A program made the translations under genes and the position numbers. From Alphaproteobacteria bacterium (GTDB lineage Bacteria; Pseudomonadota; Alphaproteobacteria; UBA7985; JAUIBT01), in NCBI GenBank assembly GCA_030428565.1, contig JAUIDR010000008.1, forward strand, positions 1 to 64,000: DNA of 64,000 nucleotides, read 5' to 3'. Shown one piece after another: positions 1-64,000 of the stretch (within the stretch, counting starts at the first letter, position 1; every line of letters starts with the position of its first letter). Under the pieces are notes generated by a model. That model saw only the letters and a program-made list of their open reading frames with translations. It did no database searches and was not told the origin of the DNA.

Positions 1-111
1 ACCCAGATCCATGAAACCCTCAAACCACAATCCAGCACCAAGACACGACGTCACAATGACGCCGATGCTGACACGCGCCCGTACCCCGCGCCACCACAGA
101 AACAGCATCAT
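1..111 (-). CDS. partial hydrophobic membrane protein ORF running off the left edge (TctB-like small TM protein possible)
   Basis: Reverse strand is open from ATG at 111 to base 1: MMLFLWWRGVRARVSIGVIVTSCLGAGLWFEGFMDLG. Hydrophobic; family assignment is only a guess. Confidence 0.3.
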   Translation of the reverse strand, partial: MMLFLWWRGVRARVSIGVIVTSCLGAGLWFEGFMDLG

Positions 112-116
112 GGTGA

Positions 117-1085
117 ATAATCCGGGTCAAGCACCCCACGGGTAAAAAGCTGCTGTTCGCCTTGGTCAAAGACGCCGATGTGCTGGTGGAAAATTTTCGC
201 CCGGGCGTTATGGCCAAGCTGGGCCTGGATTTCGATCAACTCACCGCCCACAATCCACGCCTCATCTATGCGGCCATATCTGGTTTCGGCCAAGACGGCG
301 ATTGGGTCCACCGCCCCGCATACGACCAAATCATTCAGGGCATGTCCGGCGTCATGAGCATCACCGGTGGGCCTGATACCGCCCCCTATCGCGTCGGCTA
401 TCCTTTGGCCGATACCATCGGCGGCATGACGGCAGCCTTCGCTGTCGCCGCGGCACTGGCTGATCGCAGCAAGGCGCATTTCATCGACGTGTCGATGCTG
501 GAGGCTACCATCGCCACCATGGGCTGGGTGGTCTCGAACTACCTGATCGGCGGCACCGAGCCCGCAGCGCACGGCAATGAAAACACCACCTCGGCTCCGT
601 CGGGCACGTTTCAAACCGGTGACGGCTTGATCAATATTGCTGCCAACAAAGACGAGCAATGGGTCTTGCTGGCCAATCACATCGACCGCCCCGACCTTTT
701 GCAGCGCGACGACTTTGCTACCAGGGAAGCCCGCAAAGCCAACCGCTTTCGCCTCAAGGGCGAGATCGAGCAAGCTTTGTCGGTCAAGTCCGCCTTGGCT
801 TGGGAAGAGGAGCTCAACGCCATCGGCGTGCCCGCCGGGGTGGTGCTGAGCGTCCCACAAGCCCTTGCTTCGTCCGTCATTCAAAGCCGCGGCATGATCG
901 CCACCTTTGAGCAAGTGCCCGGCGTTGGCCGCGATATTCAGACCTTGCGCACTGGGATTAAATGGGACGGAGCCGCCCCCCAAGTTGCGACGCCACCGCC
1001 GCGCCTTGGTCAGCACAATGCGGAAATTCTGGGCGCCTTGGGGCAGACGGATTTGGAAACGCTCAAAAGCGAGGGTGTGATATGA
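117..1085 (+). pseudogene. CaiB/BaiF (family III) CoA-transferase, N-terminus missing
   Basis: KHPTGKKLLFALVKDADVLVENFRPGVMAKLGLDFDQL...SGFGQDG is classic family III CoA-transferase. The frame is open only from 117 (TGA at 114-116), so the usual ~70 N-terminal residues are absent. Confidence 0.75.
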
Positions 1086-1858
1086 GCCGAAGCGATGTCG
1101 CCGACTGGTGGCGCACCTCTATCATCGACATGGAACCGGGACGTATCGCCATTCGTGGTACGGCCATTGAGGAGCTGATCGGCACGCTAAGCTTTGCCCA
1201 GATGATCTGGCTCATGTTGCGCGGGGACACTCCCAGTGACGGCCAGGCGCGTTTGCTGGAAGCGGCCATGGTGGCGGGCGTCGATCACGGGCCACAAGCC
1301 CCGTCAATCGCCACGGCACGCATGGCCATTACGTGCGGTCTAGGCCTCAACAACGCCATGGCATCAGCGGTCAACACGCTGGGCGATGTCCACGGCGGCG
1401 CAGGCGAACAAGCCGTTGAACTCTATCAGGCCATCGACCAGGCAGGCGGCCCCAGCGCGGTCGGGGCAGAGCTGACCCGCTGGCAAGACGAGCGCAGTCG
1501 CTTCATTCCGGGCTTTGGCCATCGCTTTCACAAGCCCGAAGATCCGCGCGCGCCGCGCCTGCTCGCCTTGGTGGAAGAAGCGCGACAAGCTGGGATCTGC
1601 TCGGGTCGCTATGCCGTCATCGCGCGCGCCATCCAGGACGAAATTGAAGCCCGCAAGGGTAAACGCTTGGCCATGAATATCGACGGCGCGACAGCGGTCA
1701 TTTACGCTGAGCTGGGCTTTGCAGCGCCCTTGGCGCGTGGCCTTTTCTGCCTGTCGCGCTCGGTCGGCATTCTGGCCCACGCCTGGGAGCAGCAGCAACA
1801 AGGTGGGCGCAATAAAGGGCCAACGCCGCCCCACTATCGCTGGACTTACGAAGGATAA
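1082..1858 (+). CDS. citrate synthase-like / citryl-CoA lyase family protein (258 aa)
   Basis: Short citrate-synthase fold: DVHGGAGEQA, GFGHRFHKPEDPRAPRLL and NIDGATAVIYAELGF carry the expected His/His/Asp positions. ATG at 1082 overlaps the upstream CaiB stop. Confidence 0.75.
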   Translation: MSRSDVADWWRTSIIDMEPGRIAIRGTAIEELIGTLSFAQMIWLMLRGDTPSDGQARLLEAAMVAGVDHGPQAPSIATARMAITCGLGLNNAMASAVNTLGDVHGGAGEQAVELYQAIDQAGGPSAVGAELTRWQDERSRFIPGFGHRFHKPEDPRAPRLLALVEEARQAGICSGRYAVIARAIQDEIEARKGKRLAMNIDGATAVIYAELGFAAPLARGLFCLSRSVGILAHAWEQQQQGGRNKGPTPPHYRWTYEG

Positions 1859-1936
1859 AGCCCTAGCGCTTACCCAAGCCCTAGCTCGCCTGAAACCTGG
1901 GCATACCATCACGCCGAAAAGTTGGAGAAGCCGAAG

Positions 1937-2818
1937 ATGCAAGCCATTGTCTTTGTCGCGATTTCAGCGCTGGCTTGGGGGCTATGGTGGATTCCCCTTG
2001 CCGCTTTGGAGCACAGCGGCATGTCTGGGATCAGCGCCAACATGGCAATGAACTTAGGCGCGACCGGCCTAGCGGCCCTGGCTTGCTTTTGGCCCAGCGG
2101 TCGCTTTCGTGCCTCGGCTTTGCGTCGCGATGCTATCGTGGGAGCCTTGCTGGTCGGCCTTGCTGTCACCGCCTACGGCAACGCGCTGGTCCTTACTGAG
2201 GTTAGCCGCGCGATTTTGCTCTTCTACCTGGCACCAGCCTGGGGGCTTGCCTTCGAAGTCAAACTAGCTGGCCGTCGCTTCCATCTTTTGTTGTTGCTTC
2301 CCATCGCCTGCGGATTTCTTGCCATGTTCTTGGTTGTCGGTGGCGATCTTAGCCTGACAGGGCTTCGAGCGGGCGATGCATTGGCGCTGTTTTCGGGTGC
2401 GGCCTGGGCCTTGGGGGCGGTCTACTTATTCCGTCAGCCCCACTTTCCTGTCGCCCCGGTAACGGCCTTGAGTCTCGCAACGTCCAGCCTGGGCATATTA
2501 CCCTTGGCGGGATTGAGCGGCGGCGCTGTCATCTTGTTGCAAGGCAGCACCCTTGACTGGGGGCTAGGCCTCTTGGCGGGAGCAGCTTTTCTTGCGCCCA
2601 TCGTTGCGGTGGCGCTGTGGGGAGCCAGCCGCTTGGGCTCGGTGACCATCAGCCTGATTTTGACCTTGGAGATTTTTTCCGGCCTAGGCTCTGCCGCCCT
2701 GCTGTTGGGCGAAGCCTTGAGCCTGCGCAAGCTTCTGGCCCTGGTCTTGATCCTCCTCGCCATCGGTCTGCAGCTCTGGCTCGACCGCAAACCCAAGCCA
2801 ATAGCAGCCGCTCGCTGA
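1937..2818 (+). CDS. EamA/DMT-family transporter
   Basis: About 10 hydrophobic segments; MQAIVFVAISALAWGLWWIPLAALEHSG... typical DMT permease. Confidence 0.75.
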   Translation: MQAIVFVAISALAWGLWWIPLAALEHSGMSGISANMAMNLGATGLAALACFWPSGRFRASALRRDAIVGALLVGLAVTAYGNALVLTEVSRAILLFYLAPAWGLAFEVKLAGRRFHLLLLLPIACGFLAMFLVVGGDLSLTGLRAGDALALFSGAAWALGAVYLFRQPHFPVAPVTALSLATSSLGILPLAGLSGGAVILLQGSTLDWGLGLLAGAAFLAPIVAVALWGASRLGSVTISLILTLEIFSGLGSAALLLGEALSLRKLLALVLILLAIGLQLWLDRKPKPIAAAR

Positions 2819-2913
2819 CGCCACAGTCTAGACTTGCGAGCCAACCCTTTTTGCTCCAGCATGACCGCCATCTTGCGCCGCCATTGCTGCGCTCAACCCC
2901 ATAAGGAGCTGCC

Positions 2914-3876
2914 ATGCACACCGGCGACGATTTTCTGTTTCTGTCCGATAGAACACTGGAATCGCTTAGAATTCGCCCTGGCGAAGTGGCAGACGCGATC
3001 GAAACCGCCTTGCTGGCCAAAGCTGAAGGGCGGCTGCACACCTCCCCCAAAAGTGCCATTTTGCCCGGCGAAGGCCGCTATATGATGTCCACGCTAGCCG
3101 TCGGCGATGATGGCTTTACCGTGGTCAAACAGGTCAGCGTTTGCCCCGAAAATCCATCGCGCGGATTGGCCGCCATCAATGGTGCTATCATGGCTCTGGA
3201 TGCAGAGACCGGCAAACTGCGCGCGGTGGTTGGCGCAAACTGGATTACCGCGGTCCGCACCGCCGCTTTGTCCGCCGTGGCCGCGCGACGCTTGGCCGAT
3301 CCCCAGTCGCGCACCATCGCTTTTGTCGGCACCGGGGTGCAAGCACACTCGCATTTGGCTGCTTTTGCCGACCTGTTTCCGCTGGAACGCGTTCGGGTCT
3401 ATGGACGCGGGCAAGCCAATATCGATAAGCTGTGCCAGACAGCGCGCGCGCAGGGTCTGGAGGCTACGGAATGTTCGAGCCCAGAAGAAGCGCTTCGCGA
3501 GGCAGACTTGATCGTCACCTCGGTCACACTGGACTTTTCCATTCCCCCATTCTTGGATGCACGATGGCTCAAGCCCAATGCTTTTGCGGCCATCACCGAC
3601 GCCTGCATTCCTTGGTATCCCGAAGGCATGGGGGCATTCGGCACAATCGTCGTTGACGACCGCGTGCAAGAAGCCGAGAGCGCCCAGCCCATGATGCCCT
3701 TTGAGCTCATCTCCGGCGACCTGACCGAACTCGTCGCTGGCAGCTTGGCCGGGCGTGAAGAAGGCAAGCCATCCGCCTTTGCCTTCCGGGGCCTGGCGCT
3801 GGGTGACTACGCCGCGACGGTCTTGGCCGTCAAGCGCGCCGAGGCGGCGGGCTTGGGCGCACGCATCGAACCATGA
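2914..3876 (+). CDS. ornithine cyclodeaminase / mu-crystallin family protein
   Basis: NWITAVRTAALSAVAARRLADPQSRTIAFVGTGVQAHSHLAAF; Rossmann motif GTGVQA typical of the OCD family. Confidence 0.9.
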   Translation: MHTGDDFLFLSDRTLESLRIRPGEVADAIETALLAKAEGRLHTSPKSAILPGEGRYMMSTLAVGDDGFTVVKQVSVCPENPSRGLAAINGAIMALDAETGKLRAVVGANWITAVRTAALSAVAARRLADPQSRTIAFVGTGVQAHSHLAAFADLFPLERVRVYGRGQANIDKLCQTARAQGLEATECSSPEEALREADLIVTSVTLDFSIPPFLDARWLKPNAFAAITDACIPWYPEGMGAFGTIVVDDRVQEAESAQPMMPFELISGDLTELVAGSLAGREEGKPSAFAFRGLALGDYAATVLAVKRAEAAGLGARIEP

Positions 3877-4313
3877 GCCAGGACGCCGAGGCAGCAGCCG
3901 GAAAGATCGGCGGACAGTGCCTTTGTGGCGCGGTCGCCTTCGAGATCGACAACGACTTCCGGTTCTTGTTCTATTGCTATTGTGAGCAGTGTCGTCGCCT
4001 GTCTGGCTCGGCCCACATCGCCAATTTGTCCAGCGAGACCAACAGCCTGGTTTGGCTTCGCGGCCAGAACTTGGTAAAGCGCTTTGACTTGCCTGGCCGC
4101 AACTTTTCCAAAGCTTTTTGCCAGACCTGCGCCAGTCCCCTGCCCTATATGTCGAACGAGACGGGGCGCATCATTGTGCCCGCTGGCTGTTTGGAGGGCG
4201 AGCCCGTCGCCAAGGCCAATGCCCGCATCTTTACCCATGAAGCCCCGCACTGGGCCGAGCCGCAGATCTTGGCGCGCCTACCTGGCTACCGTGGCTATCC
4301 GCCAGACTATTAG
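3873..4313 (+). CDS. GFA (glutathione-dependent formaldehyde-activating-like/CENP-V) family protein
   Basis: GQCLCGAVAFEID...CYCEQCRRLSGSAH...FCQTCASPL cysteine pattern; 4-bp overlap with the upstream stop. Confidence 0.85.
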   Translation: MSQDAEAAAGKIGGQCLCGAVAFEIDNDFRFLFYCYCEQCRRLSGSAHIANLSSETNSLVWLRGQNLVKRFDLPGRNFSKAFCQTCASPLPYMSNETGRIIVPAGCLEGEPVAKANARIFTHEAPHWAEPQILARLPGYRGYPPDY

Positions 4314-4330
4314 GCCGCCAGACTGTTAGG
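4299..4330 (+). repeat. tandem 16-bp duplication CCGCCAGACT(A/G)TTAGG across the GFA stop codon
   Basis: ccgccagactattagg (4299-4314) followed directly by ccgccagactgttagg (4315-4330). Confidence 0.85.
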
Positions 4331-4335
4331 CGGCC
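4313..4335. terminator. GC-rich hairpin between convergent genes (possible terminator, no U-tract)
   Basis: GGCCGCC (4313-4319) / GGCGGCC (4329-4335), perfect 7-bp arms, 9-nt loop. Confidence 0.4.
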
Positions 4336-4341
4336 AGGCGA

Positions 4342-4707
4342 CTAAAGCATGCAGTGATCGGGGAAAAGAGCGCAGGTTTTGCGTTGGACTTCCAACTCCT
4401 CAGGCGTCGCACAGCGCGCGTAATGCTGACGTGCCATGGCGCGTGATGCTGCAAGCGCGAGCGCAAGAGCTGGAAGCGCATTCTTAGCGCCCCTGCCATC
4501 GACCACTTTGCCATTGACGGCCATCGGACCACTGGCGATTCTTCCCAGTACGTCTCTTCGTTCTTTGAGCACCTCACAAGAGACGTAAGGCGCCTCTTTG
4601 GTCCATGTCACCAGCTCCTGGCCAGTGACGCTGGTCTTGGCGGGCTTACCGCAGCCCGCCAGCGCCAGAACGATCGCGTACGCAATCAGCCATCCAATTT
4701 TGTTCAT
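4342..4707 (-). CDS. small putative lipoprotein
   Basis: MNKIGWLIAYAIVLALAGCGKPAKTS: signal peptide with lipobox LAGC. Confidence 0.6.
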   Translation of the reverse strand: MNKIGWLIAYAIVLALAGCGKPAKTSVTGQELVTWTKEAPYVSCEVLKERRDVLGRIASGPMAVNGKVVDGRGAKNALPALALALAASRAMARQHYARCATPEELEVQRKTCALFPDHCML

Positions 4708-4877
4708 GGTTTCGCAAATCCCCTAGACTGCGTCTGGCACCAGAGACGGGAGATAGCAATCGTTCGGTTTTTTATCTTGGCCGCAAAGCGGCGCTTGTCT
4801 CGGCCAGACGCGTTGTTGATATCACCTCAAATAACACGGCTTTAACGAATAAGCTATTTTATGGTGTAGATATCCAC

Positions 4878-4942
4878 ATGCACGACTGGGATGCACGACT
4901 GGGATGCACGACTGGGATGCACGACAGCGATACACGACGGGG
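4878..4942. repeat. 5 x 13-bp tandem repeat ATGCACGACTGGG
   Basis: Three perfect units (4878-4916) plus two degenerate ones (atgcacgacagcg, atacacgacgggg). Confidence 0.95.
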
Positions 4943-4952
4943 GTAGATGCCC

Positions 4953-5738
4953 CTAGGCCTTCCAAGGCGGACTCTGCTTGGCGAAAAAGGCCGCTATGCC
5001 TTGCGTCGCTTCATCCGTTTCCCAAACATCAGCCAGGGCCTTTATGCTGTCGTCAATCACGGACTCGTCGATCTTCGGCCCCAAACGGCGCGCCAGGGCT
5101 TTGGCGGCAGCGACCGCACCGGGGGCCGTTGAAAAATAGGGCTCGACCTGCTTGGCCAGCGCTGTCTCGGCGGCTTCGGCGTCCGCTGCGACCTCGGCAA
5201 CCAGGCCCAGCCTTTGCGCCTCTTGCGCAGCGAACAAGCGCGCCGACATGAAGACCCGCCGCGCCATGCCCTCACCCATGCGCGCCAGCACATAGGGGCT
5301 GATGGTGGCCGGGATGAGGCCCAAACGGGTCTCGGTCAATCCAAAGCGCGCCGTCTCCAGCGCAATGACCGTGTCACAGACCGCCGCCATGCCAACGCCG
5401 CCACCAAAAGCCCCGCCCTGAATGACACCAATCAGCGGCAGCGGTAGCGTGTTGAGTGCTTGCAGCATGAGCGCCAGCTTGCGCGCTTCTTTCATCCGGG
5501 TGGCACGGTCGGCCTCGATCTGGGCCTGCATCCAAGCCAGGTCACCACCAGCGCAAAAGACATCACCAGCGCCGCGTAAGACCACAACGCGAGCCTTGCG
5601 CTGGTCGATGGTTTGGCAGAAGTCGGTCAGCTCGGCGATCATCTCGGCAGACAGGGCATTGCGCTTATCGGCGCGATCTAGGGTCAAAGTCAGCAAGCCG
5701 CGCCCATCTTGATCAATCTTAAGCGTTTGATAGGACAT
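4953..5738 (-). CDS. liuC: enoyl-CoA hydratase/isomerase, probable methylglutaconyl-CoA hydratase (LiuC-like)
   Basis: Crotonase motifs AGGDLAWMQ, GAFGGGVGMAAVCD, FGLTETRLGLIPATISPYV; sits in a leucine catabolism cluster. Confidence 0.8.
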   Translation of the reverse strand: MSYQTLKIDQDGRGLLTLTLDRADKRNALSAEMIAELTDFCQTIDQRKARVVVLRGAGDVFCAGGDLAWMQAQIEADRATRMKEARKLALMLQALNTLPLPLIGVIQGGAFGGGVGMAAVCDTVIALETARFGLTETRLGLIPATISPYVLARMGEGMARRVFMSARLFAAQEAQRLGLVAEVAADAEAAETALAKQVEPYFSTAPGAVAAAKALARRLGPKIDESVIDDSIKALADVWETDEATQGIAAFFAKQSPPWKA

Positions 5739-5743
5739 GATAT

Positions 5744-6595
5744 TTACCCCCTCAGGGTCTTAGAAAATTGAGCGACCGCTGCTAAGCGCTCCAAGTCCAA
5801 ACCGGTCGTCAGGCCCAGCGCTTCTAGGCGGGTCGCGACCGCTTCGCTGGCTACGTTGCCTTGCGCGCCGGGGGCGTAGGGACAGCCGCCCAGCCCTCCG
5901 ATCGAGGTATCAAAGACCCGCAGCCCGAAATCCAGCGAGGCCTCAATATTGGCCAGAGCGCGACCGCCGGTCTCGTGGAAGTGACCTGCCAACCGCTCGG
6001 CGGGCACACGCTCGATGACCGCGCGCAACATGTCGGCGGTGGTCTCAGGCGTTCCGGCGCCGATGGTGTCGCCCAGCGAGACCTGATAGCAGCCCATGTC
6101 GAGCAGGCGTCCGGCCACATCGGCAACCTGCTCGGGCGCGATGGCTCCGTCATACGGACAGGCAATGACGCAAGATAGGTAGCCCCGCACCGGCAGTCCC
6201 AGCGGCTTGGCCGCTTCGATGATGGGCGCAAAGCGAGCAAAGCTCTCCTCAATGCTGCAATTGATGTTCTTCTGGCTAAAGCCTTCCGAAGCTGCGGCGA
6301 AAATCGCCACTTCGTCGGCCTTGGCGGCCTTGGCGCCCTCAAATCCGCGCATGTTGGGAGTTAAGCAGGCATAGCGCGTGCCTGGGCGACGATTGATGGC
6401 CGCCATAACATCGGCGGCGTCCGCCAATTGCGGCACCCACTTGGGCGAGACAAAGCTGGTCACTTCGATGGCTGAAAAGCCGCAATCGGTGAGTTGATCG
6501 ACTAGCGCCACCTTGTCAGCTGTCGCAATGGCGCGCGCTTCGTTCTGTAGGCCGTCGCGCGGCCCAACCTCATAAACCTGAACACTATCACTCAT
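5744..6595 (-). CDS. hydroxymethylglutaryl-CoA lyase
   Basis: VYEVGPRDGLQNEA...GCYQVSLGDTIGAGTP...HFHETGGRALAN...GGLGGCPYAPGAQGNVA. Confidence 0.92.
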   Translation of the reverse strand: MSDSVQVYEVGPRDGLQNEARAIATADKVALVDQLTDCGFSAIEVTSFVSPKWVPQLADAADVMAAINRRPGTRYACLTPNMRGFEGAKAAKADEVAIFAAASEGFSQKNINCSIEESFARFAPIIEAAKPLGLPVRGYLSCVIACPYDGAIAPEQVADVAGRLLDMGCYQVSLGDTIGAGTPETTADMLRAVIERVPAERLAGHFHETGGRALANIEASLDFGLRVFDTSIGGLGGCPYAPGAQGNVASEAVATRLEALGLTTGLDLERLAAVAQFSKTLRG

Positions 6596-8634
6596 CCAGC
6601 TTCCCCTTCAGGCTCCAGCTCAATCAAGATCTGGCCATCGCTGACTTGCGCACCCGCCACCGCTCCAACGACCGCGAGCTTCCCGTCGCGTGGCGCTTTA
6701 AGCGTATGCTCCATCTTCATGGCTTCTAAAATGAGAAGTGCTTGGCCTTCGCTGACTTGTTGACCAGCCCCAACCAAGACCTTTTGCACCAGCCCCGGCA
6801 TAGGCGCAATGACGCTATCGCCCGCGCTGGCTTGTGCTTCGTCTTGCCAGCCTGGTTGCGGCTCGAAGCGGTAGACCTGCGCGCCATAGCGCAGCGCCAC
6901 GCCCGCACCCTCGCGGCTAACGGCCAAGCGGCGAACGTGCCCGTCTTGCTCGAAGGTGAGCCACTGTCGATCGTCTTCTTGCTCGCTTCCAACGTTCAGT
7001 GTCTGCCAATCGCCGCCGTCGATTTGCGCAGTCACGCTCAAATTGTGTGCGCCCGAAATCACGAGGCTGACCTCATGCCCTTGTCCGGCTTCGGCCAGCA
7101 GCGGCACACGCAGCCGCGCAGTGCACAGCGCCCGCCAATGCGAAAGGCGCAACCAGGGATCAGCACTGCTCTGCGCCGCTGGCTCGCGTCCTTGCAAAGC
7201 CCCGCTCAAGACCAGCGCGGCTAAGATTACCAGCGCCGGCGCAACTTCGGGCGCTTGGATCAAGCTATCAAGCTCTCGTTCGACCAAGCCCGTATCAAGC
7301 TCGGCGGCCTCAAAATCGGACGAGATTAGCAGCCGACGCAAGAAATCAGCATTGGTGGTTAACCCCTCCGCTTTGAGCCCTGCCAAGCTCTCAGCTAAGG
7401 CGCTCAAGGCCTGCGCGCGCGTCGGCGCATGCGTGATGATCTTGGCAATCATGGGATCGTAGTAAGGGCTGATGGTCTGGCCAGAGCGAACCCCGGCATC
7501 AATGCGCAGGCTAGCCCGATTAAACGCAATGGCCCCCGGCAAGTCCCAGTTTGACAGGTGGCCAATCGCGGGCACAAAGCCACGGCTTGCATCTTCGGCA
7601 CAAATCCGCGCTTCGATGGCATGGCCCTGGCGTGGGATGGAATCCTGGCTCAAAGGTAGCGGCTCGCCCGCAGCGACGCGCAGTTGCCATTCGACCAGAT
7701 CCAGACCGGTGATGGCCTCCGTCACAGGGTGTTCGACCTGCAAACGCGTGTTCATTTCCATGAACCAAAAGCCGTCTGCACGCAGACCGCCCGCGCTATC
7801 CACGATGAACTCAATTGTGCCTGCGCCGCTGTAGTCGATGGCTTCGGCCGCGCGCACCGCCGCCTGGCCCATTGCCTGGCGCAGCTCATCGCTTAGGCCC
7901 GGTGCGGGCGCTTCTTCGATGATCTTTTGATGGCGGCGCTGCATGGAACAATCGCGCTCGAACAGGTGGACGACCTGGCCGTGCTTATCGCCAAAGACCT
8001 GCACCTCGATGTGGCGCGGTCGCTGGATGAATTTCTCAATCAAGCACTGAGCATCGCCAAAACTAGCCGCCGCCTCGCGTTGAGCCGACGCCAGCGCCTC
8101 GCCAAAATCTTCGGCACGCTCGACCAGGCGCATGCCTTTGCCGCCGCCGCCCGCGCGCGCCTTGATCAGCACGGGGTAGCCGATGCCATCCGCCTGCTCT
8201 GCTAAAAACGCTGGGTCTTGCTCGTCGCCTTGGTACCCCGGCACCACGGGAACACCGGCCTCGATCATCAGCTGCTTGGCCTTATCCTTGAGGCCCATGG
8301 CGCGCATGGCATCCGCGCTGGGCCCAATAAAGGTTAGCCCAGCAGCCTCGACCGCTTCGACAAACTCGGGGTTTTCTGACAAGAAACCGTAACCTGGGTG
8401 AATCGCATCCGCACCGGTCTTGAGCGCCGCTTCAATGATGCGATCCGCGCGCAGGTAAGAATCCAGGCTGAGCGCAGGGCCAACTAACACCGCCTCATCC
8501 GCCATAGCGACGTGCAAAGCCTCGCGGTCCGCTTCGGAATAAACGGCGACGCTGGCGACGCCCATACGCCGCGCGGTTGCAATAATACGGCAGGCAATTT
8601 CGCCTCGGTTGGCGATCAAAATTTTCTTAAACAT
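6592..8634 (-). CDS. methylcrotonoyl-CoA carboxylase biotin-containing alpha subunit
   Basis: Biotin carboxylase MFKKILIANRGEIACRIIATARRMG plus C-terminal biotinyl motif LEAMKMEHTL; adjacent to MCC beta and IVD. Confidence 0.92.
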   Translation of the reverse strand: MFKKILIANRGEIACRIIATARRMGVASVAVYSEADREALHVAMADEAVLVGPALSLDSYLRADRIIEAALKTGADAIHPGYGFLSENPEFVEAVEAAGLTFIGPSADAMRAMGLKDKAKQLMIEAGVPVVPGYQGDEQDPAFLAEQADGIGYPVLIKARAGGGGKGMRLVERAEDFGEALASAQREAAASFGDAQCLIEKFIQRPRHIEVQVFGDKHGQVVHLFERDCSMQRRHQKIIEEAPAPGLSDELRQAMGQAAVRAAEAIDYSGAGTIEFIVDSAGGLRADGFWFMEMNTRLQVEHPVTEAITGLDLVEWQLRVAAGEPLPLSQDSIPRQGHAIEARICAEDASRGFVPAIGHLSNWDLPGAIAFNRASLRIDAGVRSGQTISPYYDPMIAKIITHAPTRAQALSALAESLAGLKAEGLTTNADFLRRLLISSDFEAAELDTGLVERELDSLIQAPEVAPALVILAALVLSGALQGREPAAQSSADPWLRLSHWRALCTARLRVPLLAEAGQGHEVSLVISGAHNLSVTAQIDGGDWQTLNVGSEQEDDRQWLTFEQDGHVRRLAVSREGAGVALRYGAQVYRFEPQPGWQDEAQASAGDSVIAPMPGLVQKVLVGAGQQVSEGQALLILEAMKMEHTLKAPRDGKLAVVGAVAGAQVSDGQILIELEPEGEAG

Positions 8635-8643
8635 CGCGGCCTC

Positions 8644-10247
<1,604 letters not shown>

Positions 10248-10251
<4 letters not shown>

Positions 10252-11414
10252 GCGCCTTGGCCTTTCATCAATTCGCGGCCAATTAGCATGCGGCGGATTT
10301 CAGAGGTGCCCGCACCGATCTCCATAAGCTTGGCGTCGCGGAAGTAGCGGCTAACGGGGCTATCGTTCAGGAAGCCCGCACCGCCCATAGCCTGCACGGC
10401 TTGGTGAGCAACAACCATGGCTTCTTCGCTGGAATACAGCACGCAGGCCGCCGCGTCTTGGCGTGTAACCTCGCCGCGGTCGCAGGCCTTGGCCACTTCA
10501 TAGCAATAGGCGCGCGCCGAGTTCAGCTTGGTATAGATATCAGCAATCTTGCCCTGCATGAGCTGGAAATTGCCGATGGACTGGCCAAACTGCTTGCGCT
10601 CAACCATATAGGGCATGATCTCATCAAGGCAGGCGGCCATGATACCCAGGCCAATGCCTGACAGGACCACCCGCTCATAGTCCAGACCGGACATGAGAAC
10701 GCGCACGCCTTGGCCTTCCTTGCCCAAGATGTTCTCGAATGGCACCAGCACGTTATCGAAAACTAGTTCGGCGGTGTTGGAGCCGCGCATACCCAGCTTG
10801 TCCAAGTGCGGCGAGGCGTTGAAGCCCGGCATGGTCTTTTCGATGATGAAGGCGGTGATACCCTTGGGGCCCGCGTTCGGGTCGGTCTTGGCGTAGACCA
10901 CCAGTACGTCGGCGTCTGGACCATTGGTGATCCAAAACTTGTTGCCGTTTAGGCGATAGCCCTCGGCTTCCTTTTCGGCGCGAAGGCTCATGGCCACGAC
11001 ATCCGAGCCAGCCCCAACCTCGCTCATCGCCAAGGCACCGACATGCTCGCCGCTGACCAGCTTGGGCAGATAGCGCGCGCGCTGATCGTCGTTGCCATTG
11101 AGGCGAATTTGGTTGACGCAAAGATTGGCGTGCGCGCCGTAAGACAAGGAGACACTGGCAGACGCACGTGCGATTTCTTCGGTCGTTACCACATGCGCCA
11201 GGTAGCCCATGTCAGCACCGCCAAACTGCTCGGGTACGGTGATACCCAGCAGACCCAGATCGCCCATTTCGCGCCAAAGCTGGTTGGGGAAACGGTTGTT
11301 GCTGTCTGTCTCAGCGGCCAAGGGCTTGATGCGCTCTTGGGCAAAGCGGTGAACGGTCTCGCGCAGGGCGTTGACATCTTCGCCTAAGTCAAACGTCATG
11401 GAACCATGGAACAT
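10248..11414 (-). CDS. ivd: isovaleryl-CoA dehydrogenase (acyl-CoA dehydrogenase family)
   Basis: [27 protein letters not shown]...[24 protein letters not shown]...; context of MCC/HMG-CoA lyase. Confidence 0.9.
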
Positions 11415-11416
11415 GG

Positions 11417-12163
11417 CTAGCTAGCCTCCTCGATTTTTGTATGGGGTGTATTGGTTTGGATTTCGGGCAGATCGCCCTGGCTATCCTCATCGCCAACCAG
11501 GCGCAGCGCCAAGCGGCTGTAGTGATCTTGGACCTTTTCGAAGGCCAGACGGCCGCCTTCTTGATACCAATTGGTAAGGCCAGACAGCATGGCGATGAGG
11601 GCCTTGGCGGTCAGCGCGGCATCACCGGCTTTCAGTTGCCCCGCAGCCTGCCCATCGGCCAATGTCTGCCGCAGTATGCCTTCGTACTCAGCGCGGGCGG
11701 CCACGATGGGCGCCAAGTTTGCGGGCTCCAAACTGCGCAGCTCCATGTAGGACAGAAAGACCTCTCGCGCGCGATGGCGGTGATAGCCGATATGGAAATG
11801 AACGAAGGCTTTAAAGCGCGTCAGGGGGCAATCACGCCCGGGGTCAGCCGCCTGCCAAGCCTGCAACAGGCCCTGCATGTGGCGGGTCTGGATGGCCATT
11901 AGTATCGCTTGCTTGGAAGCAAAGTGATTATAGAGCGCGCCCTGGCCCAATCCAACCTCGCCCGCAATTTGGCGCATGGAAACCGCGGCATAGCCTTGCG
12001 CGGCAAATAAGCTGGCCGCAGCTTCAAGGATACGCGCCGCGCTGCGTTCGCCTTTGGACGCGGTAGCTCCGGGCAGCGCCGCCGCCTTGCTGGCAGCCCT
12101 TTCGCCCGCTTGCTGTGCGCTGCCGGTCGTCGGTGATTTGAATGTGGCTTCCAGAGCGGACAT
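11417..12163 (-). CDS. TetR-family transcriptional regulator of the leucine catabolism cluster
   Basis: [49 protein letters not shown]. Start placed at MSALE (12163) rather than 12196, because the 12196 start lies inside the operator palindrome. Confidence 0.8.
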
Positions 12164-12179
12164 GGTATCAAAGCCGAAA

Positions 12180-12197
12180 AATGAACGAACGTTCATT
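12180..12197. promoter_or_regulatory. candidate TetR operator AATGAACG-AA-CGTTCATT
   Basis: Perfect 8-bp inverted arms with a 2-bp centre immediately upstream of the TetR gene. Confidence 0.75.
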
Positions 12198-12350
12198 CTA
12201 AAATATCCAGAGAGGCGCTAAGAGTCAAGTGCCTAGGCGCACCGCCAGTCAGGGCCATGCGCGCACTCCTTGGCCACCCCCTGCCCCCCCTGGGCCACCC
12301 ATTTGGTCAATCTCCAGGGCCTTCGAATGTCCATCCCCTAAGCGAGCTAC

Positions 12351-12386
12351 AGGAACGGCTTCAAGAACGGCTTCAAGAACGGCTTG
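12351..12386. repeat. 3 x 12-bp tandem repeat A(A/G)GAACGGCTTC
   Basis: aggaacggcttc aagaacggcttc aagaacggcttg. Confidence 0.85.
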
Positions 12387-12528
12387 GGGGGCCAGCTTCG
12401 GGGCCGCTCCTCGTCGCAAAAGGGGCAATGCCTGTTTGAAAGGTGGCCAAGAAGGTCGGCTTTCAACCAGACACTAGTCGACAGATTTGGCAGCCTGTCA
12501 CCTGCCCTACTTGTTGTGAGATCCCTCC

Positions 12529-14697
12529 ATGACCGCTGCTTCCTGTGACCAGCCCACACCCGCAACGCTCGCCCCTGATTCGGATCGTGCCCATGCCAGC
12601 GCTGCTGCGGATCTGTCGGCCCTATTCAAGCCCCGCTCCGTGGTGTTCGTCGGGGGCAGCAATCTGAAAGCGCCGCTCAAATACCATCGCGAGCAAGGTT
12701 TTGCGGGTGAGACCTGGATCATCAATCCCAAGTATGAAGCGCTGGGCGGCTATCCCTGCTTTGCCAGTGCTCGCGACCTGCCAGGCGCGCCGGATCTTGC
12801 CTTCGTCGCCATCAAACGCGAAGCGGCCATTCAGACTATCGGCGACCTGCGAGAGGCGCGATGCCGCGCCGTCATCTGCAACGCAGCGGGCTTTTCTGAG
12901 ATGGGGGCAGACGGTGCCGACCTGCAAGCGCAATTGCTGCAAGCGGCGGGCGACATGGCCTTGATCGGCCCCAACGCCATTGGAATCACCAACTTCCTGG
13001 ACCCCATGGCGGCCATGATGGATCATTTCGGCGCTGCAAACCCCAGTGAGGGCGTCGCCATCGTCAGTCAAGGCGGTGGTTTCCTGTGCGATATGGTGTT
13101 TTGCGACCGCGGTCTAGCCATCAGCCATTTGGTCGGTTGCGGCAACCAAGCCGCCACATCGGCGGCGGCCTGCACCGACTATTTGCTCGACGATCCTCGC
13201 GTGAAAGCCATAGGCCTGGCCTTTGAAGGCATGGCCGATATTGTCGGGCTGAGGCGCGCGGCGGCCAAAGCCCTGGCGCTGGGCAAGCCAATTGTTGCGA
13301 TCAAGTTCGCTAAGTCCCAGGTTGGCGCGGAAGCTTCGCGATCGCACACCGCCTCTATGGCGGGCCAAGATGCGGCTTGGGAAGCTTTGTTTCAAAGATT
13401 AGGTATTATTTCCACCAATTCCGAGAGCGAATTTATCGAAACGCTCAAGCTGCTGTCGAGCCCCAGCCGCCCAAAGGGTCGGCGCGTCCTGGTGGCCTCG
13501 GCTTCAGGGGTCATGGGCATCATGCTAGCCGACCATCTGGTCAAAGCGGGCTTTGAGCTTCCCCAGCCAGACGCCGAACGCGCCCAGCGCTTGCGCTCCC
13601 TCCTGCCCGGCATCGCGACGCCCTGCAATCCGCAAGATATCACCATGGCGGCTTGGAATGACCTCTCGCGCCAAACCGCCATCTACCGCGAGCTGCTGGG
13701 TCAGGGTTTTGATCTGGCCATTATGGGCCAAAACTACCCGCGCGAAGGCATGTGGGATATCGACGAATACACCGCTCAGGTCGAGGCTATGGGCGCGGCC
13801 TGTCGAGAGCTGGGCGTTGCAGGCGCGCAACTTGCCCCGCTGGTGGATTGCTTTCCAGCCGAAGCCCGCCAGCACACCCAAGAGCTCGGGCTTGCCGCCC
13901 TGCAGGGTCTGGAGGAGAGCATGCTTGCCCTGGCCCACGCCGTGCGTTGGCAAGAACAGTGCGAGGCCCTGATGCCGGATGCGCCGATGATAGCGAATGT
14001 CGCGGGGCCCCAAGCTTTGCATTGTGAAGTCGCTCATTTGGATGAAGCCGAAGCCAAAGCCATTCTGGCCGAAGCGGGCCTGCCCATTCCGCAGCATAGA
14101 ATTGCTGAACCTCAGGACGCCCCCACCGCTGCCAGCCAGCTTGGCTTTCCGGTCGCGCTCAAGGTGCTAGACGGGCGGCTGCTGCACAAGACCGAGTTAG
14201 GAGCAGTAGCGCTGAACCTGCGGAGCGAGGAAGAGGTACAGGCCGCAGTTGCGGACATGCGCGCCAGCCTAGCGACCAAGGCGCCACACATCGAAGTCAA
14301 ACGCGTACTAATCGAGGCAATGGCCCCTAAGCCGGTTGCTGAATTCATGGCCTCGATCAGCCACGACGAGGCGGTTGGTCCGGTCATGATGATCGCTGGC
14401 GGCGGCACCCAAGCCGAACTCTGGAACGATAGCCAAATGATCGCCGCCCCCTTCACGCGAGACGCCATAGAACAAGCCCTAGACCAACTCAAGACGACAC
14501 GCTTGTTGGATGGTTGGCGCGGTCAGCCCGCTGGCGATCGTGTTGCTTTGCTAGACGCGCTTGCAGCTCTGGGCCGCTGCGTAGACCAGCCCAACTTGCT
14601 TGAAATGGAAATCAACCCCATCATGGTCGCGACCGACGGCTTGCTGGCCGTCGATGCCGTCGCCAAAGTAAGCTGCGCAAACGCCAGCAACCGCTAG
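12529..14697 (+). CDS. acyl-CoA synthetase (NDP/ADP-forming): CoA-binding plus ATP-grasp domains
   Basis: LFKPRSVVFVGGSNLKAP...SQGGGFLCDMVF...SRSHTASMAGQDAAWEALFQRLGII...ALKVLDGRLLHKTELGAVALNL. Confidence 0.88.
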   Translation: MTAASCDQPTPATLAPDSDRAHASAAADLSALFKPRSVVFVGGSNLKAPLKYHREQGFAGETWIINPKYEALGGYPCFASARDLPGAPDLAFVAIKREAAIQTIGDLREARCRAVICNAAGFSEMGADGADLQAQLLQAAGDMALIGPNAIGITNFLDPMAAMMDHFGAANPSEGVAIVSQGGGFLCDMVFCDRGLAISHLVGCGNQAATSAAACTDYLLDDPRVKAIGLAFEGMADIVGLRRAAAKALALGKPIVAIKFAKSQVGAEASRSHTASMAGQDAAWEALFQRLGIISTNSESEFIETLKLLSSPSRPKGRRVLVASASGVMGIMLADHLVKAGFELPQPDAERAQRLRSLLPGIATPCNPQDITMAAWNDLSRQTAIYRELLGQGFDLAIMGQNYPREGMWDIDEYTAQVEAMGAACRELGVAGAQLAPLVDCFPAEARQHTQELGLAALQGLEESMLALAHAVRWQEQCEALMPDAPMIANVAGPQALHCEVAHLDEAEAKAILAEAGLPIPQHRIAEPQDAPTAASQLGFPVALKVLDGRLLHKTELGAVALNLRSEEEVQAAVADMRASLATKAPHIEVKRVLIEAMAPKPVAEFMASISHDEAVGPVMMIAGGGTQAELWNDSQMIAAPFTRDAIEQALDQLKTTRLLDGWRGQPAGDRVALLDALAALGRCVDQPNLLEMEINPIMVATDGLLAVDAVAKVSCANASNR

Positions 14698-14746
14698 ATT
14701 GGCCCAGCCCAACAGCCTTCCAATCCCCCCCAGCAAAGGGAAGCCC

Positions 14747-15550
14747 ATGACCGCAAAAACAAGCCAGGACAGCCCGGTTCGCCTCGCCGCCTTCGGACGC
14801 GTACTTGAGATCACGCTCGACCGCCCCAAGGCCAACGCTATTGATGCCGCTACCAGCAAGGCGTTGGGTGCTGCGTTCCAGCAATTGCAGAACGATGCCA
14901 GCTTGTCGGTGGGCATCATCACCGGCGGCGGCCCGCGCTTTTTTTCGGCCGGATGGGACTTGAAGGCGGCCGCAGAAGGCGAAGCCCCGGACGCCGACCA
15001 AGGTATTGGCGGTTTTGCCGGCTTGACCGAGTATTGGGGCCTGACCAAGCCGGTCATCGCGGCTGTGAACGGCCTGGCGCTGGGGGGCGGCTTTGAGTTG
15101 GCACTGGCCGCCGACATGATCCTTGCCAGCGAACAAGCTGAGTTTGCCCTAACCGAAGCCTCTATCGGCCTCATTGCTGACAGCGGTGGCGTCATACGCC
15201 TGCCACGCCGCCTGCCCCGTGCGGTGGCAATGGAAATGATCATGACCGCGCGCAGCATTACGCCGCAAGAACTAGAACGCTGGGGCATGGTCAACAAGGT
15301 GGTGCCTGCCGATCAGCTGATGCAGGAAGCCCACGCGCTGGCCGAGCGGGTCGCTGCCAACGCGCCGCTGTCGCTGCAAGCCATCAAGGAAATAGATCGT
15401 GCGACAGAGGGCATGAGCGAAGAACAAGCCTTCGCCACCATGCGCCAGTCAGACCTTCCCGCTTACCGCAAAGTCTACGACAGCCAAGATGCGACCGAAG
15501 GGCTGGCCGCGCTGGCCGAAAAGCGCGCGCCTAATTGGAAAGGTGAATAA
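14747..15550 (+). CDS. enoyl-CoA hydratase/crotonase family (carnitinyl-CoA dehydratase-like)
   Basis: ALGGGFELALAADMILASEQAEFALTEASIGLIADSGGVIRLPRRLPRAVAMEM. Confidence 0.85.
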   Translation: MTAKTSQDSPVRLAAFGRVLEITLDRPKANAIDAATSKALGAAFQQLQNDASLSVGIITGGGPRFFSAGWDLKAAAEGEAPDADQGIGGFAGLTEYWGLTKPVIAAVNGLALGGGFELALAADMILASEQAEFALTEASIGLIADSGGVIRLPRRLPRAVAMEMIMTARSITPQELERWGMVNKVVPADQLMQEAHALAERVAANAPLSLQAIKEIDRATEGMSEEQAFATMRQSDLPAYRKVYDSQDATEGLAALAEKRAPNWKGE

Positions 15551-15552
15551 AC

Positions 15553-16074
15553 ATGAGCGAGACCCACGACGCGCCCCTTCCCTGGACCGGCCAAATCGAC
15601 ACGCCGTTGACGCTGTTTCGCACACAAGTTCGCCGCGAATGGCTGGATGAGTTCGACCACGTTAACACGGCGCACTACATCACGATCGGCGACCATGCCA
15701 ACTGGGCTTTCTGGAACTGGATCAACGCCCCAAAGGGACAGCCCGACCAACGCGACGGCCACGAATACGCGGTGGTCGCCAGCCAGGTCAGCTACCTAGA
15801 CGAATTGGCATTTGAAACGAATATTCACGTTGAAACCCAACTCCTGAGTTTTGATGCCAAGCGCTTCATCCTGTTTCACCGAATTTTCAAGTCTGACAGC
15901 AGCCGCTTGGCGGCGACGAACGAGGTCAAATTTCTGGGCTTCAATCTGGTTGAGCGCCGCGCAGAAGCCTTTCAACCGTTGGTCGCCGAGCGCCTGGCCG
16001 TAGTGGCACAGGCCCATGCGAGCCTTGAGCCACCTGCCCAAGCCGGACGCGGCATCGCCCTGTCGTCGCGCTGA
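15553..16074 (+). CDS. hotdog-fold acyl-CoA thioesterase
   Basis: VRREWLDEFDHVNTAHYITIGDHANWAFWN...VVASQVSYLDELAF resembles the 4-hydroxybenzoyl-CoA thioesterase family. Confidence 0.7.
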   Translation: MSETHDAPLPWTGQIDTPLTLFRTQVRREWLDEFDHVNTAHYITIGDHANWAFWNWINAPKGQPDQRDGHEYAVVASQVSYLDELAFETNIHVETQLLSFDAKRFILFHRIFKSDSSRLAATNEVKFLGFNLVERRAEAFQPLVAERLAVVAQAHASLEPPAQAGRGIALSSR

Positions 16075-16097
16075 AACCGCCGTCCCGCAGCCGTCAT

Positions 16098-16562
16098 TCA
16101 ACGATGCGCGGCGGGCACCCATGCTTGGGCCGCAGGATTGTCGCCTTGGTTCCAAAATCGGTTGGGGTTGTCTTCATCCAGGCCGCGAATATGCAAGCCA
16201 CGCAGACAAGGCGTGACTAGAATAACCGGCTCTTCGTAGGGGTGCGCATCATAGAGCGCCGCCATCACCGCCTCTAGAATAGTGGGGTCATCGGTTAAGA
16301 AAAAGCGCAATTCCCGGCAAACGACCGTAACCGCTTCGTCGGTTGCCGCATTGCGACCACCGCCCAGGGAGCGAAACTGCTGCTGCCCGCTGGCCGAAAA
16401 ATAGGCCACACGATCATAATCACCGTAGGCCAAAGGGGCCGCGACCAAAACGGCGTCAATCAAGGCCTGGGCGCTAACTTCGGGGGTCTGAACCGTGACC
16501 AAGAATCCCGTTTGGGTTTGAAATCGCGGGCTGTTGATTGTTGGAAATTGAGCGGATTGCAT
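16098..16562 (-). CDS. YqfO/NIF3-like C-terminal domain protein
   Basis: YDAHPYEEPVILV motif typical of the YqfO/CutA-like domain. Confidence 0.55.
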   Translation of the reverse strand: MQSAQFPTINSPRFQTQTGFLVTVQTPEVSAQALIDAVLVAAPLAYGDYDRVAYFSASGQQQFRSLGGGRNAATDEAVTVVCRELRFFLTDDPTILEAVMAALYDAHPYEEPVILVTPCLRGLHIRGLDEDNPNRFWNQGDNPAAQAWVPAAHR

Positions 16563-16672
16563 GCTTCATAACCTTTGCTTGGAACTCGTCCCTAAGGCTA
16601 GCCCAAGACCTTGGCGTTTGCCCCTGCAAACGCTTCGCCCATGCCCGAATTAATAAGCGTGACACCGCCGGG

Positions 16673-17521
16673 CTAAGCTGCTGAAGGCACTCTCTTGCTT
16701 GGTGCATCGTCCCAGGCGGTAGGAGGCAACGTGAACACCTGTTCAAGCACTTGTGCGCCCTTATCTTCCAGACGCAGAGCGCGGCCCGTGTCGCAGCGAC
16801 TGAACCACCCGGCTTCAAGCCCGCGCGTCATGATGGCACGGCCAAAGGCCCCGGCCATGTGGGGGCGCCGTTCCGACCAATCCAAGCAGGCTTTTACGCT
16901 GACTACGCTAGCTTGGCTGCCGCGCCCCGCCGCCGGCAGCACTAACCCCAGCCGGTCGGCAAGGCCTGCCGCTGCGGGGCCCAGCGCAAAGCTGGTGCCT
17001 CGTGTCACCAGCACGCCTTGCTGAATCAAGGCATCCGCCATGCGCACCGCCAGCCGCCCCGCCAAATGATTGTAGCACGAACGCAGGATACGAGCATCGC
17101 CCGTTCGCGCAGAGCCAGCAGGCGCGCGGTAAAGGTGATCGCTGGGCGAGAGCTGGGCTAGCGTTTCCAGCGCCTCGGCGACCTGATCGCTTGCAAGGCA
17201 ATGATAGGCGCAACGACCGCTGCGCTGCACCGCCACCAAGCCGGCCGCGGCCAGTTTTTGTAAGTGCGCCGTCGCGGTCTGAGGTTCGACCCCTGCCAGA
17301 CTGGCCAGCTCCTTGTTGGTGTAGGCGCGACCGCTCATCAACTCGCAGAGCATTCGTGCGCGGCTGGAGTCGGCCAGAGCCGCGCCGATCTGGTCCATGC
17401 GGGGTTCAAAATTGCCCACTGCGCCCTCCTTGATAGCCTCAATCGCGCGATTATAGCGGCGAGCTGACGACATCAAAACACGGAAAACCAGACTTCGGTG
17501 GCGGGCGAAGCATGGGGACAA
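16673..17521 (-). CDS. ArsR-family winged-helix regulator
   Basis: IGAALADSSRARMLCELMSGRAYTNKELASLAGVEPQTATAHLQKLAAAGLVAVQRSGR. The true start may be internal. Confidence 0.75.
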   Translation of the reverse strand: MSPCFARHRSLVFRVLMSSARRYNRAIEAIKEGAVGNFEPRMDQIGAALADSSRARMLCELMSGRAYTNKELASLAGVEPQTATAHLQKLAAAGLVAVQRSGRCAYHCLASDQVAEALETLAQLSPSDHLYRAPAGSARTGDARILRSCYNHLAGRLAVRMADALIQQGVLVTRGTSFALGPAAAGLADRLGLVLPAAGRGSQASVVSVKACLDWSERRPHMAGAFGRAIMTRGLEAGWFSRCDTGRALRLEDKGAQVLEQVFTLPPTAWDDAPSKRVPSAA

Positions 17522-17735
17522 CCAAGCCGTTCTGCCCGCCTTGGCCCTCCTCTAGCAAAGTTTTGACTCCCGCTCCGCCGCCACAGAACCTACACTTGGG
17601 CCAAATCGACGCCAATCGTCCTCGTGTGGTTCAACAGCCACCGCTCCCCAAGGAGGCAAGGGCAGCCCAGGGCAACCAGACCTGGTGCGAAAATAAGCGA
17701 GCGTCGAGGCAAAAACACAGCAAGGAAGAGACGCA

Positions 17736-19337
17736 ATGCTTCGTTATTCCACATTCGCAATCACCATCGCCTTGTTCGCCTTGGTGGCCCTGTTGCCCAT
17801 TAATTCTAATCTAAAGATCGTGATCTTGATCGTCTTGGGCGTGCTTGGCCTGGTGGGTCTGCGCGATCTATTTCAGCGCAAGCACGCGGTCCTGCGCAAC
17901 TATCCAATCTTGGGTCATATCCGCTATTTCTTTGAGAGTATTCGACCGGAAATCCGCCAATACCTGATTGAAGGCGACCAAGAAGAAGTTCCTTTTTCGC
18001 GTGATGCCCGGGCCATCGTCTACCAACGCGCGAAAAACGTCGAGGACAAGCGCGCCTTTGGCACAAAAATGGCGGTCTATTCTAGTGGCTATCAATGGCT
18101 GACGCACTCCATCCAGCCCAAGGCGATCAAGAACACCGATTTTCGCATTACCATCGGCGGGCCGGACTGCAAGCAACCCTACAACGCCTCGATCTATAAT
18201 ATCTCTGCCATGAGCTTTGGCGCCCTATCTGCCAATGCCATTTCTGCGCTCAATAAGGGAGCCAAGATCGGTGGATTTGCCCACGATACGGGCGAAGGTG
18301 GCATTAGCCGCTATCACAAGGCGGGAGGCGGCGACCTGATCTTTGAGATTGGCACTGGCTATTTTGGCTGCCGTGACCAGCAAGGCCGTTTTGATTCTGG
18401 CAAGCTGGCCGCCGTCGCGGCCATGGATCAGGTCAAAATGATCGAAATTAAACTGAGCCAAGGGGCAAAGCCCGGCCAAGGTGGTTTGCTGCCCGCCGCA
18501 AAAATTACTGAGGAAATTGCCGAAGCGCGCGGCATTCCGATGGGCAAGAACTGCCATTCACCAGCCAGCCACTCGGCTTTTGACACCCCGCTTGAAATGA
18601 TGGCCTTTATTGCCAAGCTGCGTGAGCTGGCGGGCGGCAAGCCCATCGGCTTTAAGCTTTGCATCGGCCACCGTCGCGAGTTCATGTGCATCGCGCGCGC
18701 CATGCTTGAGACCGGCATCACCCCCGATTTTATCGTTATCGACGGCAAAGAAGGCGGTACCGGCGCCGCACCGCTGGAGTTTGCGAACCACATGGGTATG
18801 CCGCTGGTCGAAGGCTTGACCTTTGCTCACAATACGCTGCGCGGCATCGGTCTGCGCGATAAGATCAGCATTGGCGCGTCCGGCAAGCTGATCCACGCAT
18901 TTGATATCGCACGATCGCTGGCTCTGGGGGCCGATTGGTGTAACTCGGCACGCGGCTTCATGTTCGCGATCGGCTGCATCCAGGCGCAGGCTTGCCACAC
19001 CAACCACTGCCCCACCGGCGTCGCGACCCAAGACCCCTGGCGCCAGATCGCGCTGGACCCCAGCGACAAGGCCCAGCGGGTGGCCAACTTCCACCGCAAC
19101 AGCCTGAAAGCTTTGGGCGATATGACCGGTGCGGCGGGGCTGGATCATCCGGGCAAGTTCTTGCCCCACCATCTGATGATGCGTGAAAAAGATCGCGACA
19201 TGGTGACGGGTCACGAGGTCTACCCCTATATGCCCGAAGGCTTCTTGTTGCGCGAAGACGATGAGCGTTTCGGCTATCTGAAACGCTGGCGGCGGGCGTC
19301 GTCAGCCAGCTTTGCGCCTTTCGACGATGGGATCTAG
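17736..19337 (+). CDS. FMN-binding glutamate synthase family protein (GltB-like)
   Basis: SAMSFGALSANAISALNKGAKIGGFAHDTGEGGISRYH...IDGKEGGTGAAPLEF...CIQAQACHTNHCPTGVATQDP. Confidence 0.92.
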   Translation: MLRYSTFAITIALFALVALLPINSNLKIVILIVLGVLGLVGLRDLFQRKHAVLRNYPILGHIRYFFESIRPEIRQYLIEGDQEEVPFSRDARAIVYQRAKNVEDKRAFGTKMAVYSSGYQWLTHSIQPKAIKNTDFRITIGGPDCKQPYNASIYNISAMSFGALSANAISALNKGAKIGGFAHDTGEGGISRYHKAGGGDLIFEIGTGYFGCRDQQGRFDSGKLAAVAAMDQVKMIEIKLSQGAKPGQGGLLPAAKITEEIAEARGIPMGKNCHSPASHSAFDTPLEMMAFIAKLRELAGGKPIGFKLCIGHRREFMCIARAMLETGITPDFIVIDGKEGGTGAAPLEFANHMGMPLVEGLTFAHNTLRGIGLRDKISIGASGKLIHAFDIARSLALGADWCNSARGFMFAIGCIQAQACHTNHCPTGVATQDPWRQIALDPSDKAQRVANFHRNSLKALGDMTGAAGLDHPGKFLPHHLMMREKDRDMVTGHEVYPYMPEGFLLREDDERFGYLKRWRRASSASFAPFDDGI

Positions 19338-19348
19338 GAGCGCCCGCG

Positions 19349-20206
19349 GTGCCCCAATCATTTGACCCGAACTGGCCAGAACGCCCGCAGTCGCCCTCTC
19401 GTCGCGAACTGCCAGCGGGCTGGCAACCGATCAGCATCAAGGAACAGGCTGGCCTTGCTGCTGCCTTTGCAAAAGAGCTGGACGCTAAGCATCCGCTTGC
19501 AAGGGCCGACTGGCGATTGATCGCTCACCACGTCACTCAAGATAGCTTCGTGGCCGAAGCGCCAGCACTTACGCCCCGCTTTTATTTGCTGCATTTGGCG
19601 TGGGACCAGGGCGGGCCAAAACAGCCGCATGCGCTTGAGAAACTTGGCGACCTTGCAGGCATCTTAGAGCCGCCCGGTGATACGGTCGATGAGCTTAGCT
19701 TGTGGTGTCGCGCGCGCGATGAGCAAGGCCTGGTCTTTGTCGAGCACTTGCTGGATGGCAGCCAGCGCCTGCACTTGTTGGACTGGCCGCCCCATCAAGG
19801 CGAACCGCGAGACTGCCGCCAATTAGAGGCATGGGGCTGGCGGCCGATTACTGGAGCACTGTCGCCAAAGGCCGAGCGCGATGGCAGCCTATGTGCGACC
19901 GGTCAGAGGGTGGAATATTGGCTGCGCCCTGTCATTGACGATTTCATGCTGTTTCGGGCGATAGAGAGCCCGGGCGAAGCCCTATCGCTCAAAAAGCTCA
20001 TGCCCGACGACGGTCTGATTGTGGAATTCGACGACCAGGCAGCGTTGGAGCGTGCCCTGCCGCCAGACTTTTATTGCCGCTTTGTTACGCCCCAAGCGGT
20101 GGGGTTTGGAAGATCCGCCTTGCCGCCGGCACGACCGAGCAAACGGGCTCGATCGACCGAGCATGCAGGCTGGTTAGAGCGCCTCAGAAAGGCCCTTGGT
20201 CGCTAG
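19349..20206 (+). CDS. hypothetical protein
   Basis: Long ORF with GTG start 11 bp after the GltB-like stop; consistent codon usage, no family recognised. Confidence 0.55.
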   Translation: MPQSFDPNWPERPQSPSRRELPAGWQPISIKEQAGLAAAFAKELDAKHPLARADWRLIAHHVTQDSFVAEAPALTPRFYLLHLAWDQGGPKQPHALEKLGDLAGILEPPGDTVDELSLWCRARDEQGLVFVEHLLDGSQRLHLLDWPPHQGEPRDCRQLEAWGWRPITGALSPKAERDGSLCATGQRVEYWLRPVIDDFMLFRAIESPGEALSLKKLMPDDGLIVEFDDQAALERALPPDFYCRFVTPQAVGFGRSALPPARPSKRARSTEHAGWLERLRKALGR

Positions 20207-20550
20207 ACGAACAGACGCCCAACACGCCGAGACGCCAGCAGCCAAGAGACCAGGCCGCCGCCGCCCAACCAGGCTGCTAAAAACTCCAAGAGGGCGACCA
20301 GCAGCTTAAGGACAGACTCAAGGTCGCTTCCTTGTGCCCACTCTTGCAAAGGTGTCGCGTAGGCAAGAACCGCCATGATGGCGCCAATCGCAGTCTTGCG
20401 GCCTTTTAAAAACTCCGCCAACGGACGAATGCCGACCGCCAAGATGACATCGACAAAATTCAGGTCGCGTGCACCGTCGTCGCTCTGCTTGGTGTCCTTG
20501 GAACCCCGCGTACCCGGCGCACTTGCGGTCTTGTTGATAGCAGTAGTCAT
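20203..20550 (-). CDS. holin-like small membrane protein
   Basis: 115 aa; two hydrophobic segments (TAIGAIMAVLAYATPL; LLVALLEFLAAWLGGGGLVSWLLA), charged N-terminus, short basic C-terminus; third gene of a putative lysis cassette. Confidence 0.5.
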   Translation of the reverse strand: MTTAINKTASAPGTRGSKDTKQSDDGARDLNFVDVILAVGIRPLAEFLKGRKTAIGAIMAVLAYATPLQEWAQGSDLESVLKLLVALLEFLAAWLGGGGLVSWLLASRRVGRLFV

Positions 20551-20580
20551 AGATTTCCCTTTGTCATTCAGTTTGAAGAA

Positions 20581-21048
20581 TTAAAAATCGACACACCAAT
20601 CTTGTTTGGCGCCGTGCCCAAAATAGGGAACGGCCAAGCCAAAACTTTGAATATGGGTCGCCCAGTCGAGGCCGCTCTCGCTGCTGACGGCCGCGATGTA
20701 ACGGCCGCCATATTTGCCGACTTCGACTTGGTAGACAGAGACACGTTGGCCTGGCGGTAAAGCCTCGATCATCAGGCGCTTAGCGCGTTCGGCCAGGTCA
20801 CGTTCTTGCTGACACTTGCCGCGTCGCTCGGGCGTATCGATGCCCCGCACGCGAATAGCGACGTCGCTGGCTTGGGTATTGGGCCAGATGTAGGCATCAA
20901 CGACCAGGGTATCGCCATCAATGACGCGCTTGACCTGGCCCAAGATCGGACCGGGATAAAGGGGCTCCGCGCTGGCGCTGGCGCTGGCAAGCAGAACAGA
21001 AGTCACCATCCAACACGCCACTAGCCGACAATTAGAACGCCAGACCAT
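20581..21048 (-). CDS. secreted thermonuclease (SNase) family protein
   Basis: Signal peptide; VKRVIDGDTLVVDA...IRVRGIDTPERRGKCQQERDLAERAK...KYGGRY matches the SNase active-site pattern. Confidence 0.88.
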   Translation of the reverse strand: MVWRSNCRLVACWMVTSVLLASASASAEPLYPGPILGQVKRVIDGDTLVVDAYIWPNTQASDVAIRVRGIDTPERRGKCQQERDLAERAKRLMIEALPPGQRVSVYQVEVGKYGGRYIAAVSSESGLDWATHIQSFGLAVPYFGHGAKQDWCVDF

Positions 21049-21051
21049 GCT

Positions 21052-21486
21052 CTAGTTTGCCCTGCGCACGCCGAGCAACTTGGCTTTAGGATACGTGGCC
21101 ACAGTGACCGCGTCTCCTTGGTTACCGCCCAGAACTTCAAGGCGTCCGTTGCTCTGCTGCAAAAAGAAAGCGACGTGGCCTTGCCAAGGGCTGTTACCGC
21201 GCGAAAACACGGCGACGTCACCGGGCTTGGCGTCGGTGAGCTCAATTTCGTCCCCCCATTTGAGAAACGAGCGCGCCGTCGCCGAACGCGTGCCTCGCTG
21301 GCCTGTTACTTCTAGGCACCAATTGACGAAGGCAGCGCACCACGGTGTTTCGTCGTCACTGGCGGCGAGCGTCGTCGCCTGGTGGTAGGCGACAATCCGC
21401 TGATTGTGCTGACTTCCCTTGACTTCATGGACACCGATTTCCTTTTCCGCGGCAAGGAGATGGAGCGGCTTGGAACTCTTTGACAT
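21052..21486 (-). CDS. TIGR02594/CHAP-like phage-type peptidoglycan hydrolase
   Basis: AAEKEIGVHEVKGSQHNQRIVAYHQAT...DETPWCAAFVNWCLE...KPGDVAVFSRGNSPWQGHVAFF: Cys/His of an NlpC/CHAP-type hydrolase. AAGGAGG RBS upstream of ATG 21486. Confidence 0.82.
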   Translation of the reverse strand: MSKSSKPLHLLAAEKEIGVHEVKGSQHNQRIVAYHQATTLAASDDETPWCAAFVNWCLEVTGQRGTRSATARSFLKWGDEIELTDAKPGDVAVFSRGNSPWQGHVAFFLQQSNGRLEVLGGNQGDAVTVATYPKAKLLGVRRAN

Positions 21487-21505
21487 AAGACTTTCGCCTC
21501 CTTAT

Positions 21506-21520
21506 GTTCGTCTTCTGTTC
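21506..21520 (-). promoter_or_regulatory. candidate LexA (SOS) box GTTC-N7-GTTC (GAAC-N7-GAAC on the coding strand)
   Basis: GTTCgtcttctGTTC, 20-34 bp upstream of the hydrolase start codon; direct-repeat pattern of alphaproteobacterial LexA sites. Confidence 0.55.
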
Positions 21521-21728
21521 TGTTTTCTCACAGACATACACACATGTAAATAGTTATTTTATTGCTTAATATTCATATGTGCCATTTATCGTGGTGATAC
21601 GGAGTGCAGCGAGCCAGAATACTGGCCGCTGCGATCACGCGACATTGCAATGCATTCAAAGGCTTGCGACTTGACGCCAACCCGTGTTCGGGCCCAGACT
21701 AGGGGCTGTGGATAAAGGGGGGAAAGCC

Positions 21729-22364
21729 ATGGCACGCCAAGAACAAAACCCGGCTGAACAGCGCTTGAAAGGCTTGTTCCAGGTCGAAACCGATGAGGCC
21801 AATCGCGCCTACTACGACGATTGGGCCGATCACTACGATCAAGATTTGACCGAACTCAGCTACCCGGCTCCGATTCAGGCTGCGAGCATGCTCGCCAAGT
21901 TGGTCGATTGGCGCGACCAACCCGTGTTGGACGCGGGCTGCGGCACCGGGCTTTCCGGCCAGGCGCTCGCGCAGCAAGGATTTAAGATCATGGACGGGAT
22001 AGACTATTCGCGGGGCATGCTCGACCAAGCCGCTGGCAAGAAACTCTACCGCCACCTGGAGCAAGCCGACTTGAGCCAGCCGCTCACCTTGGCGCACGCC
22101 CCCTACGCCGCTATCGTGACCGTCGGGACGCTGACCTATGATTTTCTTGGCGTTGAATTGGTCGAACATCTGCTGCCAGCCTTGCAGCCGGGCGGGATTT
22201 TTGTTCTCTGCACCAACACCACGGCCTGGGGCAAGCGCGCTGTCGAAGACTACCTGGGCACGCTCGTACAGCAGGGCCGCATTTCAGGGCTAGTCATGCG
22301 CGCCTGCGAATACCTGCCCGCCGAACACACGAGCGGCATGGTGGCGGCTTGGCGCAAACTCTAG
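21729..22364 (+). CDS. class I SAM-dependent methyltransferase
   Basis: VLDAGCGTGLSGQALAQQGF...GIDYSRGMLDQA. Confidence 0.88.
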   Translation: MARQEQNPAEQRLKGLFQVETDEANRAYYDDWADHYDQDLTELSYPAPIQAASMLAKLVDWRDQPVLDAGCGTGLSGQALAQQGFKIMDGIDYSRGMLDQAAGKKLYRHLEQADLSQPLTLAHAPYAAIVTVGTLTYDFLGVELVEHLLPALQPGGIFVLCTNTTAWGKRAVEDYLGTLVQQGRISGLVMRACEYLPAEHTSGMVAAWRKL

Positions 22365-22406
22365 TGATGGCTTTGCAGGCGTTCGCAATGCAGTGCCTGT
22401 GCCGCT

Positions 22407-22883
22407 TTAGCCGTCTGGCTGGCTCTCAAGGTCTAGACCGAAAGCCGTCGTCTCTTTGATACGTTCCATCGACAGACTCGAGTTGACATTGAACAGGCTC
22501 AAGCGACTAACGAAGCGTTTATAAAAGGTGTCGAACTGCTTGGTCGAGCCGACTCGCACCTTAAGCAAATAGTCGATCTGCCCCGCTAAACGGTGCACCT
22601 CTTGAATTTCCGGCATGTCGTTGACGACCCGCGTGAACTCTTGCAGCCACTCGCTGGAGTGTTGGTCGGTTTGAATTTGCACAAAGAAGGTCTCTTGTTG
22701 GCCGATCTTCTCAGGGTCGAGGATTGCGACCTCGCGCAAAATCACGCCAGCATCCTTCATTTTGCGGATGCGGTTCCAGACCGGCGACTTGGAAGAGCCG
22801 ACTTCTGTCGCAATTTTCTCCAGTGGCAGGCTCGAATCGCGCTGCAGGACTGTCAGAATTTTCTTATCGAGCGTGTCTAACAT
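22407..22883 (-). CDS. Lrp/AsnC family transcriptional regulator
   Basis: MLDTLDKKILTVLQRDSSLPLEKIATEVGSSKSPVWNRIRKMKDAGVI; divergent from the sulfite-reduction operon. Confidence 0.9.
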   Translation of the reverse strand: MLDTLDKKILTVLQRDSSLPLEKIATEVGSSKSPVWNRIRKMKDAGVILREVAILDPEKIGQQETFFVQIQTDQHSSEWLQEFTRVVNDMPEIQEVHRLAGQIDYLLKVRVGSTKQFDTFYKRFVSRLSLFNVNSSLSMERIKETTAFGLDLESQPDG

Positions 22884-23037
22884 AAAAACTTTACCAATCT
22901 GTCGCGTCACAAGGGACAAAATATTGGCTTACCCGCCCGAACTCGCGACTTAGTTTCTATTTTTTCCCAGATATTGACGATTTGAGAGAAATATTCCCAT
23001 ATTCTAGACAGATGTCAAGCCATGGGAGTCAAAGGGC

Positions 23038-24054
23038 ATGCAAGCCTTTCCTCTGTTCATTTCGACCAAGGGTCGCTCGGTTTTGGTCTTCGGCGGTGGC
23101 GCCGAAGCCGCCGCTAAGTTGCGCCTGATCGCCAAGACGGAGGCCAAGATCTGGCTCATCGCGCCCGAAATTGAGACCGCTGAAATCGACCTAGCCTCAC
23201 TGCCCAACGTCAGCCATGTAGCGCAAGCCGCCCTGACCGCGCCCTTGCCCAGCGACGCCGTATTTGCTTACGCCGCCACGGGCGAGCGCAACCTCGACGC
23301 AGAAATTGCCGGTCGCATGCGTGGGCTGGGCATATTGGTCTGCGCTGCCGATCAACCGCAAGTCAGCGACTTCATCACCCCCGCCTTAATCGATCGTGAC
23401 CCCGTCGTCATCGCGATCGGCACCGAAGGCGCCGCGCCTATGCTCGCACGCCGCCTAAAAGCACAGATCGAAGCCCTGGTGCCTTCAGGGCTAGGGCATA
23501 TCGCGCGCCTGGCGCGTGGTCTACGTCCGTGGGTGGCCAAGACCCTTCCCGTCGGCCGCGCACGCCGCCAGTTCTGGCAGGCCTTCTTTGACGCTCCCGC
23601 ACCGCAAAATAAGGCCGCCGCGCAAGATCTGGCGCAGCGCCTCGTTCAACCGACAAACGCAGCCACGCTGAACGGACGCTTGACCCTGATCGGTACGGGC
23701 ACCAGCGACCCCGAACTTCTAACTCTCAAAGCCCGCCGCGCATTGGACGAAGCCGATACAATCCTGTTCGAGCCCGGCCTGACGACAGGCCTGCTGGAAC
23801 TTGCTCGTCGCGAAGCCGAGCGCTTGCCCCTCAGCGCCCTGCCATCCGATCCGCAAGCCGCCCTTAAAGAGCTGAAGAGCCGCTTAGAACAAGGTCAAGC
23901 CGTGGCGATTGTCGCGCGCGGCAGCCAAGCCGAGGCTCTGTTCGCCCCCTGCCTTCTAGACGGTTTGCACGATGTTGCGCTGCAAATCTTGCCCGGCATC
24001 GATTGCCCGCCGCCCTCTTCTCTCCAACTGGCTCCGCAAACAGCGGCCGCCTAA
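23038..24054 (+). CDS. siroheme synthase (CysG)-like: precorrin-2 dehydrogenase domain plus shortened SUMT-like C-terminus
   Basis: MQAFPLFISTKGRSVLVFGGGAEAAAKLRLI...ACAADQPQVSDFITPALIDRDPVVIAIGTEGAAPMLARRLKAQIEAL...LTLIGTGTSDPELLTLKARRALDEADTILFE. Confidence 0.8.
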   Translation: MQAFPLFISTKGRSVLVFGGGAEAAAKLRLIAKTEAKIWLIAPEIETAEIDLASLPNVSHVAQAALTAPLPSDAVFAYAATGERNLDAEIAGRMRGLGILVCAADQPQVSDFITPALIDRDPVVIAIGTEGAAPMLARRLKAQIEALVPSGLGHIARLARGLRPWVAKTLPVGRARRQFWQAFFDAPAPQNKAAAQDLAQRLVQPTNAATLNGRLTLIGTGTSDPELLTLKARRALDEADTILFEPGLTTGLLELARREAERLPLSALPSDPQAALKELKSRLEQGQAVAIVARGSQAEALFAPCLLDGLHDVALQILPGIDCPPPSSLQLAPQTAAA

Positions 24055-24082
24055 CGCCACCCGCACAAAGAAAGGTTCTATC

Positions 24083-24409
24083 ATGGCCCGCAACGCACAC
24101 GCATACGCCCTCTCTGCCAACGACCTTCTGACCGGCGAACAGGTCTTTTGGAGCCACCAAGGCCGTTGGTGCCTGTCTTTTGAAGACGCCCTGTTCAGCA
24201 CCGAGCCCCAAAACCTAACCCCCTTGGGCAACGCAGAAGAAGCCGCTAACCGCGTTGTTGGCGCCGCCTTGATCCCAGTCGATGAAAACCGTCGCCCCGT
24301 TGAGCTGCGCGACCAGCGTCGTTTACAAGGCGTCAGCGTCGCGGTCCGCACGACCGCTAGCGAGGCTGCTTCAAGACCGTCCGCAGCCACGCTGGCCCAA
24401 GCCGCCTAA
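24083..24409 (+). CDS. DUF2849 domain-containing protein
   Basis: YALSANDLLTGEQVFWSHQGRWCLSFEDALF; located between CysG-like and CysI as in other alphaproteobacteria. Confidence 0.75.
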   Translation: MARNAHAYALSANDLLTGEQVFWSHQGRWCLSFEDALFSTEPQNLTPLGNAEEAANRVVGAALIPVDENRRPVELRDQRRLQGVSVAVRTTASEAASRPSAATLAQAA

Positions 24410-24426
24410 TTAGGGAACAACACCCC

Positions 24427-26061
24427 ATGTACGCTTACGATCAGTACGACCAAGCGTTCGTCGAGCAACGCGCGGCCGAGTTTCGCGAACAAATCGAACG
24501 CCGCTTGAGCGGCGCTTTGAGCGAAGACGAATTCAAACCGTTGCGCCTGCAAAACGGCCTCTATCTCCAACTACACGCCTACATGCTGCGCGTTGCTATC
24601 CCCTATGGAGCCTTGAACGCGCGCCAACTTCGCGTGTTGGGCGATCTAGCGGACCGCTATGATAAGGGCTACGGCCACTTCACGACCCGCCAGAACATCC
24701 AATACAACTGGACCAAGCTGAGCGATGTCGCCGACATGATCGACGCGCTTGCAAGCGTGCAAATGCACGCTATCCAGACTTCGGGCAACTGTATTCGCAA
24801 CGTGACGACCGACGCCTATGCCGGGGTTGCGGGCGATGAATGGCTGGACCCACGCCCCAGCGCAGAGCTGCTTCGCCAGTGGTCTTCTTTGCACCCCGAG
24901 TTCGCCTTTTTGCCGCGTAAGTTCAAAATTGCTGTCTTGGGCGCCGCACAAGACCGCGCCGCGATGAAGTTTCACGATATCGGCCTTTGGGCAAAGTTGG
25001 ACGCCGACGGCCAGCCCCAATATGACATATGGGTCGGCGGTGGCCAGGGCCGCACGCCGCGCGTGGCGCGCTTGTTCCAAGAGGCCGTTCCGCTGGCCGA
25101 CCTGCTGCCCACTTTGGATGCCATGTTGCGCGTCTACAACCTGGCAGGCCGCCGCGATAACAAGTACAAAGCCCGCATCAAAATCCTAATCGATGAGATG
25201 GGGATTGAGCCCTATCGCCTAGCGGTCGTCGAAGAATTGGCCCGGGTTGACCGCGACGCCTTTGCCACAGCGGTTGGCGAATATCAGCGCATCGCCGCGC
25301 AGTTTGAGACCGCCCAGCGCCCTGCCCTACAAGGCCAAAAAGTGCCCGAAGGCAGCCCCGAATTCAGGGCTTGGTTGCAGCAAAATGGTCTGACGCACAA
25401 AGTCAATGGCTATGCTGCGGTATCGGTCTCGCTCAAGACCAAGGGCGCCATTCCTGGCGACGCAAGCGGCGCGCAAATGCGTGCTGTTGCTGATCTGGCC
25501 GAGCGCTACTCTGCGGGCGAGATCCGTGTCTCTCACCGTCAAAACCTGGTGCTACCCTGGGTCAAGTTGAATGATCTAGAAACGCTGTATCATGCCTTGC
25601 TGGAACAAGACTTAGCAGAAGCCAATGTTGGGCTAGTCTCCGACATCATCGCTTGTCCTGGCCTGGACTATTGCGCCTTGGCAACCGCCCGTTCGATCCC
25701 CGTCGCCCAAGCCCTGAGCCTTCGCTTACGCGAACGCGAACGCCGCCAAGGCCCGATTGAGGCCAGTCTTAACATCTCGGGCTGCATCAATGCCTGTGGG
25801 CATCACCATGCCGCCAACATTGGCATTTTGGGTCTCAATCGTTCGGAGAGCGAGACCTACCAAATCTCGCTGGGAGGGCGCGCGGACGAGGGCGCCAAGG
25901 TCGGCGACATCTTGGGCCCAGGCTTCAGCCAAGACCAAGTACCGGACGTCGTGGAGACTTTGCTGGACACCTGGCAAAGCCTGCGCGAGGACGGCGAGGA
26001 CTTCAGCCAAACCTATGATCGCGTTGGCAAACAACCCTTTAAAGAGGCCGTCTATGTCTGA
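24427..26061 (+). CDS. cysI: nitrite/sulfite reductase (CysI-like, siroheme 4Fe-4S)
   Basis: GYGHFTTRQNIQYNWTKL...TSGNCIRNVT...LNISGCINACGHHHAANIGILG. Confidence 0.92.
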   Translation: MYAYDQYDQAFVEQRAAEFREQIERRLSGALSEDEFKPLRLQNGLYLQLHAYMLRVAIPYGALNARQLRVLGDLADRYDKGYGHFTTRQNIQYNWTKLSDVADMIDALASVQMHAIQTSGNCIRNVTTDAYAGVAGDEWLDPRPSAELLRQWSSLHPEFAFLPRKFKIAVLGAAQDRAAMKFHDIGLWAKLDADGQPQYDIWVGGGQGRTPRVARLFQEAVPLADLLPTLDAMLRVYNLAGRRDNKYKARIKILIDEMGIEPYRLAVVEELARVDRDAFATAVGEYQRIAAQFETAQRPALQGQKVPEGSPEFRAWLQQNGLTHKVNGYAAVSVSLKTKGAIPGDASGAQMRAVADLAERYSAGEIRVSHRQNLVLPWVKLNDLETLYHALLEQDLAEANVGLVSDIIACPGLDYCALATARSIPVAQALSLRLRERERRQGPIEASLNISGCINACGHHHAANIGILGLNRSESETYQISLGGRADEGAKVGDILGPGFSQDQVPDVVETLLDTWQSLREDGEDFSQTYDRVGKQPFKEAVYV

Positions 26062-26530
26062 TCTTTCGGTAAACGAAACCAGCAGCTTACTGGGCTGGCG
26101 TCTGGACGCCTCGGGGGCTTTGAGCCAGCCCCCCGCGCCGACCTTGGATCTTCTGCTTGAGCCCGATGCGGCCGAAGACCTGGGGTTAGACAACCTTTTG
26201 CACCTGTCAGCAATCGGCCTGGTCTTCAAGACGCCGCACGACGGGCGCAGCTTCTCGTTGGCTCGGCGTCTGCGCAATGCCGGCTTCCAAGGCCAGCTGA
26301 TTGGTCTGGGGCGCCTGATGCCCGACCAAGCCCGCCACAGCGTTCAATCGGGCTTAGATGCGCTTTGGCTGGAAGATGACTTGGTGCAACGTCACGGCAT
26401 TCGTGCTTGGCAAAACGCGCTAAATGTGGTGGTTGGCAGCCTTTATAATCAACAACGGCTGAGCGCTGAAGTCGCCCCGCGCCTGGCCGCGCCCGACATT
26501 TGGAGGCGCCGCCACAACAAGGCAGCCTAA
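26054..26530 (+). CDS. DUF934 domain-containing protein
   Basis: DGRSFSLARRLRNAGFQGQLIGLGRLMPDQ typical DUF934; overlaps the cysI stop. Confidence 0.8.
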   Translation: MSDLSVNETSSLLGWRLDASGALSQPPAPTLDLLLEPDAAEDLGLDNLLHLSAIGLVFKTPHDGRSFSLARRLRNAGFQGQLIGLGRLMPDQARHSVQSGLDALWLEDDLVQRHGIRAWQNALNVVVGSLYNQQRLSAEVAPRLAAPDIWRRRHNKAA

Positions 26531-26686
26531 GCCGCACTGGCCCAACCCGATTGACGCGACAAATCGCAAAGGTTTGTCCGCAGTTTCCCGATCCTGACAG
26601 GCTTGCCCTGCCTTCTTATCCTTGAGCTATGGGGATGATCTAAGCATGACGCGCTTGGCTGTCCCACCAACAGACACGACTGAAGC

Positions 26687-27676
26687 ATGACTGAATTGAC
26701 CTCCTTTGACTCCGCCTCTACAAGAGCAAGCTCCTACCTGGACGAGACCCCGGCAGGCACAAGCATAAGCCAGAGCGACGGCACCGATGCCAGCTTGGTT
26801 CGCGCCGTTTTGGACCAGGGTGCACCCGCTATTGTCTCGCCCGTTAGGCCCGCGCCAGCGGCCACACCCGAGCCTGCCAAAGCAGTCAAACCCAAGCCAA
26901 CGAACCCCAATATGTTCACTTGCACGGTCCTGGAGACCCAGCACTACACCGACAACCTGTTTCGCTTTAAGATGACGCGGCCCGACACCTTCCGCTTCCG
27001 TTCGGGTGAGTTCGTCATGATCGGCCTGACCAAAGACGACGGCAAGCCTTTGCTGCGCGCCTACTCGGTCGCCAGCCCGGCTTGGCACGAAGAGTTGGAA
27101 TTCTATTCGATCAAGGTGCCCGATGGCCCGCTGACCTCACGGCTGCAAAATATCCAACCGGGTGATGAAGTGCTGCTCAATCGCAAGCCGACCGGCACCT
27201 TGGTGTTGGACGCGCTGCGCCCCGGCAAGACCCTCTACCTGCTGTCGACAGGCACGGGCATCGCACCCTTTGCCTCGATGATTCGCGAGCCCGAAGCTTA
27301 CGAGAAGTTCGAGCGCATCGTTTTGACCCATACTTGCCGCACTAAGGCCGAGCTTCAGTACGGCTTTGAGCTGATCGAACAGATCAAAAACGATGAAATT
27401 CTGAGCGAGATCGTCGGCGACAAGCTGCTGCACTTCACCTCGGTCACGCGCGAAGACTACGAAGTTCAAGGTCGCATCACCGACCTGATGAACTCGGGCA
27501 AATTTTCAGAGCTGACAGGCCTTCCTGCCCTGAACCCCGAGACGGACCGGGTTATGATCTGCGGTTCGATGGCCATGCTGCAAGATTGCAAAGCCATGTG
27601 CGAAGAAGCCGGCCTAGAGGAAGGCTCAAACGCACGCCCAGCCGACTTCGTGATCGAAAAGGCCTTTGTTGGCTAG
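26687..27676 (+). CDS. fpr: ferredoxin--NADP+ reductase with a ~75-aa low-complexity N-terminal extension
   Basis: FRFKMTRPDTFRFRSGEFVMIGL...LLRAYSVASPAWHEELEFYSIKVPDGPLTSRLQNIQPGDEV...GTGIAPFASMIR. Confidence 0.88.
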   Translation: MTELTSFDSASTRASSYLDETPAGTSISQSDGTDASLVRAVLDQGAPAIVSPVRPAPAATPEPAKAVKPKPTNPNMFTCTVLETQHYTDNLFRFKMTRPDTFRFRSGEFVMIGLTKDDGKPLLRAYSVASPAWHEELEFYSIKVPDGPLTSRLQNIQPGDEVLLNRKPTGTLVLDALRPGKTLYLLSTGTGIAPFASMIREPEAYEKFERIVLTHTCRTKAELQYGFELIEQIKNDEILSEIVGDKLLHFTSVTREDYEVQGRITDLMNSGKFSELTGLPALNPETDRVMICGSMAMLQDCKAMCEEAGLEEGSNARPADFVIEKAFVG

Positions 27677-27702
27677 GTTCTGGGTAGGGATTCGAATAAG
27701 TG

Positions 27703-27738
27703 AAAGGGCGAGGAGCGAAAGGTTCTCGCCCTTTTTTG
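27703..27738 (+). terminator. Rho-independent terminator
   Basis: AAAGGGCGAG-loop-CTCGCCCTTTTTT. Confidence 0.85.
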
Positions 27739-27863
27739 CTGCCGCCACCTTCAGCGGCCATGCTTTGAGTAGCAGCGATGCGCGGTGAGCGCAGGCAATT
27801 TCCCTTGGCAGCCGCCACCCGCCCGCGATAAAGCAGAGCCCAAACGATGTGTGAGTGAGAGAC

Positions 27864-29861
27864 ATGGCCACCCCCAAGACCCCCGCTGCTCAAGAACCAC
27901 CGCGCGCCGACCAGCAGGCTTTGGCGCAGATGATTGGTCGCGCTCAAAGCCAACAACTGCCCTGGTCAGAGGTGAAGAAGAAACTATTGCGTGCCGAAAA
28001 GAGCTACCCACGCTCAGCCTTCGTCCAGACCCTGTTGGGAAACCTCTACTCCGCCACACAAAGGCCCGACAAGGCCTTGCAGCACCTGAAAAAGGCCGCC
28101 GATCGCGCAACAAACAAATTAAGCCCCTACTGCAATTTGGCCCGGCTTTGCCTGCTACAAGACCAACTTCCCGAAGCACAGCGATGGCTCGAACGCGCGC
28201 GCAGCCTCTCCGCTGACCACCCCGCTGTCCTCAGCTTGGAAGGAAGCTTGGCGGTCAAACATCAAGAATGGAGCGCCGCAAAAGCGGCCTTTGAAAAGGC
28301 CCTGATCGCCCGACCACAAGACGTTGAAATCATGGGCGACCTGGCCAACGTCGAATTGGAAATGGGCTTCGCGGATGCGGCTATGAAGCGCTATCAAGCG
28401 GCCTTAAAGCTGGCCCCCGATGCGTTGCGCCTCTGGTTCAATTACGCCTGTGCGCTGCAAGATTTGCGGCAAATGGACAGAGCCCTTGAGGCCAACCAGC
28501 GCTGCCTCAAGCTTGCCCCCAGCCACACGGGCGCCTTGAACAATTTGGGCACGCTCTACCTGGCCTTGGGGCGCCCCAAACAGGCCAAGCAAATGCTGGA
28601 ACAAGCGATCGAACTGGCGCCCAACGATCCCCACTTCCGGGCCAACTTGCTCGATGTATTTGAGCGGCTGAACCAGACTGACGCGCTGGACGAGGCCCTA
28701 TCCGCCTTGCCGAGCGACATGCGCCGCGCCAGCCCGGATCTGGCCTTGTTTGCAGCCCAAAGCCAGGCGCGCAACGGCGATAAAGCGGGCGCCTTGACCG
28801 CGCTGGAAGCCATTGATGTCGGCAGCCTATCCGCCTCGCGCCGCGGGTCTTACCACAAGAGCCTGGCCCAAGCCCATCAGAGCGCCGGGGCCTTCGAGCA
28901 GGCCTTGGCACACTATCAAGCGATGAATGACATACAGGCCGCCACCTTGCCCACGCTGGGTATCGAGCCGTCCGCCTTCTTGGCTGAAATCCAAGCGAAC
29001 CAACGCGCGCTGACCCAGGCGCCTGCTCGCGGCTACAGCACCTGCCAGGAACCGTTGGCGCCCAGCGGCGCGCAGCTTGTGTTCCTGGTCGGCTTTCCTC
29101 GCTCAGGCACGACGCTGCTCGACACCATGCTCAGGTCGCATTCGGCCATACAAGTGGTCGAAGAGGGCCCCATGCTGATGACGGTCAAGCACGCATTGGC
29201 CAAGACCGGGCAGAGCGCAAACAGCCCCGTGCTGTCGCCCGAACAGCTTGCGGCGTTGCGCGCGCAATATATGAAGAGCCTCGATGCTGCGTTGCGCGCC
29301 TCCAGCCAGCCCGGCCTGACTGCGGCCGCTCAACCGGGTGGGACAACGCTGGTCGATAAGATGCCGCTAAACCTGGTGGATGCCTTGTTGATCCACCGCC
29401 TATTCCCTGCCGCCAAGTTCGTTTTTTCTTTGCGTCATCCCTGCGACGCCTGCCTTAGCTGCTTCATGCAAAACTTCGTGCTAAACGAATCTATGGCCAA
29501 TTTCTTGACATTGGCGGACACGGTGCGCGCCTATGACGCCAGCATGCGGTTGTGGCAAGCAGCGCGCACCCACCTGCCGTTAGCGGTCTTTGACCTGCGC
29601 TACGAAGACTTGGTCGCCGACATGCAGGGGCGTTGCGAAGCCTTGCTCAGCTTCTTGGGGCTGGAATGGCAAGACGCCCTACTCGACTACCGCAAGACCG
29701 CGCAGCAGCGTGAGATGATCCGCACACCCAGCTTTAACCAGGTCGTGCAACCGCTTTATAAGACTGCGCAAGGGCGTTGGCGTTCTTATGAATTTGCCTT
29801 TGCGCCCTTGATGGCCCAATTGCAGCCTTGGATCGAGGCCTATGGCTACGGCGAAGACTAG
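27864..29861 (+). CDS. TPR-repeat sulfotransferase family protein
   Basis: Multiple TPRs followed by LVFLVGFPRSGTTLLDTMLRSH...VDKMPLNLVDALLIHRLFPAAKFVFSLRHPCDACLSCFMQ (5'-PSB and 3'-PB motifs). Confidence 0.9.
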   Translation: MATPKTPAAQEPPRADQQALAQMIGRAQSQQLPWSEVKKKLLRAEKSYPRSAFVQTLLGNLYSATQRPDKALQHLKKAADRATNKLSPYCNLARLCLLQDQLPEAQRWLERARSLSADHPAVLSLEGSLAVKHQEWSAAKAAFEKALIARPQDVEIMGDLANVELEMGFADAAMKRYQAALKLAPDALRLWFNYACALQDLRQMDRALEANQRCLKLAPSHTGALNNLGTLYLALGRPKQAKQMLEQAIELAPNDPHFRANLLDVFERLNQTDALDEALSALPSDMRRASPDLALFAAQSQARNGDKAGALTALEAIDVGSLSASRRGSYHKSLAQAHQSAGAFEQALAHYQAMNDIQAATLPTLGIEPSAFLAEIQANQRALTQAPARGYSTCQEPLAPSGAQLVFLVGFPRSGTTLLDTMLRSHSAIQVVEEGPMLMTVKHALAKTGQSANSPVLSPEQLAALRAQYMKSLDAALRASSQPGLTAAAQPGGTTLVDKMPLNLVDALLIHRLFPAAKFVFSLRHPCDACLSCFMQNFVLNESMANFLTLADTVRAYDASMRLWQAARTHLPLAVFDLRYEDLVADMQGRCEALLSFLGLEWQDALLDYRKTAQQREMIRTPSFNQVVQPLYKTAQGRWRSYEFAFAPLMAQLQPWIEAYGYGED

Positions 29862-30014
29862 AGCGTCAGGCGCCGGTGCTGCAACAATCCATCCGCTCTA
29901 GCTGACTGATTTCTAACGCAAATCCATGCTCAATCGTGTCGCCACTTATTCGCGACTTGCGCTAAGCCGCGCCTTGCTGGGGCCACGGGGCGGGCTTCAC
30001 TCCCCAACTAAGCC

Positions 30015-31367
30015 CTAGACCAAGCCGAAACGCTCGTCTTCGAAGGGGTAGGCCGACATGAGCTCTACCCCGGTCTCAGTCACGATCAGTTGTTCTTCCA
30101 GCTTGACGCACTCTCGCCCGTTAACCTTGCCGATTAGGCTCTCAACCGTCAGACACATGCCAGGCTCGATCACCCCGTCATAGCCAACCTTCTGGACATC
30201 GGCAGGATAGTAAATCGAGGGGTATTCATCGCATTGACCGACGCCGTGGCTAATGACCGAATAGCGGTTGGCCTGAAATTCGTCGGGCAAGACAAAAGCT
30301 TGCTGGCTGTACTCCAAGTAGGACAGGCCTGGCTTGATAACGTCCAGGTTGTAGGCGATCTGCTCGCGCGCCATTTTGTAGAGTTCGCGTTGTTCGCTCG
30401 TCGCTTCGCGGTCGCCCGCCAGCCAGGTGCGCGAGATATCGCACATGTAGCCCCAAGCGCCGACCAGATCGGTATCAAAGGCGACGATATCCCCGTTTTC
30501 GACCCGCCGTGATGAGCATTCCTGGAACCAAGGATTTGTGCGCGGCCCTGAGGCCAGCAAGCGCGTTTCAATCCACTCGCCGCCGCGCGCGATGTTCTCA
30601 CGGTGCAGGACCGCCCACAGCTCTTGCTCCGAAATTCCGGGCACCAGCGCATCTTGCATGCGGCGCATGGCGACCTCGGTCGCATGGGTGACGCAGCGTA
30701 GCGCTTTGATCTCGTCCGCGCCCTTGATCGCGCGCGCTTGTTCGGCGACCATTTGGCCATCATAGAGCTGCCAGCCCTTGGCTTCCAGCGCCTTGCTGCC
30801 GTGCAGCTCCAACTTATCGACCGCCAGGCGCTTGCTTGCACCCATGTGCTTGGCCAGCAAATCGTGGACTTCATCGGCCCAGCGCCCCGCCGCTTCTTCG
30901 GAGCGCTCGCCGGTTGCAAAGTAGTAGTAGGCCGTGGCGTTGCGGATTTCATCGACCAGCGGCAAATGGCTGTTCAAGTGCTCGCAGCCGTGAAAATCCC
31001 AGACCAGAACCGGGCCATCGACGAACACCAAGCAATAGCGTACCGCGTTGTGCAGGCACCAGACTTGCATGTTGGTGCTGTCGGTCGCATAGCGCACGTT
31101 CATCGGGTCATAGAATAAGCCCGCCGCACAGCCGTGTTCGGCAAGCTTGGCGCGCAAGCGCGACAGGCGGTAGTCGCGCAGGCTGGGAATGTGGGGCAGT
31201 TGCAGGCCGGCGCCCTTCCACTCACTGACCGCAGGCTCGCCCGGGCCCAAGTCGCCAAACGAGCCCAGGCCCAGGGTTTTCGCTGCATCGGGCAAGTCAT
31301 CGCGATGGCGGAAATTGTCCGGATGGACGCGGGTTTGGTAGCTGCGCCGATTATCTGCCTGGCTCAT
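30015..31367 (-). CDS. M24 (creatinase/Xaa-Pro aminopeptidase-fold) metalloprotein, DddP-like
   Basis: FDTDLVGAWGYMCDISRTW, SHGVGQCDEYPSIYYP, TVESLIG, VKLEEQLIV give the M24 metal-ligand set; length about 450 aa. Confidence 0.75.
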   Translation of the reverse strand: MSQADNRRSYQTRVHPDNFRHRDDLPDAAKTLGLGSFGDLGPGEPAVSEWKGAGLQLPHIPSLRDYRLSRLRAKLAEHGCAAGLFYDPMNVRYATDSTNMQVWCLHNAVRYCLVFVDGPVLVWDFHGCEHLNSHLPLVDEIRNATAYYYFATGERSEEAAGRWADEVHDLLAKHMGASKRLAVDKLELHGSKALEAKGWQLYDGQMVAEQARAIKGADEIKALRCVTHATEVAMRRMQDALVPGISEQELWAVLHRENIARGGEWIETRLLASGPRTNPWFQECSSRRVENGDIVAFDTDLVGAWGYMCDISRTWLAGDREATSEQRELYKMAREQIAYNLDVIKPGLSYLEYSQQAFVLPDEFQANRYSVISHGVGQCDEYPSIYYPADVQKVGYDGVIEPGMCLTVESLIGKVNGRECVKLEEQLIVTETGVELMSAYPFEDERFGLV

Positions 31368-31543
31368 AGTCCCTCCTCAATGCCGCTGACCTGGGGGTCA
31401 ACGGACCTTTATGCTGTTTTGGGGAGACTGAGCCAGGCGGGCGCATCCGTCTTGCCTAGATACAGACAAGCCAGGTCGCGAACAGCGAAAACCGCCGCCC
31501 GGGACCGGACGACGGCCTTCATTTTTGGGCGGAGGTCAGCGCA

Positions 31544-34306
31544 TCAATGCTTACTTGAACCAAAGCTAAAGGTAGCTTTACCCGAACCGAAGCTAAAGGT
31601 GCCACTCTTTGACTTGGGCGAGCTCGACTTCGGCCAAACGCTGGTGTCATTGACCCCAGGCTTGATATAGAAGTCCACCACCGAGATCTTGTGGCGATAT
31701 CCGAAATCAGACTTGGGCCAACAGCGCGCATATTTGGTGGATTTCTTGGTCACGTAGGCAAAGCCGATGCAACCGCTTCCCATCACATTGCACTGCTCAG
31801 CGCACTCGGCCACGCCGACCTTGAGGCCTTTTTCGTAAATATCGTTGGCATGGCGCGATAGGTCGATATCGCGGTGTTTGCTATAGTCCAGATGGGCCTC
31901 GCGTTGGCAAACGATGCCAGAGCTGGAACCCAGCCAACCAATGGTCTGCACCAGCGCGCTATCGCTGGAAACGCCGAGGTTGGCGCCGGTCTGCTTATTG
32001 TAATTGCCAAGGGCCTTGCGCGATTTGGGGCCAAAGTCACCGTCGATCGCGCCGGTGTAGCAGCCGGCCGCTTTTAGATGTTGCTGAACAATGACATAGG
32101 CCTGATGCGCGCTCACGCATTCGTTGCCCAGATCGATCTGATCACAACGGCTCTCGAAAGTCTCGCGCAGTTGGTTAGCACGCTCTGTGACGCCGGGCAC
32201 GTCGGCAAAGACGACCGAGCATTCCTCAAGCACAGCAAAGCCTTCTTCTTGATTTTGCGGCAAGCGCTGTTCGGCGATGGCCATGCAAGCGTTGGCTTCC
32301 TCAACCCGTTGCACCTGTTGATCCAGCCGCTTGATTCGCTCTTCGATCACCGCCACTTCAGGCCCACAGATATTGAAGTCTTCCACAAAGGCTTCCAATT
32401 CGCGCCGGTCCTCGCTGACCACCGCTTCAAGATAGGCTTGCTGGCACTGGCCCAGGCGCTCGGTCAAATCGTCTAAAATGATTTGAGCTTCGGCGATTTG
32501 CACCGAACATGACGGATGGGCTGTAATGAAGCCGCTAATCTGGTCGGGATCGTTGCTTAGTGCCGCCGCTTGGAAGTCGGTCTCACAGACGTCTTTTTGC
32601 AGCTCGGTCTCCAGCGCCGCGATTTGCTGCTCGGCTTGTGTGACCGCGCGCTCGCAGTAGCTATAGCTGGCGACAAATCCGGTCAGCGCTGCGATTGTGG
32701 CGCTGTCACTGCCAAGGCCTGCCAAGCTGGCTTGGGTCTGGCAGAAGCCAGCCAAGGCGGTCTTGGCTTTGCTCTCAATAATGCTGCATTCGGGATGGTC
32801 GCGGGTAAAACTGGCATAGAGCGCCCCCTGCACAGAAACGGGTTGGTCACTGATCTTCTCCAACTCACCATCGCAACGCGGGGTCAAATCCTCGGACTGA
32901 GCTACGCATTGTTCATCGCCCAGGCATTGGCAGGCGCTGGAATTAAAATCGCCAGTCGAGACGCAGGCTTGGATCGCCGCCGCGCCATAGCCGCACTCCA
33001 ATCGGCTCGCCAAGCGTTGCAGGCTGTTGATTCGCTTCTGTTCGACGATGCGGGTCAGCAGGCGTTGCTCGGCGCGACAGGTCTGCAAGCGCTGGCGCAA
33101 CTGGTTCATGCGTTGGAACAGCTTTTGATTGCCCTGGCAAAACTGGCAGGTGGCGGTGAAGTCGCGCACCTCATCGACCAGGCTGTTCAACTGGGCCGGA
33201 TCGCTGCTGGCCAGGTGCGGCATGGTCTTGTCGAGCAGCTCAAAGGCAACGAAATCTTCTTCATAGCGGCGCTGTTCATCGGTGGCATAGGTGGGGTAAA
33301 TCTCAGCGGGGTAGCTGACGATGACATCGCCATCATCCATGCCACTGAAGGTAGGGCGCTGGCGAAATCCCAATCCCGCTTGCGTTAGGCTAGCAACCTG
33401 TTGATTGACACGCCGGCTGACGTAGGCCTCCAGCTCGCTTGCCGTGACTTGGAAATCTTTGTCTTTATCGGCCGCGCCACCGTGCAATGCGGACAACAGC
33501 GCATCGGTAAATACCCCACGCTCAAACCGATCGTCCCAGACCGCAAAATCGGTATCGGGGGAGGTCGCCGCCCACAGGCGGATGTCGTTCAATTCCAATT
33601 CGACCGCTTTACCCAGTGGCGGCGCTGAAACGCCAGGCAACAGGCCCTTGGCGTTACCATCGGCGCTGGGGTTCAAGCCGGAAAAGCAAGACTCGAGCAC
33701 CAAGGTAATTCGCCCGTCGCGCATGGCGTCTTGCTGCAAGCGTTGCAGGCTCGCGCGCAGATCATCCACCGCATAGGCTTGGCGCGCCAAAAAGGCTTGA
33801 TCGGGGTTGGCGTCAACGGGCAGCAAATAGTTCTTGGCCGCTCCTGAGGCCGGCGCATCGTGGGTGCCGTGGCCCGCATAATAGATATAAAGATCGGTGT
33901 CGGGCGCATTGATATAATTTCGAATACTGCCAAGGCGTTGGGCATCGCCGAACAGCTCGTTCATAGCGTTGGTACCCAAGTCTTTCAGATGCACGACGCG
34001 CGCGTTTAGAACGTCGGTGGCAAAATCGACAAAGGCTTGAGCGTCACGTTCAGCGTAGGCCACATCATCGGTCTGTTGGTATTCGGTGTTGGAGATGACC
34101 AGCGCGACGGTCTGGCTATAGGCCCAGGCGGTCCCGCCGTTTAGAGCCAAGGCCAGACCAGCGACCAAGCCACCAAACAACAACCGCGCCTGGCGCAGCA
34201 GCTTGGCACGGCCCTCTGGTCGCGTTGAACCCCCGTGCTCGCGGGCACGAAGCCGCGCCCATTGCTTGATCGCTCGCATCGAAGTCCGTTCGTTTTGCAT
34301 GACCAT
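31544..34306 (-). CDS. exported caspase-like (peptidase C14) protein with peptidoglycan-binding-like and PAN/apple-like C-terminal domains
   Basis: Signal/TM segment, YYAGHGTHDAP (His), LVLESCFSGLNPSADG (Cys), CYTGAIDGDFGPKSRKALGNYN, C-terminal Cys-rich AECAEQCNVMGSGCIGFAYV...ARCWPKSDFGY. Confidence 0.85.
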   Translation of the reverse strand: MVMQNERTSMRAIKQWARLRAREHGGSTRPEGRAKLLRQARLLFGGLVAGLALALNGGTAWAYSQTVALVISNTEYQQTDDVAYAERDAQAFVDFATDVLNARVVHLKDLGTNAMNELFGDAQRLGSIRNYINAPDTDLYIYYAGHGTHDAPASGAAKNYLLPVDANPDQAFLARQAYAVDDLRASLQRLQQDAMRDGRITLVLESCFSGLNPSADGNAKGLLPGVSAPPLGKAVELELNDIRLWAATSPDTDFAVWDDRFERGVFTDALLSALHGGAADKDKDFQVTASELEAYVSRRVNQQVASLTQAGLGFRQRPTFSGMDDGDVIVSYPAEIYPTYATDEQRRYEEDFVAFELLDKTMPHLASSDPAQLNSLVDEVRDFTATCQFCQGNQKLFQRMNQLRQRLQTCRAEQRLLTRIVEQKRINSLQRLASRLECGYGAAAIQACVSTGDFNSSACQCLGDEQCVAQSEDLTPRCDGELEKISDQPVSVQGALYASFTRDHPECSIIESKAKTALAGFCQTQASLAGLGSDSATIAALTGFVASYSYCERAVTQAEQQIAALETELQKDVCETDFQAAALSNDPDQISGFITAHPSCSVQIAEAQIILDDLTERLGQCQQAYLEAVVSEDRRELEAFVEDFNICGPEVAVIEERIKRLDQQVQRVEEANACMAIAEQRLPQNQEEGFAVLEECSVVFADVPGVTERANQLRETFESRCDQIDLGNECVSAHQAYVIVQQHLKAAGCYTGAIDGDFGPKSRKALGNYNKQTGANLGVSSDSALVQTIGWLGSSSGIVCQREAHLDYSKHRDIDLSRHANDIYEKGLKVGVAECAEQCNVMGSGCIGFAYVTKKSTKYARCWPKSDFGYRHKISVVDFYIKPGVNDTSVWPKSSSPKSKSGTFSFGSGKATFSFGSSKH

Positions 34307-34710
34307 ATCGCTTTCCTCATCCGTTTCATCGTGTGCGGCGCCCCTTTCAGCCCTCTTAACGATCCAAGAAGGGCATCGCCAAGGGGGTTGGCCGATTATC
34401 GCTTTTGCCGCGACGCCCCGGTTCTGCTTGGGCCGCTTTTCTTGTTAGGCTTATATTCTGACTGGCCTCTTTTCGGGTGGACCTTCGCAGCCCGACCAGG
34501 CCACAAGCTTTGAGCTGACCTTATGACGCCTTGCACACGGGCATGACATGTAAGACTATAGTCCGAGCATGGAATAATTTGGATGGAAATTGCCAATTTG
34601 CCCGCTGAGCCCCCAGCTTGGGCGTCACTAAGGCGTGAGCTGCCACCAAATGCGGGCAAAGAAGCTGATTTCTTTCTGGGTTTTCCACCTAATTGGGGCT
34701 GCCCCCTGGC

Positions 34711-34790
34711 CGCCTAAGGCAGGGCTACAACGCCTAAGGCAGGGCTACAATGCCTAAGGCAGGGTTGCAGCGCCTAAGGCAAGGCTACAA
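34711..34790. repeat. 4 x 20-bp direct repeat CGCCTAAGGCAGGGCTACAA containing palindrome GCCTAAGGC
   Basis: Units 34711-34730, 34731-34750 (identical), 34751-34770, 34771-34790; GCCTAAGGC conserved in all four at exact 20-bp spacing. Confidence 0.95.
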
Positions 34791-34846
34791 CAATGAGACC
34801 TCATACAAGAGCGTCCATGCTCAATGGAAATCAAGGGACGTATTAC

Positions 34847-37483
34847 ATGCCCCAAATCGAACCTAACACCCGCTCAATCGCCCGCGTACTAAACCGGTTT
34901 TCGACGGGCATTTGCTGGCGTTCGCGCGGTGCTGATCGCCCGCCCGTCCACCGTCGATTGCTGGACCTAGCAGTACTGTTAAACCTGGCGCTGCTAAACC
35001 TGGTGCTGCTCATGCCCAACGCAGCGCGGGCGCAAGACACCGCGCCACCGGTCGGCGAGCCCTTTTTTAGTCAGCGTGTGGCTATCGTTATCGCCAACCA
35101 AGCCTATGCGCAGACCGATGATATCGCTTTCGCCGCCCACGACGCCGAAGCCTTTGCCTTGTTTGCTAACGAAGTGCTGGGCGCACAAGTCCACCGCTTC
35201 GATAATTTAGGCACGAACCGCCTGCGCGAGCTGTTTGGCGATGAGCGGCGTCTTGGCAGCTTGGCCAATTTCGTCTTGGCGCCCGACACTGATCTTTACA
35301 TTTACTACGTCGGTCACGGCACCCACGATTCCCCCAACGATCCCAGCCTGACACAGAATTACTTGCTACCTGCCGATGCAAACCCGGATCAAAAATTTCT
35401 TTCTGACCAAGCGCTTAGTCTAAACGACTTGCAAGCGGCCTTAAAAAACTTGCAGAGCCAGCGCTTGACCAAAGGCCGCATTACGCTGGTGCTTGAGTCC
35501 TGTTTTTCGGGCCTCTCGCCAAGCGCTGACGGCAGCCAGTCCAGCGGTTTGGTACGCGGGGTCTCAGCGCCACCGCTCGGCCGCGCAGCCGCCGTTGACC
35601 TGCCCGACATTCGCCTGTGGGCGGCGACCTCCCCCGATACCGACTTTGCGGTCTGGGATACCGAGTTTCAACGCGGAATCTTTACCGATGCCCTGATGTC
35701 GGCGCTGCACGATGGCAAGGCCGACCTAAACGGCGATTTCCAGGTGACTGCGGGCGAAATGCGCTCGGCTGTAACCGCCACCATCTCGCGGCGACTGGCG
35801 CGCCTGGCCGCCAGTGGCCAGACCAGCGCCTTCCAACAGCGTCCCAGCTTTACCGGCATGAGCGATAGCGAGGTGGTGCTGCGCTATGAAGGCGGGGTCT
35901 ATCCCAGCTATGGCCTGAACCAAGAGCGCGCATTTATCGAAGCTTTCCGCAACGATGAGCTGATGGCGGCGGCCAATCAATCGCTGAGCTCCAGCGATCC
36001 GCAAGCCATTGCCGACACCTTGGATTTGCTACGCAGCTTTAGCCTAACCTGCGAATTCTGCGATGAGGAAGGCCAACGCGCCGCCCTGCAAGCGCAAATC
36101 AACCAGCTCAGTGCCCGCGCCAGCGCCTGCAAAGTCGAAAGCGACCTACAGCAAAGCTTCGTGACATCTGGCGCCCTGGCTCGCATGAGCTTTTTGATCG
36201 ACCGCTGCGAATGCTGCCCTCAAAAAGAGCAAATGCAAGCCTGCATCGATAGCGGACAAGCCGACAGCCCCGCCTGCCAATGCCTTGCCGGGCAAGATTG
36301 CCCGGATCCGGCGCCAAGCGGCGATGCACTGACCGCTTCTGCGGGCGACGATGCCAACAGCCAACAAGGTGGTGGCCAAACCGGCGGCCAGCTCGCAAAT
36401 ACAGGGCCAACCAAAACAGGCCCTTCCGATCAAGCGCCCGCTTTGTCTCCCGCCTTCCAAGCGGCGTTGGACTTGATGCCCAACCCCTCACGCTGTCAGG
36501 ATTGGGACGATTTCCTGAACGTCTGGCAAAATCATCCCAAAGCCCCCGACGATCTAAGCGAATACCAAGCGACCCGCCACACTGTCTGTGAGGTCGAACA
36601 GCAGGTCTTGCGCCAGCGTTTTGATGCCGAGCTTTCGGCTCTGCGGTTTGATGGCAGTTGCCAGCAATGGCGTGATTTCGGCGACAATTGGCTAGCGCAA
36701 ACGAAGAACGGGGCCCTAAACTTTGATATCACCGCCGAGCTGCGCCGCGCCGAGCAACTAGCCCACGACGCCTGCGCGCGCGAAGAACAGCGCGCCAGCG
36801 AAGACTGCATAGCCAGTGCCCTGCAATCGACCAACAACAAGACCGCCTTGCTGCGCCGTTGCGGAGCTCGATTTGCGAGCGTGCCCGGACTGCCCGAGGA
36901 AATCGAACGGCTGATCGAGCGCTATAGCTGCCAAGGCATCGATCTAAACGGCACCTGCATCAGCCGTGAACAAGCCTACCGGCGCCTGCAGCTCGCGCTC
37001 AGCAATACCAACTGCTATCAAGGCAATCTTGATGGCCAATATAATGCAGAGACCCGCAGCGGCTTGGCCAAATTCTCCAAGGCAACAGGCCAGCATTTGC
37101 CGGTGACATCAGCGCAGACCCTTGCCCAAGCCATCACGGTCGTTGAACAAAGCGCGGGTTTTTGGGTCTGCCAACCCGTCGTCACCAAGCGGCGCTGCAC
37201 GATCGCGCGGGTCAACTCCAACATCGCTTCGATCTCGAACTACAATCACAGCAGCGGGCGCGGCTTCCTGGCGGTTCGAACGGGCTGTACGACCAGAGCC
37301 AGCCAAATCGGCGAGCTTTATCGCGGTGATTTGGTCGAAATCACCGGCAAGGAGGGCTCCTGGTATCGCGTGGCCTGCATAGATGGACGTTGCCTGACGC
37401 CCAAATGGGGCCGGCCGGACCCGGAGGGCTGCTCCTACGGCAAGTATTTGACCATCGTCAACACCGATGCTCGCTGTGATTGA
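34847..37483 (+). CDS. exported caspase-like (peptidase C14) protein with peptidoglycan-binding-like and SH3b-like C-terminal domains
   Basis: Signal-like segment LAVLLNLALLNLVLLMPNAARAQ; YYVGHGTHDSP; LVLESCFSGLSPSADG; CYQGNLDGQYNAETRSGLAKFS; VRTGCTTRASQIGELYRGDLVEITGKEGSWYRVACIDGRCL. Confidence 0.85.
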   Translation: MPQIEPNTRSIARVLNRFSTGICWRSRGADRPPVHRRLLDLAVLLNLALLNLVLLMPNAARAQDTAPPVGEPFFSQRVAIVIANQAYAQTDDIAFAAHDAEAFALFANEVLGAQVHRFDNLGTNRLRELFGDERRLGSLANFVLAPDTDLYIYYVGHGTHDSPNDPSLTQNYLLPADANPDQKFLSDQALSLNDLQAALKNLQSQRLTKGRITLVLESCFSGLSPSADGSQSSGLVRGVSAPPLGRAAAVDLPDIRLWAATSPDTDFAVWDTEFQRGIFTDALMSALHDGKADLNGDFQVTAGEMRSAVTATISRRLARLAASGQTSAFQQRPSFTGMSDSEVVLRYEGGVYPSYGLNQERAFIEAFRNDELMAAANQSLSSSDPQAIADTLDLLRSFSLTCEFCDEEGQRAALQAQINQLSARASACKVESDLQQSFVTSGALARMSFLIDRCECCPQKEQMQACIDSGQADSPACQCLAGQDCPDPAPSGDALTASAGDDANSQQGGGQTGGQLANTGPTKTGPSDQAPALSPAFQAALDLMPNPSRCQDWDDFLNVWQNHPKAPDDLSEYQATRHTVCEVEQQVLRQRFDAELSALRFDGSCQQWRDFGDNWLAQTKNGALNFDITAELRRAEQLAHDACAREEQRASEDCIASALQSTNNKTALLRRCGARFASVPGLPEEIERLIERYSCQGIDLNGTCISREQAYRRLQLALSNTNCYQGNLDGQYNAETRSGLAKFSKATGQHLPVTSAQTLAQAITVVEQSAGFWVCQPVVTKRRCTIARVNSNIASISNYNHSSGRGFLAVRTGCTTRASQIGELYRGDLVEITGKEGSWYRVACIDGRCLTPKWGRPDPEGCSYGKYLTIVNTDARCD

Positions 37484-37751
37484 GGCCGGTGCTGCCCTGC
37501 GTGCCGACGCAAACACGCTGCGATTAGCGGCACAGCCCGAAAAGTTTGGGGCTCGCATACGCTGGGTCGCCCGCACACTCAGCACCGTTTGCGCAACCTC
37601 TATCGCATATGGACCTGGCGTTTCCACTGATCGATAAACCGGCGTGCTTGCCTTGGCTCCGGCGGTGTCTTAGCAGCCTGTCAAGCCCGGCGACAGCCTG
37701 CGCAGAATAGCAAACACAGCATAACGAACTCAGAACAACAAAGATCCAACC

Positions 37752-39488
37752 ATGATCCGCTTCTTATCCTCGCCTCGAATTTTTGCCGTCGATTGGAAGG
37801 GCCTCATGCTGGCCGCTTTGGCCATGGCAACAGCGCTGCTACTGAGCGGCGGCGGTGCCAGCGCTCAAAACCCTCCACCCTTGGGTCAAGCCGCGCCCGG
37901 CGTGCGCAGTTCGGGCCCCGCCGCTGGCCCCGCTTTGGACCTGCCCGAGCGGATCGCTGCCGACATCGCCTTTGGTTTTATTCGCCTGCTCAAGAGCCCC
38001 GGCTGCATCGCGCCTGATTATCAAGTCGCGGTCCTCAACCCCTTATTCGAGGGCAACGCGCGCGCCAACCTTTCCCAGCTCCAACTCGACCGCATCAAGA
38101 CCATTGTGCAAGACGCTGTGACCAAAGCGCACTTGCCGCTGGCTTCCATCGGTGAAGGCGGCGATGTCAGCATCTTGGTCGGACTGTCGGGGGCCACCGA
38201 CAGCGAAGCCCGCCAGCGAATTGCCCAAATCGAGGGCGCCTTCGCCCTGATGGCGCAAGTCGAGGTGCAGAGCGCTATCCGCAATCGCGCAAATATCAAA
38301 ATCAAGCTGTTTGATCGCAACGTGCAGTGCCTTGAAGTCGCCGGAGAATACCAAGTGCGCGTCGATGAACCTTGGTTGCGCGAATATGCTGCCAGTCAGG
38401 CGCGCCTGATCGCGCAGTTGGTGCGCACGCAAGGCGGTCAGCTTGTCTACATCCCGCCGATTGAGAACTATGACGGTGACCAACTGAAGAGCGGCGGCGG
38501 TTCGTGCGGCCCCGCCTTCCGCGAGGCCCTGGCCAGCTTCTTGCAGCGCGAACATCAGCTACGCATCAGCCTTTCGCCCAGTGAAAGCCTACACCTACAA
38601 ATCAAGGTCGATGCCAGCGATGGCAGCCAGATTGTCGGCACAGACGGCGAGTCCATTTACGCGACCAAGTTTTCCTTGATCAAGGACGGGGTCGAAGAAC
38701 TCATTTCCACCCCCTCAACCCGCGTCAAGGCCTTCCGCTGCAATCTTGATGCGATCCCGCGCGACAGCGACAATGATGGCCTAAGCGACAAGGACGAACG
38801 CCAGCTCGGCACCGATCCGAACGCGGCAGACAGCGACAGTGACGGCATCAATGACAACGATGAAATAGCGCTGTTTAAGACCAACCCGCTAAGCGCGGAC
38901 AGCGACCGCGGCGGCAAGAGCGATAAACGCGAGCTGGAGCTGGGCCTAGACCCCATTGACAGCAAGGACGACCAAGCTGGGCCTTTGGCACTTAGTGAAA
39001 TTATGGTCGTGCGCCACCCATCGCCCGTGCGCAGTCAGCAGGATCAGATTGACATTCGTTGGGGTGAGAAGCTGCGCTTTACCCTGCTCAACGACGGCGA
39101 GCAGACCCAAAGCGCCCTCTGCCTTGCCAACGATGACAGCAACGAGACCTTTTTGCTGAGCCAAGCGCCGATGGCTTTGAAGGCCAGCGATGAAGCCAGC
39201 GGCGGCGCGCCCGGGCAGCTCTTCTACCCCGAGCAAGCCGCGGCCTTTGACTTTACGGTCGGCCAAATAGGCATGACCGGCGAATACGAGTTCTTTGTCC
39301 AATGCCTAACGCACACTGCTTGGAGCAAGAAGGCACTGGACGCCTGGTCACAAGCCTTCGACCAGCAACTTGATGATCGCGGCGAACCCTACAACCCGCA
39401 ATCCAGTGACGTGACGGAGATCTTGCTGGCTGTGCTGCGCAATGAAGTTGGCTTTGGCGAAATGCTGCTCCAGGTCAGCGTGCGCTAG
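37752..39488 (+). CDS. secreted protein with thrombospondin type-3-like Ca2+-binding repeats and a DUF4384-like C-terminal domain
   Basis: Signal peptide; DSDNDGLSDKDERQLGTDPNAADSDSDGINDNDEIALFKTNPLSADSDRGGKSDKRELELGLDP; then IRWGEKLRFTLLNDGEQTQSALCLANDDSNETFLL. Confidence 0.75.
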   Translation: MIRFLSSPRIFAVDWKGLMLAALAMATALLLSGGGASAQNPPPLGQAAPGVRSSGPAAGPALDLPERIAADIAFGFIRLLKSPGCIAPDYQVAVLNPLFEGNARANLSQLQLDRIKTIVQDAVTKAHLPLASIGEGGDVSILVGLSGATDSEARQRIAQIEGAFALMAQVEVQSAIRNRANIKIKLFDRNVQCLEVAGEYQVRVDEPWLREYAASQARLIAQLVRTQGGQLVYIPPIENYDGDQLKSGGGSCGPAFREALASFLQREHQLRISLSPSESLHLQIKVDASDGSQIVGTDGESIYATKFSLIKDGVEELISTPSTRVKAFRCNLDAIPRDSDNDGLSDKDERQLGTDPNAADSDSDGINDNDEIALFKTNPLSADSDRGGKSDKRELELGLDPIDSKDDQAGPLALSEIMVVRHPSPVRSQQDQIDIRWGEKLRFTLLNDGEQTQSALCLANDDSNETFLLSQAPMALKASDEASGGAPGQLFYPEQAAAFDFTVGQIGMTGEYEFFVQCLTHTAWSKKALDAWSQAFDQQLDDRGEPYNPQSSDVTEILLAVLRNEVGFGEMLLQVSVR

Positions 39489-39709
39489 GGCCGATCGCGG
39501 ATTATTTTCGCTGGCCAGCGCTTGCGATTGCAGTTTTCGCTCTCCCTTGCCCACTGACGTGATGCCTAACACTGCAAAAGCGGAGCGGCACACGAACGAG
39601 CGGCTGCCAAAGCACTCCCTACTCATGCGGCACCTGCCGCCCCTGACCGGTTGGCCTTTGACCCGGATCGGATGACCTGCCCTTCGCCTCAAGAACGGAG
39701 CTAACGCCC

Positions 39710-42010
39710 ATGCCTCGCCCCAACACCAAGCTTCTAACTTTTGTCCGCGCATGGCCTCGACTGGCCTCCAAGCCAGCCGACTTGCGAACCGCCCACTATC
39801 TACGCGCTGGCGTCGTCGTTGGCGCCCTGGCTTTTGGCGGTCTGGCTTTGGATGGCCTCAGCACCCCGGCCGCGAGCCAAAGTCTTACCTGCATGTTTAA
39901 CCCGGACGCACCGGGTTGTGATTCTGGCGGCAGTGTCTTGCCCAATCCGCAACCTCCCAGCCCCCCGATACAGCCGCAGCAGCCCCAATCCAACCAGCCG
40001 CCTGCTCCGCCCGCCCCACCAGCTCCCCCTAGCCCCCCTAGTCCCCCTAGTCCCCCTAGTCAGGGTCAAGATCAGGCCCAAAACCAAGATGGCGGACAAG
40101 ACGGAGCCACTGGCGTGCGCCCCTCCGTCGTCAAGCGGCGCAGCGGCGACGATCAAGACCAAAACCAAGACAGCAACGGCGTTCAAGCCGCCGACTCGCA
40201 CGCTTCTGCCCCGGTCTTTCCTCGCCCCGCTGATGCGACCCGCTCGCTGGTCCCCTTGGTGCGCGTGAGCCAGCAAGACATTGAGACTGGCGCGCTTAGT
40301 TTCCGCGAGATCCAAGAGATCGGCCGCCACCTCTTCACGCAGCCCTTTACCCTGCGCGATGGCTTCGGCGAAGGCCCTGGCGGCGCGCGTATCAGCAAGA
40401 TCGATCAGCTTCGCAACACGCCCGGCTCAGCCTTTGAGTTTTTTCCAAACGTGCCTTTCCTGCGCGTCCATGGATTGGACAGCCAAAACTGCCTGGAGTG
40501 CCACAACCTTACCGGCGTCGATCAATTGACCGATAGCCAGACCAACGCCCTCAGTGCCCGCCCGGATCGGGTCGCAGGCGCCGGCGGCATGTCGGTCAAT
40601 GCCATGATCAACCCCCTGCTGCAGGCCAACCCGCCGGGCTGGTTGCTCGACGAAATGATTTCCCGAGGCCATTCGCCCAACCACGCAGCTACCTTCATGT
40701 ATTTGCGCAACCCGCCGCACGTCATGGGCGCGGGCTACACCCAAAAGCTAGCCCAGGAAATGACCGTCGACTTGCTGCATCTGCGTGAGCAGGTCTTGCA
40801 AGCCGCAGCCAGCGATCCAGGCAACTGGTACGAAGTCGATTTGGTCTCCAAAGGCGTCAATTTCGGCATCTATGCTGCCTTGAAGCGCCCAAGCGGCGGC
40901 AACAGCGTTGAGGGTGTCTGTGGTGAGTTGAGCGGCTTTGAAGAAGACTGCTCAGCCGTAGACGGGGTCTCTTTGGATTTCGTTGTGCGCCCCTTCCAGT
41001 GGAAAGGCATTGCCTCCAACATGCGTAACTTTGTTCGCGATGCATTGAACTTCCACTTTGGCATGCAACCCGTCGAAGCCTTCCCCGGCAATTCAGACGC
41101 CGACCAAGACGGGGTCCACAATGAGATGAGCGTTGGCGAAGTCACCGCCTTGACCCTCTTCGCACTGTCCAACCGCCCGCCGCTTGAGCGCGCTGCATCG
41201 AACCAAGTCGAAGCCAGCCTGCTGGCGCGTGGCCGACAGGTCTTCGAACAAGACGCCGAGTGCGCTTCGTGCCACAAGACCAGCTTGCGGATGTACAGCC
41301 CTTATGTCGGCATCCATAACCCGGAGAACTTCCAGCAGGAAATCGCCAGCTTGGAGGAGAGCGCAGCCGATGGCCCTGCTGTTGTTGATGACGGTGTTGG
41401 CCTGGGTGTCGCGAGCCCCAAAGGCCGCCCGCTGCCCATCGACCTATTGGTGGCTCAGACCCGCAAAGACGGTGCCCAAAGCGAGAGCGCGGCCCAAGAG
41501 AGCCTGGATACCGCTGTGCGCGAGCTGATCGGCTCCTACGCCTTTGATCTCAACATGGTCGATCCAGCAGTCGATGCTCTGCCCGCGTCTTATCCGCGCC
41601 TGCCCTTCTATTCGGACGGCTCGGTTGATGTGCCGCTGTTTAGTGACCTGAAACGCCACCGCATGGGTGCTTGCTTGGCGGACATCTTTGGTCAGCAAGT
41701 CGACCGCGAAGGCCTATTGGTCGAGCGCGATTTCTATCTGACCCGTCCGCTTTGGGGTGTCGGCAATACAGCGCCTTATATGCATGACGGTCGCGCGCTT
41801 AGTTTGCGCGACGCCATCTTGGCCCACGCCGATGACACCTGTCGCATCTCGGCGGAAAATGCCAGCCTGCCGCCGTCAGAAGCCAATGCGTCGGTCGCTG
41901 CCTTCCGCCGCCTTAGCGAACAAGACCAGGCCGCGCTGATTGTCTTCTTGCAGTCTCTGCGCATCCCGGTCGAACCCAGCCTGGCCCCGGCGGTACAGGG
42001 CCGGCCATAG
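39710..42010 (+). CDS. di-haem c-type cytochrome / cytochrome-c-peroxidase-like protein with Pro-rich and Gln/Asp-rich linker
   Basis: Two CXXCH motifs (CLECH, CASCH) and LTRPLWGVGNTAPYMHDGRALSLRDAILAH near the C-terminus; N-terminal signal/TM segment. Confidence 0.8.
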   Translation: MPRPNTKLLTFVRAWPRLASKPADLRTAHYLRAGVVVGALAFGGLALDGLSTPAASQSLTCMFNPDAPGCDSGGSVLPNPQPPSPPIQPQQPQSNQPPAPPAPPAPPSPPSPPSPPSQGQDQAQNQDGGQDGATGVRPSVVKRRSGDDQDQNQDSNGVQAADSHASAPVFPRPADATRSLVPLVRVSQQDIETGALSFREIQEIGRHLFTQPFTLRDGFGEGPGGARISKIDQLRNTPGSAFEFFPNVPFLRVHGLDSQNCLECHNLTGVDQLTDSQTNALSARPDRVAGAGGMSVNAMINPLLQANPPGWLLDEMISRGHSPNHAATFMYLRNPPHVMGAGYTQKLAQEMTVDLLHLREQVLQAAASDPGNWYEVDLVSKGVNFGIYAALKRPSGGNSVEGVCGELSGFEEDCSAVDGVSLDFVVRPFQWKGIASNMRNFVRDALNFHFGMQPVEAFPGNSDADQDGVHNEMSVGEVTALTLFALSNRPPLERAASNQVEASLLARGRQVFEQDAECASCHKTSLRMYSPYVGIHNPENFQQEIASLEESAADGPAVVDDGVGLGVASPKGRPLPIDLLVAQTRKDGAQSESAAQESLDTAVRELIGSYAFDLNMVDPAVDALPASYPRLPFYSDGSVDVPLFSDLKRHRMGACLADIFGQQVDREGLLVERDFYLTRPLWGVGNTAPYMHDGRALSLRDAILAHADDTCRISAENASLPPSEANASVAAFRRLSEQDQAALIVFLQSLRIPVEPSLAPAVQGRP
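40031..40060 (+). repeat. 9-bp tandem repeat AGTCCCCCT encoding (SPP)n
   Basis: agcccccct agtccccct agtccccct agt in frame in the Pro-rich linker. Confidence 0.9.
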
Positions 42011-42070
42011 GCCGGTAGCCTAGGCGTCGCCCTATCGCGTGACACGGCACACGCCAAAAGATCCACGCAT

Positions 42071-42094
42071 TACCCGGCCGCTGTTGGCCGGGTA
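42071..42094 (+). terminator. strong hairpin downstream of the di-haem gene
   Basis: TACCCGGCC / GGCCGGGTA, 9-bp perfect arms, 6-nt loop. Confidence 0.6.
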
Positions 42095-42151
42095 TTGCTG
42101 TTTCTTGCGGCGCGCGCCCCAGCGGCCTCCCACGGCCCCCAGGCGGCCCCA

Positions 42152-42182
42152 CCCCTCCGGCTTAAAGTGCTGGAGGGGTTTA
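42152..42182 (+). terminator. second hairpin with short T-tract
   Basis: CCCCTCC / GGAGGGG followed by TTTAT. Confidence 0.6.
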
Positions 42183-42371
42183 TCGCTTCCCCCCGCAAGC
42201 CGCGGCCAACACAGCCCCCAACAAGGCGCCTAAAGAGCTGAATGGAGAAATGTTTCAAACTTTTTTCCCATAACAAAATGGCCCAAACCTGAGATGAATC
42301 ATTTTTTTCCCTGTGCTTCCCACCCAGTCTGCATCAAGCGAACTTCTTCACTGACTAAAAAGGACAACGTC

Positions 42372-43436
42372 ATGAAACGCCTTCTCGCCGCTGCTGGCTT
42401 GGCCAGCCTCACTCTCATCGGTGCTGCTAGCGCTGCCTCTGCCCAAACCGTGAAGGTCATGGTCATGCAAGTTGACGGAGACGCGACCTCATTGAAAGCA
42501 GGCAATCGCATCCAGAATTCTATTCTGCGTGTCTTTCAAAATACTGTGCGTTCGCCGGACTATCAGCGCCTGATGGCACAATACAACATCCAGGGTTTTG
42601 ACGTTTACAACGAAGCCGCTCTGGGCATTCAGTTCCCCAACTACAACCGCGACAATCACCGCCGCAGCCAACAAGAGGTCATCTCTTTTGCGCGCAACTT
42701 CACCAACCCCAAGCTGGACGTGGTCATTACCTATTCAGCCTACGCAGAAGCGGTTGAAGACCCCTACACCGGCATCGCTAAGTTGCAGGGTACGCTGGAA
42801 TATCAAGCGCTCAACATGCTCGATAATCAGTTCCTAGGCGGTGATCGCCTGACCTTGAACACCGCAGGTGTCCCATTTACGGGCTGTGCGGCCGGTACGG
42901 GTAACAACGGTCAGCCTTCCGAAGAGTGCGTCAAGCGCTTCGTATCAGATAACTTCGACGTGCTGGCACGCGATGCTGCCAACCAAATGGCGATCCAGCT
43001 GGCTACGCCGCTGGGCCTGGCCTTCGGTGGTCATCAGCAAGTGATTGTTCCCACACAACCGACCCAGCCGGTTCAGCCTAGCCAGCCGATCATTGGCAAC
43101 AACCAAAACGGCACCGGCGGTCAGTTGGCTCCGCGTTACCCGAACCCCGAGTGTCGCAACCTGGCTACCAATTTCTCGCTGACCTTCGAGGGCTTTGATA
43201 ACTACCGTATCACCGCCGTCGAGCAGTTCTTGTCTTCTTGGTCTTGCGCCTTCGATGTGGACATCGTTCAGTCTAACTTCTCAAGCGCAACCTACGACTA
43301 CAAGACCTCCGCAGATCAAGGCCGCCTGGTCCGCAACTTGCGCCTGATGTTAGACGCGATGGGTGTGGTCGGCTCGGTCCGCACCAACGGTCAGAACGAG
43401 ATCAAGGTCGAAATCCTGCAGACTCGCTCTTACTAA
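42372..43436 (+). CDS. secreted protein of unknown function
   Basis: Clean Sec signal MKRLLAAAGLASLTLIGAASAASAQ; Pro/Gln linker between two domains; no family recognised. Confidence 0.75.
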   Translation: MKRLLAAAGLASLTLIGAASAASAQTVKVMVMQVDGDATSLKAGNRIQNSILRVFQNTVRSPDYQRLMAQYNIQGFDVYNEAALGIQFPNYNRDNHRRSQQEVISFARNFTNPKLDVVITYSAYAEAVEDPYTGIAKLQGTLEYQALNMLDNQFLGGDRLTLNTAGVPFTGCAAGTGNNGQPSEECVKRFVSDNFDVLARDAANQMAIQLATPLGLAFGGHQQVIVPTQPTQPVQPSQPIIGNNQNGTGGQLAPRYPNPECRNLATNFSLTFEGFDNYRITAVEQFLSSWSCAFDVDIVQSNFSSATYDYKTSADQGRLVRNLRLMLDAMGVVGSVRTNGQNEIKVEILQTRSY

Positions 43437-43473
43437 GGAAAAGGTTTTGCATAAACAGACGTTTATCTAACTG

Positions 43474-43510
43474 AAAAGAAGGCTGTGCTCCCGGTGCGGC
43501 CTTCTTTTTT
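43474..43510 (+). terminator. Rho-independent terminator
   Basis: AAAAGAAGGC-loop-GCCTTCTTTTTT. Confidence 0.8.
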
Positions 43511-43616
43511 GCCCATATTTTGACCATTCGTCTTATTTTTGTCTGCTTTGTGGTTGTTATTGAGTCGTCAAGCGAGTTTAGTAACGAAAAACAATAACCC
43601 CATAGGGAAAGCGAGA

Positions 43617-45080
43617 ATGGTGCAAGGCAGTCTGATGACGCTTTGGTCGGATACCGCGCGATCCGAGTTCCAAGCCTTGTTTCAAGATGCCGACTACTCT
43701 CGGCAGTTTCGTCGAGATGTAGCCCGCGCCTTGATGGCGGGCTGGTCCAACAACAAAGACAAACCGATTTGGGCCTGGCTGCGTGTGCAATGGGCCCTTT
43801 GTTCCGCACCCGACGCGCCCCTTGCCGGTGACGGCCCCATGGCAATTTTACGCGATGGCCGGGATATCTGGCACGCGCTAAGGGATTTGGCCAATGACGA
43901 CGGCCTTGCCTGCAAGCACGACAAAGACGGCAGCCTCATGCTTGACGTGGGCGCTCAGCGCCTGCGCCTGACCCGCTATAAGGTGCAGCAAATTGCCAAA
44001 ATCGCTCAGTTCGTTCTGGGCTGCGATTCCTACCAACATACGCCCGAGATCTTGGACCTGATCAGCAAGGTCAACGATCTGGATCGCGATGACGCCAACG
44101 GTTTCAACGGTCTGGTGCGCGAGCTTTCTAAGATGTGGTACCGATATCGCGCAGCACACTTTAAGGAAGGCGCTGCCGCCGAGACCCTCAAGCTGGTCGA
44201 TGCCTGCCTGCCCGCGGATTTCGGTGCGCACCAAGGCTTCGACCCGGTGATGGAACTCTGGCAGCACCCCAGCAATACCCGCTTGACGACCTATAAGTCC
44301 TGTTTTTGGGCCTGTGTGCAATCGCTGGAGACCAAGCGGCAAGCACGGCTGCTCGACGGGCTCAGCGGTGCCGAAGCGCGCGAAGATCACGTCGTTGAAG
44401 CTGCCAGCGCTGCCAATGCCGATCTGCAATCGACTATGGGGTATGCGCAGTCTAGCCAAATCCTGGAGACCAGCGACGAAGAGAGCAACCTGGAGCGTTT
44501 TCAAGACCGGGTGGGACACGCCGATATCAAACTGTTCAACAAAGCCGATCTTGACCACATCGAATCGCTGCTCGCCTGCCAAGACAGCCTACCCGTTCTC
44601 TGGTCGAGCTGGCTCAAGATGACCTGCTTCCACCCGATACAGGCGGGCATTTCCAATGACCTTCGTTTTGCCGCCAAGACCAACGCCAACCCCGCTGACC
44701 GCATGGGCGGTCGCGATGCCCTGTCTTATGACGAGACCATCGCCGCGCTCGATAAGATCTCTGACAAGCTGCGTAAATGGTTGACCGTAGCCTATGGCTT
44801 GCGGCGGGCCGCCGCCAGCGACAGCGACCCCATGGCACAAGAAGGGCTAAAATTACTGAACAAGGAGCGCTTGAAAAGCCTTGAGAAGCCGCGCGATGAA
44901 TTGCGCGCGCAGTTTGAAGCCATGGAGCCCGCCTTGCTGCTCGCACGCGAAGGGCTTGAGACTTATACCCGCTTGCTGCGACCACACGCGGCGCGCATGA
45001 GTGAGGACTATGAACAGGATTTGGCGAACTTTATGGAGACCCTAAAGCAGCATTACGCCCACCTGTTAGTGCCCGCCTAG
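43617..45080 (+). CDS. hypothetical protein (~490 aa, no signal peptide)
   Basis: Long ORF with consistent codon usage starting MVQGSLMTLWSDTARSEF; no family recognised. Confidence 0.65.
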   Translation: MVQGSLMTLWSDTARSEFQALFQDADYSRQFRRDVARALMAGWSNNKDKPIWAWLRVQWALCSAPDAPLAGDGPMAILRDGRDIWHALRDLANDDGLACKHDKDGSLMLDVGAQRLRLTRYKVQQIAKIAQFVLGCDSYQHTPEILDLISKVNDLDRDDANGFNGLVRELSKMWYRYRAAHFKEGAAAETLKLVDACLPADFGAHQGFDPVMELWQHPSNTRLTTYKSCFWACVQSLETKRQARLLDGLSGAEAREDHVVEAASAANADLQSTMGYAQSSQILETSDEESNLERFQDRVGHADIKLFNKADLDHIESLLACQDSLPVLWSSWLKMTCFHPIQAGISNDLRFAAKTNANPADRMGGRDALSYDETIAALDKISDKLRKWLTVAYGLRRAAASDSDPMAQEGLKLLNKERLKSLEKPRDELRAQFEAMEPALLLAREGLETYTRLLRPHAARMSEDYEQDLANFMETLKQHYAHLLVPA

Positions 45081-45102
45081 CACTGCCGCCAAGCCCCCCG
45101 CG

Positions 45103-45924
45103 CTATGAAATGTCAGCCCAGGGTTTGGTTTCCAAGCCCCCATCGTGCAAAACGTCTGACGTCGGCGGCGCTAGGGCCTGCAAGACCTGAGGGATGAGCC
45201 CCGGCAGATCGCTGGCAACAAGTCCAGTGCCAAACCTCAACGCGCAATCGCCGTGCATCCACACCGCCGCGGTAGCGGCCTCAAAGCAAGGCATGCCCTG
45301 CGCCAGCAAGCCCGTTATCATGCCCGCCAAAACATCGCCCGAACCAGCGGTCGCTAAATGGGCTGCCGCATGCCGGTTGATCACAATGCGCCCATCCGGA
45401 GCCGCAATCAGGGTCTGTGCGCCTTTCAACACCACCACCGCGCCGCTGCGTTGAGCCGCTGCCAGCGCCCGCGCCTCTCGCCCCGCTGTTAGATCGGGGA
45501 AAGCCCTGGCGAACTCGCCTTCGTGCGGGGTCAGCACGTAGTTGGGGCTCAGCTTTTCGGGCAACACCGCCAGAGCGTCGGCGTCCAAGACTACCGGTAA
45601 TTGGGACTGAAAGTCGGGTTGACGGCACAGCCCGCCGGACCCATAGAGTTTGGCGCTGACCCGCGCATCGTCCCAATCCAGGTCATCGCGGGCAATGATG
45701 TGCGCTGGCAAGCTGGCCCGATAACTGGCCACGACCGACCCCGGCGCCAACAAGGTCACCAGCCCCGCACCGACCCGCGCGCAAGACTCGGCAGCCAAGC
45801 GCGACGCGCCCGTTAGCTCTGGCGCCGCATAGATCAGCGCATGGCCGTGGCTATATTTGTGGGACTTTTCAGACTTGACGGGCAAAGCCGCGCGCCAAAG
45901 AGACGGCGAATTGAGCTGCATCAT
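45103..45924 (-). CDS. nnrD: ADP-dependent NAD(P)H-hydrate dehydratase (stand-alone)
   Basis: KYSHGHALIYAAPELTGASRLAAESCARVGAGLVTL...VLTPHEGEFARAFPDL...ATAGSGDVLAGMITGLLAQG. Confidence 0.85.
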   Translation of the reverse strand: MMQLNSPSLWRAALPVKSEKSHKYSHGHALIYAAPELTGASRLAAESCARVGAGLVTLLAPGSVVASYRASLPAHIIARDDLDWDDARVSAKLYGSGGLCRQPDFQSQLPVVLDADALAVLPEKLSPNYVLTPHEGEFARAFPDLTAGREARALAAAQRSGAVVVLKGAQTLIAAPDGRIVINRHAAAHLATAGSGDVLAGMITGLLAQGMPCFEAATAAVWMHGDCALRFGTGLVASDLPGLIPQVLQALAPPTSDVLHDGGLETKPWADIS

Positions 45925-46182
45925 TACAGGCCTCTATTTGAGGAAATCTAGCTCTACTCTATTGATTTATATGCATTACTGAAAGCAGATAAGCTGTCAC
46001 GTCCTCCCGGATTGCGACATATCTCCTGGCCTGAAAGCGTCATTGTGGCGTCGTTATCCGCGCTGCGAAAACTGCATGCCAGAAATGCAATGGCGTCGCT
46101 TGTGAAATGGCAAGCGCGAGAGCAAATAACACCTGCGGTCGCGGTTGACCGCCTCAGCCCTCGAAGATCTAAGGCACCGACC

Positions 46183-46329
46183 ATGTTTGCACCTTTGACC
46201 AGCATCCTTGATATCGCCACTTTCCGCAACACCACTCCGCGCAATTTGTCGAACTGGACCGATCGCGACCTGATGAACAAGGGTATTACCCGCAAGGACG
46301 TCACCCAGTCTGTTCGCAGCAAATCCTAA
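46183..46329 (+). CDS. 48-aa DUF1127-like microprotein 1
   Basis: MFAPLTSILDIATFRNTTPRNLSNWTDRDLMNKGITRKDVTQSVRSKS; DUF1127-like L..-DR-L---GI-R-D pattern. Confidence 0.6.
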   Translation: MFAPLTSILDIATFRNTTPRNLSNWTDRDLMNKGITRKDVTQSVRSKS

Positions 46330-46468
46330 GTTTCTTCCCAAGGTCGCGCGGGGTCAGGCTGCAAGAGCCGACCAAGATCCCGCGCTGACCACAGGCGCTC
46401 TGGCCAGAGCGTCTGTTCGGCTGGCAGGCCCGTCGCCCGCCATCTCCTGTATGTAAAGGCACAAAGCC

Positions 46469-46615
46469 ATGACAAACCCCCTCTTCCGCATGTTTGAAAA
46501 GAACGTCCAGCGCAAAGCCCTTCGCAAAGAGCTGGAAGCCCTGAATGACCGCGAACTAAGCGATATCGGCATTACCCGTGCCGACTTCCAGCGCATCATC
46601 AGCAACAGCTTCTAA
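46469..46615 (+). CDS. 48-aa DUF1127-like microprotein 2
   Basis: MTNPLFRMFEKNVQRKALRKELEALNDRELSDIGITRADFQRIISNSF; strong DUF1127 motif; too short for the supplied + strand ORF track. Confidence 0.75.
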   Translation: MTNPLFRMFEKNVQRKALRKELEALNDRELSDIGITRADFQRIISNSF

Positions 46616-46675
46616 ACCGCGCTCGGCTGATCGCTGACCCGAGAGCGGAGCCGCGATCAAGATTGATGATTAAAC

Positions 46676-46717
46676 AAAAGCCCCAGCGGTCTTAGGATCG
46701 TTGGGGCTTTTCGTTTT
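46676..46717. terminator. Rho-independent terminator (possibly bidirectional, between DUF1127 and clpA)
   Basis: AAAAGCCCCAGCG-loop-CGTTGGGGCTTTT. Confidence 0.8.
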
Positions 46718-46740
46718 TGCGCAGCGCTAAGCTATGCACT

Positions 46741-49038
46741 CTAGCTCGTTGACTCCAGCTGCGGAGGCGACGGCTGCGTGCCGTCTTCAATCTCAGGCAC
46801 GGGGAAGCGGAATTTTATCTCGCCTTTCTCAAAATCGATCACGACCTTGCCGCCGCCCACGAGTTTTCCGAACAGCAATTCTTCGGCCAACGGCTTCTTG
46901 ATCTCGTCTTGAATGACCCGCGACAAGGGCCGTGCGCCCATCTGAGGATCATAGCCTTTAGCGGCCAAATGCGCGCGCGCGGCTTGGCTCAATTCGATAT
47001 CAACGCCACGGTCCGCCAGCTGCATTTCAAGCTGCAAGATGAACTTGTCCACCACCAGCGACACCACCTCTGGCGGCAGTGAGCTGAAGGGCACAATCGC
47101 ATCCAGTCGGTTGCGGAATTCTGGCGTGAACATCTTGTTGATGGCTTCGGTGTCCTCGCCAACGCGCTGTTCTTGGGCAAAGCCCAGAGCGGGCTTGGCC
47201 AGCTCACTAGCGCCAGCGTTGGTGGTCATAATCAAAATGACATTGCGGAAATCGATCTGCTTGCCGCTGTGGTCGGTCAGGGTGCCGTGGTCCATGACCT
47301 GCAACAGGATATTGAACAGGTCCGGGTGAGCCTTTTCGATCTCATCCAACAGCAAGACCGCGTGCGGTTGCTTATCGACGGCATCGGTCAACAGGCCGCC
47401 TTGGTCGAAGCCAACGTAGCCCGGAGGCGCACCGATCAACCGGCTTACGGTGTGGCGCTCCATATATTCGGACATATCAAAGCGCAGCAGCTCGACGCCC
47501 AAGGTCGAAGCCAACTGGCGGGCAACTTCGGTCTTGCCGACCCCGGTAGGGCCCGAGAACAAGAATGAGCCAATGGGCTTTTCACCATCGCGCAGACCGG
47601 CTCTGGACATCTTGATAGCATTGGCCAGCATCTCCACCGCTTTATCTTGTCCGAACACCAAGCGCTTCAGATCTGTGACCAAGTTCTTCAGCACCCGCTT
47701 GTCGTCGATGGAGACCGATTTGGGCGGAATGCGTGCAATCTTGGCAACGATGGCCTCGATCTGCTCTTTGTCGATTTTGCTCTGACGTTGATCTTCGGGC
47801 ACCAAGCGGGTGGCGGCGCCTGCTTCGTCGATCACATCAATCGCCTTATCGGGTAATTTGCGGTCGCCAATATAGCGCGCCGACAGCTCCACAGCAGAGC
47901 GCAAAGCTTCGGGTGAGAATTCGACGTTGTGGTGCTCTTCGTATTTGGTCTTCAGGCCATCCAAAATCTGCACCGCGTCCTCGATATCGGGTTCGTTGAT
48001 GTCGATTTTTTGGAAACGCCGCACCAAGGCGCGGTCTTTTTCAAAATACGAGCGGTACTCTTTGTAAGTGGTTGACCCCATGCAACGTAGCTCGCCGCTG
48101 GCCAGGACCGGCTTCAACAAGTTGGCGGCATCCATGGCGCCGCCGCTGGTCGCCCCTGCCCCAATCACCGTGTGGATTTCGTCGATGAACAAGATGGCGT
48201 GTTCCAGCTTGCCCAGATCCTTTAGAACCATCTTCAGGCGTTCTTCGAAATCGCCGCGATAGCGCGTACCGGCCAGAAGCGCGCCCATATCAAGGGCATA
48301 AATCTCAGCATTGACCAGCACCTCGGGTACATTGCCCGCGATGATATTGGCCGCCAAACCTTCGGCGATAGCGGTTTTACCAACGCCCGGATCACCGACC
48401 AACAGCGGGTTGTTTTTCGTTCGGCGGCACAGCACCTGAATGGCGCGCTCCACCTCGTGATCGCGACCAATTAGAGGGTCAATTTTACCCTCGGCCGCCT
48501 TGGCATTCAGATTGACACAGTAAGCGTCCAGCGCCTTGGTCTTTGGCCCATCTTTGCCTTGGCTTTCTTCGTCCCAATCCTCATCATCGCGTTGGCTCAG
48601 CGTGCCGCGCGACGGGCGACCGTGCGACAGGAAAGTGGTGGCGTCCAAACGGGTCATGCCCATGGCGTGCAACAAATAGACCGCGTGCGATTCTTCTTCT
48701 GAGAAGATGGCCACCAGCACATTGCTGCCGGTCGCGGGTTGCTTGCCGCTGGACTGAACATGAATCAAGGCGCGCTGCAACACGCGCTGAAATGCGATGC
48801 TGGGCTCGGGCGCGCTGGAATCTGGATCGACGATGGCGTCCATCTTGTTATCCAAGAAGTCGGCGAGCTGAGCCGCGAGAGCCTCTAGATCGACATCACA
48901 GCCTTCCAGGACCTCCTTGGCGTCATCGTCCTCGACCAAGGCCAACAGCAAGTGCTCCAGCGTCACGTACTCGTGATGCAGATCGGCAGCGACCGCAACG
49001 GCCTGATTGAGGGTGTTTTCCAGAGTCTTCGAAAGCAT
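46741..49038 (-). CDS. clpA: ATP-dependent Clp protease ATP-binding subunit ClpA
   Basis: Two AAA+ Walker motifs ([30 protein letters not shown]), Clp N domain; next to clpS. Confidence 0.95.
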
Positions 49039-49092
49039 AAGGGCTCCTGAAAGCGAGCGGATATAAGCCGGTCTGCCGAACTGGGAAAGCGG

Positions 49093-49527
49093 TTACTCCG
49101 CCTCCATCGTGCATTGCAGCGGGTGGTTATTTTTGCGGGCATAGTCCAACACGCGATGGACCTTGGATTCTGCCACTTCGTAGGTGTAGACGCCACACTG
49201 GCCAGCCCCGTGCTGGTGGACGTGCAGCATGATCTTTTCGGCCTCGGACTGAGACTTCTTAAAAATGGACATAAGCACCCGCACCACAAATTCCATGGGG
49301 GTGTAATCATCATTCAACAAAAGCACGCGATACATGCTCGGCTTTTTCAAGCGTGTCTTGGGCTCCAACAGCGTCGCATTGCTTCCGCCCGCGCCGTCGT
49401 CGCCCTCGTCATCGTCGTGCTTGGGGGCTTTGGGCTCATCGTCGCCCATGCGCGCCGCCTTAGCGCCCGTGGCCAGCAAGGACCAAGCCGCGCCGTTCTC
49501 CCAATCTCGATTTCGCTTTTGCGCCAT
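49093..49527 (-). CDS. clpS: ATP-dependent Clp protease adaptor ClpS
   Basis: [63 protein letters not shown]. Confidence 0.93.
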
Positions 49528-49949
49528 AAGCCTCAACAACAAACTTGGGCCCCGAAACGTAGAGCCATAATTTTCTTAGCAAAGGGATCTTGGGGCAATG
49601 AAGTCAGCCTATACCAAGAACATGGCGAGGGCATGAAGATTGCCAAAGCGCCGTCTCCCCGTTGCACTTTTTTCAACAAGGCCCCCAATGTAGGCGCGCG
49701 ATCAGGCCGCGCCAAGGGGGGAGTCGTCAAACGTGTACCGCTCCTTATCCAATCGCATTCAAGCTGCAAACCCCAAGGCGCCCGTTCAGATCGGCAAAAT
49801 TGCGGAAACCACCAACGAATGAGCCGTAATTTCTACTCAATTGACACCAAGACTGAGCTGGTTGACCCTAATGTTTACACTGCTCTGAGAGTTTCAATCG
49901 CAAGCTAGGGGGCCTATCTTAAAATGGGGCCACATGAAGGATTTGGTGG

Positions 49950-52900
49950 ATGACACGCGTCTTAAGCGTCTGGATTGCGATAATTTTCGCGCTGTTGAGT
50001 GCTGCAGCGGCGGCGGTGTTCGTGGTCGTGCCGCGCATCCCGGTTGACCATTTCAAGCCCGAAATCAATGCCAAACTCACCCAGGTACTTGGCCGCCAAG
50101 TTAGCATTGATGGCCCGCTGCGCCTGCGCGTGGTGCCCCAGCTGGCGGTGTCGATCCAAGACGTGAAAATCGAAAATTTTGCTGGTGGATCGCAGCCCCT
50201 GATGGCGCGTATCGAGGCACTCAACCTTCAGGCAAGTTTTTTCCCTTTGTTGCAAGGCAGGATCGACGTTGGCGCCATCGTGCTCAACGAACCGAACATT
50301 TTGCTAGAAGTTGGACGCGACGGGCAAGCCAATTGGAACTTTGAGCCCGACGGCTCAACAGCCAGCACCCAAGACGGCATAACCCAAACTGGCGGCCAGA
50401 CAGGGACACCAAGCAATCCGCAATCTCCCGCTGCCGGTCCCGCGTCGGGGCAAAGCGCGCGCTTGGATCAACAGCTCACGCGGCTCGATATTCGCGATTT
50501 TCGCGTCAATAAGGGCCGCATCACCTACTTGGATCAACGCAGTGGCTACCGCCAAACCCTAGACCTGCCGACCTTGAAAGGTAGCCTGGTGGGCGGCGAA
50601 CAGCGCCTGACCCTTGCAGGCGCGCTCGGCTGGCAGACGCTGCAAATGGAATACGATATCGACGTCTCGCCGATCAGTGCTTTCGTGAGCGGTGGCACGC
50701 TGCAATTGGCCGCCAATCTGAATGCGGACAAGGCGCTGACCAGCAAGGTAAGCGGCCGCCTGCAACTCGCGCCCAGCCTAGGTTTTGAGGGGCAAGTCGA
50801 TATCGCCAGTGACCGCCTGCCCGATCTTTTGGAAATGGTTGGGCTAAAGATCGACCAAGCCCGCGAATTGCGCGGCCCCTTGGCCGCCAAAGGCGACCTC
50901 ATCTTCGTGGACGGTGCTTTTGCCTTTTCCAATGCCAGCTTTTCGGCGGACTTACCCGCGGTGGCGGCAAACTTCAGCGGCCGCCTTGGCTATCAAAGCC
51001 AAGCGCCCAACGCCGCCGGCAACTTTTCCTTGCAGGTCAAAGATGCGGGCAGCCTGGTGGCCTTGGTGCCCGATACGCCCGGCCTGCCGCGCCCGCCCTT
51101 GGACGGCAGCATGAGCGCCGATGGCGATTTGATCCTGGTCGGCCAAGACTTTGATCTGAACAACGCTGCCCTGAATGCCAACTTGAATTGGGGCCAATTG
51201 CAATACGATGGCCAAGTCTCTAAGCGTGCGAGCCTCATCGCCACACAGGGCCAGATCAACGCCGACCTACCTGACCTTGCGCCGATTGTAGATTGGGCGC
51301 GCGGCCTGCAACCAGAGCTTCCCCAGGTCACCGGAACCGCCAAAGCCCAAGGCCAAATTGCTATGTCCGGCACGGATTTTTCTCTGCTCGGCGCCAAGGT
51401 GGAAGCCCGCACCAATCTGGGCGAGCTGCTGTTCAATGGCGACCTACAGAGCGTTGGCGACCAGCGCTACGCCGCGGGCAGCTACGCCGCGCAGGCTGAT
51501 GACTTGCAAGCGCTGTTGGCACTGGTGCCCGCAGGTTTGCTCGATAGTTCGCCTGAGCTGGCACAAGTTAGCGGTTCGTTGCGGGCCTCGGGGCGCCTGC
51601 AAGCCCAAGATCAGCGCATAGAAAGCCGCGAGACGCAGTTGGAAGCCCAAACCTCCTTGGGTTCGGCCGCGATGGGCGGCGATATTTGGTTGGATGCCGC
51701 AGCGGGTCAGAGCCTCGACCAACAACTCGGCCTTGCCATACAGGCCCGCGCTGATATTCCGGCGCTCGACCAAGTCGCAAGCCTGCTCGCACCAGGCCTG
51801 GCGACCGGCTTTGACGAGGCCACGCGTTTGACTTTCGCGAGCAGTATTCAACATGAAAGCGGGGTGAGCGATTTGAGCGGAACGCAATTGGCCTTGTCCA
51901 ACGGCCTTGTCAGCGCCAGTTTTGACGGCCAAGCCCGCTACAGCGCTGAAGAGGTAAAGGCAGAGGGCCAATTGGCTGCCCAAGGCCGATCTTTGCGCGC
52001 CTTGGCCCAGCAATTCGATGTTGAGCTACCGGGCAAACCCGATGTCTACGGCCCCTTTTCGCTGCAAGGCCAGCTTCAGCACGCAACGACCCAGACCCGC
52101 TTTGAGCAAGCCACACTCAACTTGGATGGTATCGCGTTGCGGCTGGCAGCCTTGTTGGATTTGGGGCAAGCCAAACCTTATGTGCAGGCCAATGTCGCGG
52201 CGCCAAAATTGGCGCTCGATCCCTACCTCAGCGCTCAAGACCACGCGCCCTTGGCGGCGGCGCAAGGGGGAGAGCGCAGCGATGCGAACGGCGGCGGCAC
52301 GTGGGATACAGCACCGATCGACTGGTCGGGCCTGCAAGCCTTTAACGGTGATTTTTCACTGAACTCTCAAGGGCTAAGCCTCTATGGATTCGATCTTGAA
52401 CAGGCCGAACTCACCGCGAGCCTGCGCGATGGCCGCCTGCAAGCCGACCTGCCGAGCCTGCGCGCCTATGAAGGCAGCGGCAGCGGCACTTTGGTACTGA
52501 ACGCCCGCGAAGCCGAACCCTCCCTGGCGGTCAAGGCCAAGGTTGCCCAGGTCGATGTCAAGCCGCTGTTCCAAGCGCTGGCTGGGCGCGAAGAGCTGAC
52601 CGGCCGCGGTGATCTTGAAATCGACATTTTGACTTTTGGCATCAACCAGGCCCGCCTCATGTCCAACCTTAAGGGCGTCGCTGATCTTAATTTGCGCGAC
52701 GGCTCGCTGCTGGGGTTTGATGTACCCGCTACGATCGCTACGCTGAAATCGCGCCAGCTAGATCCAGCGCTCGGGCGCACCCGCGTCACCCAATTTAGCG
52801 ATTTGGGCGCGCGCGCTCTGATCGAACAGGGGGTGTTGCGGACCCAAGGCTTTCAGCTCACTTCAGATCAAGTCGCGCTGACCGGCAAGGGGCAAGTGGA

Positions 52901-53411
52901 CTTGGGCAAGCGCACGCTCAATTATCGAATCGAGCCGCGCTTGACGCCAGAATACGTGGAGGCCGAGCGCCTCACACCGGGCATATCCAAGCTGACCCTA
53001 CCCTTGCAGATTTATGGGCCTTGGAATGATTTGCGCATCCAAATGGACCTAACGGGTTTCCTGACCTTGGCCCGCGACAATCCTGAAGCGCTGCTGGATC
53101 TCATCCCACGCGATCTGGCCAAAGACATCTTGCCCAGCGATATAGACCTGGAGTCTGTGGTGGCCGAGCGTCGATTGCAAGCCAACCAACTGCTGGAAGA
53201 AAAAGCGGCGCAAGCCGAAGAGCTGCAACGCCAGGCCGAGGCCGCCGCGGCCCAACGCGCGGCCGAACTGGCCGCTCAAGCTGACCGCTTGCGCGCCGAA
53301 GCAGAGGCACGCGCGCTCGAACAAGCCCAGCAATTGCGTGATGCCCAGCAGTCTCTGGAACAATCGGCGGGCGAAGTTGTGGATAGCCTTTTGGACGGCT
53401 TGTTCCAGTGA
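49950..53411 (+). CDS. AsmA family protein
   Basis: N-terminal TM then VVPRIPVDHFKPEINAKLTQVLGRQVSIDGPLRLRVVPQLAVSIQDVKIEN; C-terminal LRTQGFQLTSDQVALTGKGQVDLGKRTLNYRIEPRL. Confidence 0.9.
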   Translation: MTRVLSVWIAIIFALLSAAAAAVFVVVPRIPVDHFKPEINAKLTQVLGRQVSIDGPLRLRVVPQLAVSIQDVKIENFAGGSQPLMARIEALNLQASFFPLLQGRIDVGAIVLNEPNILLEVGRDGQANWNFEPDGSTASTQDGITQTGGQTGTPSNPQSPAAGPASGQSARLDQQLTRLDIRDFRVNKGRITYLDQRSGYRQTLDLPTLKGSLVGGEQRLTLAGALGWQTLQMEYDIDVSPISAFVSGGTLQLAANLNADKALTSKVSGRLQLAPSLGFEGQVDIASDRLPDLLEMVGLKIDQARELRGPLAAKGDLIFVDGAFAFSNASFSADLPAVAANFSGRLGYQSQAPNAAGNFSLQVKDAGSLVALVPDTPGLPRPPLDGSMSADGDLILVGQDFDLNNAALNANLNWGQLQYDGQVSKRASLIATQGQINADLPDLAPIVDWARGLQPELPQVTGTAKAQGQIAMSGTDFSLLGAKVEARTNLGELLFNGDLQSVGDQRYAAGSYAAQADDLQALLALVPAGLLDSSPELAQVSGSLRASGRLQAQDQRIESRETQLEAQTSLGSAAMGGDIWLDAAAGQSLDQQLGLAIQARADIPALDQVASLLAPGLATGFDEATRLTFASSIQHESGVSDLSGTQLALSNGLVSASFDGQARYSAEEVKAEGQLAAQGRSLRALAQQFDVELPGKPDVYGPFSLQGQLQHATTQTRFEQATLNLDGIALRLAALLDLGQAKPYVQANVAAPKLALDPYLSAQDHAPLAAAQGGERSDANGGGTWDTAPIDWSGLQAFNGDFSLNSQGLSLYGFDLEQAELTASLRDGRLQADLPSLRAYEGSGSGTLVLNAREAEPSLAVKAKVAQVDVKPLFQALAGREELTGRGDLEIDILTFGINQARLMSNLKGVADLNLRDGSLLGFDVPATIATLKSRQLDPALGRTRVTQFSDLGARALIEQGVLRTQGFQLTSDQVALTGKGQVDLGKRTLNYRIEPRLTPEYVEAERLTPGISKLTLPLQIYGPWNDLRIQMDLTGFLTLARDNPEALLDLIPRDLAKDILPSDIDLESVVAERRLQANQLLEEKAAQAEELQRQAEAAAAQRAAELAAQADRLRAEAEARALEQAQQLRDAQQSLEQSAGEVVDSLLDGLFQ

Positions 53412-53435
53412 AGCTGGAACGGCTGGGCTAGCAGA

Positions 53436-54131
53436 CTAGAACTTGCTAATCCGGCCCTTGGCATCGCGCCCCGCGCGCCCAGACGCCTTGAGCGCTTCCA
53501 TCGCCTCAATGACCAGGCGGTCATAGCTAGCCTCGGCGCCGAAGACCACATAGTCGCCAATAGCGAATATCTCGCAATCATTCGGGCGGCCCAAGTTTCG
53601 CGCCGTGGCTTCGCAGGCGGTCAAGGCGCCGTCAATCGCGGTCGCGACGCGCTCGTGCGCCACCGAAAACGCCGCGACGGGTCGCGCGTTGAGGCCAGAT
53701 ACGCTGACCGCAAAAGCCTTGACGTCGCGAAAACGGCTGTAGGCCTGCCATTGAACCTGCAAGGCCGGTGGCAGATAGACCAGTCGATTTAACCGCTGAT
53801 CCAGAACGGCGATATCTTGAGGCTTTATCATGGGCTTAGGCGGCGGACTGGCCGGGGCCGCTGAGCTTGCTGGTGCGGCAGAACCTACAGGCCCACTTTG
53901 TTGCCCGCTGCCCGACACAGGCGCCGTGATCGCCAATCGCTGGGGCTTAGTGATCGGCTTGGGCGCGTTCGCCCGCGCGACTTCGCTGGCTAATCCCAGC
54001 AAGACAAGCCCCGCGAGCAGCACGAAAGCCAGTCGCCACACCGCAAACAACCAAGCGGCGCCGGGCTTGCCGCCCGCCTGTTGGCTTGCCGTCGCGTGTT
54101 GCGCTCTCATCATGTCGCTGCCCTGTCGCAC
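53436..54131 (-). CDS. hypothetical membrane-anchored protein
   Basis: N-terminal TM (LFAVWRLAFVLLAGLVLLGLA), Pro/Ala-rich linker, globular C-terminus; no family recognised. Confidence 0.55.
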   Translation of the reverse strand: MRQGSDMMRAQHATASQQAGGKPGAAWLFAVWRLAFVLLAGLVLLGLASEVARANAPKPITKPQRLAITAPVSGSGQQSGPVGSAAPASSAAPASPPPKPMIKPQDIAVLDQRLNRLVYLPPALQVQWQAYSRFRDVKAFAVSVSGLNARPVAAFSVAHERVATAIDGALTACEATARNLGRPNDCEIFAIGDYVVFGAEASYDRLVIEAMEALKASGRAGRDAKGRISKF

Positions 54132-54545
54132 TCTGGATTCCCCGCTGCGGGATCGCTGCTTCTCTAACGTCTCAGTGATTTGATCCCAACGCCCCCGTTC
54201 TCATATTGCAAAGACCGGCAAGGCGCGATAACAATCGTCCCCCATCGTGTCAATCCGCACGCGCGCTTTATCTGGTCGGCAGCCTAAGCAAAATCGTCGC
54301 CCGATGACCTTGGGCCGCCCACTTCGGTCAGCCCCTATGCGCCGACGGCGCTCTTGCAAGAGGGGCAAACACCCCGCAAGCGTAGCGAAGGGAAGGACGC
54401 AATGGCCGTTAAGAGGATTGGAACCTGCCATCCAGACCAAGAATCGAGGCTGCAACCCGGCCCATATCAACCTTGTTGGTGAGGCCCCAGCGCCTCGCCC
54501 AATGAGTCCCAAATTTCGCCCTGCGTACGCTAAAGAGCTTATCTT

Positions 54546-56402
54546 ATGCCCCTTCTTATTGATTGTTCCCTGGCCCCTCGCCGATCAGCCCGCAACCCAT
54601 TGATGCCACAAGGCTTGTGCGTTGTTCGCAAATTGGGTCTCGCTGCGGGCTTGGCCCTGGGTCTTGGAACAGCCACTTTTGGCTTACTGACCCCGGTCAG
54701 CACTATTGCGGCGCCGGTCATTGATACCCAGCTTGCCGAAGAGACCTTGATCTCTGCGCTCAAGGACTTCGTGGGCTCGAATGGCACCAGTGATGCCCAG
54801 CGCTACGATGTTGAAAAGAGCAAGCTCAAAGCGCTCTACCAAGACCGCGACTATCGCCCTGTATGGCTGCCGGAGCGCCGCTGGTCTCCGAAGGTCAAAG
54901 ATCTGATGACCGCTGCTGCGCTCAGCAAGCGCGAGGGCCTCAACCCGGCCCACTACGATGTCAGCGCCTTGACCGCGAGCCTGCCGGATAGCGATGATGC
55001 CATCGCCGAGACCGACTACCTTTTGACCGCGGCCTATATGAGCTTGACCCGCGATTTCGATGAAGGCCGCTATAACTTCCGTTACACCATCAACCTTGCC
55101 GATGTCGCAGGCGAAGGCCTTGAAGCGCCACATCTGCTGGCTTGGCTGGACTCGCGGCTGCCCAAGTCCCGCTACTACCTTGATCTGCGTAAAGCGCTGC
55201 AGCAGTACCAAAATATCGTGGCGCATGGCGACTTTCCCGAAATCGATGAGACCGAAATCCTGAAGCCGGGCATGGAGCACCCCAACGTCGCCGCATTGCG
55301 CGATAAGCTGATCTTGATGGGTGACTTAAAAGCGCCCAATCCGCTTGACCAGGTCGGCGATGACGGCGATCTAAGCGCCGAGCAAATCAACCACAGCCTG
55401 TCACCCAGCGCTGCCAGCAGCGGCGAGCAAGCGGCCGCCATGCAGGACCAGCTGGCGACCAACGGCGATGACGCTGGCCTTCCGGCGCACAGCGAGCAGA
55501 CCCGCGTCATGACCGCCAAAGCCCAGGCCAGCAATCCAAATTACTTCGATGAGGCCCTGGCCGATGCGGTCAAACACTTCCAAGTGCGCCACAATCTGAG
55601 CCCGGATGCGGTGGTCGGCCCCAACACCTTCAAGCACCTGAACACCTCGGCTGAATACCGTGTCTTGCAGATCAAGGCCAACATGGAGCGCCTGCGTTGG
55701 GAGTTCGATCCGACCGGCAATCGCTATATCCGCGTCAACATGGGCGACTATACCCTGCGCGCGTATCGCGACGGCCAAGAGGCCCTAACCATGCCGGTCG
55801 TCATCGGTAAGCCTAAGCGCCCCACACCGGTCATCGCCGACCAGGTCGTGACGCTTAAGTTCCGCCCCGATTGGACCGTGCCCAAAACCATCTTCAACCA
55901 AGACTACCTGCCCAACATGCTGGCCAACCCCTATTACCCAGCCAACAAGGGGTTGGAAATGTACTTCAACGGCCGCTTGATCGACCCGGCGACAGCGGCG
56001 CGGCGCGGCCTGCTTCAGCACGTGACCCTGCGTCAACCGCCAAGCGATCGCGGTGCCCTGGGCGGCGTGCGTTTTAGCTTGACCAACGATCTTTCAATCT
56101 ATCTGCACGACACCCCGTCTAAGAGCCTGTTTGGCCACGCCACCCGCGCCTATTCTTCGGGTTGCGTGCGCGTGGGCAAGCCCGCCGACTTGGCCGAGTT
56201 TATTTTGGACGATCAAGGCGGATGGCCAATGTCGAAGATTCGCCGCTACATGAGCGAAGGCGACACCCGCTATGTCAAAGTCAAAGACCCGGTGCCGGTC
56301 TTCTTGTCTTACATTACCGTCTGGGTTGACGACGATGGGACATTGCGCTTCCAGGATGATTTTTACAGCTACGACAACGAGCTTATCCTGAACTTTCTCT
56401 AA
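54546..56402 (+). CDS. L,D-transpeptidase (YcbB/LdtD-type) with PG-binding domain
   Basis: YQDRDYRPVWL...FQVRHNLSPDAVVGPNTFKHLN...RNYSSGCVRVGKPADLAEFIL-type catalytic motif (YSSGCVRVGKP). Confidence 0.9.
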   Translation: MPLLIDCSLAPRRSARNPLMPQGLCVVRKLGLAAGLALGLGTATFGLLTPVSTIAAPVIDTQLAEETLISALKDFVGSNGTSDAQRYDVEKSKLKALYQDRDYRPVWLPERRWSPKVKDLMTAAALSKREGLNPAHYDVSALTASLPDSDDAIAETDYLLTAAYMSLTRDFDEGRYNFRYTINLADVAGEGLEAPHLLAWLDSRLPKSRYYLDLRKALQQYQNIVAHGDFPEIDETEILKPGMEHPNVAALRDKLILMGDLKAPNPLDQVGDDGDLSAEQINHSLSPSAASSGEQAAAMQDQLATNGDDAGLPAHSEQTRVMTAKAQASNPNYFDEALADAVKHFQVRHNLSPDAVVGPNTFKHLNTSAEYRVLQIKANMERLRWEFDPTGNRYIRVNMGDYTLRAYRDGQEALTMPVVIGKPKRPTPVIADQVVTLKFRPDWTVPKTIFNQDYLPNMLANPYYPANKGLEMYFNGRLIDPATAARRGLLQHVTLRQPPSDRGALGGVRFSLTNDLSIYLHDTPSKSLFGHATRAYSSGCVRVGKPADLAEFILDDQGGWPMSKIRRYMSEGDTRYVKVKDPVPVFLSYITVWVDDDGTLRFQDDFYSYDNELILNFL

Positions 56403-56529
56403 TTAAACGGGAAACCTGCCCAATCTTGCCTTAATCTAGCGCATAGTCCTGCACAGGGGCTTGTGATAAATTCAGCATTGTCCCAGTGATTTTTGTTTGT
56501 GACTTTGAGCTAGGGTAGACGAGGCAAGC

Positions 56530-58749
56530 TTGAGTATCGCCAAAGGCCGTTTTCGCTTGAGTTCGGGCGCGCCCGCCGATGACATCGGCAGGCGGCCAGG
56601 TACGACCTATTCCCCACGGCAAATGGCGGGCGAGACGAAAGTGGACCCCAGTGTCATCACCAGTGCCACGCCCAGTACCAACCTCAACGCAGATCAGTGG
56701 CCCGACAACTGGCCCCAGCCGCTCTGTGACGACTCGCATGGTGGCATGGGCATGGCTGGCATGGGTGGCATGGGAAACACGGCCCACCCCGCCGTCGCGC
56801 CAACTTACAATACCCACCAAGACCCCAGCGCGCTGTTGTCTCCCGACCGGTCGACACCGCCTTGGCGTAGCAGCTATGCCGAGCTAGGCACCCCGACCGC
56901 CCTGCCCCAAGATGACGATGTCCCCCAGCCCGATTGGGCCTATGGCTATGACGAAGAAGCGGCGAGCGTTTCGGCGCCGGACGGTCAGCCAGGGCCGTAT
57001 CCAGCCGCCAGCTTCGATGATTGGCCTGAGCACACCACAAGCTGGAAGCGGCAGCCCCCACTAGACGGCGACGATGACGCCCGCTACGACGACACCCGCT
57101 ACGATGACAGACTCTACCACGATACCCCAAACTGGGCCGACAGCCATGCCGAAGCCACTTATGGCTTTGAGGCCGCCCCTTTCTTAGACAATCACAGGGA
57201 TTACCACGACTACCTTGGCGGTGAAGCGGCATACGTTTGGCCCCACAATCCGCACGACGAGGCCAGAGCGTATGGTGAGACCAGCGCGTATGACGAGATC
57301 AGGGCGTATGACACCGCCAGGGCCTTCGACGCTGCGGGCTGCTATGGCCAAGACAGCGGTTTTGATTCGCGCTACCAAGCCTACCCGGACAGCGACAGTT
57401 CGGCGGTCCCGTTAGAACAGGCCTGGCCCGGCGATGCTTGGGCTTACCAAGAGCCGCAGGCTTGGCCCCAGCAAGATTGGCCCCAGCAAGATCGGCAAAG
57501 CAACGACGACCGCGAGGCCACGGCCTGGGTTGATGGTCCCAAGCAAGCACAGCACTGGTCCGAGCAGCTGTTGGTGCCGCCTTCGGCCTCACACCGATCG
57601 CCGCAGTCTTCACCCCAGCACATAGAATTTGGGGCCATGCCGCCACCGCCCGAGGCCCAAGCGCCGCAAAGCCCAGCGCGACGGGTCGCGCTGATGGGCT
57701 TGTCAGGGCTCGGCTTTTTGGGCCTGGGTGGCGCGGCAACATTCGGCTTCATGTCGGCCTTCAAAGGCCCAGCTCTGGCGCTCGGCCAGCGCGATGCTCT
57801 GACGACGGCCGCAACAGCAAACAGCAATCCCTGGCTCAAACCGATCTCGACATACGCCTTGGAGCAAGCTGAAGCCCTTGAATACCTGGACCGCGAGTCC
57901 GAGCGTCCAAGCTTTGCTGGCGAGGCACGCCCTGCCCGGCTGCAGCTCGCCTCACTGAGCCCAGAGATGCAGGCCAATGTGCCCGCGGCCTTACCGCTGC
58001 CGAGCGCAAAGACAACGCCTATATCGCCGCTGCCCCGCTCCAAGCCGCAATCGGTTGAGCGCAGCGCGCTCGCCTGGGCTAAGAACCAGCCCGGGACGGA
58101 AGCGGAAGCGGACTTGGACGCCATGATCGCGCGCCTCAGCCAAGAGCTGCCAGACCCGGCTAAGATCGCCGCCCCACCAGCCAAGGCAGCCACGCAGACG
58201 GCCAAGCGCTCACCGCAGTCCGCTGACGGCGACAGCAGCGCTGTTTCGCGCCCTGCCCTCAATGCGCGCGGAGAACGCGTTCGCTTGCGCAATGTTCATA
58301 ATGGGGAAGAAATCTTGCTGGCGCATCGGGGGCGCAGCGGCGCTCTCGACCCAATTGCGGTGGCTGAGCTGGAACACTTCATGCGCGATTGGCGCAACGA
58401 TGAGACCCGGCGCATGGATTTGGCGCTGTATGATCTTTTGGCGCGCCTAGCACCAGGCCAGGACTTGCAAGTCATCTCCGCCTACCGCTCGCCCCAGACC
58501 AACGCCATGTTGAGGGCGCGTTCGGGTGGTGTGGCCAAGAACTCCTATCACCTGCGCGGACAGGCGATCGACATCAGTCCGTCGAAACAAGGGCTAGAAG
58601 ACTTCTATCACAACGCCCTGCGCTTGAATGCGGGCGGTGTCGGCTATTATCCTGGATCCGATTTTATCCACGTCGATACAGGGCCGGTGCGCGAATGGCC
58701 GTCGCGCTATAAGGCTGGCGCCCAAAAGTATCGCCGCGGCCTCGCCTAG
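56530..58749 (+). CDS. DUF882/M15-family murein peptidase with a very long acidic, Tyr/Asp-rich N-terminal region and internal TM segment
   Basis: C-terminal QVISAYRSPQTNAMLRARSGGVAKNSYHLRGQAIDISPSKQGLEDFYHNALRLNAGGVGYYPGSDFIHVDTGPVREW; TM VALMGLSGLGFLGLGGAATFGFM. TTG start is uncertain. Confidence 0.8.
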   Translation: MSIAKGRFRLSSGAPADDIGRRPGTTYSPRQMAGETKVDPSVITSATPSTNLNADQWPDNWPQPLCDDSHGGMGMAGMGGMGNTAHPAVAPTYNTHQDPSALLSPDRSTPPWRSSYAELGTPTALPQDDDVPQPDWAYGYDEEAASVSAPDGQPGPYPAASFDDWPEHTTSWKRQPPLDGDDDARYDDTRYDDRLYHDTPNWADSHAEATYGFEAAPFLDNHRDYHDYLGGEAAYVWPHNPHDEARAYGETSAYDEIRAYDTARAFDAAGCYGQDSGFDSRYQAYPDSDSSAVPLEQAWPGDAWAYQEPQAWPQQDWPQQDRQSNDDREATAWVDGPKQAQHWSEQLLVPPSASHRSPQSSPQHIEFGAMPPPPEAQAPQSPARRVALMGLSGLGFLGLGGAATFGFMSAFKGPALALGQRDALTTAATANSNPWLKPISTYALEQAEALEYLDRESERPSFAGEARPARLQLASLSPEMQANVPAALPLPSAKTTPISPLPRSKPQSVERSALAWAKNQPGTEAEADLDAMIARLSQELPDPAKIAAPPAKAATQTAKRSPQSADGDSSAVSRPALNARGERVRLRNVHNGEEILLAHRGRSGALDPIAVAELEHFMRDWRNDETRRMDLALYDLLARLAPGQDLQVISAYRSPQTNAMLRARSGGVAKNSYHLRGQAIDISPSKQGLEDFYHNALRLNAGGVGYYPGSDFIHVDTGPVREWPSRYKAGAQKYRRGLA

Positions 58750-58856
58750 ACGTCACCTGCTACCGGGCGCCCTGCTTTTGCTAGGCAACGAGCGGTGTGA
58801 AGCCAACACTCTGGGTAAAGCGAAGTAAGCGGCGCTCCGCCAGAGCCCGGTAGGCT

Positions 58857-60083
58857 TTAGAACTCAACGGTAATCGAAGCGCTGGCGACCCAGTCTCGGC
58901 GCTCTTTGCCCAAGAAAATGGGGTCGTTAAGATTGAAGCCTTGGCCTGACAGACCACCAGCGGCTTCAGAAAACAAATTCAGAAAAACACTGTCGCCAGA
59001 GGTGTTACTGGCTGAGTCGCTGTCAAGCGACGCAGCACCAATCGAGAAGGTCAAACCGTCGGCGAGTTCATAGCTTGCGCCGACAAAAGCATTGGTCTCA
59101 TATTCTTCGCCACTTCGATCCACAACCAGAACCGGCAAAGGTACCGTGTTTCGAACATAGCTCCGCGCTCCGTGACGAATCTCCGTTTCGACCCCGCCAC
59201 CAATGGTCAGGGCCCCAAGGTCATATTGGATACCGCTGGCAATGTACTAGCTGGTGTAGCCAATTTCCTCCATGGCGTAGTCAACCCCGAAAGAAAGCCC
59301 GCCGACAGCCGCAGCAAGCGACGCAGCCAAGCTCTCTTCGCCAGCGGACAGTCCAAGATTGACATCGACGCCACCGACGACGGCGCCGTACCCCAGCCCA
59401 AGTGCCCAATTGGAATCGTCGTCGAGCGAGGCTTCAAAATCCACGCCAGCGAAGCTGTTGCTATAGAATAGCTGCGCTTTTTCTAGGTTATCATAGGCCC
59501 CGAATTCCAGCGCGCCCGGTGCCAAATAGGGAACGTTAAGCTGGTTGCTAGCCAAGCCGGCCGAGCCGGTGTCCCCGAGTTTGATATTACCCAGCGCCGA
59601 GTTCACAAACACATAGCCGTCATTGAACCCAACGGCGTTAGGGCCGAGGTAGTCATTTTTTTGCAGAAGATCGAGGGCATCTTGATCACTGACTCCTAAA
59701 CTGACCTCCAATAGGGATGCTAGAAATCCGCTGAGCTGATCTGCCTTTTCAAGCTCTCGATCCGAGGAATAGAAATCCAGCTCCAGGTGGGCACCGTACT
59801 CCAACCCGCTTTTGGTCGCGTTCGCGTAGTCAAAATTCAGCCTAGCGTCCGTTCCAAAATCAAGATTTTCAACGCCACCAACACTGGCAATTAAGGCCGG
59901 ATCAGGCAGATCGAAGATGTCCCAATCGGGATCAGAGACCCGTTCAAGATCATAAGCGGAGCCATAGGCCGCTTCAAAGCTGACAAAACCGCTTACGATC
60001 AGATCCTGGGTGTTGGCAGCGCTCGAAAAGCCAGCCAAAGCCGCTCCGACAAGGGCACAGCCCCAGGCATTGATTCTGTTCAT
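58857..60083 (-). pseudogene. Gram-negative porin interrupted by one in-frame TAG (59247-59249)
   Basis: Signal MNRINAWGCALVGAALAGFSSAANTQD; porin-like beta repeats continue in the same frame on both sides of TAG (GYTS*YIASGIQYDLGALTIGGGVETEIRH...) to C-terminal SASITVEF. Confidence 0.85.
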
Positions 60084-60373
60084 TTGAATAGTCTCAATTA
60101 TGCTTATCGAGACTCTTTCTAGACACCATTCGCAACGAGGTCCATTCGATAACGTCAATCACACGCTTAAATTGCAATAGCGTTGCATAAATACCACACG
60201 CCGCAAAGATTCGTGGCGCTAACATTCCCGCCATCTCGGCACATATATGTATTTGATAATAATGGATGAATCGATTTGCCGAAAGCTGAACTGCAAAAAG
60301 ACGATTTCCAAGGCCACGATGAGGTTAAGACCAAGGTGGCAATCATCGATACGGCAACGAGGCTCGAGCTCAA

Positions 60374-61471
60374 CTAGACATTGAAGCGGAAGTGGAAAAT
60401 ATCGCCGTCTTTGACCAAGTAGTCCTTGCCTTCCTGACGCATTTTGCCCGCTTCCTTAGCCGCAGTCTCACCGCCGCAATCTAGAAAGTCTTGGAAGGCG
60501 ATGGTCTCGGCGCGAATAAAGCCACGCTCGAAATCGGAGTGGATGACGCCAGCTGCCTGGGGCGCATACGACCCGCGCTCGACCGTCCAGGCCCGCGCTT
60601 CTTTTGGACCACAGGTAAAGAAGGTCAAAAGATCCAACAGCGCGTAGCCTTTGCGGATCAGCTTGGCCAGGCCGGGTTCGCTCAGGCCCAGATCTGCCAA
60701 GTATTCATCTTTTTCCTCTTGGGTCTCAAGCTGGGCGATCTCCGCCTCAATTTCCGCTGAGATAATGACATGATCCGCGCCTTTTTCGACGGCCATAGCC
60801 GCCACTTTTTCGGTCAAGGCATTGCCGCTCTGCGCTTCATCTTCCGAGACATTGCAGACGTAGAGAACCGGTTTTGCGGTCAACAATTGCTGCTGTTCGA
60901 ACAGGGCTTGCTGGTCCTTTGAGACCTCGACCGTGCGCGCGGGCTTGCCGTCGGCCAGGGCCTCAGCAATCGGCTCCAACAGCGCCACCAATTCGGCGGC
61001 TTCTTTTTCTTTGGCGCGGGCCTTCTTGCGCAAATTGCCCAAACGCTTTTCGACGCTCTCCAGGTCCGCCAGCATGAGTTCTGTCTCGATGATTTCAGCG
61101 TCACGCAGCGGATCAACGGAGCCTTCAACGTGGGTCACATCGCCTTCAAAACAACGCAGAACGTGCAAAATGGCGTCGGTCTCACGGATGTTGGCCAGGA
61201 ATTGGTTGCCCAGGCCCTCCCCCTTCGAGGCCCCCTTTACCAAGCCCGCGATATCGACAAATTCAAGCTGGGTCGGGATGATTTTCTGGCTGCCGGCGAT
61301 CTTGGCCACGTCGTCCAAGCGCTCGTCTGGCACCGCCACCCGCCCGGTGTTGGGCTCAATGGTACAAAACGGGTAGTTGGCACTCTCGGCCGCCGCCGTT
61401 TGGGTTAGAGCGTTGAAAAGGGTGGATTTACCAACGTTGGGCAAGCCAACAATACCGCAGTTAAAACCCAT
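60374..61471 (-). CDS. ychF: redox-regulated ATPase YchF
   Basis: [53 protein letters not shown]. Confidence 0.96.
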
Positions 61472-61533
61472 GGCATGATTTCCGTTCTGTTTCGATAGCG
61501 GCTGCACAGCCGCAATAGCGCTTACCTAAGGGC

Positions 61534-62112
61534 CTATTTGGGCGCCGGGCAGTCTTGCGCAACTTTGGATTGATAGGTCTCGAGCTTGCCCGCTAGAAGA
61601 TGGGGCAAGTGGAGAGCGAGCGTGTCTAGCAAGGGATCGAGCCAAGCTTGTTCGCTGCTGGTGAAATCGCCCAACACGTGGCCGATGACGCGCTCCTTGG
61701 CGCCGGGATGGCCAATGCCAAGGCGAACGCGCCAGTAATCCTTGCCGTAATGCGCGTCGATTGATTTCAGCCCGTTGTGGCCGCCGTTGCCACCGCCCCG
61801 TTTTATGCGGATTTTTCCGGGAGCCAAGTCCAATTCGTCATAGAAGACGACGACGCGTTCGGGTGGGATTTTATAGAACCTGGCGGTCGCACTAACGCTG
61901 GGCCCGCTGTTGTTCATAAAGGTCTGCGGCTTGAGCAGATAGACCTTTTGCTGGGCCAGGCTGGCATCAGCCAAAAGGCCCTGGTGCTTGGACTTCCAGA
62001 GCGAAAACGCGCTGTACTTGTCCGCCAAGCGGTCCAGGGCCATAAAGCCGATGTTGTGGCGATTGCGAGCATACTTGTCGCCAGGATTGCCCAAGCCGAC
62101 AAGCAGCCACAT
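61534..62112 (-). CDS. pth: peptidyl-tRNA hydrolase
   Basis: LLVGLGNPGDKYARNRHNIGFMALDRLA...KPQTFMNNSGPSV...GGGNGGHNGLKSID. Confidence 0.96.
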   Translation of the reverse strand: MWLLVGLGNPGDKYARNRHNIGFMALDRLADKYSAFSLWKSKHQGLLADASLAQQKVYLLKPQTFMNNSGPSVSATARFYKIPPERVVVFYDELDLAPGKIRIKRGGGNGGHNGLKSIDAHYGKDYWRVRLGIGHPGAKERVIGHVLGDFTSSEQAWLDPLLDTLALHLPHLLAGKLETYQSKVAQDCPAPK

Positions 62113-62117
62113 GAGGA

Positions 62118-62741
62118 TTACTCCTCGCCTTCTTCGCCGTCTTCGTCTTCATCGCTCGCCGCGGCCATGCCGGTCGGAGCAGATACGTTGGCGATTGCGA
62201 AGTCACGGTCACTAATGGCCGGAACAACACCCTCAGGAACGGTCACGTTTGACCACTTGATCGCGTCGTTGATTTCCAGGCCCGTCAGATCAATGATCAG
62301 CTTGTCAGGAATGATGGACGCCTTGGCGATAACTTCCACTTCGTGGCGGTTAACGCTGAGGACGCCGCCGCGCTTCAGGCCGGGTGACTCTTCTTCGTTC
62401 ACAAATTCGATCGGCACGAACACGTTGACCATGGTGTCACCAGACACGCGCAGGAAGTCCAAGTGGATCGGGTGATCCAACACCTTGTCGAACTGCACGG
62501 CCTTGGGGATGACGTGCTCTTTGCTGCCATCGGGGAAGACCAAATCGAACTGGGTCGAATAGTATGCGGGGTTCTTGAGTGTCCGCTCCAGGTCGCCCGG
62601 AATGAATGATACCATAACAGCATCCTTGCCACCGCCATACACGACGCCAGGCACGCGGCCAGACTTGCGTGTTTGACGAGCGGCCCCTTTTCCTGCCCCG
62701 TCCTTGCGCTCAACGTTGAGCACAGAAGTTTCGTTAGACAT
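62118..62741 (-). CDS. rplY: 50S ribosomal protein L25/Ctc
   Basis: RKDGAGKGAARQTRKSGRVPGVVYGGGKD...HLDFLRVS; adjacent to pth and prs. Confidence 0.93.
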   Translation of the reverse strand: MSNETSVLNVERKDGAGKGAARQTRKSGRVPGVVYGGGKDAVMVSFIPGDLERTLKNPAYYSTQFDLVFPDGSKEHVIPKAVQFDKVLDHPIHLDFLRVSGDTMVNVFVPIEFVNEEESPGLKRGGVLSVNRHEVEVIAKASIIPDKLIIDLTGLEINDAIKWSNVTVPEGVVPAISDRDFAIANVSAPTGMAAASDEDEDGEEGEE

Positions 62742-62834
62742 GTGTGTCTCCAAAGTTAGAAAGGCTCGCCAATCCAGGTCGGGCCTCCAGGGTGGTTTCC
62801 GACCAAGCGAGCAGGGAATTAGCGCGAAAAAGCG

Positions 62835-63794
62835 CTAAACTGTGTGCATCCAATCACGACGGAACAGCTCTGTGACCGACTCGTGATCGCGGATGCGCAA
62901 CATAGCCTCTCCGATCAAGGTTGCAACCGTAATCTGAGAGATTTTGTCGTGGGCTTCGACCTCGGGTGTCGCTTCGATGGAATCCGTGATGTAAAGGCGC
63001 TCCATCGGCGATGTGCTAATGCGCTCCAACGCGGGTTCGGACAAAACGCCGTGCGTACAATAGGCCTGAACCGAATTGGCGCCCGAATCTATCAGAGCCT
63101 GGGCGGCGTTGCACAGCGTACCTGCCGAATCAACGATGTCATCGACCAGCACACAGTCGCGCGCCGATACGTCACCGATTACGTTCATGACCTCAGAGAC
63201 GCCCGCGCGCGGACGGCGCTTGTCGATAATCGCAATATCGCACTCGATCATTTTGGCCAACTGGCGCGCGCGTACCACGCCGCCGACGTCGGGCGAAACA
63301 ATCATGGTCTTTTTGTTGTCAACCTGAAGCTCGGTCTCGATGTGTTCGGCAAATACCGGCGCGGCGGTCAAATTATCAACGGGGACATCGAAGAAACCTT
63401 GGATTTGTCCCGCGTGCAGGTCCAGCATCAAGACGCGATCCACGCCCGCCGTTGTGATGAGGTCGGCCACCAGCTTGGCCGAGATCGGCGAGCGCGGCGC
63501 AACTTTTCGATCTTGGCGGGCATAGCCGTAATAAGGAATGACCGCAGTAATGCGGCTGGCCGAACCGCGCTTGATAGCGTCGATCAAGATCAACAGCTCC
63601 ATCAAGCTGTCATTGGCAGGCTTTGAGGTGGCTTGAAAAACAAAAACGTCCTGGCCGCGGACGTTTTCTTTCACTTCAACATAAACTTCCTGATCCTTGA
63701 ATCGCTTGATATCGACTTCGGTCAGCTTGGTACGCATATAGGCCGCAACGGCACGCGCAAGGGTAGGATTGGAAGTCCCGGAGATGATTTTCAT
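62835..63794 (-). CDS. prs: ribose-phosphate pyrophosphokinase
   Basis: [54 protein letters not shown]...[22 protein letters not shown]. Confidence 0.96.
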
Positions 63795-64000
63795 GGGATT
63801 TTTGTCCGCGCAGGATGTAGCAGGAGAGATGTAACGCTCTGGTAACAATGTCTCCCCGATTCTTCAACCGCCCGCATCACCGAACTGTGAGTAATCAAGG
63901 CCTTGATTGACTAAGCGCATTGTCGCGCTTGCTACCAAACGAGCGCATCTCAGGTGTCGTGGTCCGGGTGCTGGTGATTGCTCGCCTGGATCGCTTCCAA

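Follow-up and report, generated by a model that had tools for sequence, protein, structure and literature searches.

A phage-related hydrolase, nuclease and membrane protein cassette behind a conserved SOS-type box in an alphaproteobacterial genus

How might a phage-type cell wall hydrolase, a nuclease and a small membrane protein come to stand together on a bacterial chromosome behind an SOS-type box, and would such a cassette serve the lysis of the cell that carries it? The question is raised by a locus in a 64-kb stretch of alphaproteobacterial DNA (hereafter the window), which we compared with the genomes of two further species, the only others of the genus that were available. The window's genome (G000) and the two others (G001 and G002) are all fragmented assemblies.

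Gene content and promoter of the cassette

Three minus-strand genes occupy positions 20203 to 21486 and encode, in order from the promoter side, a hydrolase, a nuclease of the SNase family and a 115-aa membrane protein. The features of the locus are the following:

21545 to 21550, minus strand: -35-like TTTACA hexamer, invariant across the three species in the promoter alignment; no clear -10 was recognised in the window's genome
21506 to 21520, minus strand: LexA-type SOS box GTTCgtcttctGTTC, reading GTTC-N7-GTTC on the plus strand and GAAC-N7-GAAC in the operon sense
21497 to 21503, minus strand: AAGGAGG ribosome-binding site of the hydrolase gene, beside the box, as read from the sequence
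21052 to 21486, minus strand: peptidoglycan hydrolase of 144 aa, TIGR02594 and CHAP-like, without a signal peptide
20581 to 21048, minus strand: SNase-family nuclease of 155 aa with an N-terminal hydrophobic, signal-peptide-like segment
20203 to 20550, minus strand: membrane protein of 115 aa from a lineage-specific family, the last module gene in all seven copies

Profile searches and hydropathy bore out the original prediction of a TIGR02594/CHAP hydrolase, an SNase with a signal peptide and a 115-aa membrane protein. The hydrolase matched TIGR02594 in NCBIfam (E=2.9e-38) and CHAP in Pfam (E=2e-9), and in the PHROG search it matched phrog_1259 (6.2e-36) and several endolysin PHROGs, which places it within the phage endolysin and tail-lysozyme families. 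Membership of the 155-aa protein in the SNase family was likewise found, with a PF00565 score of 21.7 bits that lies just above the Pfam cut-off of 21; the protein also matched the endonuclease family phrog_452 (2.9e-13), and its N-terminus is hydrophobic at residues 9-27. Sequence searches of the PDB with the hydrolase and the nuclease gave no match at E<=0.01. The 115-aa protein has two hydropathy peaks and no match in Pfam, PHROG or NCBIfam, hence none to a holin family, and its structure model is poor (pLDDT 52). Comparison of the three orthologues gave dN/dS values of 0.05-0.11 for the hydrolase, 0.17-0.24 for the SNase and 0.11-0.17 for the 115-aa protein, with dS >1, and these values therefore indicate that purifying selection maintains all three cassette genes.

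The box lies between the -35-like hexamer and the ribosome-binding site and ends 20 bp before the hydrolase ATG, so that its predicted place, 20-34 bp upstream of the first ATG and beside AAGGAGG, proved correct. The window has no other GTTC-N7-GTTC, and 1.54 are expected by chance; considered in the window alone, the match is therefore not significant against chance and proves nothing. The outcome changes when the genus is considered, and conservation upstream of the orthologous cassettes, proposed earlier as a check on the box, was found in all three species: GAAC-N7-GAAC in the operon sense stands at the equivalent position upstream of the hydrolase gene as GAACAGAAGACGAAC, GAACATAAATAGAAC and GAACATAGATAGAAC. 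The aligned promoters have much diverged, with the TTTACA hexamer and both half-sites invariant, and a site would fall within the 31-bp slot by chance with a probability of about 4e-4 in G001 and 5e-4 in G002. A coincidental box, tenable on the window alone, was rejected on this conservation, by virtue of which, and not of its match alone, the box is considered real. Its spacer in the window's genome is atypical, ranking 25 of 72 sites by a scoring matrix that was trained on only nine distinct spacers, a tiny set, and that scored the window's own box low, whereas the orthologous boxes of G001 and G002 score among the best.

Sites of the same type mark genes of the SOS response in these genomes. 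GTTC-N7-GTTC, the motif given for the LexA of Caulobacter (PMC9578287), precedes lexA and ssb in each of the three, as expected of an alphaproteobacterial SOS box, and a one-base variant, GTTC-N7-CTTC, was read by eye upstream of recA in both genomes that yielded this gene. By their boxes, all three orthologous cassette promoters fit the alphaproteobacterial LexA regulon.

Chromosomal setting and phage relatives

The cassette occupies the same chromosomal slot in G001 and G002, where it adjoins the same 285-aa gene and a gene with a glutamate-synthase domain; the methyltransferase gene, complete in G002 and truncated in G001 where the contig ends, flanks it on the opposite side. The 115-aa family was found only in two related MAGs within the contig collection searched, and phage records and IMG/VR contained no member of it. 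Close relatives of the hydrolase (E<=1e-20) occurred in six of 289 genomes of the class, two of them from the genus itself, and at the four hydrolase loci from the remaining genomes of those six neither an SNase motif nor a box was seen.

All three genes have homologues elsewhere in the window's genome, within the contractile-tail block C59 and within the podovirus-like prophage C68; G002 has such homologues at two contractile-tail loci, and terminase, portal and capsid genes accompany one of these. C68 carries terminase, portal and head protein genes, and its lysis module comprises a LydA holin, hydrolase, SNase and membrane protein. C59, with sheath and tape measure genes, is ended at the sheath gene by the contig end and is compatible with a phage or a tailocin. 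Transposase-like ORFs, recognised from translation, lie beside a phage tail block at the end of contig C39 of G002 (L024, 13807-15219, plus strand). The absence of integrase and structural phage genes noted in the original prediction thus holds for the immediate flanks of the cassette, but not for the genome, which elsewhere has two prophage regions carrying the module.

The order in the prophage modules is holin, hydrolase, SNase and membrane protein, and the chromosomal copies lack the first of these genes, which was identified as a LydA holin (PF16083, 1e-16 to 4e-19) in the three of four copies that were tested. Neither LydA nor any other holin match was found in or beside the chromosomal cassette. 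The 115-aa protein had earlier been put forward as the standard holin of the cassette, a reading opposed by the separate LydA holin of the prophage copies and by its own lack of a holin family match. Searches upstream of the prophage modules found no GTTC-N7-GTTC box; one such site in contig C4 of G002 sits inside the hydrolase gene, and another near C68 sits beyond the last module gene. In a tree of the concatenated sequences the three chromosomal copies split from the four phage copies with a support of 100, and a single domestication before the species split, with holin loss and gain of an SOS-type promoter, would be the simplest account. The proposal of a phage-derived, chromosome-resident operon behind a conserved SOS-type box is supported by the prophage homologues, the synteny and the box in three species. 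Use by a gene transfer agent, also suggested earlier, was dropped, since the RcGTA marker GTA_TIM (g15) was found in none of the three genomes, with a positive Caulobacter control.

A probable SOS lysis operon, its possible benefit and the alternatives

All exact GTTC-N7-GTTC sites of the window's genome were listed, and nearly all were inspected and compared with G001 and G002 as separate stretches. A family of glycine-zipper proteins stood out, with eight members in the three genomes (L036, 1559-2092, plus strand, and L186-L193), all of them encoded near a GTTC-N7-GTTC box; in the members whose start could be placed, the box lies about 43 bp ahead of it. Downstream of seven of these genes, all that could be read, lies an ORF for a membrane protein of 55-66 aa, and the eighth stands at a contig end. 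In its arrangement this pairing is that of a bacteriocin gene and its immunity gene, and the glycine-zipper proteins are thus bacteriocin-like, although they gave no match to a toxin family. Two members of the window's genome are divided over different frames, perhaps through decay or an assembly error.

We consider it likely that the cassette is a phage lysis module that was domesticated before the three species split and is now a LexA-repressed host lysis operon, possibly one that releases co-induced bacteriocin-like proteins. The course of events that we infer, from LexA binding and induction through the role of the 115-aa protein and lysis to bacteriocin release, would begin with LexA repressing the operon from the box just upstream of the ribosome-binding site. 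Upon DNA damage, RecA would be activated and LexA would leave the box, so that the hydrolase, the nuclease and the membrane protein would be expressed together. The hydrolase has no signal peptide and therefore should need a route across the inner membrane, for which the 115-aa protein is a natural candidate because it stands beside the hydrolase in seven of seven copies. The hydrolase would thus reach and cut the wall by way of this protein, which we propose as its export or permeabilising partner, or of another holin-like protein acting in trans; given that the prophage copies have a holin in addition to it, an accessory role for the 115-aa protein is also conceivable. The SNase would be exported by its own signal and cut DNA, which could equally serve nutrient recovery or the turnover of extracellular DNA. 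By analogy with the phage relatives and with earlier cases (PMC4834629, and an excerpt of PMC8958291), a subset of cells would lyse and release the glycine-zipper proteins, as colicin or pyocin producers do. Since the same type of box stands at the cassette and at the glycine-zipper genes, this release is proposed as the most likely benefit of the operon. Against the lysis operon weigh the want of a recognised holin, the poor model of the 115-aa protein, the atypical box spacer in the window's genome and the small basis of comparison, three genomes in fragmented assemblies.

Known systems offer several points of comparison for the lysis operon. In Pseudomonas aeruginosa, the R/F-pyocin lysis genes (Lys PA0629 and Hol PA0614) and explosive cell lysis involve a phage-derived host endolysin, linked to RecA and the SOS response, that lyses a subset of cells, and their contents are released (PMC4834629); there, however, the endolysin lies inside the pyocin cluster together with a holin, whereas the present cassette stands alone, has no recognised holin, includes an SNase and carries a LexA-type box directly at its promoter. 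The alpBCDE genes of P. aeruginosa, according to excerpts of PMC7969949 and PMC9578287, are chromosomal self-lysis genes that DNA damage switches on in a subset of cells. They are alike by description, as host lysis genes linked to damage and the SOS response, and differ in being run through AlpR and the antiterminator AlpA. Another system is alphaproteobacterial: the prophage endolysin and holin Pden_0381-0382 of Paracoccus denitrificans, in the excerpted text of PMC8958291, are RecA-dependent, lyse cells and form vesicles, and also represent SOS-linked release by a phage-type endolysin. They differ in lying within a prophage region, in the amidase type of the endolysin and in the putative holin adjacent to it, and that excerpt makes no mention of a nuclease. 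Phage-type lysis genes were also co-opted by the host in RcGTA (PMC6363796), under the control of GafA and CtrA, whereas the window's genome is without the GTA marker.

What is already known, then, is SOS-linked host lysis as such, in the pyocin lysis genes and alpBCDE; what differs here is that a recognised holin is lacking, that a nuclease belongs to the operon and that the module stands alone on the chromosome with the LexA-type box directly at its promoter. If the lysis operon is real, evolution would have discarded the holin of a phage module and put what was kept, the endolysin, the nuclease and the accessory membrane protein, under the DNA-damage switch of the host.

Colicin operons contain a lysis gene. 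The present genes would resemble them in having a LexA-controlled toxin with immunity and SOS-linked release, LexA control of the toxin being described in an excerpt of PMC4482635, and the colicin operons differ in that their lysis protein is a lipoprotein whereas the cassette is an endolysin module. Moreover, the toxin-like loci found here, the toxicity of which is putative, lie scattered, with no linkage to the lysis genes. A dispersed colicin-like system can be suggested only tentatively, and we rather doubt it: numerous bacteriocin-like genes, unlinked, under LexA control and each paired with a small immunity-like membrane protein, would share one phage-derived, LexA-controlled lysis operon that has lost its phage holin, and the 115-aa protein would be a new type of holin or an endolysin-export protein. 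The lysis operon raises the questions of whether a signal-less endolysin can be delivered by the 115-aa protein and whether unlinked SOS-controlled bacteriocin-like genes rely for release on one shared lysis operon. Our literature search found no paper that joined colicin, bacteriocin, lysis protein and LexA in alphaproteobacteria.

It is unlikely, in our estimation, that the cassette encodes an SOS-induced pair of enzymes that act without lysis, the hydrolase being exported by way of the membrane protein and remodelling the wall and the SNase degrading outside DNA, for instance for nutrient recovery or for clearing extracellular or incoming DNA during damage. Loss of the recognised holin and the SNase's own signal would agree with such a pair, as would a second, unlinked SNase-like protein, which is membrane-anchored and has a box 18 bp upstream that is kept in all three species (L038, 1533-2084, plus strand). 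The hydrolase, however, has no signal peptide, and its close relatives stand in the lysis position of phages, behind a holin.

That the cassette is a lysis module acting in trans for a resident prophage or for tail-like particles seems improbable. The genome does hold C59 and C68, but each has its own complete module, holin included, and the upstream regions of the prophage modules showed no box. Besides, G001 (86% complete) keeps the chromosomal 115-aa gene and no phage copy was found there, and the RcGTA marker is absent. If the cassette were the remnant of a decaying prophage and its box a coincidence, the missing holin gene would be accounted for, and chance alone should supply about one GTTC-N7-GTTC per window; this reading is nevertheless very improbable, being already contradicted by the intact frames under purifying selection in three species, the synteny and the conserved box. 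An anti-phage or abortive-infection module, by which an infected cell would be killed once the SOS response is induced, would fit the SOS-type control and the union of a nuclease and a cell wall hydrolase in one operon, and with the sequence giving it no specific support it is hardly to be expected.

Other genes also lie near GTTC-N7-GTTC sites. One encodes a protein with a serum amyloid A domain (PF00277, 8.9e-19) about 51 bp from a box (L063, 1028-1450, minus strand). A second repeated family, with products of about 320 aa (L051, 125-1090, minus strand, and L194-L200), gave no confident Pfam or PHROG match, and several of its members have a box nearby, 34 bp upstream in contig C49 of G000 and 32 bp upstream in contig C54 of G002.
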